Position numbers and translations under genes: made by a program. From positions 1-64,000 of the forward strand of contig JAPLDP010000065.1 of assembly GCA_026391695.1 (NCBI GenBank): a stretch of 64,000 nt of DNA, given 5' to 3'. Source of the stretch: Bacteroidota bacterium (lineage in GTDB: Bacteria; Bacteroidota; Bacteroidia; Bacteroidales; JAGONC01). Below, one piece after another: positions 1 through 64,000 of this stretch (its first letter is position 1; each line of letters starts with the position of its first letter). The notes below the pieces were generated by a model. That model saw nothing but the letters and a program-made list of their open reading frames with translations, did not search any database and was not told the DNA's origin.

Positions 1-123
1 AAGCAAAAAAGAAAAGCTGTTAATATCGAGAATAACTCTCCGGGTTATTTCCCGAAATTAACAGCAATATCAACACAATCAGTATTAATAAATTCAATTA
101 AGAAAAGCGAAATCGTGGTCTAA
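1..123 (+). CDS. Possible 3' end of a gene entering from the left edge
   Basis: The plus-strand frame beginning at base 1 is open for 40 codons and closes with TAA at 121-123, so it may be the end of a gene cut by the window. The peptide (ending in NSIKKSEIVV) matches no family I recognise. A nested inverted repeat at 16-65 lies inside it and argues for non-coding DNA, so this is only a possibility. Confidence 0.25.
   Translation, partial: KQKRKAVNIENNSPGYFPKLTAISTQSVLINSIKKSEIVV
16..65. repeat. Nested inverted repeat
   Basis: The arms gctgttaat (16-24) and attaacagc (57-65) are exact reverse complements. A second pair, aataac (31-36) and gttatt (44-49), nests inside. The element could fold as a two-tier hairpin. 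No T-tract follows, so it is not a standard terminator. Function unknown. Confidence 0.4.
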
Positions 124-263
124 AGAATGGGGAGTAGCATATTATTCAATCCGTAATCGTTGATTATTTATTAAATAGATTTTCCTTAAAATGTTAGGCT
201 ATAATGTCTAAATTTACTAAATATATTAATTGATGAAGGAGGAAAAGGTGCAGGTATTTTTCT

Positions 264-314
264 GCAAAATCCAAATGTGGGGCAGGAGATGAAGTTGAAC
301 AAGGCGAAGCTGAG
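264..314. repeat. 51-bp dispersed repeat, copy 1
   Basis: This stretch and the one at 677-727 share the same outline: gcaaaatcc, a short variable part, then a 29-bp core beginning gagatgaagttgaac and ending gcgaagctgag that differs at one base. Both copies lie in gene-free DNA and in the same orientation. I see no coding potential. It is probably one of the small intergenic repeats common in Bacteroidota genomes. Confidence 0.65.
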
Positions 315-329
315 AATGGGCCGGGAGAA

Positions 330-397
330 GAAGCATGAAGGATGAAAGATTAAAGACTAAGAATTTTTCATTTTGTATGTTTCATCCTTCATGCTTC
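330..397. repeat. Perfect 18-bp inverted repeat with 32-nt spacer
   Basis: gaagcatgaaggatgaaa (330-347) is the exact reverse complement of 380-397. The same T/C-rich word (tttcatccttcat) recurs at about 1345-1357, just beyond the ORF6N gene, and a looser version appears near 17520-17540. The recurrence points to a dispersed intergenic repeat, not a gene-specific terminator. Confidence 0.6.
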
Positions 398-413
398 ATC
401 TCCTGGTTTATTT

Positions 414-503
414 TTACCTCAGCAAAATTATCTTCTTCACATCTTTCTTCTCATTATTCACTTCGAGGGAATAGATATATCCACCCTCACTTTTAATTTC
501 CGT
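414..503 (-). pseudogene. Remnant of a T9SS sorting domain (C-terminal tail of a lost cargo gene)
   Basis: Read leftward, this stretch encodes about 29 residues, EGGYIYSLEVNNEKKDVKKI then ILLR and a stop. The pattern Gly-Gly-Tyr-Ile-Tyr, a turn, then a Lys-rich strand ending in hydrophobics plus Arg is the usual end of a type A T9SS sorting domain. The frame is closed upstream by a stop at 504-506, where a cluster of palindromes begins, and no cargo domain is seen. I infer a gene decayed or cut by the repeat element. The match is by eye only. Confidence 0.45.
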
Positions 504-527
504 TTACCCCTTCACCTGTCTTGTAAA

Positions 528-649
528 CTGAACCCCTAGGGTTCAGATATTGGTAGAAATGGGAATTATCACGGAATGTTCGACCCCGTAAGGGTCGGAT
601 GTTATGTTTATTACATCCAATTCTACCAATATGCGATGCCTACGGCATC
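528..649. repeat. REP-like palindrome cluster
   Basis: Four inverted repeats are packed together: ctgaaccc-cta-gggttcag (528-546); a 12-bp outer pair atattggtagaa (547-558) and ttctaccaatat (621-632); inside it cgaccc-cgtaa-gggtcg (581-597); and gatgcc-tac-ggcatc (635-649). A further ggatgt/acatcc pair (597-602, 613-618) sits within the outer arms. Short GC-rich hairpins bracketed by a longer inverted repeat resemble REP elements mobilised by RAYT-type transposases in other bacteria. No transposase is encoded nearby. Confidence 0.6.
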
Positions 650-676
650 AATTTCAATCCTTTGAAGCACGGATAA

Positions 677-727
677 GCAAAATCCATGTGCAGGCCGGGA
701 GATGAAGTTGAACGAGGCGAAGCTGAG
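677..727. repeat. 51-bp dispersed repeat, copy 2
   Basis: Second copy of the repeat at 264-314, same orientation. It is followed at once by the hairpin tcccgat-gaat-atcggga (733-750) and then by the word gatgaaagatgaa. The rest of the gene-free stretch 1-787 shows no open frame I would call beyond the fragments listed. Confidence 0.65.
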
Positions 728-787
728 TGAAATCCCGATGAATATCGGGAGATGAAAGATGAACTCCAATCTTTCATGTTTGTATCA

Positions 788-1297
788 TCATATTTTATAA
801 CCGATTTTATTCTTAGGTATTTCTAATTTTTTTTGACTTAACGCATCAATTTTTTCAAGAAGGTATTTGAATATCTTATTAATCTTTTCATCCAGAGCTT
901 TCAGCTCTTTTCGCAGGTCTTTATTTTCAATTAATAGAGCCCTGTATTGTGCAAATGCTCTCATGATTTCAATATTGACCTGAATAGCTTTTTCTGAATT
1001 AAGTACAGAGGAAAGCATTGCCACTCCTTGTTCTGTAAAGACCATAGGGAAATACCGCGTCCCTCCTCTCTTTGAGGTCGCAAATTGCGACCTCAAAGAT
1101 TCGAATTCTTCTTTGGTCAGTTCAAACATAAAATCGTCAGGGAAACGGCTGATGTTTCTCCTCACCTGCTCTTTCAACCTTTTGGTTTCTACTCCATAAA
1201 GAGCCGCAAGATCAAAGTCGAGCATGACCTTGAAACCTCGAAATTCATAAATCAGAGATTGATAATCTGACCGGATTAATGCTTTTTCCATATACAA
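788..1297 (-). CDS. ORF6N domain-containing protein
   Basis: A 169-residue protein whose first 100 residues fit the ORF6N domain, a DNA-binding-type domain found in phage and mobile-element proteins of the KilA-N/BRO group. The signature is VMLDFDLAALYGVETKRL followed by NISRFPDDFMFELTKEEF and, later, an FTEQGVAMLSSVL block. The C-terminal 50 residues are charged and likely helical (LRKELKALDEKINKIFKYLL). Genes of this type are scattered through Bacteroidota genomes with uncertain function, often in accessory DNA. Repeat-rich sequence on both sides fits that. A start at the third codon (Met-Glu-Lys) is equally possible. The exact role is unknown. Confidence 0.8.
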   Translation of the reverse strand: MYMEKALIRSDYQSLIYEFRGFKVMLDFDLAALYGVETKRLKEQVRRNISRFPDDFMFELTKEEFESLRSQFATSKRGGTRYFPMVFTEQGVAMLSSVLNSEKAIQVNIEIMRAFAQYRALLIENKDLRKELKALDEKINKIFKYLLEKIDALSQKKLEIPKNKIGYKI

Positions 1298-1374
1298 TTA
1301 ATCCCCAAATCGAAGAAATGTTACCCATCCCTCATCTTTCATTTTTCATCCTTCATTCTTCTTCTCCCGCCCCT

Positions 1375-3108
1375 CTATCTGGATGGAATCGCCTCAATTA
1401 ATTTCCGGGTATAATCACTTTTCGGATTTTCATAGATCGCATCCGCCTCGCCTATCTCTTCGATCTTGCCATCTTTCATCACAGCTATCCTATCCGACAT
1501 GAATTTCACCACCGACAGGTCATGTGAGATAAAGATGTAGGTGAAGCCAAATTCGTTTTTCAGCTCATTGAGGAGATTAAGGACCTGCGCCTGGATGGAG
1601 ACGTCGAGGGCAGAGACGGATTCATCACAGATGATGAATTTCGGATTGACAGCCAGAGCACGTGCAATGCAAATACGCTGGCGCTGGCCGCCGGAAAACT
1701 CATGCGGATAACGGTAGAAATGACTTTCATCGAGATCAACCTTCTCAAGCAATTCCATGGCTTTTTGCTTTCGCGCCTTTTCATTCGTAAAAAGACCATG
1801 GACTTTCATAGGTTCCATGATCGCCGTTCCGGCTGTCATACGCGGATTAAGCGAAGAATAGGGATCCTGGAAGATGATCTGAAGATCTTTGCGTAAACTG
1901 CGAAGATCTTTCAGGGTTAGCCCAGGGATATTCTTCCCCTGATAAATAGCTTGTCCTTCGCTCGCTTCTGCCAGGCGCAGGATGGTCCGTCCAAGTGTGG
2001 TCTTTCCACAGCCCGACTCACCCACAAGACCGAGCGTTTCGCCGGGATAAACATCAAAGCTGACGTCATCCACCGCTTTGATATAGTTTTTTGTTCTACC
2101 GAAAATACCTTTGCGGACAGGGAAGTAGGTCTTGAGGTTTCTCACCTGAAGCAATGGATTTTTATTATAGAGATCATGGTGGTTGGCCTGCCTCTCGTCC
2201 TCAGATACCAATATCTCCCCGGTGATTCCATTAAGAGTGGCATCTCCGGGATGGCCTTCAGATTTATTGAGAAAATCCGCAACCGTAGGCAACACTTTTA
2301 GTCGCCTGTCAAGGCGTGGCCGGCATGCCAGAAGCCCCCTGGTATATGGATGCTGCGGATGGTTAAAGAGCTCACTGACTTTCCCTGATTCGACAATTTT
2401 ACCTTTATACATAACAACTGCCGAATCGGCTATTTCAGCCACCACACCAAGATCATGGGTGATGAAGATGATACCCAGACCATACTTTTGCTGTAGCGAT
2501 TTCATCAATTCAAGGATGGTTTTCTGGATGGTGACATCAAGCGCAGTAGTTGGCTCATCGGCGATAAGAAGGGACGGACTGCATGACATAGCCATGGCGA
2601 TCATCACCCGTTGTTTCTGTCCGCCTGAGAGCTGGTGCGGGTAAGAATGAAATATATCCTCCGGCCGTGGAAGCTGCACCTCATTGAAAAGTTCCAGTGT
2701 TCTCTGCCTGGCTGTTTTTCGGTTCAGATCCTCATGGTAGAGAATGGCTTCCATGACCTGTCTCCCACAGGTATGCACAGGATTCAGCGAGGTCATCGGC
2801 TCCTGGAAGATCATAGCGATATGCTTTCCACGGTATGCCTGCATCTTTTTCTCGGGAAGCTTTAGCAGATCGATATTGTCGTTGTCCTGATTATGGAAGA
2901 TGATCTCGCCGTTTGTGATCCTGCCCGGAGGATCAGGAATGAGCCGCATGACCGACAGCGCTGTGACCGACTTGCCCGAACCGGATTCCCCCACAATACC
3001 GAGGGTTTCACCTGTGTTTAATGACAGGGAGACATTATCAGCAGCCCGTACGATTCCATTTTCCGTTGAGAATTCAACTGTGAGATTTTTGATTTCAAGT
3101 AGTGGCAT
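1375..3108 (-). CDS. Fused double ABC ATPase of the dipeptide/oligopeptide transporter family
   Basis: One polypeptide carries two complete ATP-binding domains, like DppD and DppF joined together (E. coli GsiA and YejF have this form). The first half has Walker A GESGSGKS, signature LSGGQKQR and Walker [10 protein letters not shown]. The second has [16 protein letters not shown] and CDESVSALD. Both halves end with the oligopeptide-type tail ([23 protein letters not shown]). It would power import of peptides or similar solutes through a membrane permease pair, but no permease or binding-protein gene lies in this window, so it is an orphan ATPase here. I chose the ATG giving [13 protein letters not shown] (577 residues); an ATG 69 bases upstream (600 residues) adds a poorly conserved-looking tail. 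It is divergent from comF. Confidence 0.9.
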
Positions 3109-3203
3109 ACTGTATATTAGCGGATTTACCTCTCCAAAGTTAGTTCTTTTAGCAGACATTCCAGTTTTCCCCGACATAGAAGTCCATTTACAGGGTCACA
3201 ATA

Positions 3204-3929
3204 GTGGATTTCTCCGATAAACAATTAACAGACTCACTTATGCAATTGCTGGATGACTTTCTTTCTCTTTTTTATCCCAGCATATGCTATGCCTGTGGGT
3301 CCAGCCTGTTTCACCAGGAAGAGATTATTTGCACCTCCTGTTTGTACCATCTGCCGCGTACAAATTTCCATCGTGATCCGGAAAATCCTGTAGCACAAAC
3401 GTTCTGGGGCAGGATACCGGTACAATCAGCGACATCGTATTATTATTTCAGTAAAAAAGGGAATGTGCAACACCTGTTGCATCATCTGAAATATAAAGGG
3501 CGAAAAGAGATAGGCATATACATCGGACGGCAGTTCGGATATGAGCTAAAGGAAGCCGACCTGTTTAAAACCTCCGAGGTTATCATTCCTGTTCCGCTGC
3601 ACCTCAAAAAGCTGAAGAAACGGGGATACAACCAGAGTGAACAGTTTGCGCTTGGATTAGCGTCAGCAATGAACATTGAACTGGATGTGTCATCGCTGAT
3701 CAGATGTAAACCTTCAGAAACCCAGACCAAAAAATCGCGTTTCAAACGCTGGGAGAATGTGAAGGATATTTTTACCATTTCACCCGGAGCAAAACTGGCC
3801 GGCCGGCATATATTGCTCGTGGATGATGTGATCACCACCGGAGCAACACTCGAAGCCTGCGCCGAAGCATTATTCAAAATACCTTCCATTAAACTGAGTA
3901 TCGCAACAATCGCTTACGCACTTCACTAA
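3204..3929 (+). CDS. comF: ComF family phosphoribosyltransferase-like protein
   Basis: 241 residues. The N-terminus carries two CxxC pairs (C28/C31 and C43/C46), the zinc-binding part of ComF proteins. The C-terminal half is a type I phosphoribosyltransferase fold with the PRPP-binding loop ILLVDDVITTGAT and the typical KRGYNQSEQFA motif. ComF relatives act in DNA uptake in transformable bacteria. In many others they are kept without proven transformation, and the enzymatic substrate is unknown. Length and motifs are complete. It stands alone, divergent from the ABC ATPase. Confidence 0.9.
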   Translation: MDFSDKQLTDSLMQLLDDFLSLFYPSICYACGSSLFHQEEIICTSCLYHLPRTNFHRDPENPVAQTFWGRIPVQSATSYYYFSKKGNVQHLLHHLKYKGRKEIGIYIGRQFGYELKEADLFKTSEVIIPVPLHLKKLKKRGYNQSEQFALGLASAMNIELDVSSLIRCKPSETQTKKSRFKRWENVKDIFTISPGAKLAGRHILLVDDVITTGATLEACAEALFKIPSIKLSIATIAYALH

Positions 3930-4075
3930 ATATTTCAATTAGTAAGTATCAGATATCCAGTCTCATAGGGGAAAGAATACCCTCACACTATCGAAAAAAT
4001 TGAATTTTTTTGTAAAATATTCAAAATTCTCTTTAACTTTATCGGCCTTTTCAGTTTAACCCTAATCAGCCTTTC

Positions 4076-5017
4076 ATGAGAAAATATTTACTGTCAGTTT
4101 TATTTTTCTTTGCTTTTACATGTGTGGCTCTTGGACAAACCACCCTTCCAAATATGGGCATGAATGAATGGGCAATGGATACCAGTGGCTATTACGAGGA
4201 GCCCACAGGTGGTGTATGGACTACAGCCAATAAGGTCTGTCTGTTGAATCCGGCAGTCTTTAAGGTCACCACATTTAAAACAACTGATGCGAATTCAGGT
4301 GCCTATGCGGCAAGGATCGTCACCGATACTGTTGGCCTGGAAGGTCCTGACCTTCTGCTGACAGGAACACTGGCGACCGGCACTTTTGATGAGCATGCTT
4401 TTCCACCGGAAAACCTGAAGATGGGCATGCCGTTTACCGGACGGCCAACACGGTTTAAAACATGGTTTAAATATTTGTCTGTAAACCACGATTCCTGCGA
4501 TATGTGGTGTATGCTGACAAAATGGAATCCTGAAAAAATGGGCCGCGATACTATTGGAATGGCCTGGTATACCGATTCGGTGCTGGTTAGCCAGTATACT
4601 CTTTTAGATACGCTGATTACGTATTATTCTGAAGAAAATCCTGACAGTATTGCCCTGGTATATGCACCAAGTGCCGCCGGTGACCTATTCCTGGGACAAC
4701 ATGGAAGTACACTATTTGTTGATGACATTACTCTTGAATACTCCAATGGATTCAACATGGTTTTAATGCCGGAATTAGACGTAACATGTTATCCAAACCC
4801 GGCTAATCAAATCATACGGTTTGAAATGAGTGAGGAGGTAAAAGATGTTCAGATGCAGGTGTTTGATGCAGAGGGGAAAATAATGTCATCCCTTTTCTTT
4901 TCCGGAAGAATAGTATCGGTCGACTTGAAAGGGTACGCTGATGGAACTTATTATTATTATCTGAATAAAGGTCTTACTCCTCTTAACAGTGGTACATTTT
5001 TGAAATCGGGTCATTAG
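4076..5017 (+). CDS. Secreted PCMD-like protein with T9SS sorting domain
   Basis: 313 residues. A signal peptide (MRKYLLSVLFFFAFTCVALG) precedes about 210 residues resembling the PCMD (putative carbohydrate metabolism) domain of Bacteroidota surface proteins: an NEWAMD start, a long beta-rich body and the closing FVDDITLEYS. The last 80 residues (LDVTCYPNPANQIIRFEM, then a DGTYYYYL turn) form a type A T9SS sorting domain, so the protein should cross the outer membrane and be anchored or released at the surface. Its substrate is unknown. It is followed 20 bases later by a beta-barrel protein, probably in the same transcript. Confidence 0.75.
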   Translation: MRKYLLSVLFFFAFTCVALGQTTLPNMGMNEWAMDTSGYYEEPTGGVWTTANKVCLLNPAVFKVTTFKTTDANSGAYAARIVTDTVGLEGPDLLLTGTLATGTFDEHAFPPENLKMGMPFTGRPTRFKTWFKYLSVNHDSCDMWCMLTKWNPEKMGRDTIGMAWYTDSVLVSQYTLLDTLITYYSEENPDSIALVYAPSAAGDLFLGQHGSTLFVDDITLEYSNGFNMVLMPELDVTCYPNPANQIIRFEMSEEVKDVQMQVFDAEGKIMSSLFFSGRIVSVDLKGYADGTYYYYLNKGLTPLNSGTFLKSGH

Positions 5018-5037
5018 TATTCACTAACAATACTGGT

Positions 5038-5763
5038 ATGACTTATTTCTACAGGTTATTGATGGTATTTTTTCTCATCCCCGTTATGGCCATTTCACAG
5101 GATGACCAGAACATGTCACTTGGGGTTAGGTGTGGCTTAAATATCGGAACACCTTATGTCAAACCTGAAAAAGGGTCGACGGGTGCATTAGGCATTGGAC
5201 CACGCTTGGGTTTTTTCCTGCGGCTAAAAGTCAATGACCGGTTTGACCTGCAGTGTGAGGCCCTCTATTCAGTTAAAGGAGGAACTTATGGTACGCCTGT
5301 GTCAGGTGATACCGTCTATGAACAGGTCCTCTTGGGTGTGACATATTTCATTCCAACATTCTATAAAGGTTATGTGGAAGGAAAATTCGATAACAGGTAT
5401 ATAGATTTTCCATTACAGGCCAGATATCTGCTAAGCCAGCGGTTTAACCTGATGTTTGGGCCACAGATATCCTATCTGCTGAAGGGTAAAAATTCCGGCC
5501 TTGCCGATATTGATATCGGTATGAACTATTCACATGTATCTGATGAGCCCTTTGATACCAGTGATCAGATAAACAAATGGGATTACAGTTTCCTTTTCGG
5601 CTGTAATTATGAGACATTCGGAGGCCTGAATGCGGATATTGGCATCAGCTTTGGCCTGAGATCCATTTTCAAGGAAGGCTATAATCTGGCAGAAGGCACT
5701 GTCCGGAATATTTACCTGCAGTGCTCGCTTGGATACCGCTTTGGTGCTCATAACATTCAGTAA
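5038..5763 (+). CDS. Outer membrane beta-barrel protein (PorT-like family)
   Basis: 241 residues with a signal peptide (MTYFYRLLMVFFLIPVMAIS), then GVRCGLNIGTP and alternating amphipathic strands (FDLQCEALYSVKGG, RYIDFPLQARYLL, NLMFGPQISYLL), ending in a strand with terminal aromatics (YLQCSLGYRF). This is the pattern of the outer-membrane beta-barrel domain common in Bacteroidota (PorT-like). No enzymatic motif is visible. The tight spacing suggests co-transcription with the upstream T9SS cargo protein. Specific function unknown. Confidence 0.75.
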   Translation: MTYFYRLLMVFFLIPVMAISQDDQNMSLGVRCGLNIGTPYVKPEKGSTGALGIGPRLGFFLRLKVNDRFDLQCEALYSVKGGTYGTPVSGDTVYEQVLLGVTYFIPTFYKGYVEGKFDNRYIDFPLQARYLLSQRFNLMFGPQISYLLKGKNSGLADIDIGMNYSHVSDEPFDTSDQINKWDYSFLFGCNYETFGGLNADIGISFGLRSIFKEGYNLAEGTVRNIYLQCSLGYRFGAHNIQ

Positions 5764-5775
5764 CCGGTCGAACTG

Positions 5776-8403
5776 TTACAGTCTGCCTCCGACTACACAA
5801 CACTCCTTATATCTTTGAACTGTTCCCTGAAGATTGAAAACTTCAACAAGAACAACATAGATACCCACTAATACCCTTTCGCCCGTATCATTCAATCCAT
5901 CCCATGAGAGGACACCTTCAGATCCAATAAGTCTGTTGTTAGCAAGGTGCCTGACCAGCCGGCCGTTTGAATCATATATGGAAATGCTGGCAGCATAACC
6001 TGGTTCGTTCAGCTTGTAGCTGATGTTAAGAATATCGTTGAACCCGTCATTGTCGGGTGAAAATATCTCAGGATACACCTTTACCGGATTCTCTGGCTTT
6101 AGGTAAGTGCTAAACTGTGAATTTTTATAGGCAGGTGTTGCAAAGCCGGCATTTTCCGATGCGGAGTGCCAGTTTGTCCGGTCTTCTGTCGGCCGGTCAT
6201 AATTGACACGTTCAAGTGAAACACCCTCGGTGGAGTTCAACAGACTGAAATGATAATCGGATGAATAGGTGAATTTATCAATGATCCTGTTATCATTTTT
6301 TCCGGAAAGGACGACAATTCCATGATCCTCATTATATCCCGGAAAAGAAGACATTTTAATAAAACCATCGGGATTCGTTGTCAGATAGTCTGCCTTTACT
6401 TTTTCAGGATCGACGGTCAGTACCAGATAATCTTCAGGAAACATCAGAAAGCTTTGTCCGACAAGGGGCTCTGCTGATGTGATGGCAGAGGTCATGGTAT
6501 CGTATGAGGCCAGTGCCAGGTCATAGAGATCAATAATCTGGTTCGAACGGTTGTAAATCTCAATAAAATCGGCACCATCATCTTTCTGATCGGTCAGTAT
6601 CTCATTAATCACTACGTCCATATGTCCTGCTGTCCCGGGCAATCCTATCTTCCTTGACGTATTAAACGTGACGGCATTTCCCAAACAATCTGTCAGGGTA
6701 TCCTTTAAATAGAGCAGATACGGTGTGTTTTTATTCAATTCTTTGGAAAATTCAAGTCTGACAGCACGGTAATCGGGTGGTACGGGATTAAGATTTACCG
6801 GATAACCGATATCCCCATCAATAAAATAGCCTAAGGGATTCAGAAGAGTCAGGCTATCCATCTTTTCATTGAAAGTTATGATGATATTCCGGGAATCAAG
6901 GATGGAAAGCCCGTATATAGCAGGATGTGTGGTATCGGGATTGGAGGCAAGAACAGAGTTGCTTCTGCCGGGTGTCCCTCCTGATGCGTCAATGGAAGCT
7001 ATCCAGTTACCTGTTTCACAGCATGGATTTAAAGGATCAATTTGTTCCAGCGACCATCCGCCGTTCCTTTTGAAATCTTCTTTGTACCATTCCTCAGTAT
7101 ATGTTACAGAATGGATCACTTGTCCGGCAAGGTTCTTCAGTGTTATGGTCGTTCCTGAATTATTTAATGATGAGGTGGAGGAAAATAGACTGACATTTTG
7201 CCCGTAAGCACTGAGGGCATTATCTTTTGTGACCATCAGAAAACTGTCGGGCAGGAGGGACACCTCCGGGAATATGGCATGTGATGAACCATATTCAAGT
7301 TCCCATCCTGAGAGGTCGACAGGATAAGGCAGCCTGTTGTGAAGTTCAATATATTCATCTTCCGGCAGGTCAACAGCAGGTGCCGGATTGGCCATGATTT
7401 CATTGATTACTACATCGAAAGCTCCAGGTTTAATAAAGGTAAAAGTGAGGGTCACAGGAATTATGGAATTCCCCTCAATATCAGTCAGATCAGTAACGAA
7501 TAATTCATAGGTTATGCCGCTTTCGAAAGTGTCGTTAAATGTCAGCACGACCATAGCTGGTACCTGGTTGTCCCTGACAGTTGTGATGGGATTACCAATA
7601 CCACCGGATAGGAAATAATTGATATTTGTTTCGGCTGTGATTTCATCGACAGGTTCAGAAAAGAAGAGACTTAGCTGGTTTTCAGAAAGTACCTTTACAG
7701 AGGTGATTTCAGGAGGTACGGTATCAGTGATAAAAGGTCCGGCATAAACGTCATCGAAAAAAAACCGTGTGCTGTTGCTGCTGGTATAATTGCATAGAAA
7801 TCCAAAGTACGAAAAGTCACCGACGATGGTATCCATACCGGAAGCATCAATAGTATATGTCCAGGTTCCTTCGGGCTTGATATAGATTTCCCATTCATCG
7901 TTAATGAATTTTCTGATTTTATAGCTTATGGAAGATGGACCGGCGATAAGACCTCCGGTTCCTGTGCATATGGAGACGACAGAGGATCCGGTTTGCCGGA
8001 ATAATTCAATGGCATCGTCGGACCCGGCTTCTCCCAGCTGAAGGAAATAACCATTTAATGGTGCCTCCAGGTTTATCTGATCCGCAGCAAGATATACTCT
8101 CGCAAAGTTGTTGGAGGAGGGGCTGAACTGCAGCTTCACCCAGAAATCCCATTCCATGATGCTGTCAAATGTAAAAGGTACCGACAGGAAACTGGTACCA
8201 GATCCTGAGGTATTCAGCTGCAACTGTGACTCTAAATTTACAGTAAAATCCTGACTGTCACCCGACCAGAAAGGATTTTCTGTAAAATCCCCATCGAAGA
8301 AATCATCATATAACTGAGCCATTACCGGCTCATGAGCCACGAAGAGCAAAATCAGAATAAATATCAGGCAAATCCTTGAAGTCATTTTGTTGTAGTATTT
8401 CAT
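5776..8403 (-). CDS. Large secreted lamin-tail-domain protein with FlgD-like C-terminus
   Basis: 875 residues with a signal peptide (ends PVMAQ). An N-terminal ~200-residue beta-sandwich-like part is followed by repeated units: an SbsA/Ig-like module (PPEITSVKVLSENQLSLFFSEPV), an LTD module (VVINEIMANPAP, EYIELHNRL), a second Ig-like module (IYGLSILDSRNIIITFNEKM) and a second LTD (VVINEILTDQKDDGADFIEIYN). The C-terminus (YPEIFSPDNDGFNDILNISY, then LSWDGLNDTGERVLVGIYVV) is FlgD-Ig/T9SS-like. LTDs occur in bacterial surface proteins and secreted nucleases, but no catalytic domain is seen here. It is probably a T9SS-exported surface or matrix protein. It ends KECCVVGGRL, lacking the usual Lys-rich last strand. 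Confidence 0.8.
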   Translation of the reverse strand: MKYYNKMTSRICLIFILILLFVAHEPVMAQLYDDFFDGDFTENPFWSGDSQDFTVNLESQLQLNTSGSGTSFLSVPFTFDSIMEWDFWVKLQFSPSSNNFARVYLAADQINLEAPLNGYFLQLGEAGSDDAIELFRQTGSSVVSICTGTGGLIAGPSSISYKIRKFINDEWEIYIKPEGTWTYTIDASGMDTIVGDFSYFGFLCNYTSSNSTRFFFDDVYAGPFITDTVPPEITSVKVLSENQLSLFFSEPVDEITAETNINYFLSGGIGNPITTVRDNQVPAMVVLTFNDTFESGITYELFVTDLTDIEGNSIIPVTLTFTFIKPGAFDVVINEIMANPAPAVDLPEDEYIELHNRLPYPVDLSGWELEYGSSHAIFPEVSLLPDSFLMVTKDNALSAYGQNVSLFSSTSSLNNSGTTITLKNLAGQVIHSVTYTEEWYKEDFKRNGGWSLEQIDPLNPCCETGNWIASIDASGGTPGRSNSVLASNPDTTHPAIYGLSILDSRNIIITFNEKMDSLTLLNPLGYFIDGDIGYPVNLNPVPPDYRAVRLEFSKELNKNTPYLLYLKDTLTDCLGNAVTFNTSRKIGLPGTAGHMDVVINEILTDQKDDGADFIEIYNRSNQIIDLYDLALASYDTMTSAITSAEPLVGQSFLMFPEDYLVLTVDPEKVKADYLTTNPDGFIKMSSFPGYNEDHGIVVLSGKNDNRIIDKFTYSSDYHFSLLNSTEGVSLERVNYDRPTEDRTNWHSASENAGFATPAYKNSQFSTYLKPENPVKVYPEIFSPDNDGFNDILNISYKLNEPGYAASISIYDSNGRLVRHLANNRLIGSEGVLSWDGLNDTGERVLVGIYVVLVEVFNLQGTVQRYKECCVVGGRL

Positions 8404-8549
8404 GAAAATAAAATCTTTTTCTTTTTGTAATTAATCAATTTATCAGGAAAATGTGACCCAAAGGATATGATGGCAGAAGCAAAAATCCTGAACGACAGCT
8501 ACTTTAGAGTATATTTTCGTCGGGTGACGGAGCACGAGTTTAAAAGCTT

Positions 8550-8557
8550 TATTTTTG
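8550..8557 (+). promoter_or_regulatory. -7 promoter box before ribF
   Basis: TATTTTTG matches the Bacteroidota -7 consensus TAnnTTTG. No good TTG is seen about 19-20 bases upstream. Its last three bases are the TTG that the longest ribF frame would use as start, so that start is unlikely if this promoter is real. Confidence 0.45.
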
Positions 8558-8569
8558 CCTTCCAAACTG

Positions 8570-9505
8570 GTGAAAGTGCAGATTCATAAAAATATTGACG
8601 ACTTCCCATACATTCCTTATCCTGTAGTGAGCATAGGAACTTTCGACGGGGTTCATCTCGGTCATCAGAAGATTATCAGCCGTATGAAGGAAATTGCCCG
8701 CAGCAGGAGCGGGGAAACAGTCATCATTACTTTTGATCCCCATCCACGCCGGATCATTTATTCGGATAGCTGGGACATGAAGCTCATCAATTCCTCCAAA
8801 CGCAAAATCGACCTTCTCGCCAGAACAGGGATTGGCCACCTGCTCATACTTCCATTCACAACAGAGCTGGCAGATATGTCGTCGGATATATTTATTAAAG
8901 ATATTCTTGTCGTCAAAGTCCATGCAAAAATGGTTGTGGTCGGTTATGATCATCATTTTGGCAAGGACCGCAAAGGTGATTATAAAAGCCTGGAAAGTTA
9001 CGGTAAAGACTTTGGTTTTGATGTTGAAGAGATTCCGGTAGAGTATATTGACGGATTGGCAGTAAGTTCTTCGAAGATAAGAAAGGCATTGAATGACGGG
9101 AATATTCATCTGGCAAACAGATTTTTAGGTTATGAATATTCCATTCAGGGAACTGTCGTCGGAGGCCAGAAACTCGGACATAAACTGGGCTTCCCAACGG
9201 CCAACATCGAGATCGACGACAAGTTAAAGCTTATTGCGGCCAATGGCGTTTATGCCTGCCGTGTGAACTGGAAAAACCAGAAATTCCTGGGCATGGGAAA
9301 TATCGGCATCAGGCCGACACTCGAAAAACATGACCTGACTATTGAGGTACATATCTTTGATTTTGATAAGGATATTTATGGCGACGACCTGACCATTTAC
9401 TGGGTCGAACGGATAAGAGACGAGGTCAGGTTCAGGGATCTCGATGCCTTAAGAGAACAACTGGTCATAGACAAAAAAACCGTGCTTGCCTTTTTCGGTC
9501 GTTAA
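8570..9505 (+). CDS. ribF: Bifunctional riboflavin kinase / FAD synthetase
   Basis: Converts riboflavin to FMN and FMN to FAD in the cytoplasm. The N-terminal nucleotidyltransferase domain has GTFDGVHLGHQKII, TFDPHPRR and the SSSKIRKAL (ISSTxIR-like) motif. The C-terminal kinase domain has GHKLGFPTANIEI and NGVYACRVNW, then the conserved GIRPTLEKHDLTIEVHIFDF. Length is normal for the family. No ATG fits the N-terminus. I chose GTG at 8570 (311 residues); TTG at 8555 would add five residues but overlaps a -7 promoter box, and GTG at 8576 is also possible. No FMN riboswitch was recognised upstream. Confidence 0.95.
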   Translation: MKVQIHKNIDDFPYIPYPVVSIGTFDGVHLGHQKIISRMKEIARSRSGETVIITFDPHPRRIIYSDSWDMKLINSSKRKIDLLARTGIGHLLILPFTTELADMSSDIFIKDILVVKVHAKMVVVGYDHHFGKDRKGDYKSLESYGKDFGFDVEEIPVEYIDGLAVSSSKIRKALNDGNIHLANRFLGYEYSIQGTVVGGQKLGHKLGFPTANIEIDDKLKLIAANGVYACRVNWKNQKFLGMGNIGIRPTLEKHDLTIEVHIFDFDKDIYGDDLTIYWVERIRDEVRFRDLDALREQLVIDKKTVLAFFGR

Positions 9506-9559
9506 TCAACATTCCGCTATTGTTCGGTCCATCAACTGCCGCATGTTTGTAATACATGC

Positions 9560-10039
9560 TTAAGGACTTCTTGTGATTATCAACCCCATTTCGACAATAC
9601 CTGTTATTTCGGGCCTGGGAATGAGATCTTCGATTTCGACTTTGAGGATTCCTTTTTCCCAAAAACGGATGTCCTGCTTCAAAGGGAATGTGACTTCCAA
9701 AATGCCATGGTCATCCTGTCCGATGAATGTGCCATCAGCCTTGACCATATCAAAATTATATTCCATTATTCTTTCTTCACCCGATGGCATTTTCATGATT
9801 ACATTAATATACAGGTTCTTAAAAGGATAACGTGTGGTATGCCTGACAGAAAGTATGATGTCGTAGTCATGTTTGGTATTTTCCAAAGGGATCTCAAGAC
9901 GGACATATTCAAAACGCGACCAGGTTTGATTTGGGAACTTGTAATAACATTCTGTCGGCTTATCATATTGGCATGAAAAAAGAAAAACTGACAGAAAGAG
10001 AAGAGTAAATGGTACGATGAATATTTTTCTATCAATCAT
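9560..10039 (-). CDS. gldH: Gliding-motility lipoprotein GldH
   Basis: 159 residues, the usual GldH size. The signal ends in a lipobox (FLFSC, Cys23) for attachment to a membrane. The body has the family pattern CYYKFPNQTWSRFEYVRLEI, DYDIILSVRHTTRYPFKNLY and GILKVEIEDLI. GldH is needed for gliding in Flavobacterium but is kept in many non-gliding Bacteroidota; its biochemical role is not settled. Its gene is convergent with ribF, and a small hairpin (9541-9559) lies between them. A TATTTTTG -7 box lies at 10072-10079 on this strand. Confidence 0.85.
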   Translation of the reverse strand: MIDRKIFIVPFTLLFLSVFLFSCQYDKPTECYYKFPNQTWSRFEYVRLEIPLENTKHDYDIILSVRHTTRYPFKNLYINVIMKMPSGEERIMEYNFDMVKADGTFIGQDDHGILEVTFPLKQDIRFWEKGILKVEIEDLIPRPEITGIVEMGLIITRSP

Positions 10040-10071
10040 AAATCAGAACAGAAATTTTTGACAAAAATATA

Positions 10072-10130
10072 AAAGAACAGAGTAAAGCATCATGGTTTCG
10101 GATAAGATGACTTTACTATTTGTAGTTTTG
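10072..10130. promoter_or_regulatory. Divergent -7 boxes for gldH and the RNase H gene
   Basis: The leftward box is at 10072-10079 (TATTTTTG on the minus strand), the rightward one at 10123-10130 (TAGTTTTG). Both match TAnnTTTG and lie 21-33 bases from the start codons they would serve. Neither has a clear -33 TTG at the ideal distance. Confidence 0.4.
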
Positions 10131-10150
10131 TATCAGCAATATATGAGACG

Positions 10151-10783
10151 ATGGCCAAACAAAGGTTCTATGTGGTATGGGAAGGAAGGGATACCGGTGT
10201 CTTTGAACATTGGAAAGATTGTGAGAAGCAGATCAAAGGATTCACTGGTGCAAAGTATAAATCATTTCCGACAAGGGATCTGGCTGAAGAGGCTTTTCAT
10301 CACGACTACCGGTTATATATGGGTATTGATTTCGGCAAGCCAAGGAAGAGCGCTGAAGAACTGAAAAACATTGGCTTGCCAGTTCCTGAAAGTATCAGTG
10401 TTGATGCGGCATGCAGCGGTAACCCCGGGGTGCTGGAATACAGAGGCGTCGATACAGGTACCGGAGCTGAAATTTTCAGACAGGGACCTTTTGATCAGGG
10501 TACAATCAATATAGGAGAATTCCTCGCCATCGTCCACGCATTGGCTTTTCTCAAAGAACGTGAAATAGACATACCGGTATATTCCGATTCCAGGAATGCC
10601 ATCAAGTGGGTAAAAGATAAAGAAGCCAGAACCAAACTTCTAAAAACCGATAAAAATCAGAAACTCTTATACCTGTTGGATCGGGCGGTAAAGTGGCTGC
10701 ACGCAAATGACTATCCTAATCCTGTTCTCAAGTGGGAGACATCTGTCTGGGGAGAAATACCCGCCGACTTCGGCCGCAAATAA
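10151..10783 (+). CDS. rnhA: RNase H with viroplasmin-type hybrid-binding domain
   Basis: 210 residues. Residues 1-50 (KQRFYVVWEGRDTGVFEHW, then YKSFPTRDLAEEAF) are the RNA-DNA hybrid-binding domain seen in eukaryotic RNase H1 and caulimovirus viroplasmin. The rest is an RNase H fold with the acidic residues in order: Asp in SVDAACSGNPG, Glu in IGEFLAI, Asp in VYSDSRNA and a late Asp in IPADFGRK. It should cleave the RNA strand of RNA-DNA hybrids during replication and R-loop removal. This two-domain form is standard in Bacteroidota. A terminator-like hairpin follows. Confidence 0.9.
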   Translation: MAKQRFYVVWEGRDTGVFEHWKDCEKQIKGFTGAKYKSFPTRDLAEEAFHHDYRLYMGIDFGKPRKSAEELKNIGLPVPESISVDAACSGNPGVLEYRGVDTGTGAEIFRQGPFDQGTINIGEFLAIVHALAFLKEREIDIPVYSDSRNAIKWVKDKEARTKLLKTDKNQKLLYLLDRAVKWLHANDYPNPVLKWETSVWGEIPADFGRK

Positions 10784-10814
10784 TCCCTTTTCTCTTCGCA
10801 AAAATTTTCATTTC

Positions 10815-10839
10815 AAGGGTCACAAAATGACCTTTTTTT
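10815..10839 (+). terminator. Intrinsic terminator after the RNase H gene
   Basis: Stem ggtca (10818-10822) and tgacc (10828-10832) around the loop caaaa, followed by seven T. Upstream A/G bases can extend the stem into the T-tract. It lies about 30 bases after the stop codon. Confidence 0.7.
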
Positions 10840-10928
10840 GATTAACCATTGAATGTGGGTTCGATTTACAATTTGAATCTTCAATGTGAACAGTTTATCA
10901 AATCTTTAATAAATTAAAATGTGGGGAT

Positions 10929-13900
10929 ATGAAGAGAACAGGATTACTGATCATGAAAACGATGCTGATCATGATGTTAATGAACAACTATGTATTTTGT
11001 CAGACCCTTCTTGTACCGGGTGATATAGCCATCACTGGGGTGAACATGGATAACCCGGATGAATTTTCAGTGGTATTCCTCGTCGATGTGCAATCAGGAA
11101 CAGAAATACGTTTCACTGATAATGGCTGGAAAGCCGATAGTACGTTTCGTACCGGCGAAGGTATTGACATATGGATAGCCAATCAGGATTATGATGCCGG
11201 CGACGAAATCATCATTACACCGGAATCAATGGTGTTATCCAGCGAGGGAGATCAGATACTGGCTTATCAGGGGGATGGAACAGATCCTCAGTTTATCACC
11301 GCCCTGAATAACGAAGGCGATCATGTGTGGCAGTCCGATGCTACAAATTCCAATACATCCGCTTTGCCATTGGGTCTCATAGATGGTTATACATGTGTTG
11401 CTCTGCAGGAAACGGATAATATCATCTACAATAGAATTGATACCACCGGTACCAGAGAAGAACTGCTTGCTGTGATCAATGCCTTTACCAATTGGGCAGG
11501 TTCAAATACTGTGCGACAAACCCTCTCAACAATCGGGTATGTGGTGACTGTTTTTGGCGGACAATTTCCCGACAGGCTAAAAATTATTTCTATAAATAAT
11601 GGATATCATCCGGTCGTGGATCTTGGCTTTGATGTGGTCATCCAGGCTGAAGATTCCTTAAGCACACCATTACCTGTGCAACAAAATACAATAATTTCAT
11701 TGACCAAGGTTGCCGGCAGTGGCACTCTTGATGGTCCCCTTTCAGATACTATGTATGCAGGTTCTTCATCAGTCACCCTAGCTGGTGTTTTGTACGATGT
11801 GGCTGAGAGTAATGTAACGATTATGGCAGCTGTGGTCACCGGTGATGGGTTGGACTCAGATACAAGTGAATGGTTTAAGGTGATCACGCTGCCAGACATC
11901 GTTATGAATGAAATACATTATAATGGACCGGAAACAGGGGAAGATACAACTGAATTTCTGGAAATGTACAATGCCGGAATTGATACTGTTGAACTTCAGG
12001 ATTACAGCTTTACACAGGGCATATCATTCATTTTTCCTCCGCAGAGTTCTGTCTGTCCCGGTGAATTTATCATTCTGGCAAAACAGGAGAATATATATTC
12101 TGGTCAGGGTTATCAGGTTTTTGAATGGAGTGGGGGAACTTTGGAAAATGGAGGGGAAACTTTGGAGTTTACCGATCCCATGGGGCATCTGATTGACCAG
12201 GTCACCTATGGAAACAATGACGAATGGGGTAATGGTGCACCTGATGGTTACGGACCCTCGCTTGAGCTGAATGATCCTGAAATGGATAACAGCTTATCGG
12301 TAAACTGGAGGGCAAGCTATAATAATGGCGGGACGCCGGGCGGACCGAACAGCGAACCCCCTCTATCTGCTCAGTGGTATGGAGGCACACCCGGTCAGGA
12401 ACATAACTGGGCTGTGCCTTCCAACTGGCAGTTGCAGGTCGCTGCCGGACCAACCTCCGACGTGACCATCCTGTCACCCACTGATGAAATACTTATTGTC
12501 GATAATAATTTCAGTTGCAATGATCTCATCATGAATCCGGGTGCACATCTGACTGTTGCATCGGGATTCACTTTGACCGTCAACGGCGATCTGCTTCTGG
12601 AATCCGATTCTACCGGCTGTGCCTCTTTGATGCTGCAGGATAATTCTGCCGTGGTTGAGGTACTCGGAGCTACTTATATGCAGCAATATCTTACCGGCGG
12701 TGTCGTAAAAGATCCTGACAATGCAGTTTACCATTATTTATCCTCACCGGTAATTGCCGCTGTTGCCGGGGATGTCTTTCCCGGATCGGCCTATGTGCGC
12801 CGGTATAATGAACCTGCACAGGTGTGGGAAAACCTCACATCTACTGATATTCTTGAAGTCATGAAAGGATATTCGGTATGGCTGGAGGGGGGCAGTTCAA
12901 CAGTCAGTTTTGAAGGCACCTTAAATACAGGTGATCAGATGTTTGATAATATGATTTTCACTGACCCCGGCATTCCAAATTATAACCCGGATTATGCCGG
13001 GTACAACTTGGTCGGAAATCCCTTTCCTTCTGGTATCAACTGGGAACATCCTGATGTCGTTAAGACGAATATTGATGATGCCATATATTTCTGGAATCCT
13101 GAGCTGGGAGGGTATTCATCATATATAGATGGTATTGGTAACAATCCGGAAACGACAGATTCCATCATCCCGCCATTGCAGGGATTTTTTGTGAGAGTAA
13201 GTCAGATTGGTAATTCAGGTAGCCTGGCCATGAATAATAGCGTCCGTCTCCATGATGCCGGTGCTTTCTATAAAAGTGTTCAGCCGGATGTTCTGCGAGT
13301 GTCGGTTACCGACGGATCAGTGCAGGACCAGACTACGATCAGGTATAAATCTTCATCCACACCCGGGTTTGATTGTTTCTATGATGCATTCAAGCTCTTT
13401 GGATCTGCCGGAACTCCACAAATATACTCCTTGAGCAATGAAAATAAAATGTCAATCAACACATTGCCTTCAATAGACGAAAATGGGGCAGTACCTATCG
13501 GCTTTTATGCCGATCAGTCTGAAACCTATTGCATTTCTGTGAGTGGCACGGATAGTTTTATTCCTGAGATTTCAATATCCCTGGAAGATCTGAAAGAGAA
13601 TATAATCATTGATTGCCGCTTACAGCCTGCGTATGAGTTTGATTATGAATTAGGTGAAAATGAAAACAGGTTTATAATACATTTTACTTCAGCGTCCAGT
13701 ACTGTTGAAAATCCAGAGGATGGCGTAACTATGCACAACTTTGGCAAAGTCTTGTACCTGTGCCCTTCAGTAGATCAGAAAGTGAAGGAGGTGTACGTTT
13801 ATAATTTAGCCGGGAGTCTCATAATGCATTTGTGCCCTGAGGTCTCAGGGATTATACCTGTAAGAATGGTCGGCACACAAACTGTTTATATTGTCAGGGT

Positions 13901-13946
13901 TGTTACAGAGCAAAGTATCTATACAAAAAAGATCATGATTAATTAA
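10929..13946 (+). CDS. Large secreted lamin-tail-domain protein with T9SS-type C-terminus
   Basis: 1005 residues. A signal peptide (MKTMLIMMLMNNYVFCQ) starts at residue 9, so the ATG at 10953 is an alternative start. Residues ~30-210 resemble the secreted domain that opens LVPGDIAITGVNMDNPDEFS; ~325-480 is an LTD (IVMNEIHYNGPETGEDTTEF). A beta-rich part follows with DLIMNPGAHLTVASGFTLTV and a YNLVGNPFPSGINW segment typical of T9SS cargo. The last 75 residues look like a sorting domain (KEVYVYNLAGSLIMHLCPEV, ending TKKIMIN). No catalytic motif is visible. Only 11 bases separate it from the next gene, implying one operon with the exosortase. The protein itself lacks the exosortase-type tail. 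Confidence 0.8.
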   Translation: MKRTGLLIMKTMLIMMLMNNYVFCQTLLVPGDIAITGVNMDNPDEFSVVFLVDVQSGTEIRFTDNGWKADSTFRTGEGIDIWIANQDYDAGDEIIITPESMVLSSEGDQILAYQGDGTDPQFITALNNEGDHVWQSDATNSNTSALPLGLIDGYTCVALQETDNIIYNRIDTTGTREELLAVINAFTNWAGSNTVRQTLSTIGYVVTVFGGQFPDRLKIISINNGYHPVVDLGFDVVIQAEDSLSTPLPVQQNTIISLTKVAGSGTLDGPLSDTMYAGSSSVTLAGVLYDVAESNVTIMAAVVTGDGLDSDTSEWFKVITLPDIVMNEIHYNGPETGEDTTEFLEMYNAGIDTVELQDYSFTQGISFIFPPQSSVCPGEFIILAKQENIYSGQGYQVFEWSGGTLENGGETLEFTDPMGHLIDQVTYGNNDEWGNGAPDGYGPSLELNDPEMDNSLSVNWRASYNNGGTPGGPNSEPPLSAQWYGGTPGQEHNWAVPSNWQLQVAAGPTSDVTILSPTDEILIVDNNFSCNDLIMNPGAHLTVASGFTLTVNGDLLLESDSTGCASLMLQDNSAVVEVLGATYMQQYLTGGVVKDPDNAVYHYLSSPVIAAVAGDVFPGSAYVRRYNEPAQVWENLTSTDILEVMKGYSVWLEGGSSTVSFEGTLNTGDQMFDNMIFTDPGIPNYNPDYAGYNLVGNPFPSGINWEHPDVVKTNIDDAIYFWNPELGGYSSYIDGIGNNPETTDSIIPPLQGFFVRVSQIGNSGSLAMNNSVRLHDAGAFYKSVQPDVLRVSVTDGSVQDQTTIRYKSSSTPGFDCFYDAFKLFGSAGTPQIYSLSNENKMSINTLPSIDENGAVPIGFYADQSETYCISVSGTDSFIPEISISLEDLKENIIIDCRLQPAYEFDYELGENENRFIIHFTSASSTVENPEDGVTMHNFGKVLYLCPSVDQKVKEVYVYNLAGSLIMHLCPEVSGIIPVRMVGTQTVYIVRVVTEQSIYTKKIMIN

Positions 13947-13957
13947 TTGGGATATTT

Positions 13958-14227
13958 ATGAAACGGAAAATTTCAGGAATCATCAGCGCTATCAGGGTGA
14001 TGGCATTGTTGATAGCTTATCTTGGTGCTCTGCAAATAGCTTTTGCACAGCCACAACCAAGTGAGAACGGAGATGGCTCAGATACCGATGGAGAACCTTT
14101 GCGTGGTGCAGCACCCATAGGCAGTGGCATCACCGTACTTTTACTTATGGGCGCCGGGTATGCGGCAAGGAAGATTTATAATGCCGGTAAAAAGCCTGAA
14201 AATACTGAAAAAAGTATTGAAGGCTGA
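13958..14227 (+). CDS. Small exosortase-target-like protein (PID-CTERM-like)
   Basis: 89 residues in three parts: a signal peptide (1-30, ending IAFAQ), a short acidic linker (ENGDGSDTDGEP), and a tripartite tail made of PIGSG (53-57), a hydrophobic helix (ITVLLLMGAGYAA) and a basic cluster (RKIYNAGKK). Motif, transmembrane helix and basic residues are the layout of exosortase recognition tails. The PIGSG word resembles the PIDGG motif of PID-CTERM tails in Bacteroidota. There is no room for a folded domain, so it may be the sorted substrate, a membrane anchor or an accessory subunit. It lies 26 bases before the exosortase-family ATG. The PID-CTERM match is from memory and needs a profile search. 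Confidence 0.7.
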   Translation: MKRKISGIISAIRVMALLIAYLGALQIAFAQPQPSENGDGSDTDGEPLRGAAPIGSGITVLLLMGAGYAARKIYNAGKKPENTEKSIEG

Positions 14228-14253
14228 TAAGAGAAGGAACCAAGGTAGTGATA

Positions 14254-14835
14254 ATGTATCCTTTCATAGATAAACTTTCACCGCTCAGGAATGTTTTACG
14301 CTTTATCGTTATCACTTCAGTCATTCATGTTCTTTGGCGACTTTGGGAATATCAGCTGGATTATTTCCCTGTAGCAGTAGCTGTGCAAAATGTCTCCAGG
14401 TTGCTTGTCAGGATTATAACATCACAGAGCGGTCGGATAGTGAAAAACATTTTTGATAACGAGGCATTCTTTACAGGGCAGATCATATACCTTGGCAGTT
14501 ACGGACACTTGGAGATCTTTGAGGGGTGTTCAGGCCTGAAGCAGTTTGCTCAATTTGGGATACTGATTTTGTTATGCCCTGGTAAATGGTATAATAAAAT
14601 CTGGTTTATACCATCAGGCATAATAATAATTCATATTACCAATATTGTCAGGATGGTAGGACTCTCACTGGTTATTATGAATTACCCTGAATATTGGGAA
14701 TTCACTCATAATATTCTGTTCAAATGGCTCTTTTATGCCGTGATCTTTGGTTTGTGGGTATTTTGGACAGACTATTTACCTGTTACTCGAGTTCAAAATA
14801 GGTCTGTCCTATTTCATTGTTATCCGAAAACATAG
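14254..14835 (+). CDS. Exosortase/archaeosortase-family transpeptidase
   Basis: 193 residues, mostly hydrophobic with five or so membrane helices. The family catalytic set is present in order: Cys92 in IFEGCSGLKQF, Arg133 in HITNIVRMVGL and His152 in WEFTHNILFKW. These enzymes cut membrane-anchored proteins at a C-terminal motif and are thought to transfer them to a surface carrier. The size is that of the short Bacteroidota forms, without the long extra domains of EpsI-type exosortases. I chose ATG over the GTG six bases upstream because AAGG sits at a usable distance. The last 16 residues overlap the convergent gene, so the tail may be dispensable. Confidence 0.85.
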   Translation: MYPFIDKLSPLRNVLRFIVITSVIHVLWRLWEYQLDYFPVAVAVQNVSRLLVRIITSQSGRIVKNIFDNEAFFTGQIIYLGSYGHLEIFEGCSGLKQFAQFGILILLCPGKWYNKIWFIPSGIIIIHITNIVRMVGLSLVIMNYPEYWEFTHNILFKWLFYAVIFGLWVFWTDYLPVTRVQNRSVLFHCYPKT

Positions 14836-15712
14836 TGACTACATACTTTCCCTCCATCATTGGCTCATTGGTGTTTTTAATCCAATAGGTGCATTTTTCT
14901 ACAGGCTTCTGATCATATTGCAAATTTTCCAGTATGGAGTATTGCAAACGTTCACCATTATAAATGAAGGAATATTCCTCGCCACGGCCTTTAACAAGGA
15001 TCATATTATCCGGACGTGATATACGGATATAGACATCTTTGACGCCGCTGGGAATCAGTACATTTTCACCAATGGTGAAACAAATTTTGATTTTGTCAAC
15101 TTTGCGTGCTTTTGTTGTTTCCTTTTCTTTATCTGCACTTCGCCACCGTATTCCGGTCGCACTGATATTGTATGCCGTCAGGATAGTTGCCTGAGTGATC
15201 TTTTGGGTCAGTTGTTCTTTATCCTTTATCAGCTCCGAACTTTTTTTCTGTTCTGCTGTCAGGTCTTGCCTGATAGCTACATTTTCTTCCTGTAAAGCCT
15301 GGTTTACCCGGTAAAGTGAATCAATCTGATGGAGATAACCTTGTGAAATCTCACGCAGATGATCAAGTTTTTTCTTGATCTTATAATATTCCCATTCTGT
15401 GTTAAGTAATCTTTTAATCTCACTGGCGTTCGTAAGGATTACACTGTCTTTTATTGCCAGTGTATCGACAAGGTCACTATATTCTTTTTTAACTTTCTCA
15501 TGTTCAGCCATAACAGAATCCAACTCTCCCTGTAACTCTATACGGATACTTTCCTTTTCGCTTGTGAGTTTATTCACTTTGGTTCTGTTGGCGATGAAAA
15601 GCCATAAAAGAACAATAATAAAGGCCAGCAGAATGATGAAAAGAATGCTAAATCTTGAAGTGGATTTCTTTTCATCTTTTGTATTTCCCTGATTGTTATA
15701 CAGATCATTCAT
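14783..15712 (-). CDS. Membrane-anchored coiled-coil protein of unknown function
   Basis: 309 residues. A short charged N-terminus precedes one membrane helix (FSILFIILLAFIIVLLWLFI). Residues 45-180 are a long charged coiled coil, and the last ~100 residues form a compact domain (KICFTIGENVLIPSGVKDVY, IRISRPDNMILVKG, YVVTMFSDNNEIGQTYFELE). That domain recurs in Bacteroidota proteins of unknown role. The topology suggests an inner-membrane protein with the coiled coil and C-terminal domain on one side. Its last 17 codons plus stop (53 bases) overlap the convergent exosortase gene. I do not recognise a function. Confidence 0.75.
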   Translation of the reverse strand: MNDLYNNQGNTKDEKKSTSRFSILFIILLAFIIVLLWLFIANRTKVNKLTSEKESIRIELQGELDSVMAEHEKVKKEYSDLVDTLAIKDSVILTNASEIKRLLNTEWEYYKIKKKLDHLREISQGYLHQIDSLYRVNQALQEENVAIRQDLTAEQKKSSELIKDKEQLTQKITQATILTAYNISATGIRWRSADKEKETTKARKVDKIKICFTIGENVLIPSGVKDVYIRISRPDNMILVKGRGEEYSFIYNGERLQYSILENLQYDQKPVEKCTYWIKNTNEPMMEGKYVVTMFSDNNEIGQTYFELE

Positions 15713-15773
15713 GGGGCACTTTTATTATTTAAACGTTTTTCACCGGAATTTATTATGGGAAAAGACCAAAATT

Positions 15774-17489
15774 TTAATGTCCTCCTCCTTCGATTACTTT
15801 GAAATGATCCCCTGTTTCCTTAACAATACGCCTGTACCAATCCTCTCCGTAGCCAGGCTGTATGAAAATGGGATTCAGTTTATTTCCATCTTTCCTTTTG
15901 ATATTTCCATCCATATATTTACAGAACAGGTAACCATAAAAATCTCTCCATGTGGCCACAGTATTATCACCTTCAGTGACTGAGAAATTGGTGATAAGAT
16001 CGAGTGCAAGAGCCGGATTGGTCGCATACAATTCCGTTGCAGCTTTGTCAATGCCTTTGATATAATCAAAGAAACGATTTTCAAGAATTTTTTGTAATGA
16101 ATCAATTTCAGGGTGGATGACATTATACCGTGTATAAGCAAAATTTGATACCTGGTTGAATACCCAGAAGGCGGCATCGGTAGTAAATTCCATCATAGCA
16201 CCATTACCTTTGGCGTAACTGCATGGCACCTGGGTGATGCCGCAATACATAGGTACATAGACGCTGCTGGCAGCATCATCGACGCCAAACCAAAAAATAC
16301 CTCCGATCGGATCAGGAAACCATGACCGGGATTGAGCGATGAAGGAAAAACCACACTGTTGTGACGAAGTTGCTCTTTCATTGCAATAGGTCACTGAGTC
16401 AACAACCCATGTCAGTGGTCTCCATCTGTAAGGGCAACCATAAGGTCCGGCCCCCATATCTTTGGTCATATCCAGTTCAGTACCTTCAAGATGATCTCTC
16501 ATAAAACGCATCATGTCCTGAGCCGATATTTTTCTATCGGGCTTTATCCACAGAGGCATGCGGTTGTTTGCATAGCCTGTTGCAGGATCATGGGTTATGA
16601 TACCTTTCGCATAATCGAAGTACTTATACATGTCTTTATTAACCTCCTTAAACATCGACCATATACGGACTTCGCAAAAACGAGCCCCTTCAAACGTAAC
16701 AGGTGCATACGTGTCGGAGAAGCTGAAATCCTTATCATGTCCATTGAACCAACCCTTTTCTCTGGCAAAGGAAATGACATCAGGAGCATAAACACATTCT
16801 ACTTCAGGACTGAATATTTTATCGATGTCATTAAAAGTTATAGATTTTTTCCCATCAGCAAGGGGAATGTTTGTAATGCGCGGTTGGTTGGCATGGCCGC
16901 AGATATACCCATCAGGGATACGGCGTGCAACCCATACTGCTCCTTTCTGTCCCTCACCTTTTCCAATGATCTCGAAAATCCATGCTTCATTGGCATCTGA
17001 AACAGAAATAGATTCTCCCTCACTGACATAACCGTACTCTGCAACCAGCTCGGTCATGACCTTGATGGCTTCACGAGCGCTCTTTGAACGTTGTAAGGCT
17101 ATATACATCATACTACCATAATCCATGATGGCGCCAGATTGGCTAAGTAATTCAGGCCTGCCGCCATAAGTAGTTTCACCAAGAGACACCTGGTGTTCAT
17201 TCATATTACCGACAACCCGGTAAGTGTGTCGCACTTGTTTGATTTTACCTAAATATTCGCCAGTATCCCATTCATAGATATCAAGCATGGCGCCTTCGTC
17301 CCAATCGGCAGCCGGCCACAAATATAATTCGCCGTAAAGCACATGCGAGTCGGCTGAGTAACTGATCATGACAGATCCGTCTACTGAAGCACCTTTGGTA
17401 ATCAGAAAATTCGTACAAGCCTTTGCCTGGTTAAAAACTAGCATCATCAGCAAAGAAAAACCCAATAAAATCACGATACTTCTTCTCAT
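15774..17489 (-). CDS. C69-family dipeptidase (secreted)
   Basis: 571 residues from the chosen ATG, which gives a clean signal peptide (MRRSIVILLGFSLLMMLVFN). In-frame ATGs 12 and 45 bases upstream exist. The predicted cleavage leaves Cys25 (ACTNFLITKGAS) at the new N-terminus, the nucleophile of N-terminal-nucleophile hydrolases of family C69/U34. Further family blocks are DGSVMISYSADSH, GNMNEHQVSLGETTYGGR and SVSDANEAWIFEIIG. It should hydrolyse dipeptides in the periplasm or outside the cell. Length is typical of Bacteroidota homologues. It follows cysN by about 55 bases on the same strand but has no clear metabolic link to it. Confidence 0.92.
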   Translation of the reverse strand: MRRSIVILLGFSLLMMLVFNQAKACTNFLITKGASVDGSVMISYSADSHVLYGELYLWPAADWDEGAMLDIYEWDTGEYLGKIKQVRHTYRVVGNMNEHQVSLGETTYGGRPELLSQSGAIMDYGSMMYIALQRSKSAREAIKVMTELVAEYGYVSEGESISVSDANEAWIFEIIGKGEGQKGAVWVARRIPDGYICGHANQPRITNIPLADGKKSITFNDIDKIFSPEVECVYAPDVISFAREKGWFNGHDKDFSFSDTYAPVTFEGARFCEVRIWSMFKEVNKDMYKYFDYAKGIITHDPATGYANNRMPLWIKPDRKISAQDMMRFMRDHLEGTELDMTKDMGAGPYGCPYRWRPLTWVVDSVTYCNERATSSQQCGFSFIAQSRSWFPDPIGGIFWFGVDDAASSVYVPMYCGITQVPCSYAKGNGAMMEFTTDAAFWVFNQVSNFAYTRYNVIHPEIDSLQKILENRFFDYIKGIDKAATELYATNPALALDLITNFSVTEGDNTVATWRDFYGYLFCKYMDGNIKRKDGNKLNPIFIQPGYGEDWYRRIVKETGDHFKVIEGGGH

Positions 17490-17545
17490 AATAATTAACA
17501 TTTTAATTTTAAATATTTCATTTTCATTCTTCATTCTTCATTTAT

Positions 17546-18823
17546 TCACACTATCATTCCAACACCAACCGTATTATTCGTTGCTTCATCAATGAGGATG
17601 AGGGCTCCAGTTTTCCGGTTTCTACGGTATGAATCAATAAATAATGGTTTGGTTGTTCTCAGTGAAACCCTGGCAATTTCATTAAGCCCCACATGTTTAT
17701 CATCTTCGATTTTTTCCAGCGTATTCACATTCACTTTATAATGGAAATCTTTTATCATGCAGCGAACATCCCTGGTGGTATGCTTAAGGGCATATTTCCC
17801 ATTCAATTGCATAGGTAAATGACTCATCCAGCACATCATGATGTCGACATCCTGTGTGATATGCGGAATATTATCTTCTTTTACGAACATATCACCACGG
17901 CTGATATCGATGTCTTCATTAATTGTCAGGGTTACCGACATGGGAGGGAATGCATCTTCCAGCCCTCCATCCATAGTGTCGATGGATTGTATGATGGTGG
18001 TAAAGCCTGCCGGCAAAACCAGGACTTTATCTCCTTTTGCAAATATCCCGCCGGCTATTCGGCCGGCATACCCTCTGTAATCATGATATTGATCTGAAAG
18101 TGGCCGGATAATATACTGAACAGGGAACCGTGCATCACTGAAATTCTCATCACTGGCAATATGCAGGTTTTCAAGAACATAGAGAAGTGTGCCACCCAGA
18201 TACCAGTCCATATTTTTGGATGGTTCTACCACATTATCTCCGTGAAGGGCACTAATGGGGACAAAACGAATATCCTTGATATCTATTTTGGCAGCAAAGT
18301 CAATAAAATGTGATTTGATCTCTTCGAAGACCTCTTCTTTATAATCGACAAGGTCCATCTTGTTGATGCAAATAATGATATGAGGTATCTGTAAGAGGGA
18401 AGCGATATAGGAATGCCGGTGAGTCTGTTCGGTGACTCCATTACGAGCGTCGATAAGGATCAGGGCTGCATTGGCGGTAGAGGCGCCGGTAACCATGTTC
18501 CTGGTATATTGAACATGCCCCGGTGTGTCGGCAATGATAAATTTTCGTTTCGGGGTAGCAAAATACCTGTAAGCAACATCTATGGTTATCCCCTGTTCCC
18601 GTTCTGCACGCAATCCGTCGGTAAGTAATGCCAGGTTGACATGATCATTGCCACGGCGCAGACTTGCGCGCTTGACAGCTTCAAGCTGGTCTTCAAAGAT
18701 AGACTTACTGTCATAAAGCAACCGGCCGATAAGGGTGCTCTTCCCGTCGTCGACGCTTCCTGCTGTGGTGAAGCGCAACAGTTCCATATCCAGATAAGCC
18801 CTGCTTGAGAATTGATGTTCCAT
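17546..18823 (-). CDS. cysN: Sulfate adenylyltransferase subunit 1 (GTPase)
   Basis: 425 residues. EF-Tu-like GTPase with P-loop GSVDDGKSTLIGRLLYD, DTPGHVQYTRNM and the guanine-specificity motif NKMDLVDY, then two beta-barrel domains. With CysD it makes adenylylsulfate (APS) from ATP and sulfate, GTP hydrolysis driving the reaction. It ends before a kinase domain, so APS kinase is separate (cysC, upstream in the operon). It starts two bases after the cysD stop, so translation is probably coupled. Confidence 0.97.
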   Translation of the reverse strand: MEHQFSSRAYLDMELLRFTTAGSVDDGKSTLIGRLLYDSKSIFEDQLEAVKRASLRRGNDHVNLALLTDGLRAEREQGITIDVAYRYFATPKRKFIIADTPGHVQYTRNMVTGASTANAALILIDARNGVTEQTHRHSYIASLLQIPHIIICINKMDLVDYKEEVFEEIKSHFIDFAAKIDIKDIRFVPISALHGDNVVEPSKNMDWYLGGTLLYVLENLHIASDENFSDARFPVQYIIRPLSDQYHDYRGYAGRIAGGIFAKGDKVLVLPAGFTTIIQSIDTMDGGLEDAFPPMSVTLTINEDIDISRGDMFVKEDNIPHITQDVDIMMCWMSHLPMQLNGKYALKHTTRDVRCMIKDFHYKVNVNTLEKIEDDKHVGLNEIARVSLRTTKPLFIDSYRRNRKTGALILIDEATNNTVGVGMIV

Positions 18824-18825
18824 AG

Positions 18826-19731
18826 TTAAAAGTACCCTTCTTTTTTCCGGTCTTCCATGGCGGCTTCTGACCGCATATCATCATATCTGCTCCCTCTTTC
18901 CGTTACCCGTGTTGCTGCGATCTCCTGGATGATATCCTCCAGTGTATTGGCTGTGGAAAGCGACAGCCCTGTGCAAGTGATGTCTCCCACCGTTCTGCAT
19001 CTGACTCTCCTCAATTCGATCGTTTCGTTTGGTTTTAATTTCATGAATGGCGCATATGCCAGGAAAACACCATCCCTGAAAAATACTTTTCTTTCATGCG
19101 TATAATAAATGATGGGGAGATCAATATTCTCCATATAGATATATTGCCAGACATCCATTTCAGTCCAGTTGCTTATAGGGAAAATCCTGAAATGCTCTCC
19201 CATATGCTTACGACCATTGAAAATATTCCATAATTCGGGTCGCTGGTTTTTGGGATCCCATTGTCCGAATTCGTCACGATGGGAAAAAAACCTTTCTTTT
19301 GCCCTGGCTTTTTCCTCGTCACGGCGGCCACCGCCAATGGCAGAATCGAATTTATTTTCAGCGATAGTGTCCAGTAAGGTCACGGTTTGTAAAACGTTAC
19401 GGCTGGCATTATATCCTGTTTCTTCAATAACCCGACCTTTATCGATAGATTCCTGCACGGATCCGACAAGAAGCTGGCATCCGATTTTTTTAACCAGGTT
19501 GTCACGGAATTCAAGCGTTTCTTCAAAATTGTGGCCTGTGTCAATATGAAGAAGAGGAAAGGGAAGCTTTGCCGGCCAAAAAGCTTTTCTCGACAGATGC
19601 ACCAGGACAATAGAGTCTTTCCCTCCTGAAAAGAGCAGGCATGGACGCTCAAACTGGGCTGCGACTTCCCGTATGAGATATATGGATTCCGATTCCAGTT
19701 CCCGTAAGTGTTTTAAGCGGTATTCTTTCAT
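18826..19731 (-). CDS. cysD: Sulfate adenylyltransferase subunit 2
   Basis: 301 residues, the full family length. PP-loop ATP pyrophosphatase motif CLLFSGGKDSIVLVHL near the N-terminus; conserved HIDTGHNFEETLEFRD, GGGRRDEEKARAKER and the C-terminal ERGSRYDD block. It forms APS with CysN. The start overlaps the cysC stop by four bases (ATGA), a sign of coupled translation. Confidence 0.97.
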   Translation of the reverse strand: MKEYRLKHLRELESESIYLIREVAAQFERPCLLFSGGKDSIVLVHLSRKAFWPAKLPFPLLHIDTGHNFEETLEFRDNLVKKIGCQLLVGSVQESIDKGRVIEETGYNASRNVLQTVTLLDTIAENKFDSAIGGGRRDEEKARAKERFFSHRDEFGQWDPKNQRPELWNIFNGRKHMGEHFRIFPISNWTEMDVWQYIYMENIDLPIIYYTHERKVFFRDGVFLAYAPFMKLKPNETIELRRVRCRTVGDITCTGLSLSTANTLEDIIQEIAATRVTERGSRYDDMRSEAAMEDRKKEGYF

Positions 19732-20348
19732 TTATGCCTGGGCTTATTTTCAATCATAGGTAAAATGAAGAAGAGTAACTTTTCGACTGACTCCTTAATG
19801 TTCAGAAGGTCTGTCCTTATCTCGATATCCGGTTTTACCGGGTTATCAAAAGGTGAATCTATGCCTGTAAAGTCTTTTAACTCGCCTTTCCTGGCTTTTT
19901 TATAAAGTCCCTTTACATCTCTTTCCTCACAAATATCAAACGGAGCATTGATGTATACCTCGATGAAATCCTCTTCACCGATAATTTTTTTGGCCATAGC
20001 TCTGATGTAATTCGTTGGCGATATAAAACAGGAAATGACTATGATTCCGCTATTCAGGAAGAGTTTTGCAGTCTCTGCAATCCTCCTGATGTTTTCATTC
20101 CTGTCCTCAACACTGAATGTCAGGTTATTGTTGATACCTGTTCTGACATTATCGCCATCAAGCACTTCTGTAAGATAATGACGATGGAATAACTCTTTTT
20201 CCAGTAAAGTGCCGATGGTTGTTTTTCCTGAACCTGATAAGCCGGTAAGCCAGATTACTTTTGCCCGCTGCTTCAAAAATGCTTCTTTTTCTTCCCGTGA
20301 GATCGTTTTACTTGGCTCGGGATAAAGTAACTGATTTTGCTTTGCCAT
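19728..20348 (-). CDS. cysC: Adenylylsulfate kinase
   Basis: 206 residues with P-loop WLTGLSGSGKTTIGTLLE, LDGDNVRTGINNNLTFS and the substrate segment IVISCFISPTNYIRA. It phosphorylates APS to PAPS. It is the first gene of cysC-cysD-cysN. A TATTTTTG -7 box lies about 60 bases upstream (20411-20418, minus strand). No PAPS reductase, sulfite reductase or sulfotransferase gene is in the window, so whether the PAPS serves assimilation or sulfation cannot be told here. Confidence 0.96.
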   Translation of the reverse strand: MAKQNQLLYPEPSKTISREEKEAFLKQRAKVIWLTGLSGSGKTTIGTLLEKELFHRHYLTEVLDGDNVRTGINNNLTFSVEDRNENIRRIAETAKLFLNSGIIVISCFISPTNYIRAMAKKIIGEEDFIEVYINAPFDICEERDVKGLYKKARKGELKDFTGIDSPFDNPVKPDIEIRTDLLNIKESVEKLLFFILPMIENKPRHK

Positions 20349-20410
20349 CCGGATGTATCTGATCTGAGGTGATGTTTAACAATGACTGGTATATAATTAT
20401 AATAAGGGAG

Positions 20411-20418
20411 CAAAAATA
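20411..20418 (-). promoter_or_regulatory. -7 promoter box for cysCDN
   Basis: The minus strand reads TATTTTTG, matching TAnnTTTG. A TTG lies upstream with a 24-base spacer, longer than the usual 19-20. This box and a rightward TACATTTG at 20481-20488 occupy the same 350-bp gap between cysC and miaB. Confidence 0.4.
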
Positions 20419-20519
20419 GGAATTTTTTCGTTTTAAAACCGACAAATATTGTTTATAAAGCTGGTCTCAACAATAAAAACTACATTTGTTAAAATCAATC
20501 TGTTAAATATTTCACCAAT

Positions 20520-20704
20520 ATGAATACAAAATTATTCTTGAAATCTGGGTTGACAGTCGTGACTCTTATGTTGAGAATTAGAAGGTCGAAAAATTTTCCT
20601 CACAATATGCGCTGGTCCTCTTTCATGTGAATGGACAAAAAGTGACTATTGAGGTAGTGAATCCGGATACTCTTGAACTTATTGAAAAAGTTGACCTTAA
20701 CTAG
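20520..20704 (+). pseudogene. Frameshifted remnant of a small secreted protein gene
   Basis: An ATG at 20520 opens a signal-peptide-like start (MNTKLFLKSGLTVVTLML) and runs to TGA near 20630. From about 20582 another frame carries a protein-like stretch (KVEKFSSQYALVLFHVNGQK, then a TIEVVNPDTLEL block) to TAG at 20702-20704. A stop at 20579-20581 closes that frame upstream. A TACATTTG promoter box precedes the ATG by 31 bases. I infer a short gene broken by a frameshift. Its end overlaps the miaB stop by a few bases. A sequencing error is the alternative. The rest of this gap (20349-20519) shows only promoter-like boxes. Confidence 0.4.
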
Positions 20705-22037
20705 CAGATATAACTTCTCCTATTAACGTGGCCGGCGTACAACGGGTAATCTTCACTTGAAGGTATTCTCCGGGTCTGTGATGGCTTACAGGGAAGATGA
20801 CAACTTTATTCTGGCTGTTTCGACCCATAAGGTCATTCTTCGAACGCTTTGACAAACCTTCCACAAGTACAGTGTATGTTTTACCGATATCCCTGTTATT
20901 GCTCTGTGAGGATAATTTTTGTTGCAGACGGATAATCTCTTCCAGACGTCTGCTTTTAACAGGATCTGGCACATCATCAGCATATTTTTTTGCTGCCGGT
21001 GTATTCGGTCGTTCGGAATATTTGAACATGAATGCATAATCATAACCGGCCCATTGCATCAACGACATTGTCTCCCGGTGATCTTCTTCGGTTTCTGTAC
21101 AAAACCCTGTTATGATGTCTGTTGAGATTCCGCAGTCGGGGATAAACTTCCTGATGGCATTGACACGTTCCATATACCAATCCAGAGTATATTGCCTATT
21201 CATCAGTTTTAAAATGCGTGTACTACCAGACTGAACCGGCAAATGAATGGCTTTGCAGATGTTGTCGTATTGTGCGATGGTCTGAAGCAATTCATCGGAG
21301 ATGTCTTTGGGATGGGATGTTGCAAAACGGATTCGCAACAGCGGATCAATTTTGGCCACACTTTCCAGCAGACGCGCGAAATCAGTTACTATACCATTTT
21401 TAATCCATCGGTACGAGTTGACATTTTGTCCTAGGAGTGTGACTTCACGGTATCCGTTTTCAAAAAGTTCATGTGCTTCTTGAATAACTGATTCAGGTGG
21501 GCGGCTTCTTTCATTTCCCCTCACAAAGGGAACTACACAATAGGCACAGTGATTCTGGCATCCACGCATGATGGATATAAATGCTGATACACCATTGCTG
21601 CCAAGCCTTACAGGTGTAATGTCGGCGTATGTCTCTTCGAGCGATAATAAGACATTGATAGCTTTCTGTCCGTCTTCAACAGTTTTTATAAGATGCGGAA
21701 GATCCCTGTATGAATCAGGCCCTGCAATAATATCTACCGAATGCTCTTCTTCCAGTAATTTTGATTTCAGGCGTTCCGCCATACATCCAACTACACCAAT
21801 AATCAACCCCGGCCTGCGCTTCTTATGGGATGCAAGTTCACTAAGCCTTTTCCTGACACGCATCTCAGCATGATCCCGAATCGAACAGGTATTGATTAAA
21901 ATAATATCGGCCCGCGATGCATCCACGGTCATCTCAAACGAGCTGTTAGTCATGATCGAACCAATAATTTCACTGTCAGAAAAGTTCATCTGACAGCCAT
22001 AGGTTTCAATATATAAGCACTTCTTTTTCCCCAACAA
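20697..22037 (-). CDS. miaB: tRNA-2-methylthio-N6-dimethylallyladenosine synthase MiaB
   Basis: Radical-SAM methylthiotransferase that adds a methylthio group to isopentenyl-A37 of tRNAs. An N-terminal UPF0004 domain (CLYIETYGCQMNFSDSEII) holds three cluster cysteines. The radical SAM motif is CQNHCAYC, followed by VTLLGQNVNSYRW and IHLPVQSGSTRILKLMNR; a C-terminal TRAM domain ends the protein. No ATG fits the family N-terminus. The frame stays open upstream to an ATG at 22259, but that would overlap topA and add 74 non-family residues. TTG at 22037 or 22034, just before GKKKCLYIETYG, gives about 446 residues, the normal length. Confidence 0.93.
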   Translation of the reverse strand: MLGKKKCLYIETYGCQMNFSDSEIIGSIMTNSSFEMTVDASRADIILINTCSIRDHAEMRVRKRLSELASHKKRRPGLIIGVVGCMAERLKSKLLEEEHSVDIIAGPDSYRDLPHLIKTVEDGQKAINVLLSLEETYADITPVRLGSNGVSAFISIMRGCQNHCAYCVVPFVRGNERSRPPESVIQEAHELFENGYREVTLLGQNVNSYRWIKNGIVTDFARLLESVAKIDPLLRIRFATSHPKDISDELLQTIAQYDNICKAIHLPVQSGSTRILKLMNRQYTLDWYMERVNAIRKFIPDCGISTDIITGFCTETEEDHRETMSLMQWAGYDYAFMFKYSERPNTPAAKKYADDVPDPVKSRRLEEIIRLQQKLSSQSNNRDIGKTYTVLVEGLSKRSKNDLMGRNSQNKVVIFPVSHHRPGEYLQVKITRCTPATLIGEVISAS

Positions 22038-22165
22038 ACAGAATATTTCGGTGATAAGAAAGTTTATCCCTGAAAAAGTGGCAGCAAAATTAAGCAAAAC
22101 AAAGTTTTCAGTCTTCCATGGGGTCACAAAAATCAAATTTCTGGATATACATTCAGATAATGTTA

Positions 22166-22173
22166 TAATTTTG
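22166..22173 (+). promoter_or_regulatory. -7 promoter box for topA
   Basis: TAATTTTG matches TAnnTTTG and lies 42 bases before the topA ATG. A CTG around 22141-22143 could serve as a weak -33 element with a slightly long spacer. Confidence 0.4.
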
Positions 22174-22215
22174 TGCCGTTTAAAATTTGGGCGGTATTCA
22201 TTTAAAACAAACTGA

Positions 22216-24537
22216 ATGGCAAAAAATCTGGTAATTGTTGAGTCTCCTACCAAAGCCAAAACTATTGAAGGATTTCTGGGAAAAGATTACGTGGTGAAAT
22301 CCAGTTTTGGCCATGTCAGGGATCTGTCCAAAAAGAACCTGAGTGTAGATATCAATAAAGATTTTCATCCTTTTTATGAGGTCACCTCAGATAAGATAAA
22401 GGTCATAAAAGATCTGAAAAAGCTTGCCGATGAGTCCGATATAGTATGGCTGGCATCAGATGAGGACCGTGAGGGAGAAGCCATATCATGGCACTTGGTG
22501 GAAACGCTTAAACTAAATGAAAAGAAAGCACGGCGGATTGTCTTTCATGAGATAACAAAGTCTGCCATCATTGAAGCGATTAATAATCCCCGTGGAATTG
22601 ATATGAACCTTGTTGATGCACAGCAGGCCCGCCGTGTTCTTGATCGTCTGGTCGGATTTGAATTGTCGCCAATTCTGTGGAAAAAGATCAAACCTGCCCT
22701 CTCAGCAGGACGAGTCCAGTCGGTCGCTGTGCGTTTAATAGTTGAACGTGAAGAAGAGATTAAAAACTTCAAACCGGTATCATCTTACAGGGTAACAGCC
22801 AGTTTTACCATTCAAACCAAAAATGGGAACATGGAACTGAGAGCTGAACTCCTGGATAAATTCGCTAGCAAAGAAGAGGCTATAACCTTCCTTGAAAAAT
22901 GCAAAACTGCCAATTTTACGATTACAGATATAGAAACCAAACCGGTTGCAAAATCACCTGCACCTCCGTTTACAACATCCACGTTAACCCAGGAAGCCAG
23001 CCGTAAGCTTGGATTTTCTGTTGCCAATACCATGAGGATTGCACAACAACTTTATGAATCTGGTAAAATCACATACATGCGTACCGATTCGGTTAACCTT
23101 TCCAATCTGGCCCTCTCAATGGCTAAGGATGTTATCACAAATACCTTCGGCGCTGATTACCTCAGGTTACGCAAGTATACTACACGGACAAAAGGCGCAC
23201 AGGAAGCTCATGAAGCTATCAGACCTACATATCTTGAAAAACAGACCATCAGCGGCGATTTATCCCAGAAGAAACTGTATGACCTGATATGGAAAAGAAC
23301 CATTGCTTCACAGATGAGCGATGCTTTGCGCGAAAAAACAAACGTCCTTATCAATATTTCCACAACAAAAGAAAAATTTGTAGCCAGAGGTGAGGTTATC
23401 AAATTTGACGGATTTCTGAAAGTCTATCTTGAATCTACTGACGACGAAAATGGTGAGTCGGAAGAGGGCATGTTACCGCCAGTTGAGGTTGGACAATCAA
23501 TGATGTTTAACGAAATTTATACTGTTCAGAAATTCACACAGCCACCTCCACGATACAGTGAAGCCAGCCTGGTAAAGAAACTGGAGGAGTTGGGTATTGG
23601 CCGGCCTTCAACATACGCACCCACATTATCCACTATCCAGAAACGTGAATATATCGAGAAAAGTGATATCCCCAGTATCTCCAGAGAGTATGACCATTTA
23701 ACCCTGAAGGATACACAGATAAGGGCGACAATCAAATCCGAAAAAACCGGCTCTTCAAAAGGGAAACTCGTACCCACTGATATCGGCATCCTAGTTAATA
23801 ATTATCTGCTGCAGAATTTTATTAATATCATGGATTATAATTTCACCGCCAATGTCGAAAAAGAATTTGATGAAATAGCCCATGGGCAGAAGGTTTGGAA
23901 TGACATGATAAGGGATTTTTATGGTCCGTTCCATAAGCAGGTCGAGACAGCTATGAGCAGCACTGAAAAAGCCAAGGGAGAGAAATTGCTTGGCGTCGAT
24001 TCTGACAGTGGGAAAAATGTCTATGTCAAACTGGGAAAATTTGGTCCTATTGTTCAGCTCGGGGAAACAGATAATACCATAAAACCAAAATTTGCAGCTC
24101 TCAAGAAAGAACAGAGCATTGAAAACATCACCCTGCAGGAAGCCCTCGATATGTTTAAACTTCCACGTATTCTTGGACATATTGAGGGTGAGGAGTTGAT
24201 AGTGGCACTGGGTAAATTTGGTCCATACATCCGGCATAAATCTTCCTTTTATTCCTTATCGAAATACGACGATCCGTTAACTATTACAAGCGAAAGAGCC
24301 TTTGAACTGATCGAGGAGAAAAGAAAAAAAGAAAAAGAAAAAATCCTGAAAGAATTTGAAGAAGATAAGAAAATAAAAGTTATGAAAGGGCGATGGGGCC
24401 CTTATATTGCTATGGAAAAGGATAATTATAAAATCCCTAAAGGAAAAGATCCCCTTAAGCTATCATTGGCTGATTGCCATAACATTATTCATGTTTCCAA
24501 ACCGTCAAAATCAAAAAGAAAAAGAAAAAAATCGTAA
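22216..24537 (+). CDS. topA: DNA topoisomerase I
   Basis: 773 residues. Type IA topoisomerase that relaxes negative supercoils. The Toprim domain starts at NLVIVESPTKAKTIEGFLG and has the acidic WLASDEDREGEAISWHL motif. The active-site Tyr287 is in GKITYMRTDSVNLS. The C-terminus carries topoisomerase repeats (KFGPIVQLGE, KFGPYIRHKS, RWGPYIAMEK) instead of the zinc fingers of E. coli TopA, and a very basic tail (KPSKSKRKRKKS) that could bind DNA. The stop overlaps the next gene's start by one base (TAATG). Confidence 0.97.
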   Translation: MAKNLVIVESPTKAKTIEGFLGKDYVVKSSFGHVRDLSKKNLSVDINKDFHPFYEVTSDKIKVIKDLKKLADESDIVWLASDEDREGEAISWHLVETLKLNEKKARRIVFHEITKSAIIEAINNPRGIDMNLVDAQQARRVLDRLVGFELSPILWKKIKPALSAGRVQSVAVRLIVEREEEIKNFKPVSSYRVTASFTIQTKNGNMELRAELLDKFASKEEAITFLEKCKTANFTITDIETKPVAKSPAPPFTTSTLTQEASRKLGFSVANTMRIAQQLYESGKITYMRTDSVNLSNLALSMAKDVITNTFGADYLRLRKYTTRTKGAQEAHEAIRPTYLEKQTISGDLSQKKLYDLIWKRTIASQMSDALREKTNVLINISTTKEKFVARGEVIKFDGFLKVYLESTDDENGESEEGMLPPVEVGQSMMFNEIYTVQKFTQPPPRYSEASLVKKLEELGIGRPSTYAPTLSTIQKREYIEKSDIPSISREYDHLTLKDTQIRATIKSEKTGSSKGKLVPTDIGILVNNYLLQNFINIMDYNFTANVEKEFDEIAHGQKVWNDMIRDFYGPFHKQVETAMSSTEKAKGEKLLGVDSDSGKNVYVKLGKFGPIVQLGETDNTIKPKFAALKKEQSIENITLQEALDMFKLPRILGHIEGEELIVALGKFGPYIRHKSSFYSLSKYDDPLTITSERAFELIEEKRKKEKEKILKEFEEDKKIKVMKGRWGPYIAMEKDNYKIPKGKDPLKLSLADCHNIIHVSKPSKSKRKRKKS

Positions 24538-25712
24538 TGGATTTTTCCGTCTATCTTGAACCTGTAAAAGTCCTTGATCTGATTTATTCCGATAATCCAA
24601 GCCGGGAAAGATTGGGTAGTATGATTAAGAGCCATACGCTGGAAGAGGGCATTCCGGATATGGACAATATAGATATCGCTATCATGGGTGTGAATGAAGA
24701 CAGGAATGCACTCAATAATAAGGGATGCGGACAAGCTGCCGACCAGGTCAGAAAGAAACTGTATAATCTGTTCCCCGGAGAATTTACTGCCCGCATAGCC
24801 GACCTGGGTAATATTAAGCGCGGCCACCAACCTGAAGATACCTATTTTGCAGTCGCTTCGGCGATAGCTGAATTACTGAAAGCAAAGATCGTTCCGGTCA
24901 TAATTGGCGGCAGCCAGGAAGTTACTTATGCTATTTATCAGGCTTACGAAAGCCTGGGACAAATCATTAATATCGTATCCATCGATCCCGAATTTGATAT
25001 TGGTGAAAGTGAAGAAGAGTTCAATTCCAAATCTTACCTCAGCAAAATCATCCTCCATCAACCCAATTTTCTCTTTAATTACACCAATATTGGCTACCAA
25101 ACTTATTTTGTAGACCAGGATGCTATCCGGCTCATGAAAAATTTGTTTTTCGATGTTTACCGTCTTGGCGAAGTGCGGGTGAATATGCAGGAAGTTGAAC
25201 CTCTGGTCAGAAATGCCGACCTGTTAACATTTGATATGGCTGCCATCCGGAGTTCCGATGCACCTGGTAATGGCAATGCCAGCCCTAATGGTTTTTATGG
25301 CGAAGAAGCCTGTCAGATCATTCGCTACGCCGGCCTGAGTGATAAACTGACTTCCATCGGATTTTATGAGATGAATCCTTTATTCGACGAAAAGGGACAA
25401 ACAGCCCTTCTCATCGCTCAGATGATCTGGTATTTTATTGATGGTTATTATAAACGGCAACGCGAATATCCTTATATGGAAAAAGACCGTTTTCTTAAGT
25501 ATATTGTTAAAATTGAACGACATAAAGAGGATGTCATTTTTTACAAGAGTACCAGGAGCGATCGCTGGTGGATGGAGGTCAACTGTCCTGTCGACAGGAG
25601 GATAAAATATGAAAGGCACTATCTTGTTCCCTGCTCCTATAAAGATTACCAGGTGGCTTGTGAAAACGACATCCCTGACCGCTGGTGGCAGGCATACCAG
25701 AAACTAATGTAG
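24537..25712 (+). CDS. Ureohydrolase (arginase/formimidoylglutamase)-like protein with altered metal site
   Basis: 391 residues with the arginase-fold layout, but several manganese ligands are changed. The GGxH motif reads IIGGSQEV (His to Gln). The DAHxD motif reads SIDPEFDIG (His to Glu). The third motif reads TFDMAAIRSSDAPG (the second Asp to Ala, while the following PG is kept). Of six usual ligands three differ, so classic hydrolysis of a guanidino substrate is doubtful. The C-terminal ~90 residues (RWWMEVNCPVDRR, then HYLVPCSYKDY) extend beyond a plain arginase. Translation is coupled to topA. It may be an inactive or repurposed family member; no function is proposed. Confidence 0.75.
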   Translation: MDFSVYLEPVKVLDLIYSDNPSRERLGSMIKSHTLEEGIPDMDNIDIAIMGVNEDRNALNNKGCGQAADQVRKKLYNLFPGEFTARIADLGNIKRGHQPEDTYFAVASAIAELLKAKIVPVIIGGSQEVTYAIYQAYESLGQIINIVSIDPEFDIGESEEEFNSKSYLSKIILHQPNFLFNYTNIGYQTYFVDQDAIRLMKNLFFDVYRLGEVRVNMQEVEPLVRNADLLTFDMAAIRSSDAPGNGNASPNGFYGEEACQIIRYAGLSDKLTSIGFYEMNPLFDEKGQTALLIAQMIWYFIDGYYKRQREYPYMEKDRFLKYIVKIERHKEDVIFYKSTRSDRWWMEVNCPVDRRIKYERHYLVPCSYKDYQVACENDIPDRWWQAYQKLM

Positions 25713-25773
25713 AATCGCTTTGATGCCAAGATTTCTCTTGAATACCGGTGTCTCTGTACCGGCTATTTAAATA

Positions 25774-26325
25774 TCACTGCACTACCCTTCCTGGATTTTC
25801 GTTAACAAATCCCTTCCAGCTGTGATACTGTGACTTAGATACCGAAGGCATCCTCTGGAAATAATGGCATAAGGCAATGGCAATAGCATCAGTAGCATCC
25901 AACTGTCCAGGAGACACTTCAACTGTGAAAAATTTTTGCAGCATTGCAGCTACCTGCTCTTTTGAAGCACCGCCTTTGCCGGTTATGGATTGCTTGACCT
26001 TCCTTGGTGAGTATTCGAAAATAGGTAACTTACGCAGCAATGCAGCGGCAATCGCAACACCCTGGGCCCTGCCAAGCTTGAGCATTGATTGGATATTCTT
26101 GCCATAGAACGGAGCTTCAATTGACAGTTCATCAGGCCTGTACTGATCAATAAGTGAAAGTGTGGTCTGAAGAATTTTTTCAAGTTTAACCATTGGATCC
26201 GGCAGCCCTGCCAGTTTCAGCGCACCCATGCCAAGAAGGGTCAATTCTTCATCTTTTTGCCGGATGACGCCATAACCCATAATATTCGTCCCTGGGTCTA
26301 TACCTAATATAATACGTTCGGTCAT
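25774..26325 (-). CDS. ruvC: Holliday junction resolvase RuvC
   Basis: 183 residues. Endonuclease that cuts Holliday junctions with RuvAB in recombination repair. The four catalytic acids are present: Asp10 (LGIDPGTN), Glu70 (LSIEAPFYG), Asp143 and Asp146 (LDATDAIAIALCH). The start overlaps the ispD stop by four bases. It is the last gene of the leftward queA-ispD-ruvC cluster and converges with the ureohydrolase-like gene. Confidence 0.97.
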   Translation of the reverse strand: MTERIILGIDPGTNIMGYGVIRQKDEELTLLGMGALKLAGLPDPMVKLEKILQTTLSLIDQYRPDELSIEAPFYGKNIQSMLKLGRAQGVAIAAALLRKLPIFEYSPRKVKQSITGKGGASKEQVAAMLQKFFTVEVSPGQLDATDAIAIALCHYFQRMPSVSKSQYHSWKGFVNENPGRVVQ

Positions 26326-26996
26326 GAAAACTGGTTTTTTATCAGTGTTTCAGCGATGATCAGGTCATTCCGGGTTGTAATCTTGATATTTTCTTGATTC
26401 CCTTCAACCAAATGGATCGTGCCACCCATAGATTCAAATACTGTTGCGTCGTCAGTGAAATCATGACGATACTGCTGTGTATAAGCCTGTTTTATCAGCG
26501 AAGAATGAAACACCTGCGGTGTCTGGATCAAGCGCAGGGCATCCCTTTTCACCGGATGGCTGATCCCATTTTCGACAATTCGAACCGATTCCCTCACAGG
26601 GACCACTGGTATGGCATTACCATACTTTTCTGCTTCATCAAATGTTCTGATTATTGTTCCCTCACTAACGAGAGGACGTACACCGTCATGAATGCCGGCG
26701 AGACATTGATTACCGATACGTTCAAGTCCGTTTTTTACAGAATGGAAACGCTCAGTACCGCCATTGACAAGCTGATGGGGAATATGAAATGAATGCATAT
26801 TGCAGAGTTTTTTCCAGGTGCTGAATTGATCTGCGGGAAGTACCAATATGATTTGAACAGACGGAATGACTTGATGGAAAATACTGATGGTGTGCATCAG
26901 AATCGGCTTTTCCGACAATAGCATGAACTGTTTGGGAAATCCTTCATTCATCCTTTCTCCACGACCACCAGCAGCAATGATAACGAATTTATCCAA
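26322..26996 (-). CDS. ispD: 2-C-methyl-D-erythritol 4-phosphate cytidylyltransferase
   Basis: 224 residues. Third step of the non-mevalonate isoprenoid pathway, joining MEP and CTP. The nucleotide-binding start is IIAAGGRGERMNEGFPKQF; further blocks are VNGGTERFHSVKNGLE, IHDGVRPLVSEGTI and TDDATVFESMGGTIHLVEG, ending in the NIKITTRNDLIIAE segment. Its presence indicates the MEP route in this organism. Confidence 0.96.
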   Translation of the reverse strand: MDKFVIIAAGGRGERMNEGFPKQFMLLSEKPILMHTISIFHQVIPSVQIILVLPADQFSTWKKLCNMHSFHIPHQLVNGGTERFHSVKNGLERIGNQCLAGIHDGVRPLVSEGTIIRTFDEAEKYGNAIPVVPVRESVRIVENGISHPVKRDALRLIQTPQVFHSSLIKQAYTQQYRHDFTDDATVFESMGGTIHLVEGNQENIKITTRNDLIIAETLIKNQFS

Positions 26997-27015
26997 GGGA
27001 ATGTTTATATGGTTT

Positions 27016-28071
27016 CTATATGATCAGCATGGCGTCTCCATAAGAGAAGAACCTGTATTTTTGTTCTACAGCTTCTTTATAAGCCTTCATAATAAAATCA
27101 TACCCGCCAAAAGCACACACCTGCATCAGCATCGGTGAAAGAGGCAAATGAAAGTTAGTGATCATGGCAGAGGCTATGCTGAAATCGTATTGCGGGAAAA
27201 TGAACCTGTTCGACCAGCCTGAATAGGGCTTTAACAAACCTGAAATAGTGACTGATGATTCGACGGCTTTCATGGTTGTGGTACCCACTGCACATACGTT
27301 TTTCTTGTTTTCCTTAGCCTTGTTAACGATGTTGGCCGTTTCTTCGCTGATGTAAACTTCTTCTGAATCAGTTTTATGCTTGGTCAAATCTTCAACATCA
27401 ATGGTTCGGAAATTTCCAATACCGGCATGCAGGGTTACCTCGGCGAATATCACTCCCTTAAGCTCAAGGCGTTTCATGAGTTCGCGGCTGAAATGCAGTC
27501 CCGCTGTCGGAGCAGCAACTGCCCCTTCCTGCTTTGCATATATGGTCTGGTAACGTTCTCTGTCCTCCGGTTCAATTTCACGGATCTTCTGGATCTCAGC
27601 AGGAAGCGGCGTTTTGCCAAGTTTTTGAATGGTCTTTTTAAATTCTTCGTAAGGACCGTCGAAAAGAAAACGCAGTGTTCTTCCCCGCGAAGTTGTGTTG
27701 TCAATGACTTCAGCTACCAGCGAGTCATCTTCTCCGAAGTATAATTTGTTCCCGATCCTGATTTTCCGGGCCGGATCTACCAACACATCCCATAATCGGG
27801 ATTCCGGATTCAGTTCCCGCAAAAGAAACACAGTGATCTTTGCACCGGTTTTTTCCTTTTCCCCCATAAGAAGAGCAGGAAAAACCTTGGTATTATTTAA
27901 AATGAACACATCCCCCTCTCTAAAATAATCCAAAACATCTTTAAAGACCCGGTGCTCTGTGGTCTGGGTTTTTCTTTGCAGGACCATAAGCCTTGACTCG
28001 TCCCTGTGTTCATGCGGACGATCCGCTATTAATCCCGATGGCAAATGATACCTGAACTGAGATAATTTCAT
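27016..28071 (-). CDS. queA: S-adenosylmethionine:tRNA ribosyltransferase-isomerase
   Basis: 351 residues. Transfers the ribose part of SAM onto preQ1 in tRNA to give epoxyqueuosine. It starts [20 protein letters not shown] and has [13 protein letters not shown], the [14 protein letters not shown] block and [14 protein letters not shown]. It is the first gene of the leftward group with ispD and ruvC, separated from ispD by 19 bases. A good promoter lies 40-70 bases upstream. Confidence 0.97.
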
Positions 28072-28111
28072 GGATATATATAGAAATTTTATTTATTTCT
28101 TAAAAAGCCGG

Positions 28112-28142
28112 CAAAGTTAATGAATTTTTCTCAAAAAAGCAA
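28112..28142 (-). promoter_or_regulatory. Promoter for queA-ispD-ruvC
   Basis: Minus strand: TTG (28140-28142), a 20-base spacer, then TAACTTTG (28112-28119), a close match to the Bacteroidota TTG-N19/20-TAnnTTTG pattern. Transcription would begin about 35 bases before the queA ATG. Confidence 0.6.
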
Positions 28143-28286
28143 TAACCTGCTGTTAAAACGTAAATAATTCTATTTTGTTCAATGAGTCAGTATCGTAAAA
28201 ACAACTTATCAGCAGAGGGCAGTATATTTTAAACGAAAGAAATCGGAAAATGTTATTGTTGAGATCAGGATTTCAAATATACCGGA

Positions 28287-28988
28287 TTATTTAGCTGTAA
28301 CGATCTCCTTAAAATGATTTATTTCATAGGCTTCAGTAAGGTGATAAGGACCTATTCTGGTCCTTGTCAGAGATGATAAGTAGGCGCCACAGGATACAGC
28401 TTTTCCGTAATCATGAACAAGTGAACGGATATATGTACCCTTACTGCAGTCCACTTTAAAGGCAATCTCCGGAAGTGCGATAGGGGTCAGGTCAAATTTA
28501 TAAATAGTGATTTCCCTTGATTCAATAAAGACTGTCTTGTTTTTTCGTGCATAGGCATATGCTGGTTTGCCTGCAATTTTAACTGCAGAAAAGGGTGGAG
28601 GAGTCTGTCTTATTGTTCCTATAAAATGCTGTCGTGTACTTTCCAGTAAATCAGGCGTTATATGGCTGGTACTATATATCTGGTCCACTGCGCTTTCAGC
28701 ATCAAAAGTAGGTGTGGTAGCACCAAGAATGAAGGTTCCCTTGTAGGTCTTATCCAGACTGGTAAATTCCTGCATTCTTTTGGTAAATTTACCTGTGCAT
28801 AGGATAAGCAATCCGGTTGCCATTGGATCCAGTGTACCTGCATGACCAACTTTGATCTTCTTTATATCAAGCTGTGAACAAATAAACTTCCGCAGGTGAT
28901 TGACCACTGCAAAGGATGTCCATCCTTTAGGCTTGTTAATCAGAAGTATTTCCCCATTCAGAAAATCAAAAGTCCTCGTCGTTGTCAT
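28287..28988 (-). CDS. truB: tRNA pseudouridine(55) synthase
   Basis: 233 residues. Makes pseudouridine 55 in tRNA. The catalytic Asp54 is in GHAGTLDPMATGLL. Other blocks are LLINKPKGWTSFAVV, RQTPPPFSAVKIAGKPAYAY and CSKGTYIRSLVHDYG. It lacks the C-terminal PUA domain of longer versions, as usual in this phylum. It is the last gene of the leftward ftsX cluster, about 100 bases after uppP. Confidence 0.96.
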   Translation of the reverse strand: MTTTRTFDFLNGEILLINKPKGWTSFAVVNHLRKFICSQLDIKKIKVGHAGTLDPMATGLLILCTGKFTKRMQEFTSLDKTYKGTFILGATTPTFDAESAVDQIYSTSHITPDLLESTRQHFIGTIRQTPPPFSAVKIAGKPAYAYARKNKTVFIESREITIYKFDLTPIALPEIAFKVDCSKGTYIRSLVHDYGKAVSCGAYLSSLTRTRIGPYHLTEAYEINHFKEIVTAK

Positions 28989-29089
28989 GTAATGATTTTG
29001 GCAGGTACCCTATTCATCAAAGATTTTCCAAGTCCCATCAGGGATAAGATATTATGTTATCTGTCAATAGGTCAAGATATTATCCTGAT

Positions 29090-29875
29090 CTAAAGAGAAA
29101 TAAAAACCGCAATAGTACCGATAACAAGGCAATAGATTGCAAACCAAATTAATTTTCCTTTCCTGACAATGCCGATCATCCATCGGCAAGCTAATAATCC
29201 GCAAATGAATGCAGAGATAAATCCAATGATGATTGGTCCTATATTTCCATGAACCTGTGTGCCCATGTCGCCCCTTAGAATATCCATAAAATTGGCTCCC
29301 AACACAGGCAGGATAACCATGAGAAATGAAAAGCGTGTAACCAATTCTCTTTTGTTTCCCAGTAAAAGTCCGGTGGAAATAGTTACTCCCGACCGTGAAA
29401 GACCTGGTAGCACTGCTATTGCCTGGGCAATGCCTATAATGATAGCATCAAGAAATGTGATGTTTTTATTACCCGGCCTTCTGAAATGAGCAATGAATAG
29501 TAAAATGGCGGTCAGAATAAGCATAGATCCAACAAAAAGTACATTACCATTGAAAAAGCTTTCTGCCTCCTCTTTGAAAAAAATTCCAATAAAGGCAACC
29601 GGGGCCATAGATAGAAGGAGTTTAGCTATGTATCTGGTTTGGTCATCCCAACGGAATGAGAATAATGCTTTGGTCAGTTGCAGGATGTCTTTATAAAAGA
29701 CAACCACAGTACTCAGTACGGTTGCTCCATGAACAACAACTGTAAATGTTATGTTTTCAGAGAGATCGCTGTTGAGAATGACTTTCCCGAGTTCAAGATG
29801 CCCGCTACTGCTGATAGGAAGAAATTCTGCAAGTCCCTGGACAATCCCCAGGATCAATGCTGTTAGCCAATCCAT
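29090..29875 (-). CDS. uppP: Undecaprenyl-diphosphatase (BacA/UppP)
   Basis: 261 residues with seven or eight membrane helices. It recycles undecaprenyl pyrophosphate to the monophosphate carrier used for peptidoglycan and other envelope polymers. Conserved motifs: Glu17 in GLAEFLPISSSGHLELG, and VLPGLSRSGVTIS with the catalytic Arg. Length matches the family. It sits 19 bases after the DUF3098 gene. Confidence 0.96.
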   Translation of the reverse strand: MDWLTALILGIVQGLAEFLPISSSGHLELGKVILNSDLSENITFTVVVHGATVLSTVVVFYKDILQLTKALFSFRWDDQTRYIAKLLLSMAPVAFIGIFFKEEAESFFNGNVLFVGSMLILTAILLFIAHFRRPGNKNITFLDAIIIGIAQAIAVLPGLSRSGVTISTGLLLGNKRELVTRFSFLMVILPVLGANFMDILRGDMGTQVHGNIGPIIIGFISAFICGLLACRWMIGIVRKGKLIWFAIYCLVIGTIAVFISL

Positions 29876-29894
29876 CCGTTTTATCCCTGGTTAA

Positions 29895-30188
29895 TTACTC
29901 ATCTTTAGGTTTTTTCATGATGGCATATATCTCCACCACAAATCCACTGAGGATAAGAAGAGGCGCAAGGGTCATCCTCTGGAAGCTGAATAACCTGTAA
30001 CTAAAGACATTCGGATCATGAGAACCGCCCCCGATCATCAGAAGAAATCCGAGAAATATCAGGGCAAGACCAATGATCATCAGACGATAATTTTCTTTCC
30101 CAAAGGCAAAATCGGATGGCTTATTTTCTGCAGCCTTTGGTTTCTGTGCGGAAGGTGTGCTGACTTTTTTCGTTTGTAGCTTGCTCAT
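29895..30188 (-). CDS. DUF3098 family membrane protein
   Basis: 97 residues. A basic, Lys/Pro-rich N-terminus (~30 residues) is followed by FAFGKENYRLMIIGLALIFL, the DUF3098 signature. There are two membrane helices with a GGGSHDPNVFSYRLFSF loop between them. It lies between ftsX and uppP, four bases after ftsX. This order is common in Bacteroidota and suggests a role in division or envelope growth, but none is proven. Confidence 0.85.
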   Translation of the reverse strand: MSKLQTKKVSTPSAQKPKAAENKPSDFAFGKENYRLMIIGLALIFLGFLLMIGGGSHDPNVFSYRLFSFQRMTLAPLLILSGFVVEIYAIMKKPKDE

Positions 30189-30192
30189 AATC

Positions 30193-31071
30193 TTATAAAT
30201 ATAATTTGTCAGTGCTTATTCTAAGGTATTTCATGACCGCAAAATAGGTCGATAACCATGAAAAAAGAATCCCCAAAACAACGACCAGGCCGAACAAAGT
30301 TAAAAATAAATTGATATCCTGAAGTTCTATCAGTTCAGGTAATTGTTTTTGCGAAATATACAAGACCCCTATCAGTAATAAAATTGCCACCATCGATCCG
30401 ATCAATCCCTGTATGATACCAAGCACGACAAAGGGCTTCCTGATAAAACTTTGGGTAGCCCCGACAAGTTGCATGCTTCGGATCAGAAATCGCCGCGAAT
30501 ATACCGATAACCGGATAGTATTATTGATCAGTGCAATAGCTATGATGATTAACAGTGTGCTGAAACCAAGGATCACATAGCTGATTTTCTTCACATTTTC
30601 ATTCACAAGATCAACCAGTGATTTCTGATAGAACACCTCTTTGACAATATTATCAGCAATTAGTTGTTGCTCGATTTTTTTTATACTGTCATTATTTGTA
30701 TAATCCGCTTTAAGATGCACATCAATGGAAGGAAGCAAGGGATTATAACCCAGGAAGGAAATGAAATCTTCGCCGAGTTCACGTTTCAGTTCGGTCGCTG
30801 CTCTCTCTTTGGTAATATATTCAGTACTTTTCACAAAGGGTGAGATGTCAAGTCTTTTCTGAAACTCAAGGATTTTTGCATCTTTAATATTTTCATTTAT
30901 GATGACTGACAGGCTGATGTTTTCTTTTACATAATCAGCTAACTTTTTGGCATGAAGAATAATAAGGCCAAGCAGCCCCAGCATGAATAACACCAGCGAA
31001 ATGCTTACAATAGTTGTAAGATATGACGTCTTGAGGCGACGCTGGTTATATTTTTCTTCGTTAAAAACCAT
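30193..31071 (-). CDS. ftsX: Cell division protein FtsX
   Basis: 292 residues with four membrane helices: one N-terminal (~20-45), a periplasmic domain of ~120 residues (NISLSVIINENIKDAKILEF, then SIDVHLKADY), and three at the C-terminus. FtsX works with the ATPase FtsE to activate peptidoglycan hydrolases at the septum. ftsE is not next to it here. An EnvC-like protein, the known FtsX partner in E. coli, is encoded at 61694-62950. It heads the leftward ftsX-DUF3098-uppP-truB cluster; a TAATTTTG -7 box lies at 31151-31158. Confidence 0.92.
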   Translation of the reverse strand: MVFNEEKYNQRRLKTSYLTTIVSISLVLFMLGLLGLIILHAKKLADYVKENISLSVIINENIKDAKILEFQKRLDISPFVKSTEYITKERAATELKRELGEDFISFLGYNPLLPSIDVHLKADYTNNDSIKKIEQQLIADNIVKEVFYQKSLVDLVNENVKKISYVILGFSTLLIIIAIALINNTIRLSVYSRRFLIRSMQLVGATQSFIRKPFVVLGIIQGLIGSMVAILLLIGVLYISQKQLPELIELQDINLFLTLFGLVVVLGILFSWLSTYFAVMKYLRISTDKLYL

Positions 31072-31150
31072 TACTGATGACCATGATGCGAAATTATAAA
31101 ATAAAACTCTTCTTCATGCTCTTTGTCCTTTCTTTTAGGAGACTTTATGT

Positions 31151-31158
31151 CAAAATTA
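31151..31158 (-). promoter_or_regulatory. -7 promoter box for ftsX cluster
   Basis: The minus strand reads TAATTTTG, a full TAnnTTTG match, 80 bases before the ftsX ATG. No TTG at the ideal distance. A near match for leuS on the plus strand is TAATTTCG at 31183-31190. Confidence 0.35.
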
Positions 31159-31224
31159 AGGCTCAAATTGACTTGTTTTTACTAATTTCGCAAGCCAAAA
31201 CCTCAGAGGCAACAAATTAGTAAT

Positions 31225-34008
31225 ATGGAATATAATTTTTCGGAAATCGAGAAGAGATGGCAGAAATTCTGGAGTGAGAATAAAACCTTTAAGGCGGATA
31301 TAGATTATTCCAAGCCTAAATATTATGTGCTGGATATGTTTCCCTATCCATCGGGTGCTGGATTGCATGTCGGTCATCCACTTGGATATATTGCCTCGGA
31401 TATATATTCGCGTTACCAGCGGCTCAGAGGATATAACGTTCTTCATCCTATGGGTTATGATGCTTACGGTTTGCCGGCTGAACAGTATGCTATTCAAACT
31501 GGTACGCATCCTGCTGTGACTACTGAAAACAATATCGCCCGTTTTAGGGAGCAGCTTGATAATATTGGCTTTTCGTTCGACTGGGACAGGGAAGTCCGGA
31601 CCTGTGATCCTTTTTATTACAAATGGACTCAATGGACCTTCATTCAGCTTTTTAAATCATGGTATAATATTAAAACTGATAAAGCTGAATCTATTGGTAC
31701 TCTTATTGCTGAATTTGAAAGCAATGGTAACGGGAATGTTGATGCGGTGTGCGACAGAACAAAAAAGTTCACTGCTTCTGAATGGAAGGCTATGGATGAA
31801 AGAGGACAGCAGGAGATACTTATGAATTATCGGTTGGCCTATCTTTCAGAAACTTTTGTCAACTGGTGCCCGGCACTTGGGACAGTATTAGCCAATGATG
31901 AAGTGAAAGACGGATTCTCTGAAAGAGGAGGACTTCCTGTTGAACGAAAGCTGATGAAACAATGGTTTCTGAGGATTACCGCCTATGCCCAGCGATTACT
32001 TGAAGGCCTGGATGCCATCGATTGGTCTGATTCCCTTAAGGAGGTGCAGCGCAACTGGATCGGACGTTCCGAAGGTGCTGCAGTGTATTTTCGGATAAAG
32101 GATTTTGATGATATATTGGAGGTCTTCACCACCCGACCGGATACCCTCTGGGGGGCAACCTTTATGGTTCTTGCTCCGGAGCATGACCTTGTGGAAAAAA
32201 TCACTGCTCCCAACCGCCGTAAAACTGTCATGGATTATGTATCATGGGCCAGAAATCGCTCTGAAAGAGACCGCCAGGCTGAAGTTAAAAATATCACTGG
32301 TGTGTTTACCGGCGCCTATGGTATAAACCCGGTGAACGGTGAGTCTATTCCGATATGGGTAGCCGATTATGTCCTTGCAGGCTATGGCACAGGCGCCATT
32401 ATGGCTGTGCCTGCTCATGACAGCCGCGATTTTGTTTTTGCCAGATATTTTAAGCTGCCTATCATCCAGGTCATTCTGCGTCCCGGCGAAGTGCCTGTTG
32501 ACCCACAGACCTGGGAGGAATCATTTGATGCCAAAATTGGCACCATGATCAATTCGGGTTTTATCACCAGTATGCCTGTACAGGAAGCCATTAAGGCAAC
32601 AACAAAATGGCTCGAGGAAAACGGGCTGGGTTATGGAACGGTGAATTACCGCATCAGAGATGCTATCTTCAGCCGTCAGAGATATTGGGGTGAGCCGTTT
32701 CCAATATATTATAAAAATGGAATCCCTTATCCTCTGGATGAAGGCGAGCTACCGCTTGAACTGCCTGAAGTGAGTAAATACCTGCCAACAGAGACTGGCG
32801 AACCGCCACTGGCAAGAGCTAAAAACTGGAACACAAAAGAAGGATACCCGCTCGAAACCAACACTATGCCAGGCTTTGCTGGATCCAGTGGGTACTATCT
32901 CAGGTATATGGACCCGAAGAACGACCACGAATATTTCTCAAAGGAAGCCAACAATTACTGGCAGGACGTCGACCTGTACATCGGAGGTGATGAGCATGGC
33001 ACAGGACACCTGATCTATTCCAGGTTCTGGAATAAGTTCCTTTATGATATTGGGCTTTCCTGCAAGGAAGAACCGTTTAAGAAACTAATCAACCAGGGCA
33101 AGATACAGGGACGGTCGAACTTCATTTACCGGATCAAGGGAACAAACACCTTTGTTTCTTATAACATTAAGGAACAGTATGATACTGTTGCACAGCATGT
33201 TGATATCGACATCGTCGACAACGATGTACTGGATATTGACGCTTTTCGCAAATGGCAACGTGACTTTGCTGATGCTGAATTCATCCTTGAAGATGGAAAA
33301 TACATCTGCGGATGGGAAATCGAGAAAATGTCAAAGTCAAAACATAATGTCCAGAACCCTGATGCCCTGATCGAGAAATACGGGGCTGATACATTAAGGC
33401 TTTATGAAATGTTCCTCGGCCCCCTGGAATACCATAAACCTTGGGATACAAAGGGTATTGAGGGAGTGTTCAGATTTATGAAGAAGTTATGGCGCCTTTA
33501 CCATGATGAAAACAATGTATTTTCTGTTTCCCTCACTGAACCGGCACAGGAGGAACTTAAGATCCTACACAAGGCGATTAAAAAAGTGGAAGAAGATATT
33601 TGCCGGTTCTCATTCAATACGGTGGTCAGCACATATATGATCTGTGTTAACGACTTGTCGGATCTGAAATGTAACAAGAGGGCTATCCTTGAGCCACTAA
33701 CTGTCATTCTATCTCCCTATGGGCCCCACGTTGCCGAAGAGTTGTGGCAATTGCTTGGTTATAAGGAAAGTATTTCATTTGCAAGCTATCCCTCCTATGA
33801 TGAAGAATATCTCAAGGAAAACACCTTCACGTATGCGGTTTCCTTTAATGGTAAGTTGCGTTTCACTTTGGATTTGCCGGTCACCATGCCAAAGGAAGAA
33901 ATCGAAATGACTGTCCTGTCAGCAAATCAGGCTCAGAAGTGGCTGGAGGGCAGAGCGCCTAAGAGGGTGATTATTGTGCCAGGGAAAATTATAAATGTGG
34001 TGGTGTAA
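31225..34008 (+). CDS. leuS: Leucyl-tRNA synthetase
   Basis: 927 residues, complete. Class I synthetase: the HIGH-type motif is HVGH (48-51) within [13 protein letters not shown], and KMSKS is at 701-705 (EKMSKSKHN). The CP1 editing domain is present ([34 protein letters not shown]), then the catalytic-core FPIYYKNG region and the C-terminal anticodon-binding domain. It is divergent from ftsX. Confidence 0.98.
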
Positions 34009-34067
34009 TTGTCGATGTGTCAATCAGCTTTAAAATCAGGGCATCCTTTTAATTCTTCTGCCTTTTT

Positions 34068-34075
34068 TAGTTTTG
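34068..34075 (+). promoter_or_regulatory. -7 promoter box before the DUF3108 gene
   Basis: TAGTTTTG matches TAnnTTTG, 71 bases before the start codon. No clear -33 TTG. Confidence 0.35.
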
Positions 34076-34146
34076 GCATATGAGAAAATCAGAGTTTTTG
34101 AGACAGCCTTGTTTTAAATTTCAATGGCATGTAAGTTGATACAGGG

Positions 34147-34965
34147 ATGAGTTATTTAACAATTGATTCAATGATCTCCAGGAGAGTCTCTATATTTATA
34201 AGCCTTCTTCTCTGTACGTCCTTCCTTTTTTCCCAGGATTTCCGAACGATTAACCAATCTGCATTTAAACGTGGGGAATCCCTTCAGTATAAGGTGTACT
34301 GGGATACATGGATGGTTAATGTAAGAGCCGGGATTGCCACGATCACAATTACAAAGGAACGTAAGAAATTCAATGACCGGAGTACATTTCATATCATTGG
34401 TACTGGCAGATCAACAGGTATGCTTGATCTTTTCCATAAGGTCAGAGACAGGTTTGAATCATATATTGATGAAGAAGCTCTCATTCCATGGTTTTTTATA
34501 CGGCGGACCAAAGAGGGTAGTTATGTCAGGAATGATGATGTTGTGTTCAAACATCAGTATAGGGAGGCTATCAGCCGTTACAGTACCAAATCCATTCCCG
34601 AGAATGTGCAGGATATTGTATCCGCTTTCTATTATGCCCGTACATTTGATTTTGCCAATGTTAGTCCCGGGGATGTTTTCCCATTTGATTTTTATCTCGA
34701 TGATTCGGTTTATGTATCGAAGGTTGTTTTTGAAGGCAGAGATACTGTCAAAATTGACATTGGTACCTTTGCCTGCCTGAAATTCAAACCTATGGTTCTT
34801 GTTGGGGATGTGTTCAAAGAACCATACCCGATGACCCTTTGGGTGACGGACGATAGAAATATGGTTCCAGTCCTCGCTCAATCGGCAATCATAGTCGGAA
34901 CTGTTAAAGTTGAGCTCATTGCTTTCGAGGGTCTGTCGAATCCGCTGACCTCAAAAATCTATTAA
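34147..34965 (+). CDS. DUF3108 domain-containing secreted protein
   Basis: 272 residues. A signal peptide (MISRRVSIFISLLLCTSFLF) begins at residue 9, so the ATG at 34171 may be the true start. The body fits DUF3108: FKRGESLQYKVYWDTWMVNV, ATITITKERKKFNDRSTFHI and the long C-terminal block ending in IKVELIAFEG-like strands. It is probably periplasmic with a beta-rich fold. The family has no settled function. It is followed by the alpha-2-macroglobulin gene after about 150 bases. Confidence 0.85.
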   Translation: MSYLTIDSMISRRVSIFISLLLCTSFLFSQDFRTINQSAFKRGESLQYKVYWDTWMVNVRAGIATITITKERKKFNDRSTFHIIGTGRSTGMLDLFHKVRDRFESYIDEEALIPWFFIRRTKEGSYVRNDDVVFKHQYREAISRYSTKSIPENVQDIVSAFYYARTFDFANVSPGDVFPFDFYLDDSVYVSKVVFEGRDTVKIDIGTFACLKFKPMVLVGDVFKEPYPMTLWVTDDRNMVPVLAQSAIIVGTVKVELIAFEGLSNPLTSKIY

Positions 34966-35119
34966 ATCCGTAGCATGGGATTGCCTTTTCAATTAATTTT
35001 AGTGTTTAAAGTGCCTCGCCCCGGTGCAAGAGGGTGAGGTGAAAATGTGGAAAACGGAATAATTTTCATCAATAGAATAGAATTATCCTGAAATAATATA
35101 CAACCAACTTCCAAAATCA

Positions 35120-38100
35120 ATGAAAAGAAAACCGATCTTATTGTCAGCTATTATTGGCTTAACCATTGCCTTAAGCAGCTTTGTAATCGTCAGCGTTACG
35201 ATCACCGATAAGAATACACAAACTATGACAAATCATAATAATTACGACAAGGATTGGAAAAAGGTAGATTCTCTGATTCAGAAAGATTTACCACAATCAG
35301 CATTAGAAATTGTGGAGACTATTTATAGCAGGGCCCGGGCTGATAATAATTCCCCACAATTTATTAAAGCTATTCTTTATCGGATGAAGCTGCAAGCCGA
35401 ATTTAAAGAGGATTTCATGGTTAATATTATTGGTGATGCCGAAAAGGAAATTTCCCGTGCCTCATTCCCCGAAAAACAGATTCTCCATTCCATTTTAGCT
35501 GAACTCTACTGGAGGTTTTATCAGTCGGACAGACACGAGATACTTGATAGGACGGCGACTCTAGGTTTTGATCAGAAAGACATACGGACTTGGGATGTTA
35601 ATAAGTTTGTCTATGTGACTATCCTGAACTACCGGCAATCATTGGAAAGTGCTGCTAAACTTCAGGCCATATCTCTGAAGGATTATGATCCTATCCTGAT
35701 CACTCAGGAAAGTTCGAAGATGTATAGGCCATCCCTTTATGATTTCCTTGTTCACCGGGCTATCGACTTTTATATGAATGAAGAGTCAGGTCTCACTGAA
35801 CCGGTCTACAAATTTGTAATGGATTCACCGGAATATTTCAAACCATGCAGCGATTTTATCGGAATGGACATTTCGACGAAAGATACGATGTCGCTGAAAT
35901 TCCATGCCATCAATCTGTTTAAGGATATCATACGTTTTCACCTGGATGACAAGTCTCCGGAAGCTCTCATTGATGTGGACCTTAAAAGACTGCAATTTGT
36001 CAGGCAGTATGCTTTTATGGAAATAAAAGACAGCCTGTATATTGAGGCACTCAAATCGTTACTTGGCAAATATTCCGGCTTTCCTGCTTCTGCGGAGGTG
36101 AGTTATAAGCTTGCACAAGCTCTTTTCGACCGAGGTGATAATTATCAACCCTTAAAATCTGATCTTTATAAATGGGATATCAAAGAAGCCTATCAATATT
36201 GTCAGAAGGCCATTAATGCTTTTCCTGACGCAGAGGGCTCAAAAAGATGCAAAAGCCTTATGAGCCATATCACTGAAAAGGCTCTCAACCTAACTACCAC
36301 TTATGGCAATGTGGAAGGCCAATCTTTTTTGGGTCTGGTATCCTATAAAAACTCTCCTGAAATCTTCATCCGGATCATTAGTTTACCAGCTGAGACAGAC
36401 AGAAGACTCAGGGAAGGAAAGCGTGCAAAGGAGCTTGTTGTCGGTTACCTGCGCCTTCCGGTTCTCAAAGAGTGGAAGGTCGGTTTGATTGATGATGGAG
36501 ATTTTCAGACACATGCAACAGAGATAAAAATTCCTGAATTGCCACTGGGTTATTATGTTATCCTTGCCTCAACAGATAAGGATTTTTCTTACACCGACGA
36601 AGTCGTGGCATACAGCTCTTTTTGGATTTCCAATATAAGCTATATTAATCGCCAGGCCGGTGACGGAAGCATTGAGTTTTATGTCCTTGACAGGGAAAAA
36701 GGCACACCGTTGGCCGGCGTGAATATTCAGACCTTCTATCGCAATTATGATTATAACCAACGCAGGTATGATCTTCAACCCTGGAATACATACACAACCG
36801 GTGAGGATGGATTTTTCACCATTCCGGCTCTCCTGCCCCGTACTGACAGTAAATCATTTATTATCAGGTTCGCTGCAGGAAATGACACCCTGATAACTGA
36901 CAATTATTTTTATCAATATGGTCGCAGTCCTGAACCACAGAAAATGAGGCCCAAAACGTTCTTCTTCACCGACAGGGCCATATACCGTCCGGGACAAACC
37001 GTATATTTCAAAGGTATTGTCATTGAAACTGATGGGAAAATTAATGAGATACTTCCCGGTTATAAATCCAGCGTGAGGTTTTATGACATCAACGGACAAA
37101 AGATATCGGAAGTGGCTGTTATAAGCAATGATTACGGCTCGTTCAATGGCTCTTTTACAGCTCCTGTCGGCGTTCTTACTGGCCAGATGACCATAAGCAA
37201 TGAGTCAGGTTCTGTCGAAATTTCAGTGGAAGAATATAAGAGGCCTAATTTTGAGGTCATCTTTAATCCTGTCAAAGGAGTTTATAAACTCAATGAACCA
37301 GTTTCAGTTCAGGGACGGGCCAAATCTTATTCGGGCGCAAACATTGACAATGCCCAGGTGAAATACCGTGTGGTGCGACAGGCCAGGTTCCCTTATTTGA
37401 GCTACTGGTGGCGCAACTGGTTCCGCTCAACACCTGATATGGAGATAGTCAATGGCATTGCTGTAACCGATGCCGAAGGCAATTTTACCATCGTTTTCCA
37501 GGCTGTTCCTGATGCAACTATTGAAAAGAAATTCAAGCCGGTCTTTAATTATCATGTCATCGCAGAAGTGACCGATATCAACGGCGAGACTCAGACCTCT
37601 GAAACCACGGTCTCAGTGGGGTATACAGCACTGTTAATCAATGTGGATGTACCAGACGGGATCGATAAATCAGGCAAAGCAGAGTTTAAACTTTTATCAA
37701 CCAACCTGAACGGCCAGAAAGAACCTGCCAGAGGGATGCTGACTATCAGCAAGCTCATTGAACCTGATCGTCTATTCAGGGAACGGCTATGGGAGCAGCC
37801 TGATAAATTTATTATGACCAAAGAAGAGTTTTATGATGCTTTTCCGCATGATGTCTATAATGATGAAGACAATATTGAAAAGTGGAAGACCGGACAATCA
37901 ATCCTCAATAAGGCATTTGATACGGAAAATGACAGCCTGATAGCCCTGACTGATCTGCAGGCATGGGAAAATGGCCAATATGTCTTAAAAGCAAGCACTA
38001 CCGATAAATTCGGACAGCAGGTTGAAGTGACAAAATATTTTATTATTTACTCCCCTTCTGATAAAAAGGCCCCGGTAAACGAAATCTATTGGTTTTTACC

Positions 38101-41100
38101 TCAAAAAATGAATGGTGAACCCGGTGAAAATGCTGCCTTTCTTATTGGAACAAAGGATAAAAACATAAATATTCTGTATGAAATTATCAAAGATGACAAA
38201 ATTATCCATAGGGAGTGGATCAAACTGAATGCACAACAGAAATTTATTGGTATTCCCCTGAAAGAGGAGTACAGAGGGAATTTTATGATTAATCTGGCAT
38301 GTGTCAGATTCAACAGAAGTTACATGGATCTGAATACTGTCACTGTACCATATACCAATAAAGCATTGGATTTTGAATTCAGTTCTTTCAGGGATAAGCT
38401 TATGCCAGGACAGGCAGAAGAGTGGAGCATCAAAATAAAAGATAAAAGAGGTGAGGAAGTTGCTGCTGAGATGGTCGCTTCTATGTATGATGCCTCGCTG
38501 GATGTTTTTGTGCCCCACGCATGGGATTTCTCCCTCTTTGAGCAAACTGATGCTTCAAGTGGTTGGAATGTGCAAAATGCCTTTTCAGTGAAAAACACAC
38601 AGGACATCACGGAAACCTCCAAACTATATGAATACCCTGGTGACAGAACCTATGACCGGCTGAACTGGTTTGGTTTTGATTATTTTGGATATTCAAGATA
38701 TGTCGAAGGTGTTATGGACAATGTACGGCCTATGATAAAAGGTGAGGTTCATGCAGTTATGATGGTGGAAGAAGAAGCAATGGTTGTACCTGGTGATGGG
38801 GGGAAACAATCAGAAGGTGCAGAGGAAGAAATTGCCGTAAAACCCAAAGAACCATCCGGACCTCAGCTGCGCCGGGATTTCAACGAAACAGCATTCTTCT
38901 TCCCTGACCTGAAAACGGATGAAAATGGCAATATCATCATCAGGTTTAAGATGCCTGAATCACTCACCCGCTGGAAGATGCTTGGACTGGCACATACTAT
39001 CGATCTGAAATATGGCCAGGTCACTAGGGAGCTTGTCACTCGGAAAGAGCTGATGGTGGTGCCCAATGCCCCGCGATTTTACAGGGAAGGTGACACCATG
39101 GTTTTCACAGCTAAGGTCATCAACCTCTCTGATAATGAACTAAGCGGAACAACAACATTGGCATTCTTTGATGCGGTGAGTATGACACCGGTAAGCATTT
39201 TGATGTCCGCTCCCGACCAGCCATTCTTAGTTAAAAAAGGGCAGAGTGCAGTAGTCAGGTGGAATATTTTCATTCCCTATGAAGGCATTCAGGCTCTTAC
39301 CTATCAAATATTTGCCAAAGCCGGTAATTATAGCGATGGTGAGGAGAAACCTTTACCTGTCTTGACAAACCGTATGCTGGTGACCGAAACATTGCCACTA
39401 CCTGTCAATGGTAAGCAGACTAAAACCTTTTCTTTCGATAAACTGGTCAGTTCAGCCTCATCTCCAACCTTAAAGAATCATAAGCTGACACTTGAATTCA
39501 CTTCTAATCCGGCATGGTATGCTGTGCAGGCTTTACCTTATCTGATGGAATATCCCTATGAATGTTCTGAGCAGGTGTTCAGCTGCTTATACGCCAACAG
39601 CCTCGCCAGCCATATTGTCAATTCCAATCCGAAAATTAAAAGAGTCTTCGATAGCTGGAAAACCTATAGTCCGGAAGCTTTATTATCGAACCTTGAAAAA
39701 AATCGGGAACTTAAAGCCTTGATTCTTGAAGAGACACCCTGGGTGATGGATGCAAAAAATGAAAATGAACGAAAGCAGCGAATCAGCCTGTTGTTTGATC
39801 TGAACAAAATGGCAGGTGAACAGTCGGCTTCCCTGATGAAACTGAGGAATATGCAGTTGCCCAATGGCGGATGGCCATGGTTTAAAGGCATGGAAGACAG
39901 CCGCTATATCACGCAGCATATTGTTTGCGGCTTCGGCAAGATGAACCATCTTCAGATAAAAGATGTCGTTGGAAATGACGATGTCTGGCAAATGGTCAGA
40001 AGGGCTGTACGATATATCGATGACAGGATGAGAGAGGATTATGAACGGATAAAAGAGCTTTATCCGAAAGAAATGGATAAAAACCACCTGAGTTCCGTTG
40101 AGATTCATTACCTCTATACAAGGAGCTTTTACAATGCATTCAATTTTAATATTGATATTGACAAACAAAACCGCGAGGCCTTCGACTACTTTAAAGGACA
40201 GGCACAGAAATACTGGACAGAGCAAAACATTTACATACAGGGAATGATTGCCATTGGTTTACAGCGCTTTGGCGATCAGTCCACTCCTGCCGATATCATC
40301 AGGTCATTGAAGGAACATGCATTACATTCCGAAGAAATGGGCATGTACTGGAGGGAAAATACCGGCGGCTATTATTGGTACCAGGCATCTATTGAAACAC
40401 AAGCTTTGCTTATCGAAACTTTCGAGGAGGTCGCTAATGATGCAGTATCAGTTGAAGAAATGAAAATATGGTTGCTGAAACATAAGCAAACTCAGGATTG
40501 GGAGACCACTAAAGCCACAGTTGAGGCTGTATATGCCCTGCTCCATAGAGGTACCGATATTCTGGTCAGCGAGGATCTGGTTCAGGTCACACTTGGAAAC
40601 AATGTAATTGATCCTAAGATTATGGATGATGTAAAGGCTGAAGCCGGCACAGGATATTTTAAGACATCCTGGAGCGGCAAGGAAATAACACCTGACATGG
40701 GCCATGTCACCGTCACAAAAAGTGATGAAGGTGTAGCCTGGGGTGCATTATACTGGCAGTATTTTGAGCAGCTGGATAAAATAACACCACATGAGACACC
40801 CTTGAAGTTGGAAAAGAAACTATTTGTTGAAAGGAATACGCCTTCCGGACCTGTTATTGAACCGGTCATCCCTAATACCAGCCTTCACGTTGGCGACCGT
40901 CTCAAGGTACGTATTGAGCTTCGCGTCGACCGCGATATGGAATACGTTCACATGAAAGACATGCGTGCCTCAGCATTCGAGCCGGTCAATGTCCTGTCAA
41001 CATACAAATACGAAGGAGGACTTGGCTATTACGAAAGCACACGCGATGCGTCGACGAATTTCTTCTTTAGTTACTTGCTTAAAGGTACTTATGTTTTTGA

Positions 41101-41221
41101 ATACCCTATGATAGTTTCGCAGCAAGGCGATTTTTCTAATGGCATCACTAGCATCCAGTGTATGTATGCACCGGAATTTGCAGCTCATTCTGAGGGAATT
41201 AGAGTACATATTGGTGAATGA
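35120..41221 (+). CDS. Alpha-2-macroglobulin family protein (very large, thioester motif)
   Basis: 2033 residues. An N-terminal membrane helix or signal (9-30) has no lipobox, unlike E. coli YfhM. Residues ~50-400 are a helical, TPR-like region particular to this Bacteroidota group. MG domains follow, including MG2 (FFFTDRAIYRPGQTVYFKG near 613), then the alpha-2-macroglobulin block (FPDLKTDENGNIIIRFKMPE) and the thioester site CSEQ at 1482-1485 (YPYECSEQVFSCLYANSL), with a helical thioester domain after it (LPNGGWPWFKGMEDSRYITQ). Such proteins may trap proteases or other attackers in the periplasm. The usual partner pbpC (PBP1C) is not adjacent. Confidence 0.93.
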   Translation: MKRKPILLSAIIGLTIALSSFVIVSVTITDKNTQTMTNHNNYDKDWKKVDSLIQKDLPQSALEIVETIYSRARADNNSPQFIKAILYRMKLQAEFKEDFMVNIIGDAEKEISRASFPEKQILHSILAELYWRFYQSDRHEILDRTATLGFDQKDIRTWDVNKFVYVTILNYRQSLESAAKLQAISLKDYDPILITQESSKMYRPSLYDFLVHRAIDFYMNEESGLTEPVYKFVMDSPEYFKPCSDFIGMDISTKDTMSLKFHAINLFKDIIRFHLDDKSPEALIDVDLKRLQFVRQYAFMEIKDSLYIEALKSLLGKYSGFPASAEVSYKLAQALFDRGDNYQPLKSDLYKWDIKEAYQYCQKAINAFPDAEGSKRCKSLMSHITEKALNLTTTYGNVEGQSFLGLVSYKNSPEIFIRIISLPAETDRRLREGKRAKELVVGYLRLPVLKEWKVGLIDDGDFQTHATEIKIPELPLGYYVILASTDKDFSYTDEVVAYSSFWISNISYINRQAGDGSIEFYVLDREKGTPLAGVNIQTFYRNYDYNQRRYDLQPWNTYTTGEDGFFTIPALLPRTDSKSFIIRFAAGNDTLITDNYFYQYGRSPEPQKMRPKTFFFTDRAIYRPGQTVYFKGIVIETDGKINEILPGYKSSVRFYDINGQKISEVAVISNDYGSFNGSFTAPVGVLTGQMTISNESGSVEISVEEYKRPNFEVIFNPVKGVYKLNEPVSVQGRAKSYSGANIDNAQVKYRVVRQARFPYLSYWWRNWFRSTPDMEIVNGIAVTDAEGNFTIVFQAVPDATIEKKFKPVFNYHVIAEVTDINGETQTSETTVSVGYTALLINVDVPDGIDKSGKAEFKLLSTNLNGQKEPARGMLTISKLIEPDRLFRERLWEQPDKFIMTKEEFYDAFPHDVYNDEDNIEKWKTGQSILNKAFDTENDSLIALTDLQAWENGQYVLKASTTDKFGQQVEVTKYFIIYSPSDKKAPVNEIYWFLPQKMNGEPGENAAFLIGTKDKNINILYEIIKDDKIIHREWIKLNAQQKFIGIPLKEEYRGNFMINLACVRFNRSYMDLNTVTVPYTNKALDFEFSSFRDKLMPGQAEEWSIKIKDKRGEEVAAEMVASMYDASLDVFVPHAWDFSLFEQTDASSGWNVQNAFSVKNTQDITETSKLYEYPGDRTYDRLNWFGFDYFGYSRYVEGVMDNVRPMIKGEVHAVMMVEEEAMVVPGDGGKQSEGAEEEIAVKPKEPSGPQLRRDFNETAFFFPDLKTDENGNIIIRFKMPESLTRWKMLGLAHTIDLKYGQVTRELVTRKELMVVPNAPRFYREGDTMVFTAKVINLSDNELSGTTTLAFFDAVSMTPVSILMSAPDQPFLVKKGQSAVVRWNIFIPYEGIQALTYQIFAKAGNYSDGEEKPLPVLTNRMLVTETLPLPVNGKQTKTFSFDKLVSSASSPTLKNHKLTLEFTSNPAWYAVQALPYLMEYPYECSEQVFSCLYANSLASHIVNSNPKIKRVFDSWKTYSPEALLSNLEKNRELKALILEETPWVMDAKNENERKQRISLLFDLNKMAGEQSASLMKLRNMQLPNGGWPWFKGMEDSRYITQHIVCGFGKMNHLQIKDVVGNDDVWQMVRRAVRYIDDRMREDYERIKELYPKEMDKNHLSSVEIHYLYTRSFYNAFNFNIDIDKQNREAFDYFKGQAQKYWTEQNIYIQGMIAIGLQRFGDQSTPADIIRSLKEHALHSEEMGMYWRENTGGYYWYQASIETQALLIETFEEVANDAVSVEEMKIWLLKHKQTQDWETTKATVEAVYALLHRGTDILVSEDLVQVTLGNNVIDPKIMDDVKAEAGTGYFKTSWSGKEITPDMGHVTVTKSDEGVAWGALYWQYFEQLDKITPHETPLKLEKKLFVERNTPSGPVIEPVIPNTSLHVGDRLKVRIELRVDRDMEYVHMKDMRASAFEPVNVLSTYKYEGGLGYYESTRDASTNFFFSYLLKGTYVFEYPMIVSQQGDFSNGITSIQCMYAPEFAAHSEGIRVHIGE

Positions 41222-41309
41222 AAACTAATCCAGCCTTTAAATGCTGGGACACGTACACTAAAAATTTATCAGTGAATCACCAGCTCCCGATTTCGACTTT
41301 CCCTCTCTG

Positions 41310-42761
41310 CTAATTATTTATCGTTTTATATTGATTGAACTTCTCAAGGACTTTATTTACAAAGTTATACGTCTCTGACCCCCTGGCATAACCATAATAT
41401 ACCACTGAGTCAGAATAATATTGAGGATTGGATTTGAAAAGCATGAATGAATCTACATTATTTGTCCAGACTGCCGGATCCTTATTGTATTTTTCAGCCA
41501 GACGCATAGCATCATATACATGAGCTATGCCAACATTATATGAAGCAAGGACAAACTTATGTCGTTCATTTTCGTCTGTTACAATATCTTCAAACTGATC
41601 GTCAAGGTATTTAAGAAATTTAACACCCGCTACGATATTTGCCTCTGGTGACGATAATGAATCTACACCAAATTTCTTAGCTGTAGCAGGCATAAGCTGC
41701 ATCATGCCAAAAGCACCGGCCCATGAACTGGTGTTCTGGTTAAAACCAGATTCCTGAAAAATAAGTGAAGCAAGAAGACGCCAGTCCCATCCAAGTATGT
41801 TGCTCTGCACTTTGATGAATTCATCATAATCCGATATCCTGCCCCTTGTCAAACTATGATAGTCTTCAATATTAGCCCTGCCGATCCTGGGATTCTTGAA
41901 ATACTTATTAAAAGTTAATTTGGCCTCTTTTGACCGTTTGAACCCTTCCAACCATTTATTGATTTCAATTAAAAGATCATTTGATCCTTTTCTGACAGCC
42001 CAGGCGGTATTCTGAGAAAAACTGACAGCAGTCCCTACATCTATATCAGGATAAAAGTTCTGGCTTATCAACGCAACGGGCTCATCGGCAATAGTATATC
42101 CGATTTGTCCGCTTTCTACCATATCGATCAGCTCTTCCATGGTCTTGCCTTTTTCTTCAATAACTGAAATGGTGTCGCCGATTTCATCAGATAGATTCTT
42201 TAAACGCATTCTGAATGAAATGTTACTTGGAATATATATGGTCTTTCCTGCCAGTTCCAGAGGATTAAGGATGAGATGGGATTCAACTTCATCCCATGTG
42301 CTCATCTTGCGCCAGTTTTGAGGCTTCCGCTGCACTAGGACCTGCCGTATCTGATTCATCGGATTGGAAAAATCAACCTGAGCAACCCTGTCACGCGTTA
42401 TCGTAATATCCATTGCAATCAGGTCGCCTATACCGGTGTTCAGATCTTTAATGGCTTTATCAAGTTCATTATCAATGATGATCTCCAGTTTAACACCCAA
42501 ATAATTGGCAAATGAATTTAAAAGATCATATTGATATCCCATTTTCTCCCCCCTGTATATAAAATAATCCGTCGAATTATAGTTAGTAATGGCAATGATC
42601 TTTCCCCTTAATTTGATCAGATTCATTAATCCATTCCCTCCATACTGTTTATAATCCTGAAAATTATTTACATTGGGGGAGTGTGAGCAGGTAATAAGCA
42701 ATAAGATCAACGATAAAAGTGAAAATGCTTTTATTATCTTTCTGATGGCTTTCTTAATCAT
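41310..42761 (-). CDS. mltF: MltF-like lytic transglycosylase
   Basis: 483 residues. A lipobox-type signal (LLLITCSHS) precedes a solute-binding-type domain (SBP family 3; GEKMGYQYDLLNSFANYLGV, MDITITRDRVAQVDFSNPM). The C-terminal lysozyme-like SLT domain starts with the catalytic Glu in FQESGFNQNTSSWAGAFG and has MQLMPATAKKFGVD. It cleaves peptidoglycan glycan strands; in MltF the binding domain regulates the activity. Both domains are full length. It is convergent with the alpha-2-macroglobulin gene. Confidence 0.92.
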   Translation of the reverse strand: MIKKAIRKIIKAFSLLSLILLLITCSHSPNVNNFQDYKQYGGNGLMNLIKLRGKIIAITNYNSTDYFIYRGEKMGYQYDLLNSFANYLGVKLEIIIDNELDKAIKDLNTGIGDLIAMDITITRDRVAQVDFSNPMNQIRQVLVQRKPQNWRKMSTWDEVESHLILNPLELAGKTIYIPSNISFRMRLKNLSDEIGDTISVIEEKGKTMEELIDMVESGQIGYTIADEPVALISQNFYPDIDVGTAVSFSQNTAWAVRKGSNDLLIEINKWLEGFKRSKEAKLTFNKYFKNPRIGRANIEDYHSLTRGRISDYDEFIKVQSNILGWDWRLLASLIFQESGFNQNTSSWAGAFGMMQLMPATAKKFGVDSLSSPEANIVAGVKFLKYLDDQFEDIVTDENERHKFVLASYNVGIAHVYDAMRLAEKYNKDPAVWTNNVDSFMLFKSNPQYYSDSVVYYGYARGSETYNFVNKVLEKFNQYKTINN

Positions 42762-42838
42762 GAAGTCTTGTTTGATCCTACGATACTGACAAATGCCAGG
42801 ATAATTGTAACAAAAGAAAAAAGTATAAGTTCATTCCT

Positions 42839-44929
42839 TCATTTACTCAGTACTTTAAATTCCGTTCTACGATTCATCTGGCGTCCATCCTCTGTATCGT
42901 TCGTGGCAACAGGCTGAGTCATGCCATATCCCACATAGGTCAGCCTGTTTGAATCAAGGCCGTTGATTATCAGGTAATCTACAACAGACTTGGCCCGGTT
43001 TTCCGAAAGTTGCTGGTTATATAACGCAGAACCAACGTTATCAGTATGTCCTGATATCTCAATTTTTAGAGAAGGAACATCTTGCAGCAACTTGATCAGC
43101 CTGTCCAGTTCTGTTTTTGACTCAGGTCGTAATGTGGCTTTATTAAAATCAAAGAAAATATTTTTCAGAATTATCTTGCTCCCAACTTCAATCTTTTTCA
43201 AATAAATATCCCTGTTGATTTCCTGGACAGACGTTGAGGCTGGAATGATAAGGTTCTCAGAATAAAACATGTATTCCTTTGCTTTTACTGCAAAACCATA
43301 GTTCCTGCCGGATGGCAACGATACTAAATATTCACTTGTCTCACTTGATGATTCAAATGATGCGACTTTCACGCCCAGTTCATTATCAAAAATTTCAACA
43401 GGAACCGCACCAACCGGTTCTAAAGTCACGGCATCACGTATCACTCCTTTAATGATGGCCAGTTGTATCGCTTTTATTTCTTTCTTGCCGGCGAGGATTA
43501 TTTCATTCGTCGGTTCCAATTTGAAAGTCTGGACATCCCAATCGTCTTTAGTGATAACGGGTTTTTCGGGTCCAAGAAATGTGATCATGAAAAGATCACG
43601 TTGTCCAATGCCATTAGGATCGAAGGAGGAATAATAGGCATGACGGCCATTCCTGGAAATTGAAAAGAAGACATCATCATCAGGCGTATTGACGGGATAT
43701 CCAAGATTCACAGGCTCTGTCCATATACCATTAACATTTTCGGACCTGAAAATATCATAACCACCCATATTCCTATGACCCTTTGAGCTGAAATATAACG
43801 ACTTGCCATCAGAACTCATGAATACGCCTTCCTCATCATAGGGTGTGTTAATGGACGCCCCAATATTTACAGCTTTACTGTATTCATACTTATCGCTATT
43901 CCCTTTTCTGACCATCTGGCTGACATAAATGTCCTTGCCTCCATATCCTCCGGGTTTATCACTCACAAAATAGATCGTTTGCATGTCAGGAGCATACGAT
44001 GCGGATGTTTCATGATATTCTGTGTTGATCTCTTTGGGCAGCGGTCGGGGATATTGCCATCCGCCATCTTTAATGAAGCATTCAAAAATATCACCGCCAT
44101 TCTCACCTTTGTATATTAGTGCATGCTTACCATCGGGAGAGATGCCAACAATAGCATCATGAGAATCAGTGTTCAGTGGCTTCCCGGGATTTACAGGTGC
44201 CTCCCAGGTATCCGTATTCTTGTCCCTGAAAGAAATGTATATATCCTCAAAATACATCAGATCAAACGGATCTATACCCCCTCCAGTGGTATTGTCCCTG
44301 CTTGATGTGAACATCAGAACAGTTTCATCTTCATTGATATATGGACTATAATCCGGATACTTTGAATTGACAGGACTACCAAGATTATCAATAAAAACCC
44401 TGACAGGATTGCCGATCATCTCTTTTGCTACCTCGCATTCGCTGATTTTTTTATCTATCTGCACGTTAAGCTGAGATAATTCGTTAGGAGTCAGTGATTG
44501 ACGATACTCTTCGAATTTCTGAATAGCTTTATCTGTTTCAAGATTAAGATGGTATGCTTGACCCAGCAAATAGAGCAGATCCGGTTTCACCTGTGGATCA
44601 AATGAAAGAGCTTTCTCGAAAAAAGAGATTGACTTGGTTTTCTGCACCGTTTTGATATAACACACACCTATCTTGTAATTGAGCAGGGCATTATTGGGAT
44701 TGAAGCCGTTGGCTTTCAGATAGTGCTCTATGGCAAAGGCATACTGTGGTATATCATTAAAAAAGTTATCATCGCCCTCTCTTATTTCTTTAATGGCTTC
44801 CTTCAGCAGTTTTTTTTGTTCCCCGGGAAAATTATCTTCATCAAATGCCACATTGACCTGAGCATTTAAAGCTGTAAGACAAGAAAAGATAATAAATGAC
44901 AAAAACAATATATTAATCCGCCAGGTCAT
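42839..44929 (-). CDS. PorE-like OmpA family protein (TPR, PD40 propeller, Cpr-like, OmpA)
   Basis: 696 residues. The signal contains IIFSC, so it could be a lipoprotein, or be cut after ALNAQ. Domains in order: TPRs (~35-170), PD40/WD40-like propeller repeats (TIYFVSDKPGGYGGKDIYVS; LYFSSKGHRNMGGYDIFRSE), a carboxypeptidase-regulatory-like domain (~500-570) and an OmpA peptidoglycan-binding domain with GHTDNVGSALYNQQLSENRA. This is the architecture of PorE of Porphyromonas gingivalis, an outer-membrane-to-cell-wall anchor of the type IX secretion machine. Many other Bacteroidota OmpA proteins share it, so orthology is not certain. The TPR gene upstream (5-base gap) is probably co-transcribed. 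Confidence 0.88.
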   Translation of the reverse strand: MTWRINILFLSFIIFSCLTALNAQVNVAFDEDNFPGEQKKLLKEAIKEIREGDDNFFNDIPQYAFAIEHYLKANGFNPNNALLNYKIGVCYIKTVQKTKSISFFEKALSFDPQVKPDLLYLLGQAYHLNLETDKAIQKFEEYRQSLTPNELSQLNVQIDKKISECEVAKEMIGNPVRVFIDNLGSPVNSKYPDYSPYINEDETVLMFTSSRDNTTGGGIDPFDLMYFEDIYISFRDKNTDTWEAPVNPGKPLNTDSHDAIVGISPDGKHALIYKGENGGDIFECFIKDGGWQYPRPLPKEINTEYHETSASYAPDMQTIYFVSDKPGGYGGKDIYVSQMVRKGNSDKYEYSKAVNIGASINTPYDEEGVFMSSDGKSLYFSSKGHRNMGGYDIFRSENVNGIWTEPVNLGYPVNTPDDDVFFSISRNGRHAYYSSFDPNGIGQRDLFMITFLGPEKPVITKDDWDVQTFKLEPTNEIILAGKKEIKAIQLAIIKGVIRDAVTLEPVGAVPVEIFDNELGVKVASFESSSETSEYLVSLPSGRNYGFAVKAKEYMFYSENLIIPASTSVQEINRDIYLKKIEVGSKIILKNIFFDFNKATLRPESKTELDRLIKLLQDVPSLKIEISGHTDNVGSALYNQQLSENRAKSVVDYLIINGLDSNRLTYVGYGMTQPVATNDTEDGRQMNRRTEFKVLSK

Positions 44930-44934
44930 AAATA

Positions 44935-46002
44935 CTATTTACAATTTTCAATATATACTTTGGCTTGTCCCACTCCAAGAGTAACTGCCCTTTCCCAATC
45001 AGCACAGGCTCCTTTATTATCCCTTAACATTTCACGGGCATTTCCACGGTTCAGATAAAGATAACCACTTCCGGCTTCGGCGTTTATTACTTCAGTATAA
45101 TCCCTCTCAGCACCAGAATAGTCTTTGAGTTTGAACCTTGCACTGCCCCGATTATTTATGGCAATGAAATAGGTAGGATTAATGCTGAAGGCCTCATTAA
45201 AGTCTTTTATCGCAGCTTCATAATTACCCAGATAATATTTTGCCAAACCCCGGCTGTTATAAGCGCTGATATAATCAGGTTTGATTTTAATTGCAGCTGT
45301 GAAATCCGTTTCAGCTTCCTCATAGTCATTTTGCTCCATCTTTATACGCCCAAGGTTATCAAAAGCAAAATACAATCTGGGATCGAGCATTGTGGCTTTA
45401 AGAAAATCATCCTGCGCCTTTTTTAGTTGTCCAATCTCCAGATAAGCCTTTCCACGAAAATTGTACGCATTAGCAAAATCATTTTTTAACAGGATAGCTC
45501 TTGAAAAATCATCTATAGCTACTTGATATTGACCATTTTCAAAAGTAATACCAGCACGATAATAGTATGCTTCCGCCAAATTGGTGTTCAATTGAATGGC
45601 CTGCGAGAAGTCCTCTGAAGCTTTTTCATTATTACCGAGTGAATAATTCGTCAGTCCCCTGAAATAATAAGCCCAGGCTGTTGGCATCAGTGCGATGGCC
45701 TGATTGAGATCATTCAGTGTGCTTTGGTACAAATTTGCCTTATATTCAATGACTCCACGATTATAATAGGCTTCGGCAAAGTCCGGTTTAATTATTAGTG
45801 CTTCATTCAATGCTCTGATGGCTGAATCAGCCAGTCCCTGGTTAAACATGTCAATAGACTTATTATAAAGAATTTCGGCCTGCTGGTTACCTATTATTAC
45901 TGAATCTGGTCGAGCCCCGGTGGGCATGGAATTCTGCCCAGTACTGTAAATACATAAGGCCGGAAGGATGAAGCAAATGAGGGTATTTATGGAATATTTC
46001 AT
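44935..46002 (-). CDS. TPR repeat protein (secreted or periplasmic)
   Basis: 355 residues: a signal peptide (MKYSINTLICFILPALCIYS), then about eight tandem tetratricopeptide repeats, each with the ALxxxPxxAxAYxNRGxxxxxxxxYxxAIxDFxxAI pattern (e.g. AYNSRGLAKYYLGNYEAAIK). The repeats form a solenoid for protein-protein contacts. It lies five bases upstream of the PorE-like gene, so the two may act together in the envelope. Its promoter region is shared with divergent kup. Confidence 0.85.
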   Translation of the reverse strand: MKYSINTLICFILPALCIYSTGQNSMPTGARPDSVIIGNQQAEILYNKSIDMFNQGLADSAIRALNEALIIKPDFAEAYYNRGVIEYKANLYQSTLNDLNQAIALMPTAWAYYFRGLTNYSLGNNEKASEDFSQAIQLNTNLAEAYYYRAGITFENGQYQVAIDDFSRAILLKNDFANAYNFRGKAYLEIGQLKKAQDDFLKATMLDPRLYFAFDNLGRIKMEQNDYEEAETDFTAAIKIKPDYISAYNSRGLAKYYLGNYEAAIKDFNEAFSINPTYFIAINNRGSARFKLKDYSGAERDYTEVINAEAGSGYLYLNRGNAREMLRDNKGACADWERAVTLGVGQAKVYIENCK

Positions 46003-46022
46003 TCACAAAGTAATTGATGGCC

Positions 46023-46070
46023 CAAATTTACGAATAGATTATATTCGTATTGAACTTCCACTTAAATTTG
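46023..46070. promoter_or_regulatory. Divergent promoter pair with central palindrome (TPR gene / kup)
   Basis: Leftward -7 box TAAATTTG (46023-46030, minus) and rightward TAAATTTG (46063-46070, plus) face outward. Between them lies a perfect 8-bp inverted repeat tacgaata-gatta-tattcgta (46029-46049) that overlaps the leftward box by two bases. This is a plausible operator controlling one or both directions. Confidence 0.5.
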
Positions 46071-46089
46071 TAGGTTTTTTAAGACTTAT

Positions 46090-48063
46090 ATGTCTAAAAA
46101 ATTTGACGCATCTCACATCTCCAAGATAACCTTATCAGGAGTTATCATTACTTTGGGCATTGTTTATGGGGATCTTGGTACTTCCCCTTTATACGTGATG
46201 AGATCCATTGTCGGAATGGCTAATCAAGCTATTGATACAGATTTTATTTTAGGGGCTCTATCCTGTATCATATGGACTTTGACACTTCAAACCACGGTTA
46301 AATATATCATCATTACACTCAGAGCCGATAATAAAGGGGAGGGTGGAATTTTTGCCCTGTATGCTCTCATTCGCAAAAAGCATAAATGGATATTTATTCC
46401 GGCTATTATAGGTGGAGCAGCCTTATTAGCAGACGGAGTTATAACTCCTTCTATTACTGTTGTATCGGCTATTGAAGGACTTGATATGGTGAATCCCAAT
46501 CTGCCGGTCCTGTTAATTACCCTGGGGATTATCACACTACTGTTTGTCATCCAGCAATTTGGCACTTCTGCTATTGGAAAATCCTTTGGCCCAATAATGT
46601 TCGTATGGTTTCTGATGCTTGGAATCTTAGGTACAAGCCATATTTTTGATTTCCCTCAAGTTTATAAAGCCTTTAATCCATATTACGCTATTAAATTATT
46701 GTCCACCTATCCCGGAGGATTCCTGCTTTTAGGCGCTGTTTTCCTCTGCACCACCGGAGCTGAGGCACTTTATTCCGACCTTGGACATTGTGGGTTTTTG
46801 AATATCCGTGTTTCATGGATTTACGTTAAGATTTCCCTGATCTTGAATTATCTTGGCCAGGGTGCATGGATACTAAACCATCCATCAGCACTCATTGACG
46901 GTATCAATCCGTTCTTTTCGATCATGCCGCAATGGTTTCTCCTACCAGGAATCATTATATCCACAGCGGCAGCTATCATAGCCAGCCAGGCTCTTATTAG
47001 CGGTTCATATACCATCATCAGCGAAGCAATCTCTTTGAACTTCTGGCCCAGGATGAAAATCAACTATCCGACAAATATCAAAGGACAAATGTATATTTCT
47101 ACAGTTAATTGGTTCCTTTACATTGCTGTTTGTTTTGTTATTCTTTTTTTCAAAGAGTCAACCAATATGGTAGCTGCCTATGGACTGGCTATCACCATCA
47201 CTATGCTGATGACCACCACACTGATGACATTCTTTTTATTGCGCATCAGGAGGCCCATTCCTCTCATCGTAGTTTTCTTTTTAGTCTATCTGACCATCGA
47301 AGGCGCCTTTCTCATTGCCAATCTACACAAATTCCTTTATGGCGGCTGGTTTACGTTGCTTCTCGCCGGAATACTTTGTTTTATTATGTTCACATGGTAC
47401 AGGGGAAGAGAAATTAAAAAACGGTTTTTATTATTTATAAAGATCTCTGACTACGCTGATGTACTGAAAGATTTAAAGAACGATGAAACGATCCCAAAAT
47501 ATGCAACAAACCTGGTATATCTGACAAGAGCTGATCACAAAACCGATGTCGAATCAAAAATCATGTATTCAATCATTAATAAACAACCTAAAAGAGCCGA
47601 CAAATATTGGTTCCTGCATTTGCATATCGTTGATGAACCTAAAAAGATGGCCTATAAAGTTGAAACAATTATCCCTGATGTGTTAATGAGAGTCGACTTT
47701 ATTATCGGTTTTAAGGTACAGCCTCGTCTTAACCTATTTTTCAGGGAGGTCATTGAAGAATTGGTAAAAAACAACGAGTTTAATGTGACTAGCAATTATG
47801 ATTCACTTAAAAAACACAATATCCCTGGTGATTTCAGATTTGTTTTGATCGACCGCATTCAAAACTATGATTTTGATTTCCCCGCATTTGATCAGTTCAT
47901 TATGGATTTCTATAATATTATTAAAAAAATTGGCATTTCTGATGTCAAAGCTTTTGGTCTCGATACCAGCAACATAGTTGTTGAAAAAGTACCAATGGAG
48001 TCAGATGCTATGATTGAAAAATTTAAAAATATTTATAGGATTAATAAATTAAATCCTTTGTAA
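46090..48063 (+). CDS. kup: Potassium transporter Kup
   Basis: 657 residues, complete. About 12 membrane helices in the first 440 residues, starting with the family signature GVIITLGIVYGDLGTSPLYV, then ADNKGEGGIFALYALIRKK, GGAALLADGVITPSITVVSA and GAVFLCTTGAEALYSDLGHC. A cytoplasmic C-terminal domain of ~200 residues follows. It imports potassium with protons. The gene is monocistronic by layout, divergent from the TPR gene. Confidence 0.96.
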   Translation: MSKKFDASHISKITLSGVIITLGIVYGDLGTSPLYVMRSIVGMANQAIDTDFILGALSCIIWTLTLQTTVKYIIITLRADNKGEGGIFALYALIRKKHKWIFIPAIIGGAALLADGVITPSITVVSAIEGLDMVNPNLPVLLITLGIITLLFVIQQFGTSAIGKSFGPIMFVWFLMLGILGTSHIFDFPQVYKAFNPYYAIKLLSTYPGGFLLLGAVFLCTTGAEALYSDLGHCGFLNIRVSWIYVKISLILNYLGQGAWILNHPSALIDGINPFFSIMPQWFLLPGIIISTAAAIIASQALISGSYTIISEAISLNFWPRMKINYPTNIKGQMYISTVNWFLYIAVCFVILFFKESTNMVAAYGLAITITMLMTTTLMTFFLLRIRRPIPLIVVFFLVYLTIEGAFLIANLHKFLYGGWFTLLLAGILCFIMFTWYRGREIKKRFLLFIKISDYADVLKDLKNDETIPKYATNLVYLTRADHKTDVESKIMYSIINKQPKRADKYWFLHLHIVDEPKKMAYKVETIIPDVLMRVDFIIGFKVQPRLNLFFREVIEELVKNNEFNVTSNYDSLKKHNIPGDFRFVLIDRIQNYDFDFPAFDQFIMDFYNIIKKIGISDVKAFGLDTSNIVVEKVPMESDAMIEKFKNIYRINKLNPL

Positions 48064-48087
48064 AGTCTAAATATGGCGTTTATTTCA

Positions 48088-48095
48088 TATTTTTG
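48088..48095 (+). promoter_or_regulatory. -7 promoter box before the DUF5723 gene
   Basis: TATTTTTG matches TAnnTTTG and lies 31 bases before the start codon. No convincing -33 element. Confidence 0.35.
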
Positions 48096-48126
48096 ATTTG
48101 ATTCCTTAACCTTAATTTGTCTCCCT

Positions 48127-49563
48127 ATGAAAAAAATTTACCTTTTTACACTGTTTATGCTTTCTCTGAGCTTAATTTATGCTCAGACTGAGATCAGCAA
48201 CTTTAATGCAACCGGTGCCGGTTATTCTACTTCATCGCTTACTGATTACCAATGCCTGGGTATAAATCCGGCGAATCTTGGCTGGACCTGGAATGAACAT
48301 AGCTGGAACCTGGGTTTGCTCGAAGCGGCTATTTCTATTTATTCTGAACCATTGACCAAAAAACAGGTCATGCATGACCTGTTTAAAGAAAGCATCGAAT
48401 TATCATACAATGAAAAACAAAAAGCAGCTGATGATTTCACAAATGCCCGAATATGGGCCTCCGGCGCTGTAACCTGGTTCGGGATTTCTTATCAGCAGGA
48501 AAAAATTGGCGGATTTGCTTTCAGTATCAGAGACAGAGGCCTGTGGAACTCTGTTCTCAATGATCAGGCAGCGCTATTTCTATTCCAGGGCTACAATGCT
48601 CCCTATTTTGATGTTCACATCGGTGATACCGGTTATTCTTCCAAACCTCAACCTGCATCAGTCGTTTATAAGGGAACTGACCTGGATTTTATATGGTATA
48701 GAGAATACAACCTGGGGTATGGAAGAAAAATCATAGATGAAAAGGATTTTTTATGGTATGGTGGTATCGGCCTGAAATATCTTGTCGGTTATGGCAGTGC
48801 ACAATACCTCCAGGATGACGAAGGAAAACTGGTAGCCTATTCTTCGCTGAGCCCCATATTCAAAGTGGATTATGGGAAAAACGCGATTAATCCCGTTACA
48901 GGTAAAGGCTTAAAAAAAGTAGGCACCGGCTTTGGATTTGACATTGGTACAACTTTCAAGTATAAAGATCTTAAAGTTGGTTTAGCCCTGAATGATATCG
49001 GCAGTATTAAGTGGACAGGAAATGTTTTCGAAGGTTATAATGCTTTAGCAGACAGTGTTTACTTAATTGAAACCGATGGTATTGATAACTACAATATTTT
49101 TGCCCAGGGACAACTTATTGTTACTGATGACGCATCGAAGTCTAGTCAGTGGCAGGCCCTCGACAAGAAAAAAGTCAAGATACCGATGAACCTGAAAAGT
49201 GGAGCTAGTTACAAGTTTAGTGAAAAGATTGAAGCGGGATTTGATCTGTATGTGCCCCTTGGAAAGCCCGTTCCCGGAAGATTTGAAAGCCCTATATTCG
49301 GAATTGGTGGCAAATTCACCCCTGTTGACTGGGTACAACTTAATATTGGTATTGTTTCCGGCGGTAAATTAGGAACAAATATCCCATTTGGCATCTCCCT
49401 GTTCCCAATAAAAGATGATGAAAAAACATGGCAGATCGGCGTTGCTACTCGTGACATGTTGACACTGTTCCAGAAAACTGACCCGACACTTTCCATTGCT
49501 TTCGGATTCCTGCGATTTAGCTTCGGCCATAAGGAAACAGCCACAAGATACCTCGAAAAGTGA
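48127..49563 (+). CDS. DUF5723 family outer-membrane beta-barrel protein
   Basis: 478 residues with a signal peptide (ending LIYAQTEIS). It resembles FadL/PorV-type barrels of the DUF5723 family: CLGINPANLGWTWNEHSWNL near the N-terminus, then many amphipathic strands (GKKVGTGFGFDIGTTFKYKD-like; YKDLKVGLALNDIGSIKW; VDWVQLNIGIVSGG) and a final FGFLRFSFGHKE. It should sit in the outer membrane. What passes through or binds to it is unknown. A strong terminator follows 26 bases after the stop. Confidence 0.8.
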   Translation: MKKIYLFTLFMLSLSLIYAQTEISNFNATGAGYSTSSLTDYQCLGINPANLGWTWNEHSWNLGLLEAAISIYSEPLTKKQVMHDLFKESIELSYNEKQKAADDFTNARIWASGAVTWFGISYQQEKIGGFAFSIRDRGLWNSVLNDQAALFLFQGYNAPYFDVHIGDTGYSSKPQPASVVYKGTDLDFIWYREYNLGYGRKIIDEKDFLWYGGIGLKYLVGYGSAQYLQDDEGKLVAYSSLSPIFKVDYGKNAINPVTGKGLKKVGTGFGFDIGTTFKYKDLKVGLALNDIGSIKWTGNVFEGYNALADSVYLIETDGIDNYNIFAQGQLIVTDDASKSSQWQALDKKKVKIPMNLKSGASYKFSEKIEAGFDLYVPLGKPVPGRFESPIFGIGGKFTPVDWVQLNIGIVSGGKLGTNIPFGISLFPIKDDEKTWQIGVATRDMLTLFQKTDPTLSIAFGFLRFSFGHKETATRYLEK

Positions 49564-49589
49564 CCCTCTTCCAGATAATCGCACTTTAC

Positions 49590-49621
49590 AAGTGGCTTAG
49601 CTCAAACTAAGCCACTTTTTT
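49590..49621 (+). terminator. Intrinsic terminator of the DUF5723 gene
   Basis: Perfect 11-bp stem aagtggcttag (49590-49600) and ctaagccactt (49607-49617) with loop ctcaaa, and a T-tract beginning within the right arm. The right arm contains the stop codon of the convergent permease gene. The minus strand lacks a T-tract after the hairpin, so termination would be one-directional. Confidence 0.85.
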
Positions 49622-50725
49622 ATATCTCCACACAGCCAAACTTAGCATGACAACCGCATAAACGCCTAATGAAAAAAACTCTTTACTGATATCCTGGAAT
49701 CCCGAGCCTTTCAACATGACCATCCTGATAACCCGCATAAAATATGCAAATGGATTAATGATATTAACCTGTTGAGCCCATTGCGGCATACTTTCAGAAG
49801 GAGTAAAAATCCCACTCATCAAAATGAATGTGATCATAAAAAAGAATGATAGAAACATAACCTGCTGTTGCGTGGATGAAACAGTCGAAATGAATAAACC
49901 TATACCCATTATGGCAAGCAAATACAGTGACGCAAAACCGAAAAGAAGTAAGAGATTTCCTAGTATTGGGATGTTGAAAAGTATTTTACCCACTGCTAAG
50001 CCAAAAGCAAGCTCAAAAAGAGCGATAATCCAGAATGGAAGCAATTTGCCTATAATAAACTGGTATTTCCTGATAGGCGTCACATTAATCTGTTCAATAG
50101 TTCCCATCTCTTTTTCCCTTACCAAATTGAGTGAAGATAAAAACATACCGATGATTGTCACAAGTATGACCAGTATTCCGGGTAACATGTATACTTTATA
50201 ATTCAGATCGGGATTATACCAGAATGACCTGGTAAGAGAAATGGTTACAGGCATATCTGATGCAGATGAGGAAATTGATCCGGTTAACAGGCTACTGTTA
50301 AAGTCAGAAATAATCGAGTTCGAATAGGCAAAAATGATTCCGGCAGCAGCCCCATTAATGGCGCTAATTAATAGCTGGACATCTGCATGATTATCTCTGT
50401 ACAACTTTTGTTCAAAACCATGAGGGATCTGAAGAATCACATCAACTTCATCTCTTTTCAGTTCATTTTCGGCTTCATTAAGAGCGAAAGATCCGCTCTT
50501 GATAAAATAAAATGGTGATCCCTCAAATTTGCTTACCAGCTCTCTTGAAATGGATGAAAGATCATTATCAATGACATACATCTCTATGTGCTTCATTTCC
50601 ATAGTGGCAGCATTAACCAGAATCACAAGTTGAATGATGGGAACGACAAAAATGACCGGCAACATCATCCGGTTACGGAAGATCTGTATAAATTCTTTTT
50701 GAATGATAAATAATATGGTCCTCAT
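49607..50725 (-). CDS. ABC-2 type permease (YbhR-like), second subunit
   Basis: 372 residues. One N-terminal helix (MMLPVIFVVPIIQLVILVNA), a ~150-residue periplasmic part, then five helices, ending near the membrane: the DrrB/YbhR exporter-permease plan. Characteristic sequence: LVREKEMGTIEQINVTPIRK on the cytoplasmic loop. It forms the membrane channel of an exporter with the permease encoded just upstream (83-base gap) and the two ATPases. Its stop codon lies inside the terminator of the convergent gene. Substrate unknown; YbhFSR exports drugs and cations in E. coli. Confidence 0.9.
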   Translation of the reverse strand: MRTILFIIQKEFIQIFRNRMMLPVIFVVPIIQLVILVNAATMEMKHIEMYVIDNDLSSISRELVSKFEGSPFYFIKSGSFALNEAENELKRDEVDVILQIPHGFEQKLYRDNHADVQLLISAINGAAAGIIFAYSNSIISDFNSSLLTGSISSSASDMPVTISLTRSFWYNPDLNYKVYMLPGILVILVTIIGMFLSSLNLVREKEMGTIEQINVTPIRKYQFIIGKLLPFWIIALFELAFGLAVGKILFNIPILGNLLLLFGFASLYLLAIMGIGLFISTVSSTQQQVMFLSFFFMITFILMSGIFTPSESMPQWAQQVNIINPFAYFMRVIRMVMLKGSGFQDISKEFFSLGVYAVVMLSLAVWRYKKVA

Positions 50726-50808
50726 AACTGTACCGAAAACAATTGTGTATTATGGGATATATTAATGTAATAAACCAGCGTCACTTGCAACATGAAACCT
50801 GCAACTTC

Positions 50809-51915
50809 TCATTCCAATCTTACCTTAAACTTTCTGACAGAAATAGCAATAAAAATCACTGTCATTCCCGTCAGAATTAAAATTTCCCTCCATATAAATA
50901 AAAATCCCGTACCCTTCAGCATGATGTGTTTTATGGCTGTAACATACCATCTGGCCGGCATGATATAGCTTAGCCATTGTAAAATCTTTGGCATATTTTC
51001 TATCGGAAAAATAAAACCAGATAATAGAATGGTCGGTAGCATTAGGGATAGCATGGAAATAAACATGGCTGACTGCTGTGTGCTGGTTAATGTTGAGATC
51101 ATTATCCCAGTCGACAATGCCATCATTATGTAAAGCATGCTCACACCAAACAATAGTGCCACACTCCCCTGTACCGGTACTTTAAACACGAAGTATCCAA
51201 GCATAATGATCACAATAACATTGATAAACGATAAGATAAAATACGGGGTTACCTTACCCAGAACTACCTGAATGGGCTTTATCGGTGAGACCAGCAACAC
51301 TTCCATGCTCCCATACTCCTTTTCCCTGGTAATAGAAATAGAAGTCATCAGGGCTGAAACCAGCATAAGAATCAATGCCATTATCCCGGGTATAAACATA
51401 TAAACCCCCTTTAATTCATCATTATATAACATGCGAACCTTGGGGATTATTTGCATCGGTAATTCGCGGTCCTGGTTAATTTCCCGTATAAAATCACGAA
51501 TGATGGCTGATGTGTAATTAACTATCAGGTTAGCCGTGTTAGCGTCTGAGGCATCAGCTATCAGCTGCATGGATGCTGATTTCTCTTTCTGAAGCTTTAT
51601 TGAAAATTCAGGCTCAAAGATGACCACCTCTTTAACTTTGCCTTGTTTAAAAGCTTTTTCTACCTCATCGACGCTGCTAAGGTTGTTCTGTAATAAAAAA
51701 TAACCCGAAGAAAGAATCTTGCTGGTGATACGACTGGTTATTTCATCCTTTGATAGATCCAGGATAGCAATCTTTACATCTTTGATTTCGTTCGTAATAA
51801 CGTATCCAAAAATCAGAATCTGAGCAATCGGAATTCCAAATAGAACAATTAAAGTTCTGACGTCCCTTAAAATATGGAAAAACTCTTTTATTACAAATCC
51901 CCTGAACCGTTTCAT
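50809..51915 (-). CDS. ABC-2 type permease (YbhS-like), first subunit
   Basis: 368 residues with the same plan as its neighbour: N-terminal helix (TLIVLFGIPIAQILIFGYVI), large periplasmic segment, five C-terminal helices, and the cytoplasmic ITREKEYGSMEVLLVSPIKP. Sequence differs enough from the second permease to suggest a heterodimer. It starts 11 bases after the second ATPase gene. Confidence 0.9.
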   Translation of the reverse strand: MKRFRGFVIKEFFHILRDVRTLIVLFGIPIAQILIFGYVITNEIKDVKIAILDLSKDEITSRITSKILSSGYFLLQNNLSSVDEVEKAFKQGKVKEVVIFEPEFSIKLQKEKSASMQLIADASDANTANLIVNYTSAIIRDFIREINQDRELPMQIIPKVRMLYNDELKGVYMFIPGIMALILMLVSALMTSISITREKEYGSMEVLLVSPIKPIQVVLGKVTPYFILSFINVIVIIMLGYFVFKVPVQGSVALLFGVSMLYIMMALSTGIMISTLTSTQQSAMFISMLSLMLPTILLSGFIFPIENMPKILQWLSYIMPARWYVTAIKHIMLKGTGFLFIWREILILTGMTVIFIAISVRKFKVRLE

Positions 51916-51926
51916 CGATAGTTCAT

Positions 51927-52658
51927 TTAATTCCTGGCTAATCTTAAGAAGACTTCCTCCATTGACCTGACTCCATAAAGTCTTTTTAGATTCTTAGGTG
52001 TATCGATGGCTTTAATTCGACCTTCGGCCATTATAGATACACGTTCACAATATTCGGCTTCATCCATATAATGTGTTGTTACAAAAACCGTTATCCCCGA
52101 TTTTGCCGTTTCATAAATCATTTCCCAGAACTGTCTTCTGGACAATGGATCCACACCAGCAGTAGGTTCATCCAAAAAAACAACCTGCGGTTCATGCATT
52201 ATGGCAACAGAAAATGCCAGCTTCTGTTTCCAGCCGAGTGGAAGAGTCCTGATGAGCCTGTCTTTGTATGATAATAGGTCTAATCTCTCTAGTAATAATT
52301 CCGTTTTCTCCCTGATCTGTTTTTTTGGCATACTATAAATACCCCCATAGAACCGAAAATTTTCTCCAACAGTAAGATCTTCATAAAGAGAAAACTTCTG
52401 GCTCATATACCCTACATTCCTTTTCACAGCATTGGGATTCTCAGATACACTGTAACCTGCCACCTTAACGTAGCCGGAAGTGGGTGACGAAAGCCCGCAT
52501 AAAATTCTAATAGCTGTAGTTTTCCCGGCACCATTCGCACCCAGAAATCCGAATATCTCTCCCTTCAGCACTTCAAAAGTCAACTTGTCATTGGCTGTGA
52601 AATCTCCAAATTTTTTTACCAAATTCCTGACTTCGATGATATTAACCATATTTGCCAT
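51927..52658 (-). CDS. ABC transporter ATPase (YbhF C-terminal-half-like), degenerate signature
   Basis: 243 residues. Walker A GANGAGKTT, Walker B VVFLDEPTAGVD and a normal switch histidine in VTTHYMDEAEYC. The ABC signature is altered: TLPLGWKQKLA in place of LSGGxxQ. The same LPLG form occurs in the second half of E. coli YbhF, so it is a family trait, not a mutation. It pairs with the ATPase encoded upstream, which has the opposite defect, to give one full and one degenerate ATP site. Spacing to both neighbours is 11 bases. Confidence 0.92.
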   Translation of the reverse strand: MANMVNIIEVRNLVKKFGDFTANDKLTFEVLKGEIFGFLGANGAGKTTAIRILCGLSSPTSGYVKVAGYSVSENPNAVKRNVGYMSQKFSLYEDLTVGENFRFYGGIYSMPKKQIREKTELLLERLDLLSYKDRLIRTLPLGWKQKLAFSVAIMHEPQVVFLDEPTAGVDPLSRRQFWEMIYETAKSGITVFVTTHYMDEAEYCERVSIMAEGRIKAIDTPKNLKRLYGVRSMEEVFLRLARN

Positions 52659-52669
52659 AAATCACCGGT

Positions 52670-53584
52670 TTATTTTTGCATAAGAGCCATAAAACAATCT
52701 TCTATATCTGGCTCAATAGATTGAATCGATACCTGATGATGCCCTCTGGAAATTAAAAAATCTTCCACTTTCCGCGGATCAAGTGTTTTATTGTGAGTGG
52801 CGAAATGAACTTGATCGCCAAAAGGAAAGGCTATTTCAATTTCAGGATACGTTCTCAGATCATGTAAAAGTTGATAGGAATTGTCAGTTTTGACTCCGAA
52901 TAATGCCCTGTCATAATTATGGATGATACCTTCGGGGCTGTCAAGTTGAAGGATCCTGCCAGCCTGCATCAGGACTACCCGGTCACAGCGGGCAGCTTCA
53001 TCCATATAAGGGGTTGAAACCAGAATTGTTATTTCTTTTTCTTTCAGCCGTTTTAACATTTCCCAGAATTCAATCCTCGACACAGCATCCACACCCGTGG
53101 TCGGTTCATCCAATATCAATAATAAAGGCCTGTGAATCAAAGCACAGGACAAGGCGAGCTTTTGTTTCATCCCACCTGATAATTTCCCGGATAATCGGGT
53201 CCTAAATGGCTCTAAATGGACATAAATGTCCCTGATAAGATCATAATTTTCAACGACTGAAGTACCAAAGATGGTGGCATAAAATTGCAGATTCTCTTCT
53301 ACCGTCAGATCATGATAGAGTGAAAATCTTCCAGGCATATAACCGATTATACTGCGTATCTTTTTATATTCTTTCACAACATCATACCCCTCGATAGTCG
53401 CAGATCCTTTATCTGGAAGAAGCAATGTGGACAGTATCCTTATAAGCGTTGTTTTTCCAGCACCATCCGGCCCAATTATACCAAAAATCTCTCCCTTCGG
53501 AATCGTAAAAGTGATGTCTTCAATGGCTTTAACGCTGCCATAATATTTACCTAAAACCTCAGCAGTGACAGCAGCCTTGCTCAT
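52670..53584 (-). CDS. ABC transporter ATPase (YbhF N-terminal-half-like), missing switch histidine
   Basis: 304 residues. Walker A GPDGAGKTT, a canonical signature KLSGGMKQKLA and Walker B LLLILDEPTTGVD. The switch histidine is replaced: VSTPYMDEAARC where TTHYMDEAE is usual. A ~90-residue C-terminal extension follows the ATPase core. In E. coli the two halves are fused in YbhF; here they are separate genes. The complementary defects of the pair predict an asymmetric exporter. Confidence 0.92.
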   Translation of the reverse strand: MSKAAVTAEVLGKYYGSVKAIEDITFTIPKGEIFGIIGPDGAGKTTLIRILSTLLLPDKGSATIEGYDVVKEYKKIRSIIGYMPGRFSLYHDLTVEENLQFYATIFGTSVVENYDLIRDIYVHLEPFRTRLSGKLSGGMKQKLALSCALIHRPLLLILDEPTTGVDAVSRIEFWEMLKRLKEKEITILVSTPYMDEAARCDRVVLMQAGRILQLDSPEGIIHNYDRALFGVKTDNSYQLLHDLRTYPEIEIAFPFGDQVHFATHNKTLDPRKVEDFLISRGHHQVSIQSIEPDIEDCFMALMQK

Positions 53585-53600
53585 ATATTATGATAATCAT

Positions 53601-54065
53601 TTACAGCTTTGTCCGGGCCCATTCAGTTGTCCTTCCCAATCCCATCCAGGCACGGCCAATATATCCCCGGATATAAAGCAGATCGGGATTCTTAATAGTG
53701 ATAATGCATTTGTAAGTTTTTCCGTTGTTTGGGTCATAGATGGTGCCATCCTCCCACTTGTCTGCACCATAATAAACAAAATTCTTCAGTAATTCTAATC
53801 CCATAACCGGCCTGTTCTGGAAACTTACTTCCGGATTTTTATCATCTACCTTGGGCTTACCATTTTCTTCGTTAGGCTCTTTCAACCACACAATTTTTCC
53901 GAAATACTTATCCCCATTTCTGAAAATCTCCACTATGGCATCTTTCTCTTCATTTAACCAAAGTCCTTTAACATCATCAGTCTTATAGGTCTGTGCCTGA
54001 ACCTGTTGGTAATTCATCATTATTCCGGGAACAATAATCATTAATAACAGTACTTTTTTTCTCAT
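53601..54065 (-). CDS. DUF2147 domain-containing secreted protein
   Basis: 154 residues. A signal peptide (MRKKVLLLMIIVPGIMMNYQ) precedes a DUF2147 domain: VKGLWLNEEKDAIVEIFRNG, YFGKIVWLKEP, PVMGLELLKNF and the end LYIRGYIGRAWMGLGRTTEW. This small periplasmic beta-barrel-like domain has no proven function. It is unusual inside an efflux operon, sitting between the adaptor (41-base gap) and first ATPase (16-base gap). The spacing suggests it belongs to the transcript. Confidence 0.9.
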   Translation of the reverse strand: MRKKVLLLMIIVPGIMMNYQQVQAQTYKTDDVKGLWLNEEKDAIVEIFRNGDKYFGKIVWLKEPNEENGKPKVDDKNPEVSFQNRPVMGLELLKNFVYYGADKWEDGTIYDPNNGKTYKCIITIKNPDLLYIRGYIGRAWMGLGRTTEWARTKL

Positions 54066-54106
54066 AATTTTTCGTTTTGAATTTATGACTTGTTTGAACG
54101 AAGATA

Positions 54107-54985
54107 TTAAAAATTAATCTCACCAGGCATACCAATTTTTAATGTTCCATCATTTTGTACCAAAATTTTAACAGCATACACTAATTTTACACGTTCTTCT
54201 TTTGTCTGAATGATCTTTGGAGTGAATTCAGCCTGCTGCGAGATCCAGCTGACAGTTCCATTAAGTTTCTGATTGCTCTTTTCATTTTTGTCAACTAATA
54301 CATCAACTGAATTCCCGAGGTTGACATGTGGTAGCTGGGCTCCACTGATGTATACCCTTAACTCCAGCGTATCGAGGTTAGCAATTTTATAGAGTGGTTT
54401 GCCTATCGTGGCAATTTCATTACATTCAACATATTTTGTAAGTACTGTACCTCTCATAGGATTAACCAGATAACATTTTCGGATATTCTCGTTGACCTGT
54501 GCAATCTGTGCCTCAATGGTTGCTGCTTCATCTCTTATACCGGTTATCTGAGTATGTAACAGATTGGTTTGCTTATCAACCAAACTTAAGGATCCGTTAA
54601 TGTCATCAAGCTGCTTGGTTGTAGCTGCACCGTCCTTCAGCAAGTTTTCTATGCGTCTCTTTTCGACAAGGATATTTTCCTTCTGCTGTTTCTGTATATC
54701 TATTTGTGCCTCAGTAATCCTTATCTTCGAAATGACCGCATTCCGGCTGACATACAGTTGATCCCGCCTTAAGGAAAGATCCACAGTATCAATCAGTCCA
54801 ATGTTAACCCCTGCCTGAAGCTCTTCGCCCTCCTCAATGATAAACTTTAAAATCCTGCCCTGTGCTTCAGAAGAAATGATAACTTCCCTGGCCTCAAAAT
54901 TACCATAAGCGTCCGACCGGTTTTTGTCAACAGAACATGCAGTTAACAATAAAAAGAGTACTGAAAAAAACCATTTTGCTTTCAT
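54107..54985 (-). CDS. HlyD-family periplasmic adaptor (lipoprotein)
   Basis: 292 residues. A lipobox (LLLLTACSVD) predicts a lipid-anchored membrane-fusion protein. The first part is the lipoyl-like domain (FEAREVIISSEAQGRILKFI; EEGEELQAGVNIGLIDT), then an alpha-helical hairpin with coiled-coil character (~80-165), then the second lipoyl half (LVNPMRGTVLTKYVECNEIA) and a beta-barrel part. It would link the inner-membrane ABC exporter to the TolC-like channel, as YbhG does for YbhFSR. Confidence 0.92.
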   Translation of the reverse strand: MKAKWFFSVLFLLLTACSVDKNRSDAYGNFEAREVIISSEAQGRILKFIIEEGEELQAGVNIGLIDTVDLSLRRDQLYVSRNAVISKIRITEAQIDIQKQQKENILVEKRRIENLLKDGAATTKQLDDINGSLSLVDKQTNLLHTQITGIRDEAATIEAQIAQVNENIRKCYLVNPMRGTVLTKYVECNEIATIGKPLYKIANLDTLELRVYISGAQLPHVNLGNSVDVLVDKNEKSNQKLNGTVSWISQQAEFTPKIIQTKEERVKLVYAVKILVQNDGTLKIGMPGEINF

Positions 54986-55015
54986 ATCAAAACGTTTTTT
55001 AATCTTTTGTTGAAA

Positions 55016-56308
55016 CTAAAATTTACCTTGTGAAGATAAATAATTGATCCTGGCTTTGATAAGAAATATTTTATGAACTTCCTTATTTAGCCTGGCTTGA
55101 GATTCAGCATTCAGATAAGTCAGGTAATCTGCAGCCGTTATTACACCATTATCCAGCTGCGAAGAACCCGCTTGGCTTATATTTGATCTCAGTTTAATAA
55201 TTGTATCATCCTGTTTTATTAATTCTTCATATTTAAGAATATTTCCTCTGCATCTTTCGAGTGCCACACTGAGGTTCTTCTCAAACGTCTCTTTTTGAGT
55301 GTCAATAATATCATGTTGAATGCCAAGAATTTGCCTTTCATTCCTGGTTTGATTCCAATCCCATACATTCCAGGAGAGCCTCACCCCGAAGATGTAAAAC
55401 GGATCAAAGGTGTTTGATAACATATTCAGTCCCGGTCTTCCGATACCAGCCTGACCAAATCCTAAAAACCGGGGTCTGTCCTTTGTTGAAATTACTCCTT
55501 CCATCGCTTTGAGACGATCTTGCTGCAGGCTAAGTAACGAATATTCCGGCCTGCTGATTTCATATTCATAAGGATCAATTGATATATCAGAAAGCACCAA
55601 AAATGCATCATCTTGAATTTCCAGACCTGTGAGATCCCTGAGCATTTTTATACTGGATTGTATATCTGCCTTGATTTCAATTATTTGCTGGTCTATTTTA
55701 ATTATCTCCGCTTTAAGAATATCTGCTTCTGATGATAGCAACATCCCATTTCTGACTCCAGACTCTACACGCTCAAGTTTTGAATTAATGTCTTTTTTTA
55801 TAACCTGGATAATCTTGTAGTTCTCCTGCAAAACAAGAATGCCAAAATAGATATCATCTACTCTTTCCCTCAGATTATACAACTCAACTGCTATACCCTG
55901 CTTATCCATATTATGATTCGTGATTTCAACGTCTTTCTGCCTGGACGTTGTACCACCATCATAGATGACCTGACTGATATCGAGTGTGAGTTTATACCAA
56001 TCCTTGCTGACGGGTGCAGGAGCGATGTCAGCACTGGAGAAAAAAGGATTAGGTGGAATATTCATTTCAACCATTGTTACTTCCGACTGATATGATATCT
56101 GGCCGTTAATGTTCAGGTGGGGATAGTATGTGGCCGCCAGATTCTTCTGCTTATATGCAAGAGCATCATCCATCAAATCATTCTGCTTGACGACAGGATA
56201 ATTTTTTTCAGCCTGTTCACGGCATAATTTCAGGGTTATTGTATCTAACTCCTGACTATGCGCATGATAAAAAATCAGGATAACTGCGATGAATAATACT
56301 TTTTTCAT
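55016..56308 (-). CDS. TolC-family outer-membrane channel
   Basis: 430 residues with a signal peptide (MKKVLFIAVILIFYHAHS) and the two-repeat OEP pattern: LKLCREQAEKNYPVVKQNDL, long helices, then a second similar unit containing FYIFGVRLSWNVWDWNQTRN. It trimerises in the outer membrane and reaches through the periplasm, providing the exit for the exporter. Its start overlaps the tetR stop by four bases. Confidence 0.92.
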   Translation of the reverse strand: MKKVLFIAVILIFYHAHSQELDTITLKLCREQAEKNYPVVKQNDLMDDALAYKQKNLAATYYPHLNINGQISYQSEVTMVEMNIPPNPFFSSADIAPAPVSKDWYKLTLDISQVIYDGGTTSRQKDVEITNHNMDKQGIAVELYNLRERVDDIYFGILVLQENYKIIQVIKKDINSKLERVESGVRNGMLLSSEADILKAEIIKIDQQIIEIKADIQSSIKMLRDLTGLEIQDDAFLVLSDISIDPYEYEISRPEYSLLSLQQDRLKAMEGVISTKDRPRFLGFGQAGIGRPGLNMLSNTFDPFYIFGVRLSWNVWDWNQTRNERQILGIQHDIIDTQKETFEKNLSVALERCRGNILKYEELIKQDDTIIKLRSNISQAGSSQLDNGVITAADYLTYLNAESQARLNKEVHKIFLIKARINYLSSQGKF

Positions 56309-56919
56309 CGAACCATAATTGAATTAATAATAAATGCAGGTATCTCCCTCTTTCTTTCCTCAAGAAACCTATCGAAGTCATCACCATAATCCGTTAAAAT
56401 CGTTTTCTGTAAGATTTGCCGGGCAACAAATGGAAAAACGCACATGCTGAAAAGATTGACAAGAAAATGATGTGGGCTAATTGGCCTAATATTTCCCTTA
56501 ATAATCTCATCCTCAATAAGATCAATCATCCCGTCGTACGCCAATCCCAACTCCTTCAATAAAATAATCACATGTTCCGGATTTACGTTCAGTTCGTGAA
56601 TAATAAACTGGGGTATATGTGGATTTTCATTCAGCATGTTAAGGTAAAAATGAACAAAAGCTTCAATTTTTTTAGGAAAGTCTTCATCTGAGAAAATAAT
56701 CTCACCAGCCCGTGGTATAAATCTGATGAATGCCTCGCGAAAAATAGCATCAAATAAACGGTCTTTGCTCCGGAAATAATAATGCAATAATGCCTTATTA
56801 ATGCCAGCTTCAATGGCTATCTCCTGCAAGGTTGAACCAGCATATCCTTTTCTGATGAATACCTTCCTGGCAGCCTCAAGGATCAATTTTTCCGTATTCC
56901 GTCTTTCTATTACAGCCAT
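56305..56919 (-). CDS. TetR-family transcriptional regulator
   Basis: 204 residues. An N-terminal DNA-binding domain (VFIRKGYAGSTLQEIAIEAG, then INKALLHYYFRSKDRLF) precedes a helical ligand-binding domain. It is the first gene of the efflux operon and lies directly after a 25-base palindrome, so it probably represses its own operon and lets go when a toxic ligand binds. The ligand cannot be told from sequence. Confidence 0.95.
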   Translation of the reverse strand: MAVIERRNTEKLILEAARKVFIRKGYAGSTLQEIAIEAGINKALLHYYFRSKDRLFDAIFREAFIRFIPRAGEIIFSDEDFPKKIEAFVHFYLNMLNENPHIPQFIIHELNVNPEHVIILLKELGLAYDGMIDLIEDEIIKGNIRPISPHHFLVNLFSMCVFPFVARQILQKTILTDYGDDFDRFLEERKREIPAFIINSIMVR

Positions 56920-56920
56920 T

Positions 56921-56945
56921 TTAATTAAACATATAGTTTAATTAA
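56921..56945. promoter_or_regulatory. Candidate TetR operator
   Basis: Perfect inverted repeat ttaattaaac-atata-gtttaattaa, one base from the tetR start codon. Further half-sites (aagtttaa at 56948-56955 and 56973-56980; ttaattaac before the second) lie in the same leader, suggesting two or more binding sites between promoter and gene. Confidence 0.65.
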
Positions 56946-56989
56946 TAAGTTTAACTTTATAATTTAATTAACAAGTTTAATCATTTGGT

Positions 56990-57021
56990 CAAAAATAGAA
57001 TACTTTTTTGATAATACCAAA
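56990..57021 (-). promoter_or_regulatory. Promoter of the tetR-efflux operon
   Basis: Minus strand: TTTG (57018-57021), 20-base spacer, TATTTTTG (56990-56997). This is the best promoter match in the window. The transcript would start about 60 bases before tetR and carry the palindrome in its leader. Confidence 0.7.
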
Positions 57022-57072
57022 TAGCTATCTGTTTTTTTTTTAAAATTGTGAAAATTTATACCCCAAAATAAC

Positions 57073-58437
57073 ATGAAGCTGCCATTTTTAAGCATTTCTT
57101 TGCTTATTATACCCTTTCTGGCTTTAAGTCAACAGCCTTTTACTATCACAGTTGACGTAAAGGCTTTTCCAGGTGATAAAGTTACGCTGGCGTCTTTTTA
57201 TGGTGAATTTATTAAGCCTGTTGATTCTATTTTTATAGAAAAAGGAGTGACTATAACTTTTAATTTGCCTTCTTCTGCACCATCGGGTTATTACCGTATC
57301 ATCCTTGCAAAGGATCATAATATTGATTTTATTTTCAATCATGAGAATGTCCGTTTTTCAACCACTTATGACTATTTACTGGATAGTCTGGTCGTCATCT
57401 CTTCTATAGAAAACCGCCTTTATTATAACTTCCTTTCATTCATGAAAAAAAATCAGTTAAAAATTGATTTGCTGGGCACAGTAGTATATTATTATCCTAT
57501 AGATGATACTTTTTATCAGCAACTTTGCCTGCAATATCAGAAAAATCAAGGTAAAAGAACCTCTTATATCGATAGCATCAACCAAAATTATCCCTCCTCT
57601 TATGCTGCCAGAGTGATTAAAACTCAAAATCGGCCATATTTGGATTGTATCATGTCAGAAAATGATAGGCTTGAATATATAAAAACCCATTTCTGGGAGA
57701 ACATTGATATGACAGATACTATGTTGTTGCGCAGTAATGTTTTTCCAAACCTCTGTATTGAATATCTGTCGCTTTTCGGAAACAGCCAATTCAGCCAGGA
57801 GCAACTTGAAGACGCATTTATTCAGGCTGTAAACAATATTCTGGCTGCATCCATTAAAAATGATAAAATTTATAGCTTTATGCTGGAATATCTCTTAAAG
57901 GGCTTTGAAAAATATCATTTCGAAAAAGTGATTAATCATATTGCCACCAATTATGTATCAACAGAAAAATGCGAAAATGAGAGCATCGATGGCGAGTTAT
58001 TGCGTCGTCTGGAAAACTATCAAAAGCTGGCAATAGGAAAATCAGCTCCGTTAATCTCACTGAATGACGATAATAATAAACCTATCGATTTGTTGAAAAT
58101 CAATTCCCAATATATTTTGGTTCTTTTCTGGGCCAGCTGGTGCCCACATTGTACAACACTACTGCCGAAATTAAAAGAGCTTTATGATAAAAAAACGTAC
58201 AATCTCGAAATTGTTGCTATCTCCGTCGATAAAGACGAGAAAGAATATAAAACTGCTCTTGAAAAGGGACAGTATCCATGGATCACCGGTTCTGAGTTGA
58301 AAGGTTGGAATGGCAAAACAGCCGTGGATTACAATATATATGCTACTCCGACCATGTTCCTTCTCGACAAGAATAAAATTATTATTGCTAAACCTATAAC
58401 TTATCAGGAATTGCTGAACGTATTAGAAGGCCAATAA
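57073..58437 (+). CDS. TlpA-like thioredoxin-family protein
   Basis: 454 residues. A signal peptide (MKLPFLSISLLIIPFLALSQ) precedes an N-terminal beta-sandwich-like part (~25-110) and a helical middle resembling DUF5106. The C-terminal thioredoxin domain carries Cys357-Pro-His-Cys360 in FWASWCPHCTTLLPKLKEL. The cis-Pro loop is seen in YNIYATPTMFLLD. It should act as a periplasmic thiol reductase. Its partner is not evident; it is divergent from tetR and convergent with the DUF4837 gene. Confidence 0.88.
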   Translation: MKLPFLSISLLIIPFLALSQQPFTITVDVKAFPGDKVTLASFYGEFIKPVDSIFIEKGVTITFNLPSSAPSGYYRIILAKDHNIDFIFNHENVRFSTTYDYLLDSLVVISSIENRLYYNFLSFMKKNQLKIDLLGTVVYYYPIDDTFYQQLCLQYQKNQGKRTSYIDSINQNYPSSYAARVIKTQNRPYLDCIMSENDRLEYIKTHFWENIDMTDTMLLRSNVFPNLCIEYLSLFGNSQFSQEQLEDAFIQAVNNILAASIKNDKIYSFMLEYLLKGFEKYHFEKVINHIATNYVSTEKCENESIDGELLRRLENYQKLAIGKSAPLISLNDDNNKPIDLLKINSQYILVLFWASWCPHCTTLLPKLKELYDKKTYNLEIVAISVDKDEKEYKTALEKGQYPWITGSELKGWNGKTAVDYNIYATPTMFLLDKNKIIIAKPITYQELLNVLEGQ

Positions 58438-58470
58438 TGTAGAGGAGGGATATTTCGCTTGCAGCAACCA

Positions 58471-59466
58471 TCAATCCGTAAATTGAACGGTATGTATAAT
58501 AGATTCCACCTTCAATATTAATGGGGCCTTATCACCACCAGGAGAATAAACATATCCTTCTAAAGTAATAATACGTGTACGTTTTCTGTTAACTGTTGTA
58601 TAACTGATAAAAGGCCCGCCCATATACTCCCCTTTTGTTTCCCATAAGCCTCTGGTTTCTATTGCAAAATGACCATTCAGAATCACCCTTTTAAATTCAG
58701 GGAAGACCGGATCGATAGAAGTAGACATGTAGGAACCTTCACGTGGACCAGGAATATGGCTGCGCATAACAGAATCTCTCATTTGGATGATATAATCAGG
58801 ATTAAATTGGTTTGTGTCAGAATAATTTTCGTAGTATATACAAATACCCTCACCAAGAGTCTTTGTTTCATTTCGTAACCATATAAAATTTTTATCCTCA
58901 ATAGCAACATAATAACCGAAAGGAATGCTCATTGAGACATTAAAGTCCTCTTTTAAAAGTGCATCAATCGATGGTTGTAAGTTTATTGAATTAGCTTTAA
59001 TTGTCCGTTGAATCTCAATATCTTTAAATATCTGCAGGTATTTATCCTTGTCTTTCGAAAATTCAGTAAAGAAGGCTTCTTTAGAGGGAGCCGAAATCCT
59101 GATCACACACTGAGGACTTGACCAAAGATCTTTATTTATTTCTATGACGGATTGGGTGAGATTTTTATCTATTGTCACAATAAAAATATTGTGGAGCACC
59201 TTTAACATGTCACTAAATACCGAAAATTCTACGTTTTTTAAGTTAAAAACAGGTTCGGGCTGAGGAAGTGTTGTAATTAATTGACCAAAATAGGTCCTAA
59301 TTGTATCACCTATGGGACCATCCCACTGTTCATTATTATCAGTGATAACCAGTAACTCCAAAGCTGCTCCTGAAGAATCCGGTTTAATGTTTTCTTTCAT
59401 CTTGCAGGATGCTGTAAGAAGCATAAACAGTAAAATGCTTCCAATATAGACAACGAATGCTCTCAT
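58471..59466 (-). CDS. DUF4837 family lipoprotein
   Basis: 331 residues from the chosen ATG, which gives a proper lipoprotein signal (MRAFVVYIGSILLFMLLTAS followed by Cys). An ATG 42 bases upstream would add a poor N-terminus. The body fits DUF4837: ALELLVITDNNEQWDGPIGD, LPQPEPVFNLKNVEF, then GYYVAIEDKNFIWLRNET and GPREGSYMSTSIDPVFPEFK. The function is unknown. It is the last gene of the leftward envelope cluster. Confidence 0.88.
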   Translation of the reverse strand: MRAFVVYIGSILLFMLLTASCKMKENIKPDSSGAALELLVITDNNEQWDGPIGDTIRTYFGQLITTLPQPEPVFNLKNVEFSVFSDMLKVLHNIFIVTIDKNLTQSVIEINKDLWSSPQCVIRISAPSKEAFFTEFSKDKDKYLQIFKDIEIQRTIKANSINLQPSIDALLKEDFNVSMSIPFGYYVAIEDKNFIWLRNETKTLGEGICIYYENYSDTNQFNPDYIIQMRDSVMRSHIPGPREGSYMSTSIDPVFPEFKRVILNGHFAIETRGLWETKGEYMGGPFISYTTVNRKRTRIITLEGYVYSPGGDKAPLILKVESIIHTVQFTD

Positions 59467-59523
59467 GGCTAATAATATTGATGGTGGAAAAAGGATTGAA
59501 TTATTCAATAAAATAATAAAAGG

Positions 59524-61362
59524 TTAACTAATCCTGGCAATTTTTATCTTCTGACCAGGCTTTAAGCGTCTGGTATTCGTAATATTATTAAGTTTTATAA
59601 TCTGTTCCACCGATGTTCCTTCATAAAGATGAGAAATATCCCAGAGCGTTTCACCTGGTTGAATGATGTGGTAAATGTATTCTGTTGTAGGATTTACCGC
59701 ATTTTCTGATTGCTCCTCCCTGCTTGATTCGGCAACCGCAACTGATGAGGATACATTTAACGAATCAGTAAGTTTCAAGACTTGGGTTGGATATATGATA
59801 TTGTTTTTTAAATTGTTCCACTTTATGAGATCATCAACGGAACATCCATAACGAGCAGAAATTGTCCCTAAAGTCTCACCTGACTGAACAATATGGGTAT
59901 TATTTTGTCCTTCGCTTTGCTCACTGTCAGAACTGTTCAAAACTGGTGACCCTTCTGATTTAACATGAGTTGCAGGGCGGATACCGGCAACAGACACCGG
60001 ATGGTAAACGATCAGCCGTTGGCCCTGATATATCATATTCCCCTTTAGATTGTTCCACCGCTTGAGATCGCTAACCTGGCAATGGTATTTTTGGGCAATA
60101 ATACCCAGGTTTTCGCCACTTTTCACTGTATGATACTTTTGTTCCTTGATCTGTTTGATCTGAGCCAGTAATTTATCACGATCGATACCTTTCTGTGTCT
60201 TATATAAATATAATGCTTGCTCATTATTTATAAAGTCCCCGATATATTCTTTCGGTAAACGCAGGGTATATGTTTCATTGTTTATTGAAGGAAACACACC
60301 TGTCTTAAAGGCAGGATTTAAAAAGTACAGATCCTCCAAAGGCACATTCAGCATCTCTGAAATTTGCTCAAATGAAAGAACTTCATGCACGGTTACTGTA
60401 TCTATTCCATTATAAAGAATTCCAGGGTGGGCAGGATAAAGGTTATGTTCAGGAGCAAAATTCATAATGTAGTAAACCGCAATAAAGGCTGGCACGTAGC
60501 CTCTGGTTTCTCTGGGTAAAAAGGGTTGGATAGCCCAGTAATTCATGACATTACCAGCCCGACGGATAGCTTTATTTACATTCCCGGCACCAGCATTATA
60601 TGCGGCCATGACCAGAAACCAGTCACCATAAATCTCATATAGATCGCATAAATGCTCACATGCTGCGATGGTCGACTTGTATGGATCAAACCTTTCATCA
60701 ACATAAGAAGTAACTTTTAAATTATAAAGTTTCCCCGTATTGTACATAAACTGCCATAATCCCTTAGCCCCAACCCGTGATCCTGCTGTGGGATTCAGAG
60801 CGGACTCAACAACAGCCAGATATTTAAGCTCAAGAGGCAAATTAAACCGGTCCAGCTGCTCTTCAAATAAGGGGAAATATATCTCAGCCAAACCCAGCAC
60901 TCTTGAGGTCAGTTGACGCTTCTGAACAGCATACAGATTGATAAATTGCCGGACATCCTGGTTAAAAGTAAGGTCAATGGGCGTGATTTTGTCTAACCAT
61001 GCGATACGGGCATCATATACCGAGTCAGAATAAGTAGGCATGGTATCAAATGGGAATTGGTAAACATTCAGAAAAGATGTATCGCTATTAAAGTAATACC
61101 CCCTGAAATATTTGATCTGTATCAGACTGTCGAGCATACCAACAATAGGTGAATCAGAAACAATATTGCATTTGGCTAAAGGAAGAGTATCCGCTTGGGT
61201 GCCCGAAATATTATTTATTTGAACCGAATCACCCGATTTTCTTGGCAGATAAATCTCTATAGATGCATCGGATAAACAGGGGTGGATAATCCCCTCTAAA
61301 AATAGGATAACTAAAGTTATAACAACGAATTTTATACGAAGATTCATGTACGGATTGTTCAA
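59524..61362 (-). CDS. mltD: MltD-like lytic transglycosylase with three LysM domains
   Basis: 612 residues. Signal peptide (MNLRIKFVVITLVILFLEGI from residue 6, so that ATG may be the start). The SLT domain has the catalytic Glu near 188 in VVESALNPTAGSRVGAKGLW and VMAAYNAGAGNVNKAI. Three C-terminal LysM modules bind peptidoglycan (YHTVKSGENLGIIAQKYHCQ; HIVQSGETLGTISARYGC; YHIIQPGETLWDISHLYEG). It cleaves glycan strands of the wall. It lies 57 bases before the DUF4837 gene and 69 after tatA. Confidence 0.93.
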   Translation of the reverse strand: MNNPYMNLRIKFVVITLVILFLEGIIHPCLSDASIEIYLPRKSGDSVQINNISGTQADTLPLAKCNIVSDSPIVGMLDSLIQIKYFRGYYFNSDTSFLNVYQFPFDTMPTYSDSVYDARIAWLDKITPIDLTFNQDVRQFINLYAVQKRQLTSRVLGLAEIYFPLFEEQLDRFNLPLELKYLAVVESALNPTAGSRVGAKGLWQFMYNTGKLYNLKVTSYVDERFDPYKSTIAACEHLCDLYEIYGDWFLVMAAYNAGAGNVNKAIRRAGNVMNYWAIQPFLPRETRGYVPAFIAVYYIMNFAPEHNLYPAHPGILYNGIDTVTVHEVLSFEQISEMLNVPLEDLYFLNPAFKTGVFPSINNETYTLRLPKEYIGDFINNEQALYLYKTQKGIDRDKLLAQIKQIKEQKYHTVKSGENLGIIAQKYHCQVSDLKRWNNLKGNMIYQGQRLIVYHPVSVAGIRPATHVKSEGSPVLNSSDSEQSEGQNNTHIVQSGETLGTISARYGCSVDDLIKWNNLKNNIIYPTQVLKLTDSLNVSSSVAVAESSREEQSENAVNPTTEYIYHIIQPGETLWDISHLYEGTSVEQIIKLNNITNTRRLKPGQKIKIARIS

Positions 61363-61431
61363 TGATGGCTTCAGGAAATCCTGAAAAAAACAGATACGAT
61401 CCCTTAATATGCCCCAAAAATTGCGTTTGTT

Positions 61432-61632
61432 TTATTCCTTTTTAATGTCTTCTTTACCTTTCGTTTTTTCTTCATCCTCTCCACTCATTCCTTCCTTAAA
61501 AGATCTTACACCTTTCCCTAAACCTTTCATTAATTCAGGAATTTTTCTGCCACCAAAAAGCAATAAAACAACCAGCACTATCAGAACGATTTCCCATGGG
61601 CCAATAATCCCAAGAATAACTAATGGATCCAT
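61432..61632 (-). CDS. tatA: Sec-independent translocase protein TatA
   Basis: 66 residues. One N-terminal membrane helix (WEIVLIVLVVLLLFG) followed by the conserved FGGRKIPELMKGLGKGVRSF amphipathic helix and a charged tail rich in Glu and Lys. TatA oligomers form the pore of the twin-arginine pathway for folded proteins. No tatC is next to it in the window; this is common in Bacteroidota. Confidence 0.93.
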   Translation of the reverse strand: MDPLVILGIIGPWEIVLIVLVVLLLFGGRKIPELMKGLGKGVRSFKEGMSGEDEEKTKGKEDIKKE

Positions 61633-61693
61633 TTAATTATTGTTAGATGATTTTAATCAGAACACAAAAATATAAAATAATATCCACACAGTA

Positions 61694-62950
61694 TCATTTA
61701 GGTTCGGCGATCCAATCCAGTGGATTCTGTAAGATTTTTCCTTTCCATAATTCAAAATGAAGTTCAGTTTTGGCCTTTTCATTATCTGTATGGATCAGTC
61801 CTATGCTTTGTTTGGTTTTTACTACATCTCCTTTAAGAACCGTCACTCCATCAAGGTTCGAATAGACTGAAAGATACTCACCATGTCTGATAATGACCAC
61901 AGTAAAGTAATTTGGAACGGAGATGACCCGTGTGACTTCCCCTTCAAATATTGCTCTGGCATAAGAACCAGCATTGGTAATAATGTCAATACCATTATTT
62001 CTTACCTTCACACCGTTAAGAACCGGATGAGGATGTTCTCCAAAAGTATTGATAACAATACCTCTCTCAACAGGCCAAGGTAATTTGCCTTGGTTGGCTA
62101 TAAAATTATCTGATATTAATCGCTCTTCTGGTGTTAATGCCAGGGCCTCTGCAGGTGCGGTTATTCCTTTTTCCCTTGCGACCTCTGCAGCCCTTCTGAT
62201 CTCCTCAGCAATAATGGCCTCAATGGCTTTTTGAAGTTGTGTCGCTGCACGTTCTTTTTCCTTTAGTGATTTCTTCAACTCGGATTCCTTCAGATTCAGG
62301 CTCTGCACCATGTCGTTTTTCTCCTGTCGGGCTAAAACTATGTTTTGCTTCTCTACCTCCTTTTCAACCAACAGATCCTCTTTTTCTTTTTTTTGGACTT
62401 CCAATTGTGCAATTCTAAAAGCGATTTCAGCCTGGGCCCTAGCAATTAGCTCTCCCTGTGTGCGCCTGTATATACTGTATTGTTGAAGATACTTCAACCG
62501 CTGATATGCCTGGTTAAAGTCTTTGGAGGAAAACATAAACATCAGCTTATCATAAATTTTCCTGTTTTTAAATGCAAAATAAATCATTTTAGCATACTCA
62601 TCCTTCAATGCATCAAGCTCACTGGTTAACCGTTGAATCTCAAAATTATCAATAGAAATCTGCTCATCTATAAATAGGATTTCATCAGTGATTGTTTGAA
62701 TTAAATCCTCTCGCATTTTTATCTTACGTTCAAGAATAGCAAGCTCATTCAAAGAATTCTTTTTACCCTTTCTGGTCTCTTCAAGCAGGTCGTTCGTATA
62801 TTCAATATCTCTCTCAATCTGTTGCTTTTGATTTTGAAGGGTAATTTTATCGGGCTGTTGGGCAGTAACAATAAGGTGTCCCAAAATAATAAGAAATATT
62901 ACGGTAGCTGATTTTCGGAATGACAGTATAATGCTTTTTAGCTTTCTCAC
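61694..62950 (-). CDS. envC: EnvC-like murein hydrolase activator (M23 domain, degenerate active site)
   Basis: 418 residues: a signal or membrane helix, a long coiled coil (~30-270; IERDIEYTNDLLEETRKGKK onward) and a C-terminal LytM/M23 domain. The usual metal and catalytic residues are altered: the GxDI site reads VRNNGIDI (His to Asn) and the HxH motif reads TELHFELW (first His to Glu). This matches EnvC proteins, which do not cut the wall themselves but activate amidases at the septum under FtsEX control. ftsX is encoded at 30193-31071. It starts 12 bases after the DUF4292 gene. Confidence 0.9.
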   Translation of the reverse strand: MRKLKSIILSFRKSATVIFLIILGHLIVTAQQPDKITLQNQKQQIERDIEYTNDLLEETRKGKKNSLNELAILERKIKMREDLIQTITDEILFIDEQISIDNFEIQRLTSELDALKDEYAKMIYFAFKNRKIYDKLMFMFSSKDFNQAYQRLKYLQQYSIYRRTQGELIARAQAEIAFRIAQLEVQKKEKEDLLVEKEVEKQNIVLARQEKNDMVQSLNLKESELKKSLKEKERAATQLQKAIEAIIAEEIRRAAEVAREKGITAPAEALALTPEERLISDNFIANQGKLPWPVERGIVINTFGEHPHPVLNGVKVRNNGIDIITNAGSYARAIFEGEVTRVISVPNYFTVVIIRHGEYLSVYSNLDGVTVLKGDVVKTKQSIGLIHTDNEKAKTELHFELWKGKILQNPLDWIAEPK

Positions 62951-62962
62951 AATTAACTGCTT

Positions 62963-63814
62963 TTACAGTATCCTGATATATTTTGCCGGAATAGTGAATG
63001 GGAAATTCGTCGGTTCATCAATTGTAATCCTTGAATATTTAATGGTTAGGACCAACGATTTTTCTTCGGTTCTGATGTAAAAATCAAGCTGGGTTGGAAA
63101 CTGTTGGTTGTTCACTTCTACAAAATCTGAATACAAAGCTTCAAACTTGCGGCTGCCCTCTAAAACTTCCCTTATTAAAACTCGGGTAATCTTAAAATTT
63201 TGAGGATCTAACCAAATATCCTGAAATGGGATAACGAGGTCGCCTTCTTGTTCTTTAATCATCTTTTTTAGCTTTTGCCTTTGCGCGGTCGATAACCTGT
63301 ATTCCCTGTCATCAATAGAAGCTTTAAATTTCCCATCTTCATAAAACGAAAAATCATTCCCGGTAAAGAAGGCCTGAAGCATGTCAAAGTCAAGAGCATT
63401 ATTGATCACCTGATTTACATAATGAAAATCACCCGTAAAAAACTGTGATTCAATACGGTTTAAATATTTGACAGAATCATTGGTAAAAAGCAATCGTATC
63501 ATTTCTATACCCAAAGCCGGAGATACCGTTATCCAGATAAGGCTATCCTTTCTTATCCTAATCTGACCATTAAAATTTGTTTTTTTCTTATCAATGATAT
63601 ATTCAGCTGCGAACTTGGCAGAAAACCAACTATACCTGATCTCATTATTTTTAAGCTGGTTAAAAAGATAATCGGCACCTTCTTCTTTTATGGGAGCCCT
63701 GATGATCGTCTTTGAAGAAGAACAGGATAAAAGTAAAAATAAAAAAAATATCTGGGGGATGCCATACCAAATTAATAAATTGATATTCTTTCCTTTATCT
63801 CCTGTAATCATCAT
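62963..63814 (-). CDS. DUF4292 family lipoprotein
   Basis: 283 residues. A lipobox (LFLLLSCSSS) follows an 18-residue charged leader. The body is DUF4292: IRIRKDSLIWITVSPALGIE, then MIRLLFTNDSVKYLNRIESQ and the tail FPTQLDFYIRTEEKSLVLTI. Predicted beta-rich, like LolA/LolB-type lipid-binding folds, but that is inference. It sits between a TPR gene and envC, an order common in Bacteroidota. Confidence 0.87.
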   Translation of the reverse strand: MMITGDKGKNINLLIWYGIPQIFFLFLLLSCSSSKTIIRAPIKEEGADYLFNQLKNNEIRYSWFSAKFAAEYIIDKKKTNFNGQIRIRKDSLIWITVSPALGIEMIRLLFTNDSVKYLNRIESQFFTGDFHYVNQVINNALDFDMLQAFFTGNDFSFYEDGKFKASIDDREYRLSTAQRQKLKKMIKEQEGDLVIPFQDIWLDPQNFKITRVLIREVLEGSRKFEALYSDFVEVNNQQFPTQLDFYIRTEEKSLVLTIKYSRITIDEPTNFPFTIPAKYIRIL

Positions 63815-63832
63815 TTTCCCAAGGAAAAGTAC

Positions 63833-64000
63833 TTATTCGTATAACATGCCATCCCTAAGCTTTTTTTCGAGTATGTCGGAACCTTTACCGGCTTGTTTTG
63901 CCTTTTCCCAATATTGCATGGCTTCTTCCTTCTTACCTAATTGATAGAGAATATCCCCATAGTGTTCCAGGATAATAGGATTGGGTTCCTTGCTGCTTTT
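63833..64000 (-). CDS. TPR protein, 3' part only (cut by the window edge)
   Basis: The last 55 codons of a leftward gene that enters from the right edge. The peptide (NPIILEHYGDILYQLGKKEE, then AMQYWEKAKQAG) is a tetratricopeptide repeat, followed by a short tail ending DGMLYE. It lies 18 bases upstream of the DUF4292 gene and should be in the same operon. The rest of the gene is outside the window. Confidence 0.85.
   Translation of the reverse strand, partial: KSSKEPNPIILEHYGDILYQLGKKEEAMQYWEKAKQAGKGSDILEKKLRDGMLYE

Follow-up and report, generated by a model that had tools for sequence, protein, structure and literature searches.

The described systems that most closely resemble the locus analysed here are exosortase X (XrtX, NF046081) with PID-CTERM (NF046080), the exosortase XrtF of Flavobacterium johnsoniae, the rhombosortase/GlyGly-CTERM pair and two arrangements of the T9SS. 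Rhombosortase is a rhomboid serine protease with larger target proteins, and we know of no case in this system where a T9SS cargo is followed by a tiny partner. Its gene adjoins that of the target in single-target genomes and lies apart in multi-target ones, and the target tail is tripartite (PMC3237569). For XrtF, which is needed for biofilm formation and colonisation by F. johnsoniae (PMC10936215, PMC12188702), deletions of the enzyme or of its neighbour Fjoh_1449 were reported to reduce biofilm and to abolish zorbs, effects also obtained there with T9SS deletions (PMC10936215), and its targets are called unknown in PMC12188702. Type B cargos of the T9SS are described as having a PorP/SprF-like shuttle gene directly downstream that is specific to the C-terminal tail class, and the sortase PorU as removing the C-terminal tail, with the cargo anchored to A-LPS (PMC12618676). 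Subscription journals aside, none of the literature matches listed described a pairing of an exosortase-type small partner with a T9SS cargo, and no relevant paper on PID-CTERM or XrtX/exosortase X was among those listed.

The locus lies in a 64,000-nucleotide stretch of contig JAPLDP010000065.1 from a Bacteroidota bacterium (the window) and consists of three tightly spaced genes on the plus strand, whose reading frames were all found as described in the initial annotation: a gene encoding a large lamin tail domain (LTD) protein (10929-13946, 1005 aa), a small gene (13958-14227, 89 aa) after a gap of 11 bases and an exosortase gene running from ATG 14254 to the stop at 14835 (193 aa) after a gap of 26 bases; starting instead at GTG 14248 would lengthen the protein to 195 aa and narrow the gap to 20 bases. 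A candidate terminator, comprising an inverted repeat and a T run, was picked up by pattern scan on the plus strand between an RNase H gene and the cassette (10815-10835), and the same scan, which gave 9 sites across the region where shuffled sequence gave 3.3 on average, listed none in either gap inside the cassette. In a sigma-70 promoter scan of the region, match numbers were at chance level.

Profile searches place the 193-residue enzyme inside the exosortase family, with 60.3 bits for TIGR04178 (curated cut-off 23) and 40.8 bits for Exosortase_EpsH (PF09721, cut-off 25.7). Its top NCBIfam match is XrtX, at 90.1 bits against a curated cut-off of 170, and ten of its relatives score 59-136 and thus likewise fall below this value. 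The likeness to XrtF and its neighbour Fjoh_1449 lies in the shared Bacteroidota exosortase family, the difference in an XrtF profile score of 53.5 bits that misses the curated cut-off of 90. Exosortase catalytic residues usually occur in the order Cys, Arg, His, and the full set claimed previously is indeed present as the predicted catalytic Cys92 (codon 14527-14529), Arg133 (14650-14652) and His152 (14707-14709), all on the plus strand; across the 26 rows of an exosortase alignment, Cys and His never vary and Arg is conserved to at least 90%. Judged by profiles and alignment, the enzyme belongs to the exosortase/archaeosortase superfamily, with tail cutting as its predicted activity. The context of its active site, CSGLKQ, differs from the C[LMI]GRN found in 7 of 8 enzymes from small-protein loci without a T9SS neighbour (alignment A1). 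Single-sequence structure prediction of the enzyme was poor (mean pLDDT 48.1). As a side observation, a locus search with the single window enzyme led to one match, locus L174 of a Bacteroidales MAG (37% identity), which gives no more than a hint at the taxonomic order; a second exosortase match in the window's own genome (E 6e-4), interrupted by internal stops, is probably noise.

The 89-aa protein is a probable exosortase substrate. Its sorting tail, already recognised in the initial annotation, proved to be PID-CTERM-like: PID_CTERM is its only NCBIfam match (22.8 bits, E 6e-5, below the curated cut-off of 26), with positions 2-23 of the 25 in the profile falling on residues 53-74. As assigned by eye and from hydrophobicity, a signal peptide (residues 1-30; 13958-14047), cut before Gln31 according to the Bacteroidetes Q-rule (PMC5837995), is followed by a 27-residue ectodomain that lacks Lys and ends in PIGSG (14048-14128), and then by a transmembrane stretch and basic C-terminal tail (14129-14224), all on the plus strand. 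PIGSG departs from the P[IL][DE]GG motif seen in 13/13 exosortase-adjacent small proteins without a T9SS neighbour. Comparison of three species (sister genus) revealed that 24-26 of the 27 ectodomain residues are identical, against 6-17 of 28 in the signal peptide, and that dN is 0.04-0.06 in the ectodomain versus 0.23-0.97 in the signal peptide, with ectodomain dS values of 0.98, 1.67 and saturated. On this comparison the ectodomain is the most constrained and best conserved part of the small protein, so the protein is not an empty anchor; the earlier statement that it has no room for another function is not supported. Ectodomains of homologues, cut by regular expression, have a median length of 27 aa and a G+P content of 56%; 107/118 are without Lys and 86/118 start with Q. 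The idea that the small peptide acts as amine donor in transpeptidation by PorU is unlikely, given that these ectodomains are nearly Lys-free and usually have Gln at the start. The window genome contains PorU-like genes (two over the cut-off), a feature shared with the A-LPS anchoring scheme; the scheme as described in PMC12618676 has no trans-acting peptide in it.

The LTD protein (1005 aa) comprises a signal peptide, a lamin tail domain at residues 322-428 (11892-12212; PF00932, 51 bits, cut-off 34.3), a C-terminal module of 230 residues common to cargos preceding small PID-CTERM-like genes (13254-13943; alignment A7) and, at residues 950-1005, a T9SS type A-like sorting tail (13776-13943; Por_Secre_tail, TIGR04183, 21.2 bits, below the curated cut-off of 23), all on the plus strand. 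Structure prediction of the module from the single sequence was poor (mean pLDDT 47.6). At E<=1e-15 this cargo, itself a row of alignment A7, is the only module match in the window genome. Searches of the genome gave one credible PID-CTERM match and one PF09721 match, indicating a one-to-one system here, and the locus holds the genome's single exosortase and single credible small protein together with the one cargo, among at least 150 T9SS tail matches, that bears the module.

The order of large gene, tiny gene and exosortase is kept in 4/4 other genomes of the same family that were searched and also in a more distant genome (G056), and through this recurrence the arrangement can be regarded as more than chance. 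In a phylum sample, the succession of cargo, small gene and exosortase is seen again at two loci (L216 and L226). TIGR04183 matches 5 of 12 upstream tails in alignment A6, a count given for the twelve as a whole, six of which come from three-gene-order loci. The link between small gene and T9SS cargo, originally drawn from spacing alone, is made firmer by the homologues of the small protein, whose genes stand behind those of T9SS cargos across many families. Among the 119 best small-protein matches, 101 lie away from an exosortase; the gene upstream is on the same strand in 85 of these and on the opposite strand in 9, and 7 are at a piece edge; TIGR04183 (E<=1e-3) was found in 64/85 of the same-strand upstream tails, against 3/52 among second-upstream genes, and in the second control, comprising 70 downstream genes, it was absent among the 25 families listed (the smallest with 4 members). 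The phylum sample of 29 loci (3 with an opposite gene, 2 without a gene) gave TIGR04183 in 19/24 same-strand upstream tails; as several genomes contribute many copies and most phylum-sample loci stem from one family, the counts in this analysis cannot be taken as independent events, and Fisher values come out too strong. It is true that T9SS cargo genes are common, with at least 150 TIGR04183-type tail matches in each of three genomes including that of the window, and that the three-gene link is read from sequence; nevertheless, with the order conserved in five other genomes and 64/85 upstream matches against 3/52 in the control, an accidental vicinity of three unrelated genes is scarcely credible.

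The module lies upstream of 79/119 small genes, spread over 26 families and with a median gap of 42 bases between cargo and small gene (module-upstream list); this count is not independent because alignment A7 was made from 58 of the upstream proteins, whereas the TIGR04183 count is independent. An alternative to a functional pairing is that small protein and cargos are merely co-transcribed for the same surface conditions, the peptide joining another matrix such as exopolysaccharide and never touching the cargo. Such a separation would agree with the reported ties of exosortases in other bacteria to exopolysaccharide (PMC7468200, PMC10936215), with the differing passenger domains of the cargos and with the lower mean distances among small paralogues within a genome than among the modules of their cargos; moreover, in 13/18 exosortase-adjacent small genes the upstream gene is not of the module type (7 of these lie on the other strand). 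However, the pairing is tight, favours cargos that share the module and recurs in 26 families within the order and elsewhere in the phylum. Small-protein and module distances within a genome are correlated in 2 of the 4 genomes tested (G212, p 0.006; G113, p 0.028; G117 and G071, ~0.18), although cassette duplication would give the same result. Taken together, we consider co-regulation alone rather unlikely. The within-genome co-variation itself is mixed.

The module was rejected as an exclusive mark of cargos with a small partner, since module cargos without one occur in G071, G161, G103, G077 and G001 and in the system-free genomes G006, G016, G030 and G031. In G071, where 17 of 20 module-type cargos were checked, 8 have a small gene (two with a broken reading frame) and none was found for 9; the proportions are 3/9 in G161 and 3/6 in G103. 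In the four system-free genomes, 0/17 checked module cargos (of 19) have a small gene, two heuristic matches (L190 and L201) having been dismissed by eye.

At the level of genomes, small protein and exosortase go together. Among 295 genomes of the order, 97 contain both, 10 the small protein only, 23 the exosortase only and 165 neither, so that homologues of the small protein are mostly found with an exosortase (97/107 genomes, vs 23/188 of those without the small protein), a co-occurrence that is partly biased because the small-protein alignment (A2) was built mostly from proteins found beside exosortases. Of the ten small-only genomes, G074 alone has a TIGR04178 match over the cut-off, G224 gives a weak match whose frame is broken, and the other eight give no match. 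The exosortase adjoins the small gene in 13/22 genomes with a single small gene vs 5/37 with several (nominal Fisher p 4e-4; small genes among 150 listed matches, exosortases among the 77 strongest), which is the adjacency pattern of rhombosortase. The proposal of a dedicated one-substrate exosortase stands for the window genome but needs qualifying, since elsewhere a single exosortase occurs with numerous small proteins (G071 gives 15 matches) and no more than 18 among the 119 best matches are exosortase-adjacent.

On the strength of gene order, family resemblances, genome-level co-occurrence, the recurrent placing of small genes behind cargos and the constraint on the ectodomain, we lean towards reading the locus as a module that joins two systems, here in its one-target form: a tiny protein processed by the exosortase would work with a large T9SS cargo. 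The small protein would be exported by Sec, and signal peptidase would leave an N-terminal Gln, likely as pyroglutamate. The exosortase, using Cys92, Arg133 and His152, would then cut at or just after PIGSG, release the ectodomain from the helix in the membrane and pass the new C-terminus to some lipid or sugar. The LTD protein would cross the outer membrane through the T9SS by means of its C-terminal tail, and the peptide conjugate may serve the cargo class at the surface as anchor or adaptor.

The small protein could instead remain tethered to the inner membrane as a chaperone or shuttle-like guide for the cargo, with no conjugation and with the exosortase merely releasing or recycling it by cutting the tail. 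T9SS shuttles are outer-membrane proteins, and the very short, Gly/Pro-rich and mostly Lys-free ectodomain is unlike a chaperone; although the ectodomain is under constraint, we judge such a guide improbable. There is a precedent for a partner that acts in trans and is encoded next to its cargo in the shuttle genes directly downstream of type B cargos (PMC12618676), which resemble the present locus in position; there the partner is a translocon shuttle, here a tiny, presumably Sec-exported, exosortase-type substrate behind a type A-like cargo. Within the two-system reading, we tentatively suggest a two-gene sorting signal acting in trans, whereby a subclass of T9SS cargos would be anchored or finished at the cell surface with a short peptide that the exosortase cuts from the tiny partner and joins to lipid or sugar, and exosortase and type IX secretion would, across much of the Bacteroidota, be parts of a single pathway of surface assembly.

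With a single enzyme, peptide and cargo within 3.9 kb, the window locus is the simplest case and hence a good unit to dissect. To the question of what Bacteroidota exosortases act on, the pairing offers a testable answer in the form of peptides from tiny genes behind T9SS cargo genes; it suggests that two sorting machineries which have been studied apart may meet at the cell surface.

The cassette consists of three genes on the forward strand, separated by gaps of 11 and 26 bases: a reading frame for a 1005-residue protein (10929-13946) with a lamin tail domain (LTD; 51 bits, Pfam) and a T9SS type A-like tail that scores slightly below the NCBIfam cut-off, a gene for an 89-residue small protein (13958-14227) whose sole family match is PID_CTERM (22.8 bits against a cut-off of 26), and an exosortase gene (14254-14835) over the cut-off for both PF09721 and TIGR04178. 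The exosortase is closest to exosortase X (XrtX; 90.1 bits against a cut-off of 170) and contains Cys92, Arg133 and His152. The three-gene arrangement described in the initial annotation stands. A pattern scan listed a terminator-like repeat 5' of the LTD gene and none in the two gaps inside the cassette, which suggests that the three genes are likely to form one transcript. The cassette is adjoined by an RNase H (NF046109-like) gene (10151-10783); RNase H was also recognised by eye, from C-terminal sequence, near exosortase/small-protein genes at three loci of relatives (L040, L047, L083), and it accounts for 3 of the 52 second-upstream genes of small-protein loci. At 2.5 kb upstream, the reverse strand (5776-8403) encodes a protein in which LTD and Big_5 each match two stretches and CHU_C, a type IX signal, matches as well.

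For exosortase proteins, 99 genomes of the order were searched, in most cases a single genome for each family; 42 of them had matches at E ≤ 0.001, the weakest of which are doubtful, and neighbourhoods were inspected in 40 fetched stretches. The order of large gene, small gene and exosortase is kept in the four further members of the family that were searched (L034, L035, L036, L039) and in L037 (genome G056): a large protein of 896-1183 residues is followed by a small protein of 67-81 residues with P[LV]GSG and then by the exosortase, with the large proteins of the family being 48-65% identical to the window LTD protein and that of L037 27%. Other exosortases adjoin proteins of 64-71 residues with P[IL][DE]GG, without a large T9SS gene, and for still others a neighbouring small protein was not detected by the filter used. 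At L067:8610-9551, a 100-residue protein with PIANG ahead of its transmembrane segment lies between an exosortase and a 2137-residue protein whose tail looks T9SS-like by eye; the locus may be a further, independent example of the three-gene arrangement.

In order to analyse co-occurrence, 295 genomes of the order were searched with profiles from 18 small proteins and 26 exosortases. The small protein (E ≤ 0.01) was found in 107 genomes and the exosortase (E ≤ 0.001) in 120: 97 genomes hold both, 10 the small protein only, 23 the exosortase only and 165 neither, with some bias in this co-occurrence because the small-protein alignment was drawn mainly from exosortase loci. When the ten genomes with the small protein alone were searched with TIGR04178, only G074 gave an exosortase above the cut-off. 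Copy numbers per genome are lower bounds, as at most 19 candidates were scored in each. Where both lists give coordinates for a genome, the small gene adjoins the exosortase in 13 of 22 genomes that have just one small gene versus 5 of 37 that have several, the same adjacency logic as reported for rhombosortase by Haft and Varghese (PMC3237569).

Many of the scattered small genes in three genomes lie directly behind a large gene with a T9SS tail. For the best 119 of 150 listed small-protein matches, an exosortase adjoins the small gene in 18; for the 101 small genes away from an exosortase, the upstream gene is on the same strand in 85 cases, on the opposite strand in 9 and lost at the piece edge in 7. 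The same-strand upstream gene lies within 300 bp in 81 of 85, and TIGR04183 (the type A tail) matches 64 of these 85 tails at E ≤ 1e-3, compared with 3 of 52 second-upstream tails as a control; in a second control of 70 downstream genes, TIGR04183 was absent from the 25 commonest families (the last listed having 4 members). Passenger domains vary between cargos: eight that were scanned gave laminin G (2), LTD (2, below cut-off), cohesin (1, below cut-off), DUF7901 (1) and nothing (2). Shikimate kinase matches make up 7 of the 70 downstream genes, at several loci of the order, and probably correspond to the ~170-residue genes in L128, L140, L142, L144, L152 and L158.

Across the phylum, the small protein was found at E ≤ 1e-6 in 48 of 296 genomes, own genome counted. 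Loci from 29 other genomes, most from one family outside the class, show the upstream gene on the same strand in 24, on the opposite strand in 3 and none within the piece in 2, with TIGR04183 in 19 of the 24 same-strand tails; an exosortase adjoins in 5 of 29, and the three-gene order is repeated in L216 and L226. The exosortase beside the small gene at L226:775-1371 scores higher for XrtY (115 bits) than for XrtX (59 bits), and thus the pairing may span exosortase types.

Most upstream proteins share ~230 C-terminal residues, a module with an LED..TG...Y.F...GD...RF.LHF stretch followed by the sorting tail; Pfam mostly covers the sorting tail alone (41 of 58 alignment rows), with DUF6383 in four rows. 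The module model finds 79 of the 119 upstream genes at 1e-5, in 26 families, a count that is not independent since the model was built from 58 of those proteins. In G071, a small gene accompanies 8 of 20 module genes (two in broken frame) and was not found for 9, the other 3 being unchecked; the values are 3 of 9 in G161 and 3 of 6 in G103, and four genomes lacking the system hold the module 19 times with a small gene behind none of the 17 checked. Given these module genes without a small gene, the small protein often accompanies this cargo class but is not an obligatory part of it. Behind three module-type T9SS cargos (L191:855-1028, L198:738-929, L199:1719-1877), ORFs of 52-63 residues without a signal peptide share the motif P....IK[LI]DN..S...[ML]S plus [ND]PFK at the C-terminus or close to it; their hosts, G031 and G016, have neither an exosortase nor a small PID-CTERM protein, and these ORFs are perhaps a different small partner for the same cargo class.

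In its own genome, the cassette holds the single exosortase by PF09721 (a protein search added only one match, E 6e-4, with stops inside), the one credible PID_CTERM match (the other having E 1.03) and, among at least 150 T9SS tail matches, the only module protein at E ≤ 1e-15, the LTD protein, whose sequence is among the 58 from which the model was built. Thus one locus combines the enzyme with its likely target and the only cargo of the class. Two tandem PorU-like T9SS sortase genes lie elsewhere (G000:C21:104529-107822 and 107985-111290; 1400 and 1303 bits).

The initial annotation had allowed for the small protein being a mere anchor, a reading that is weakened by its ectodomain. As cut by regex, ectodomains have a median of 27 residues with 56% Gly+Pro and are Lys-free in 107 of 118. 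In a comparison of three species from a single sister genus, 24-26 of 27 residues are kept, with an ectodomain dN of 0.04-0.06 (dS 0.98, 1.67 or saturated) against 0.23-0.97 for the signal peptide and 0.13-0.22 for the tail: selection hence acts on the ectodomain, which would be hard to explain as a mere spacer ahead of an anchor. We propose as the likely course that the small protein would be exported by Sec, with predicted signal peptide cleavage ahead of Gln as in the Bacteroidetes Q-rule (PMC5837995), that the exosortase may then cut at PIGSG and move the peptide to an acceptor, and that the conjugate could be used by or together with the T9SS cargo.

T9SS type B offers a precedent for a cargo gene followed by that of a partner: the shuttle gene is described as commonly directly downstream (PMC12618676), although a shuttle is a different kind of partner from the small protein. 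Among the literature matches listed, none concerned PID-CTERM or the pairing of small gene and T9SS cargo. In F. johnsoniae, deleting xrtF or its neighbour is reported to abolish zorbs and strongly reduce biofilm, with the same effects for T9SS deletions in that study (PMC10936215). The targets of XrtF are called unknown (PMC12188702). For the system described here, the suggested link between two sorting routes has gained support: first seen at a single locus, the arrangement recurs within the order and in parts of the phylum beyond it. A functional link of the small protein and exosortase with T9SS cargo is likely, its chemistry and order of events being those proposed above from sequence.
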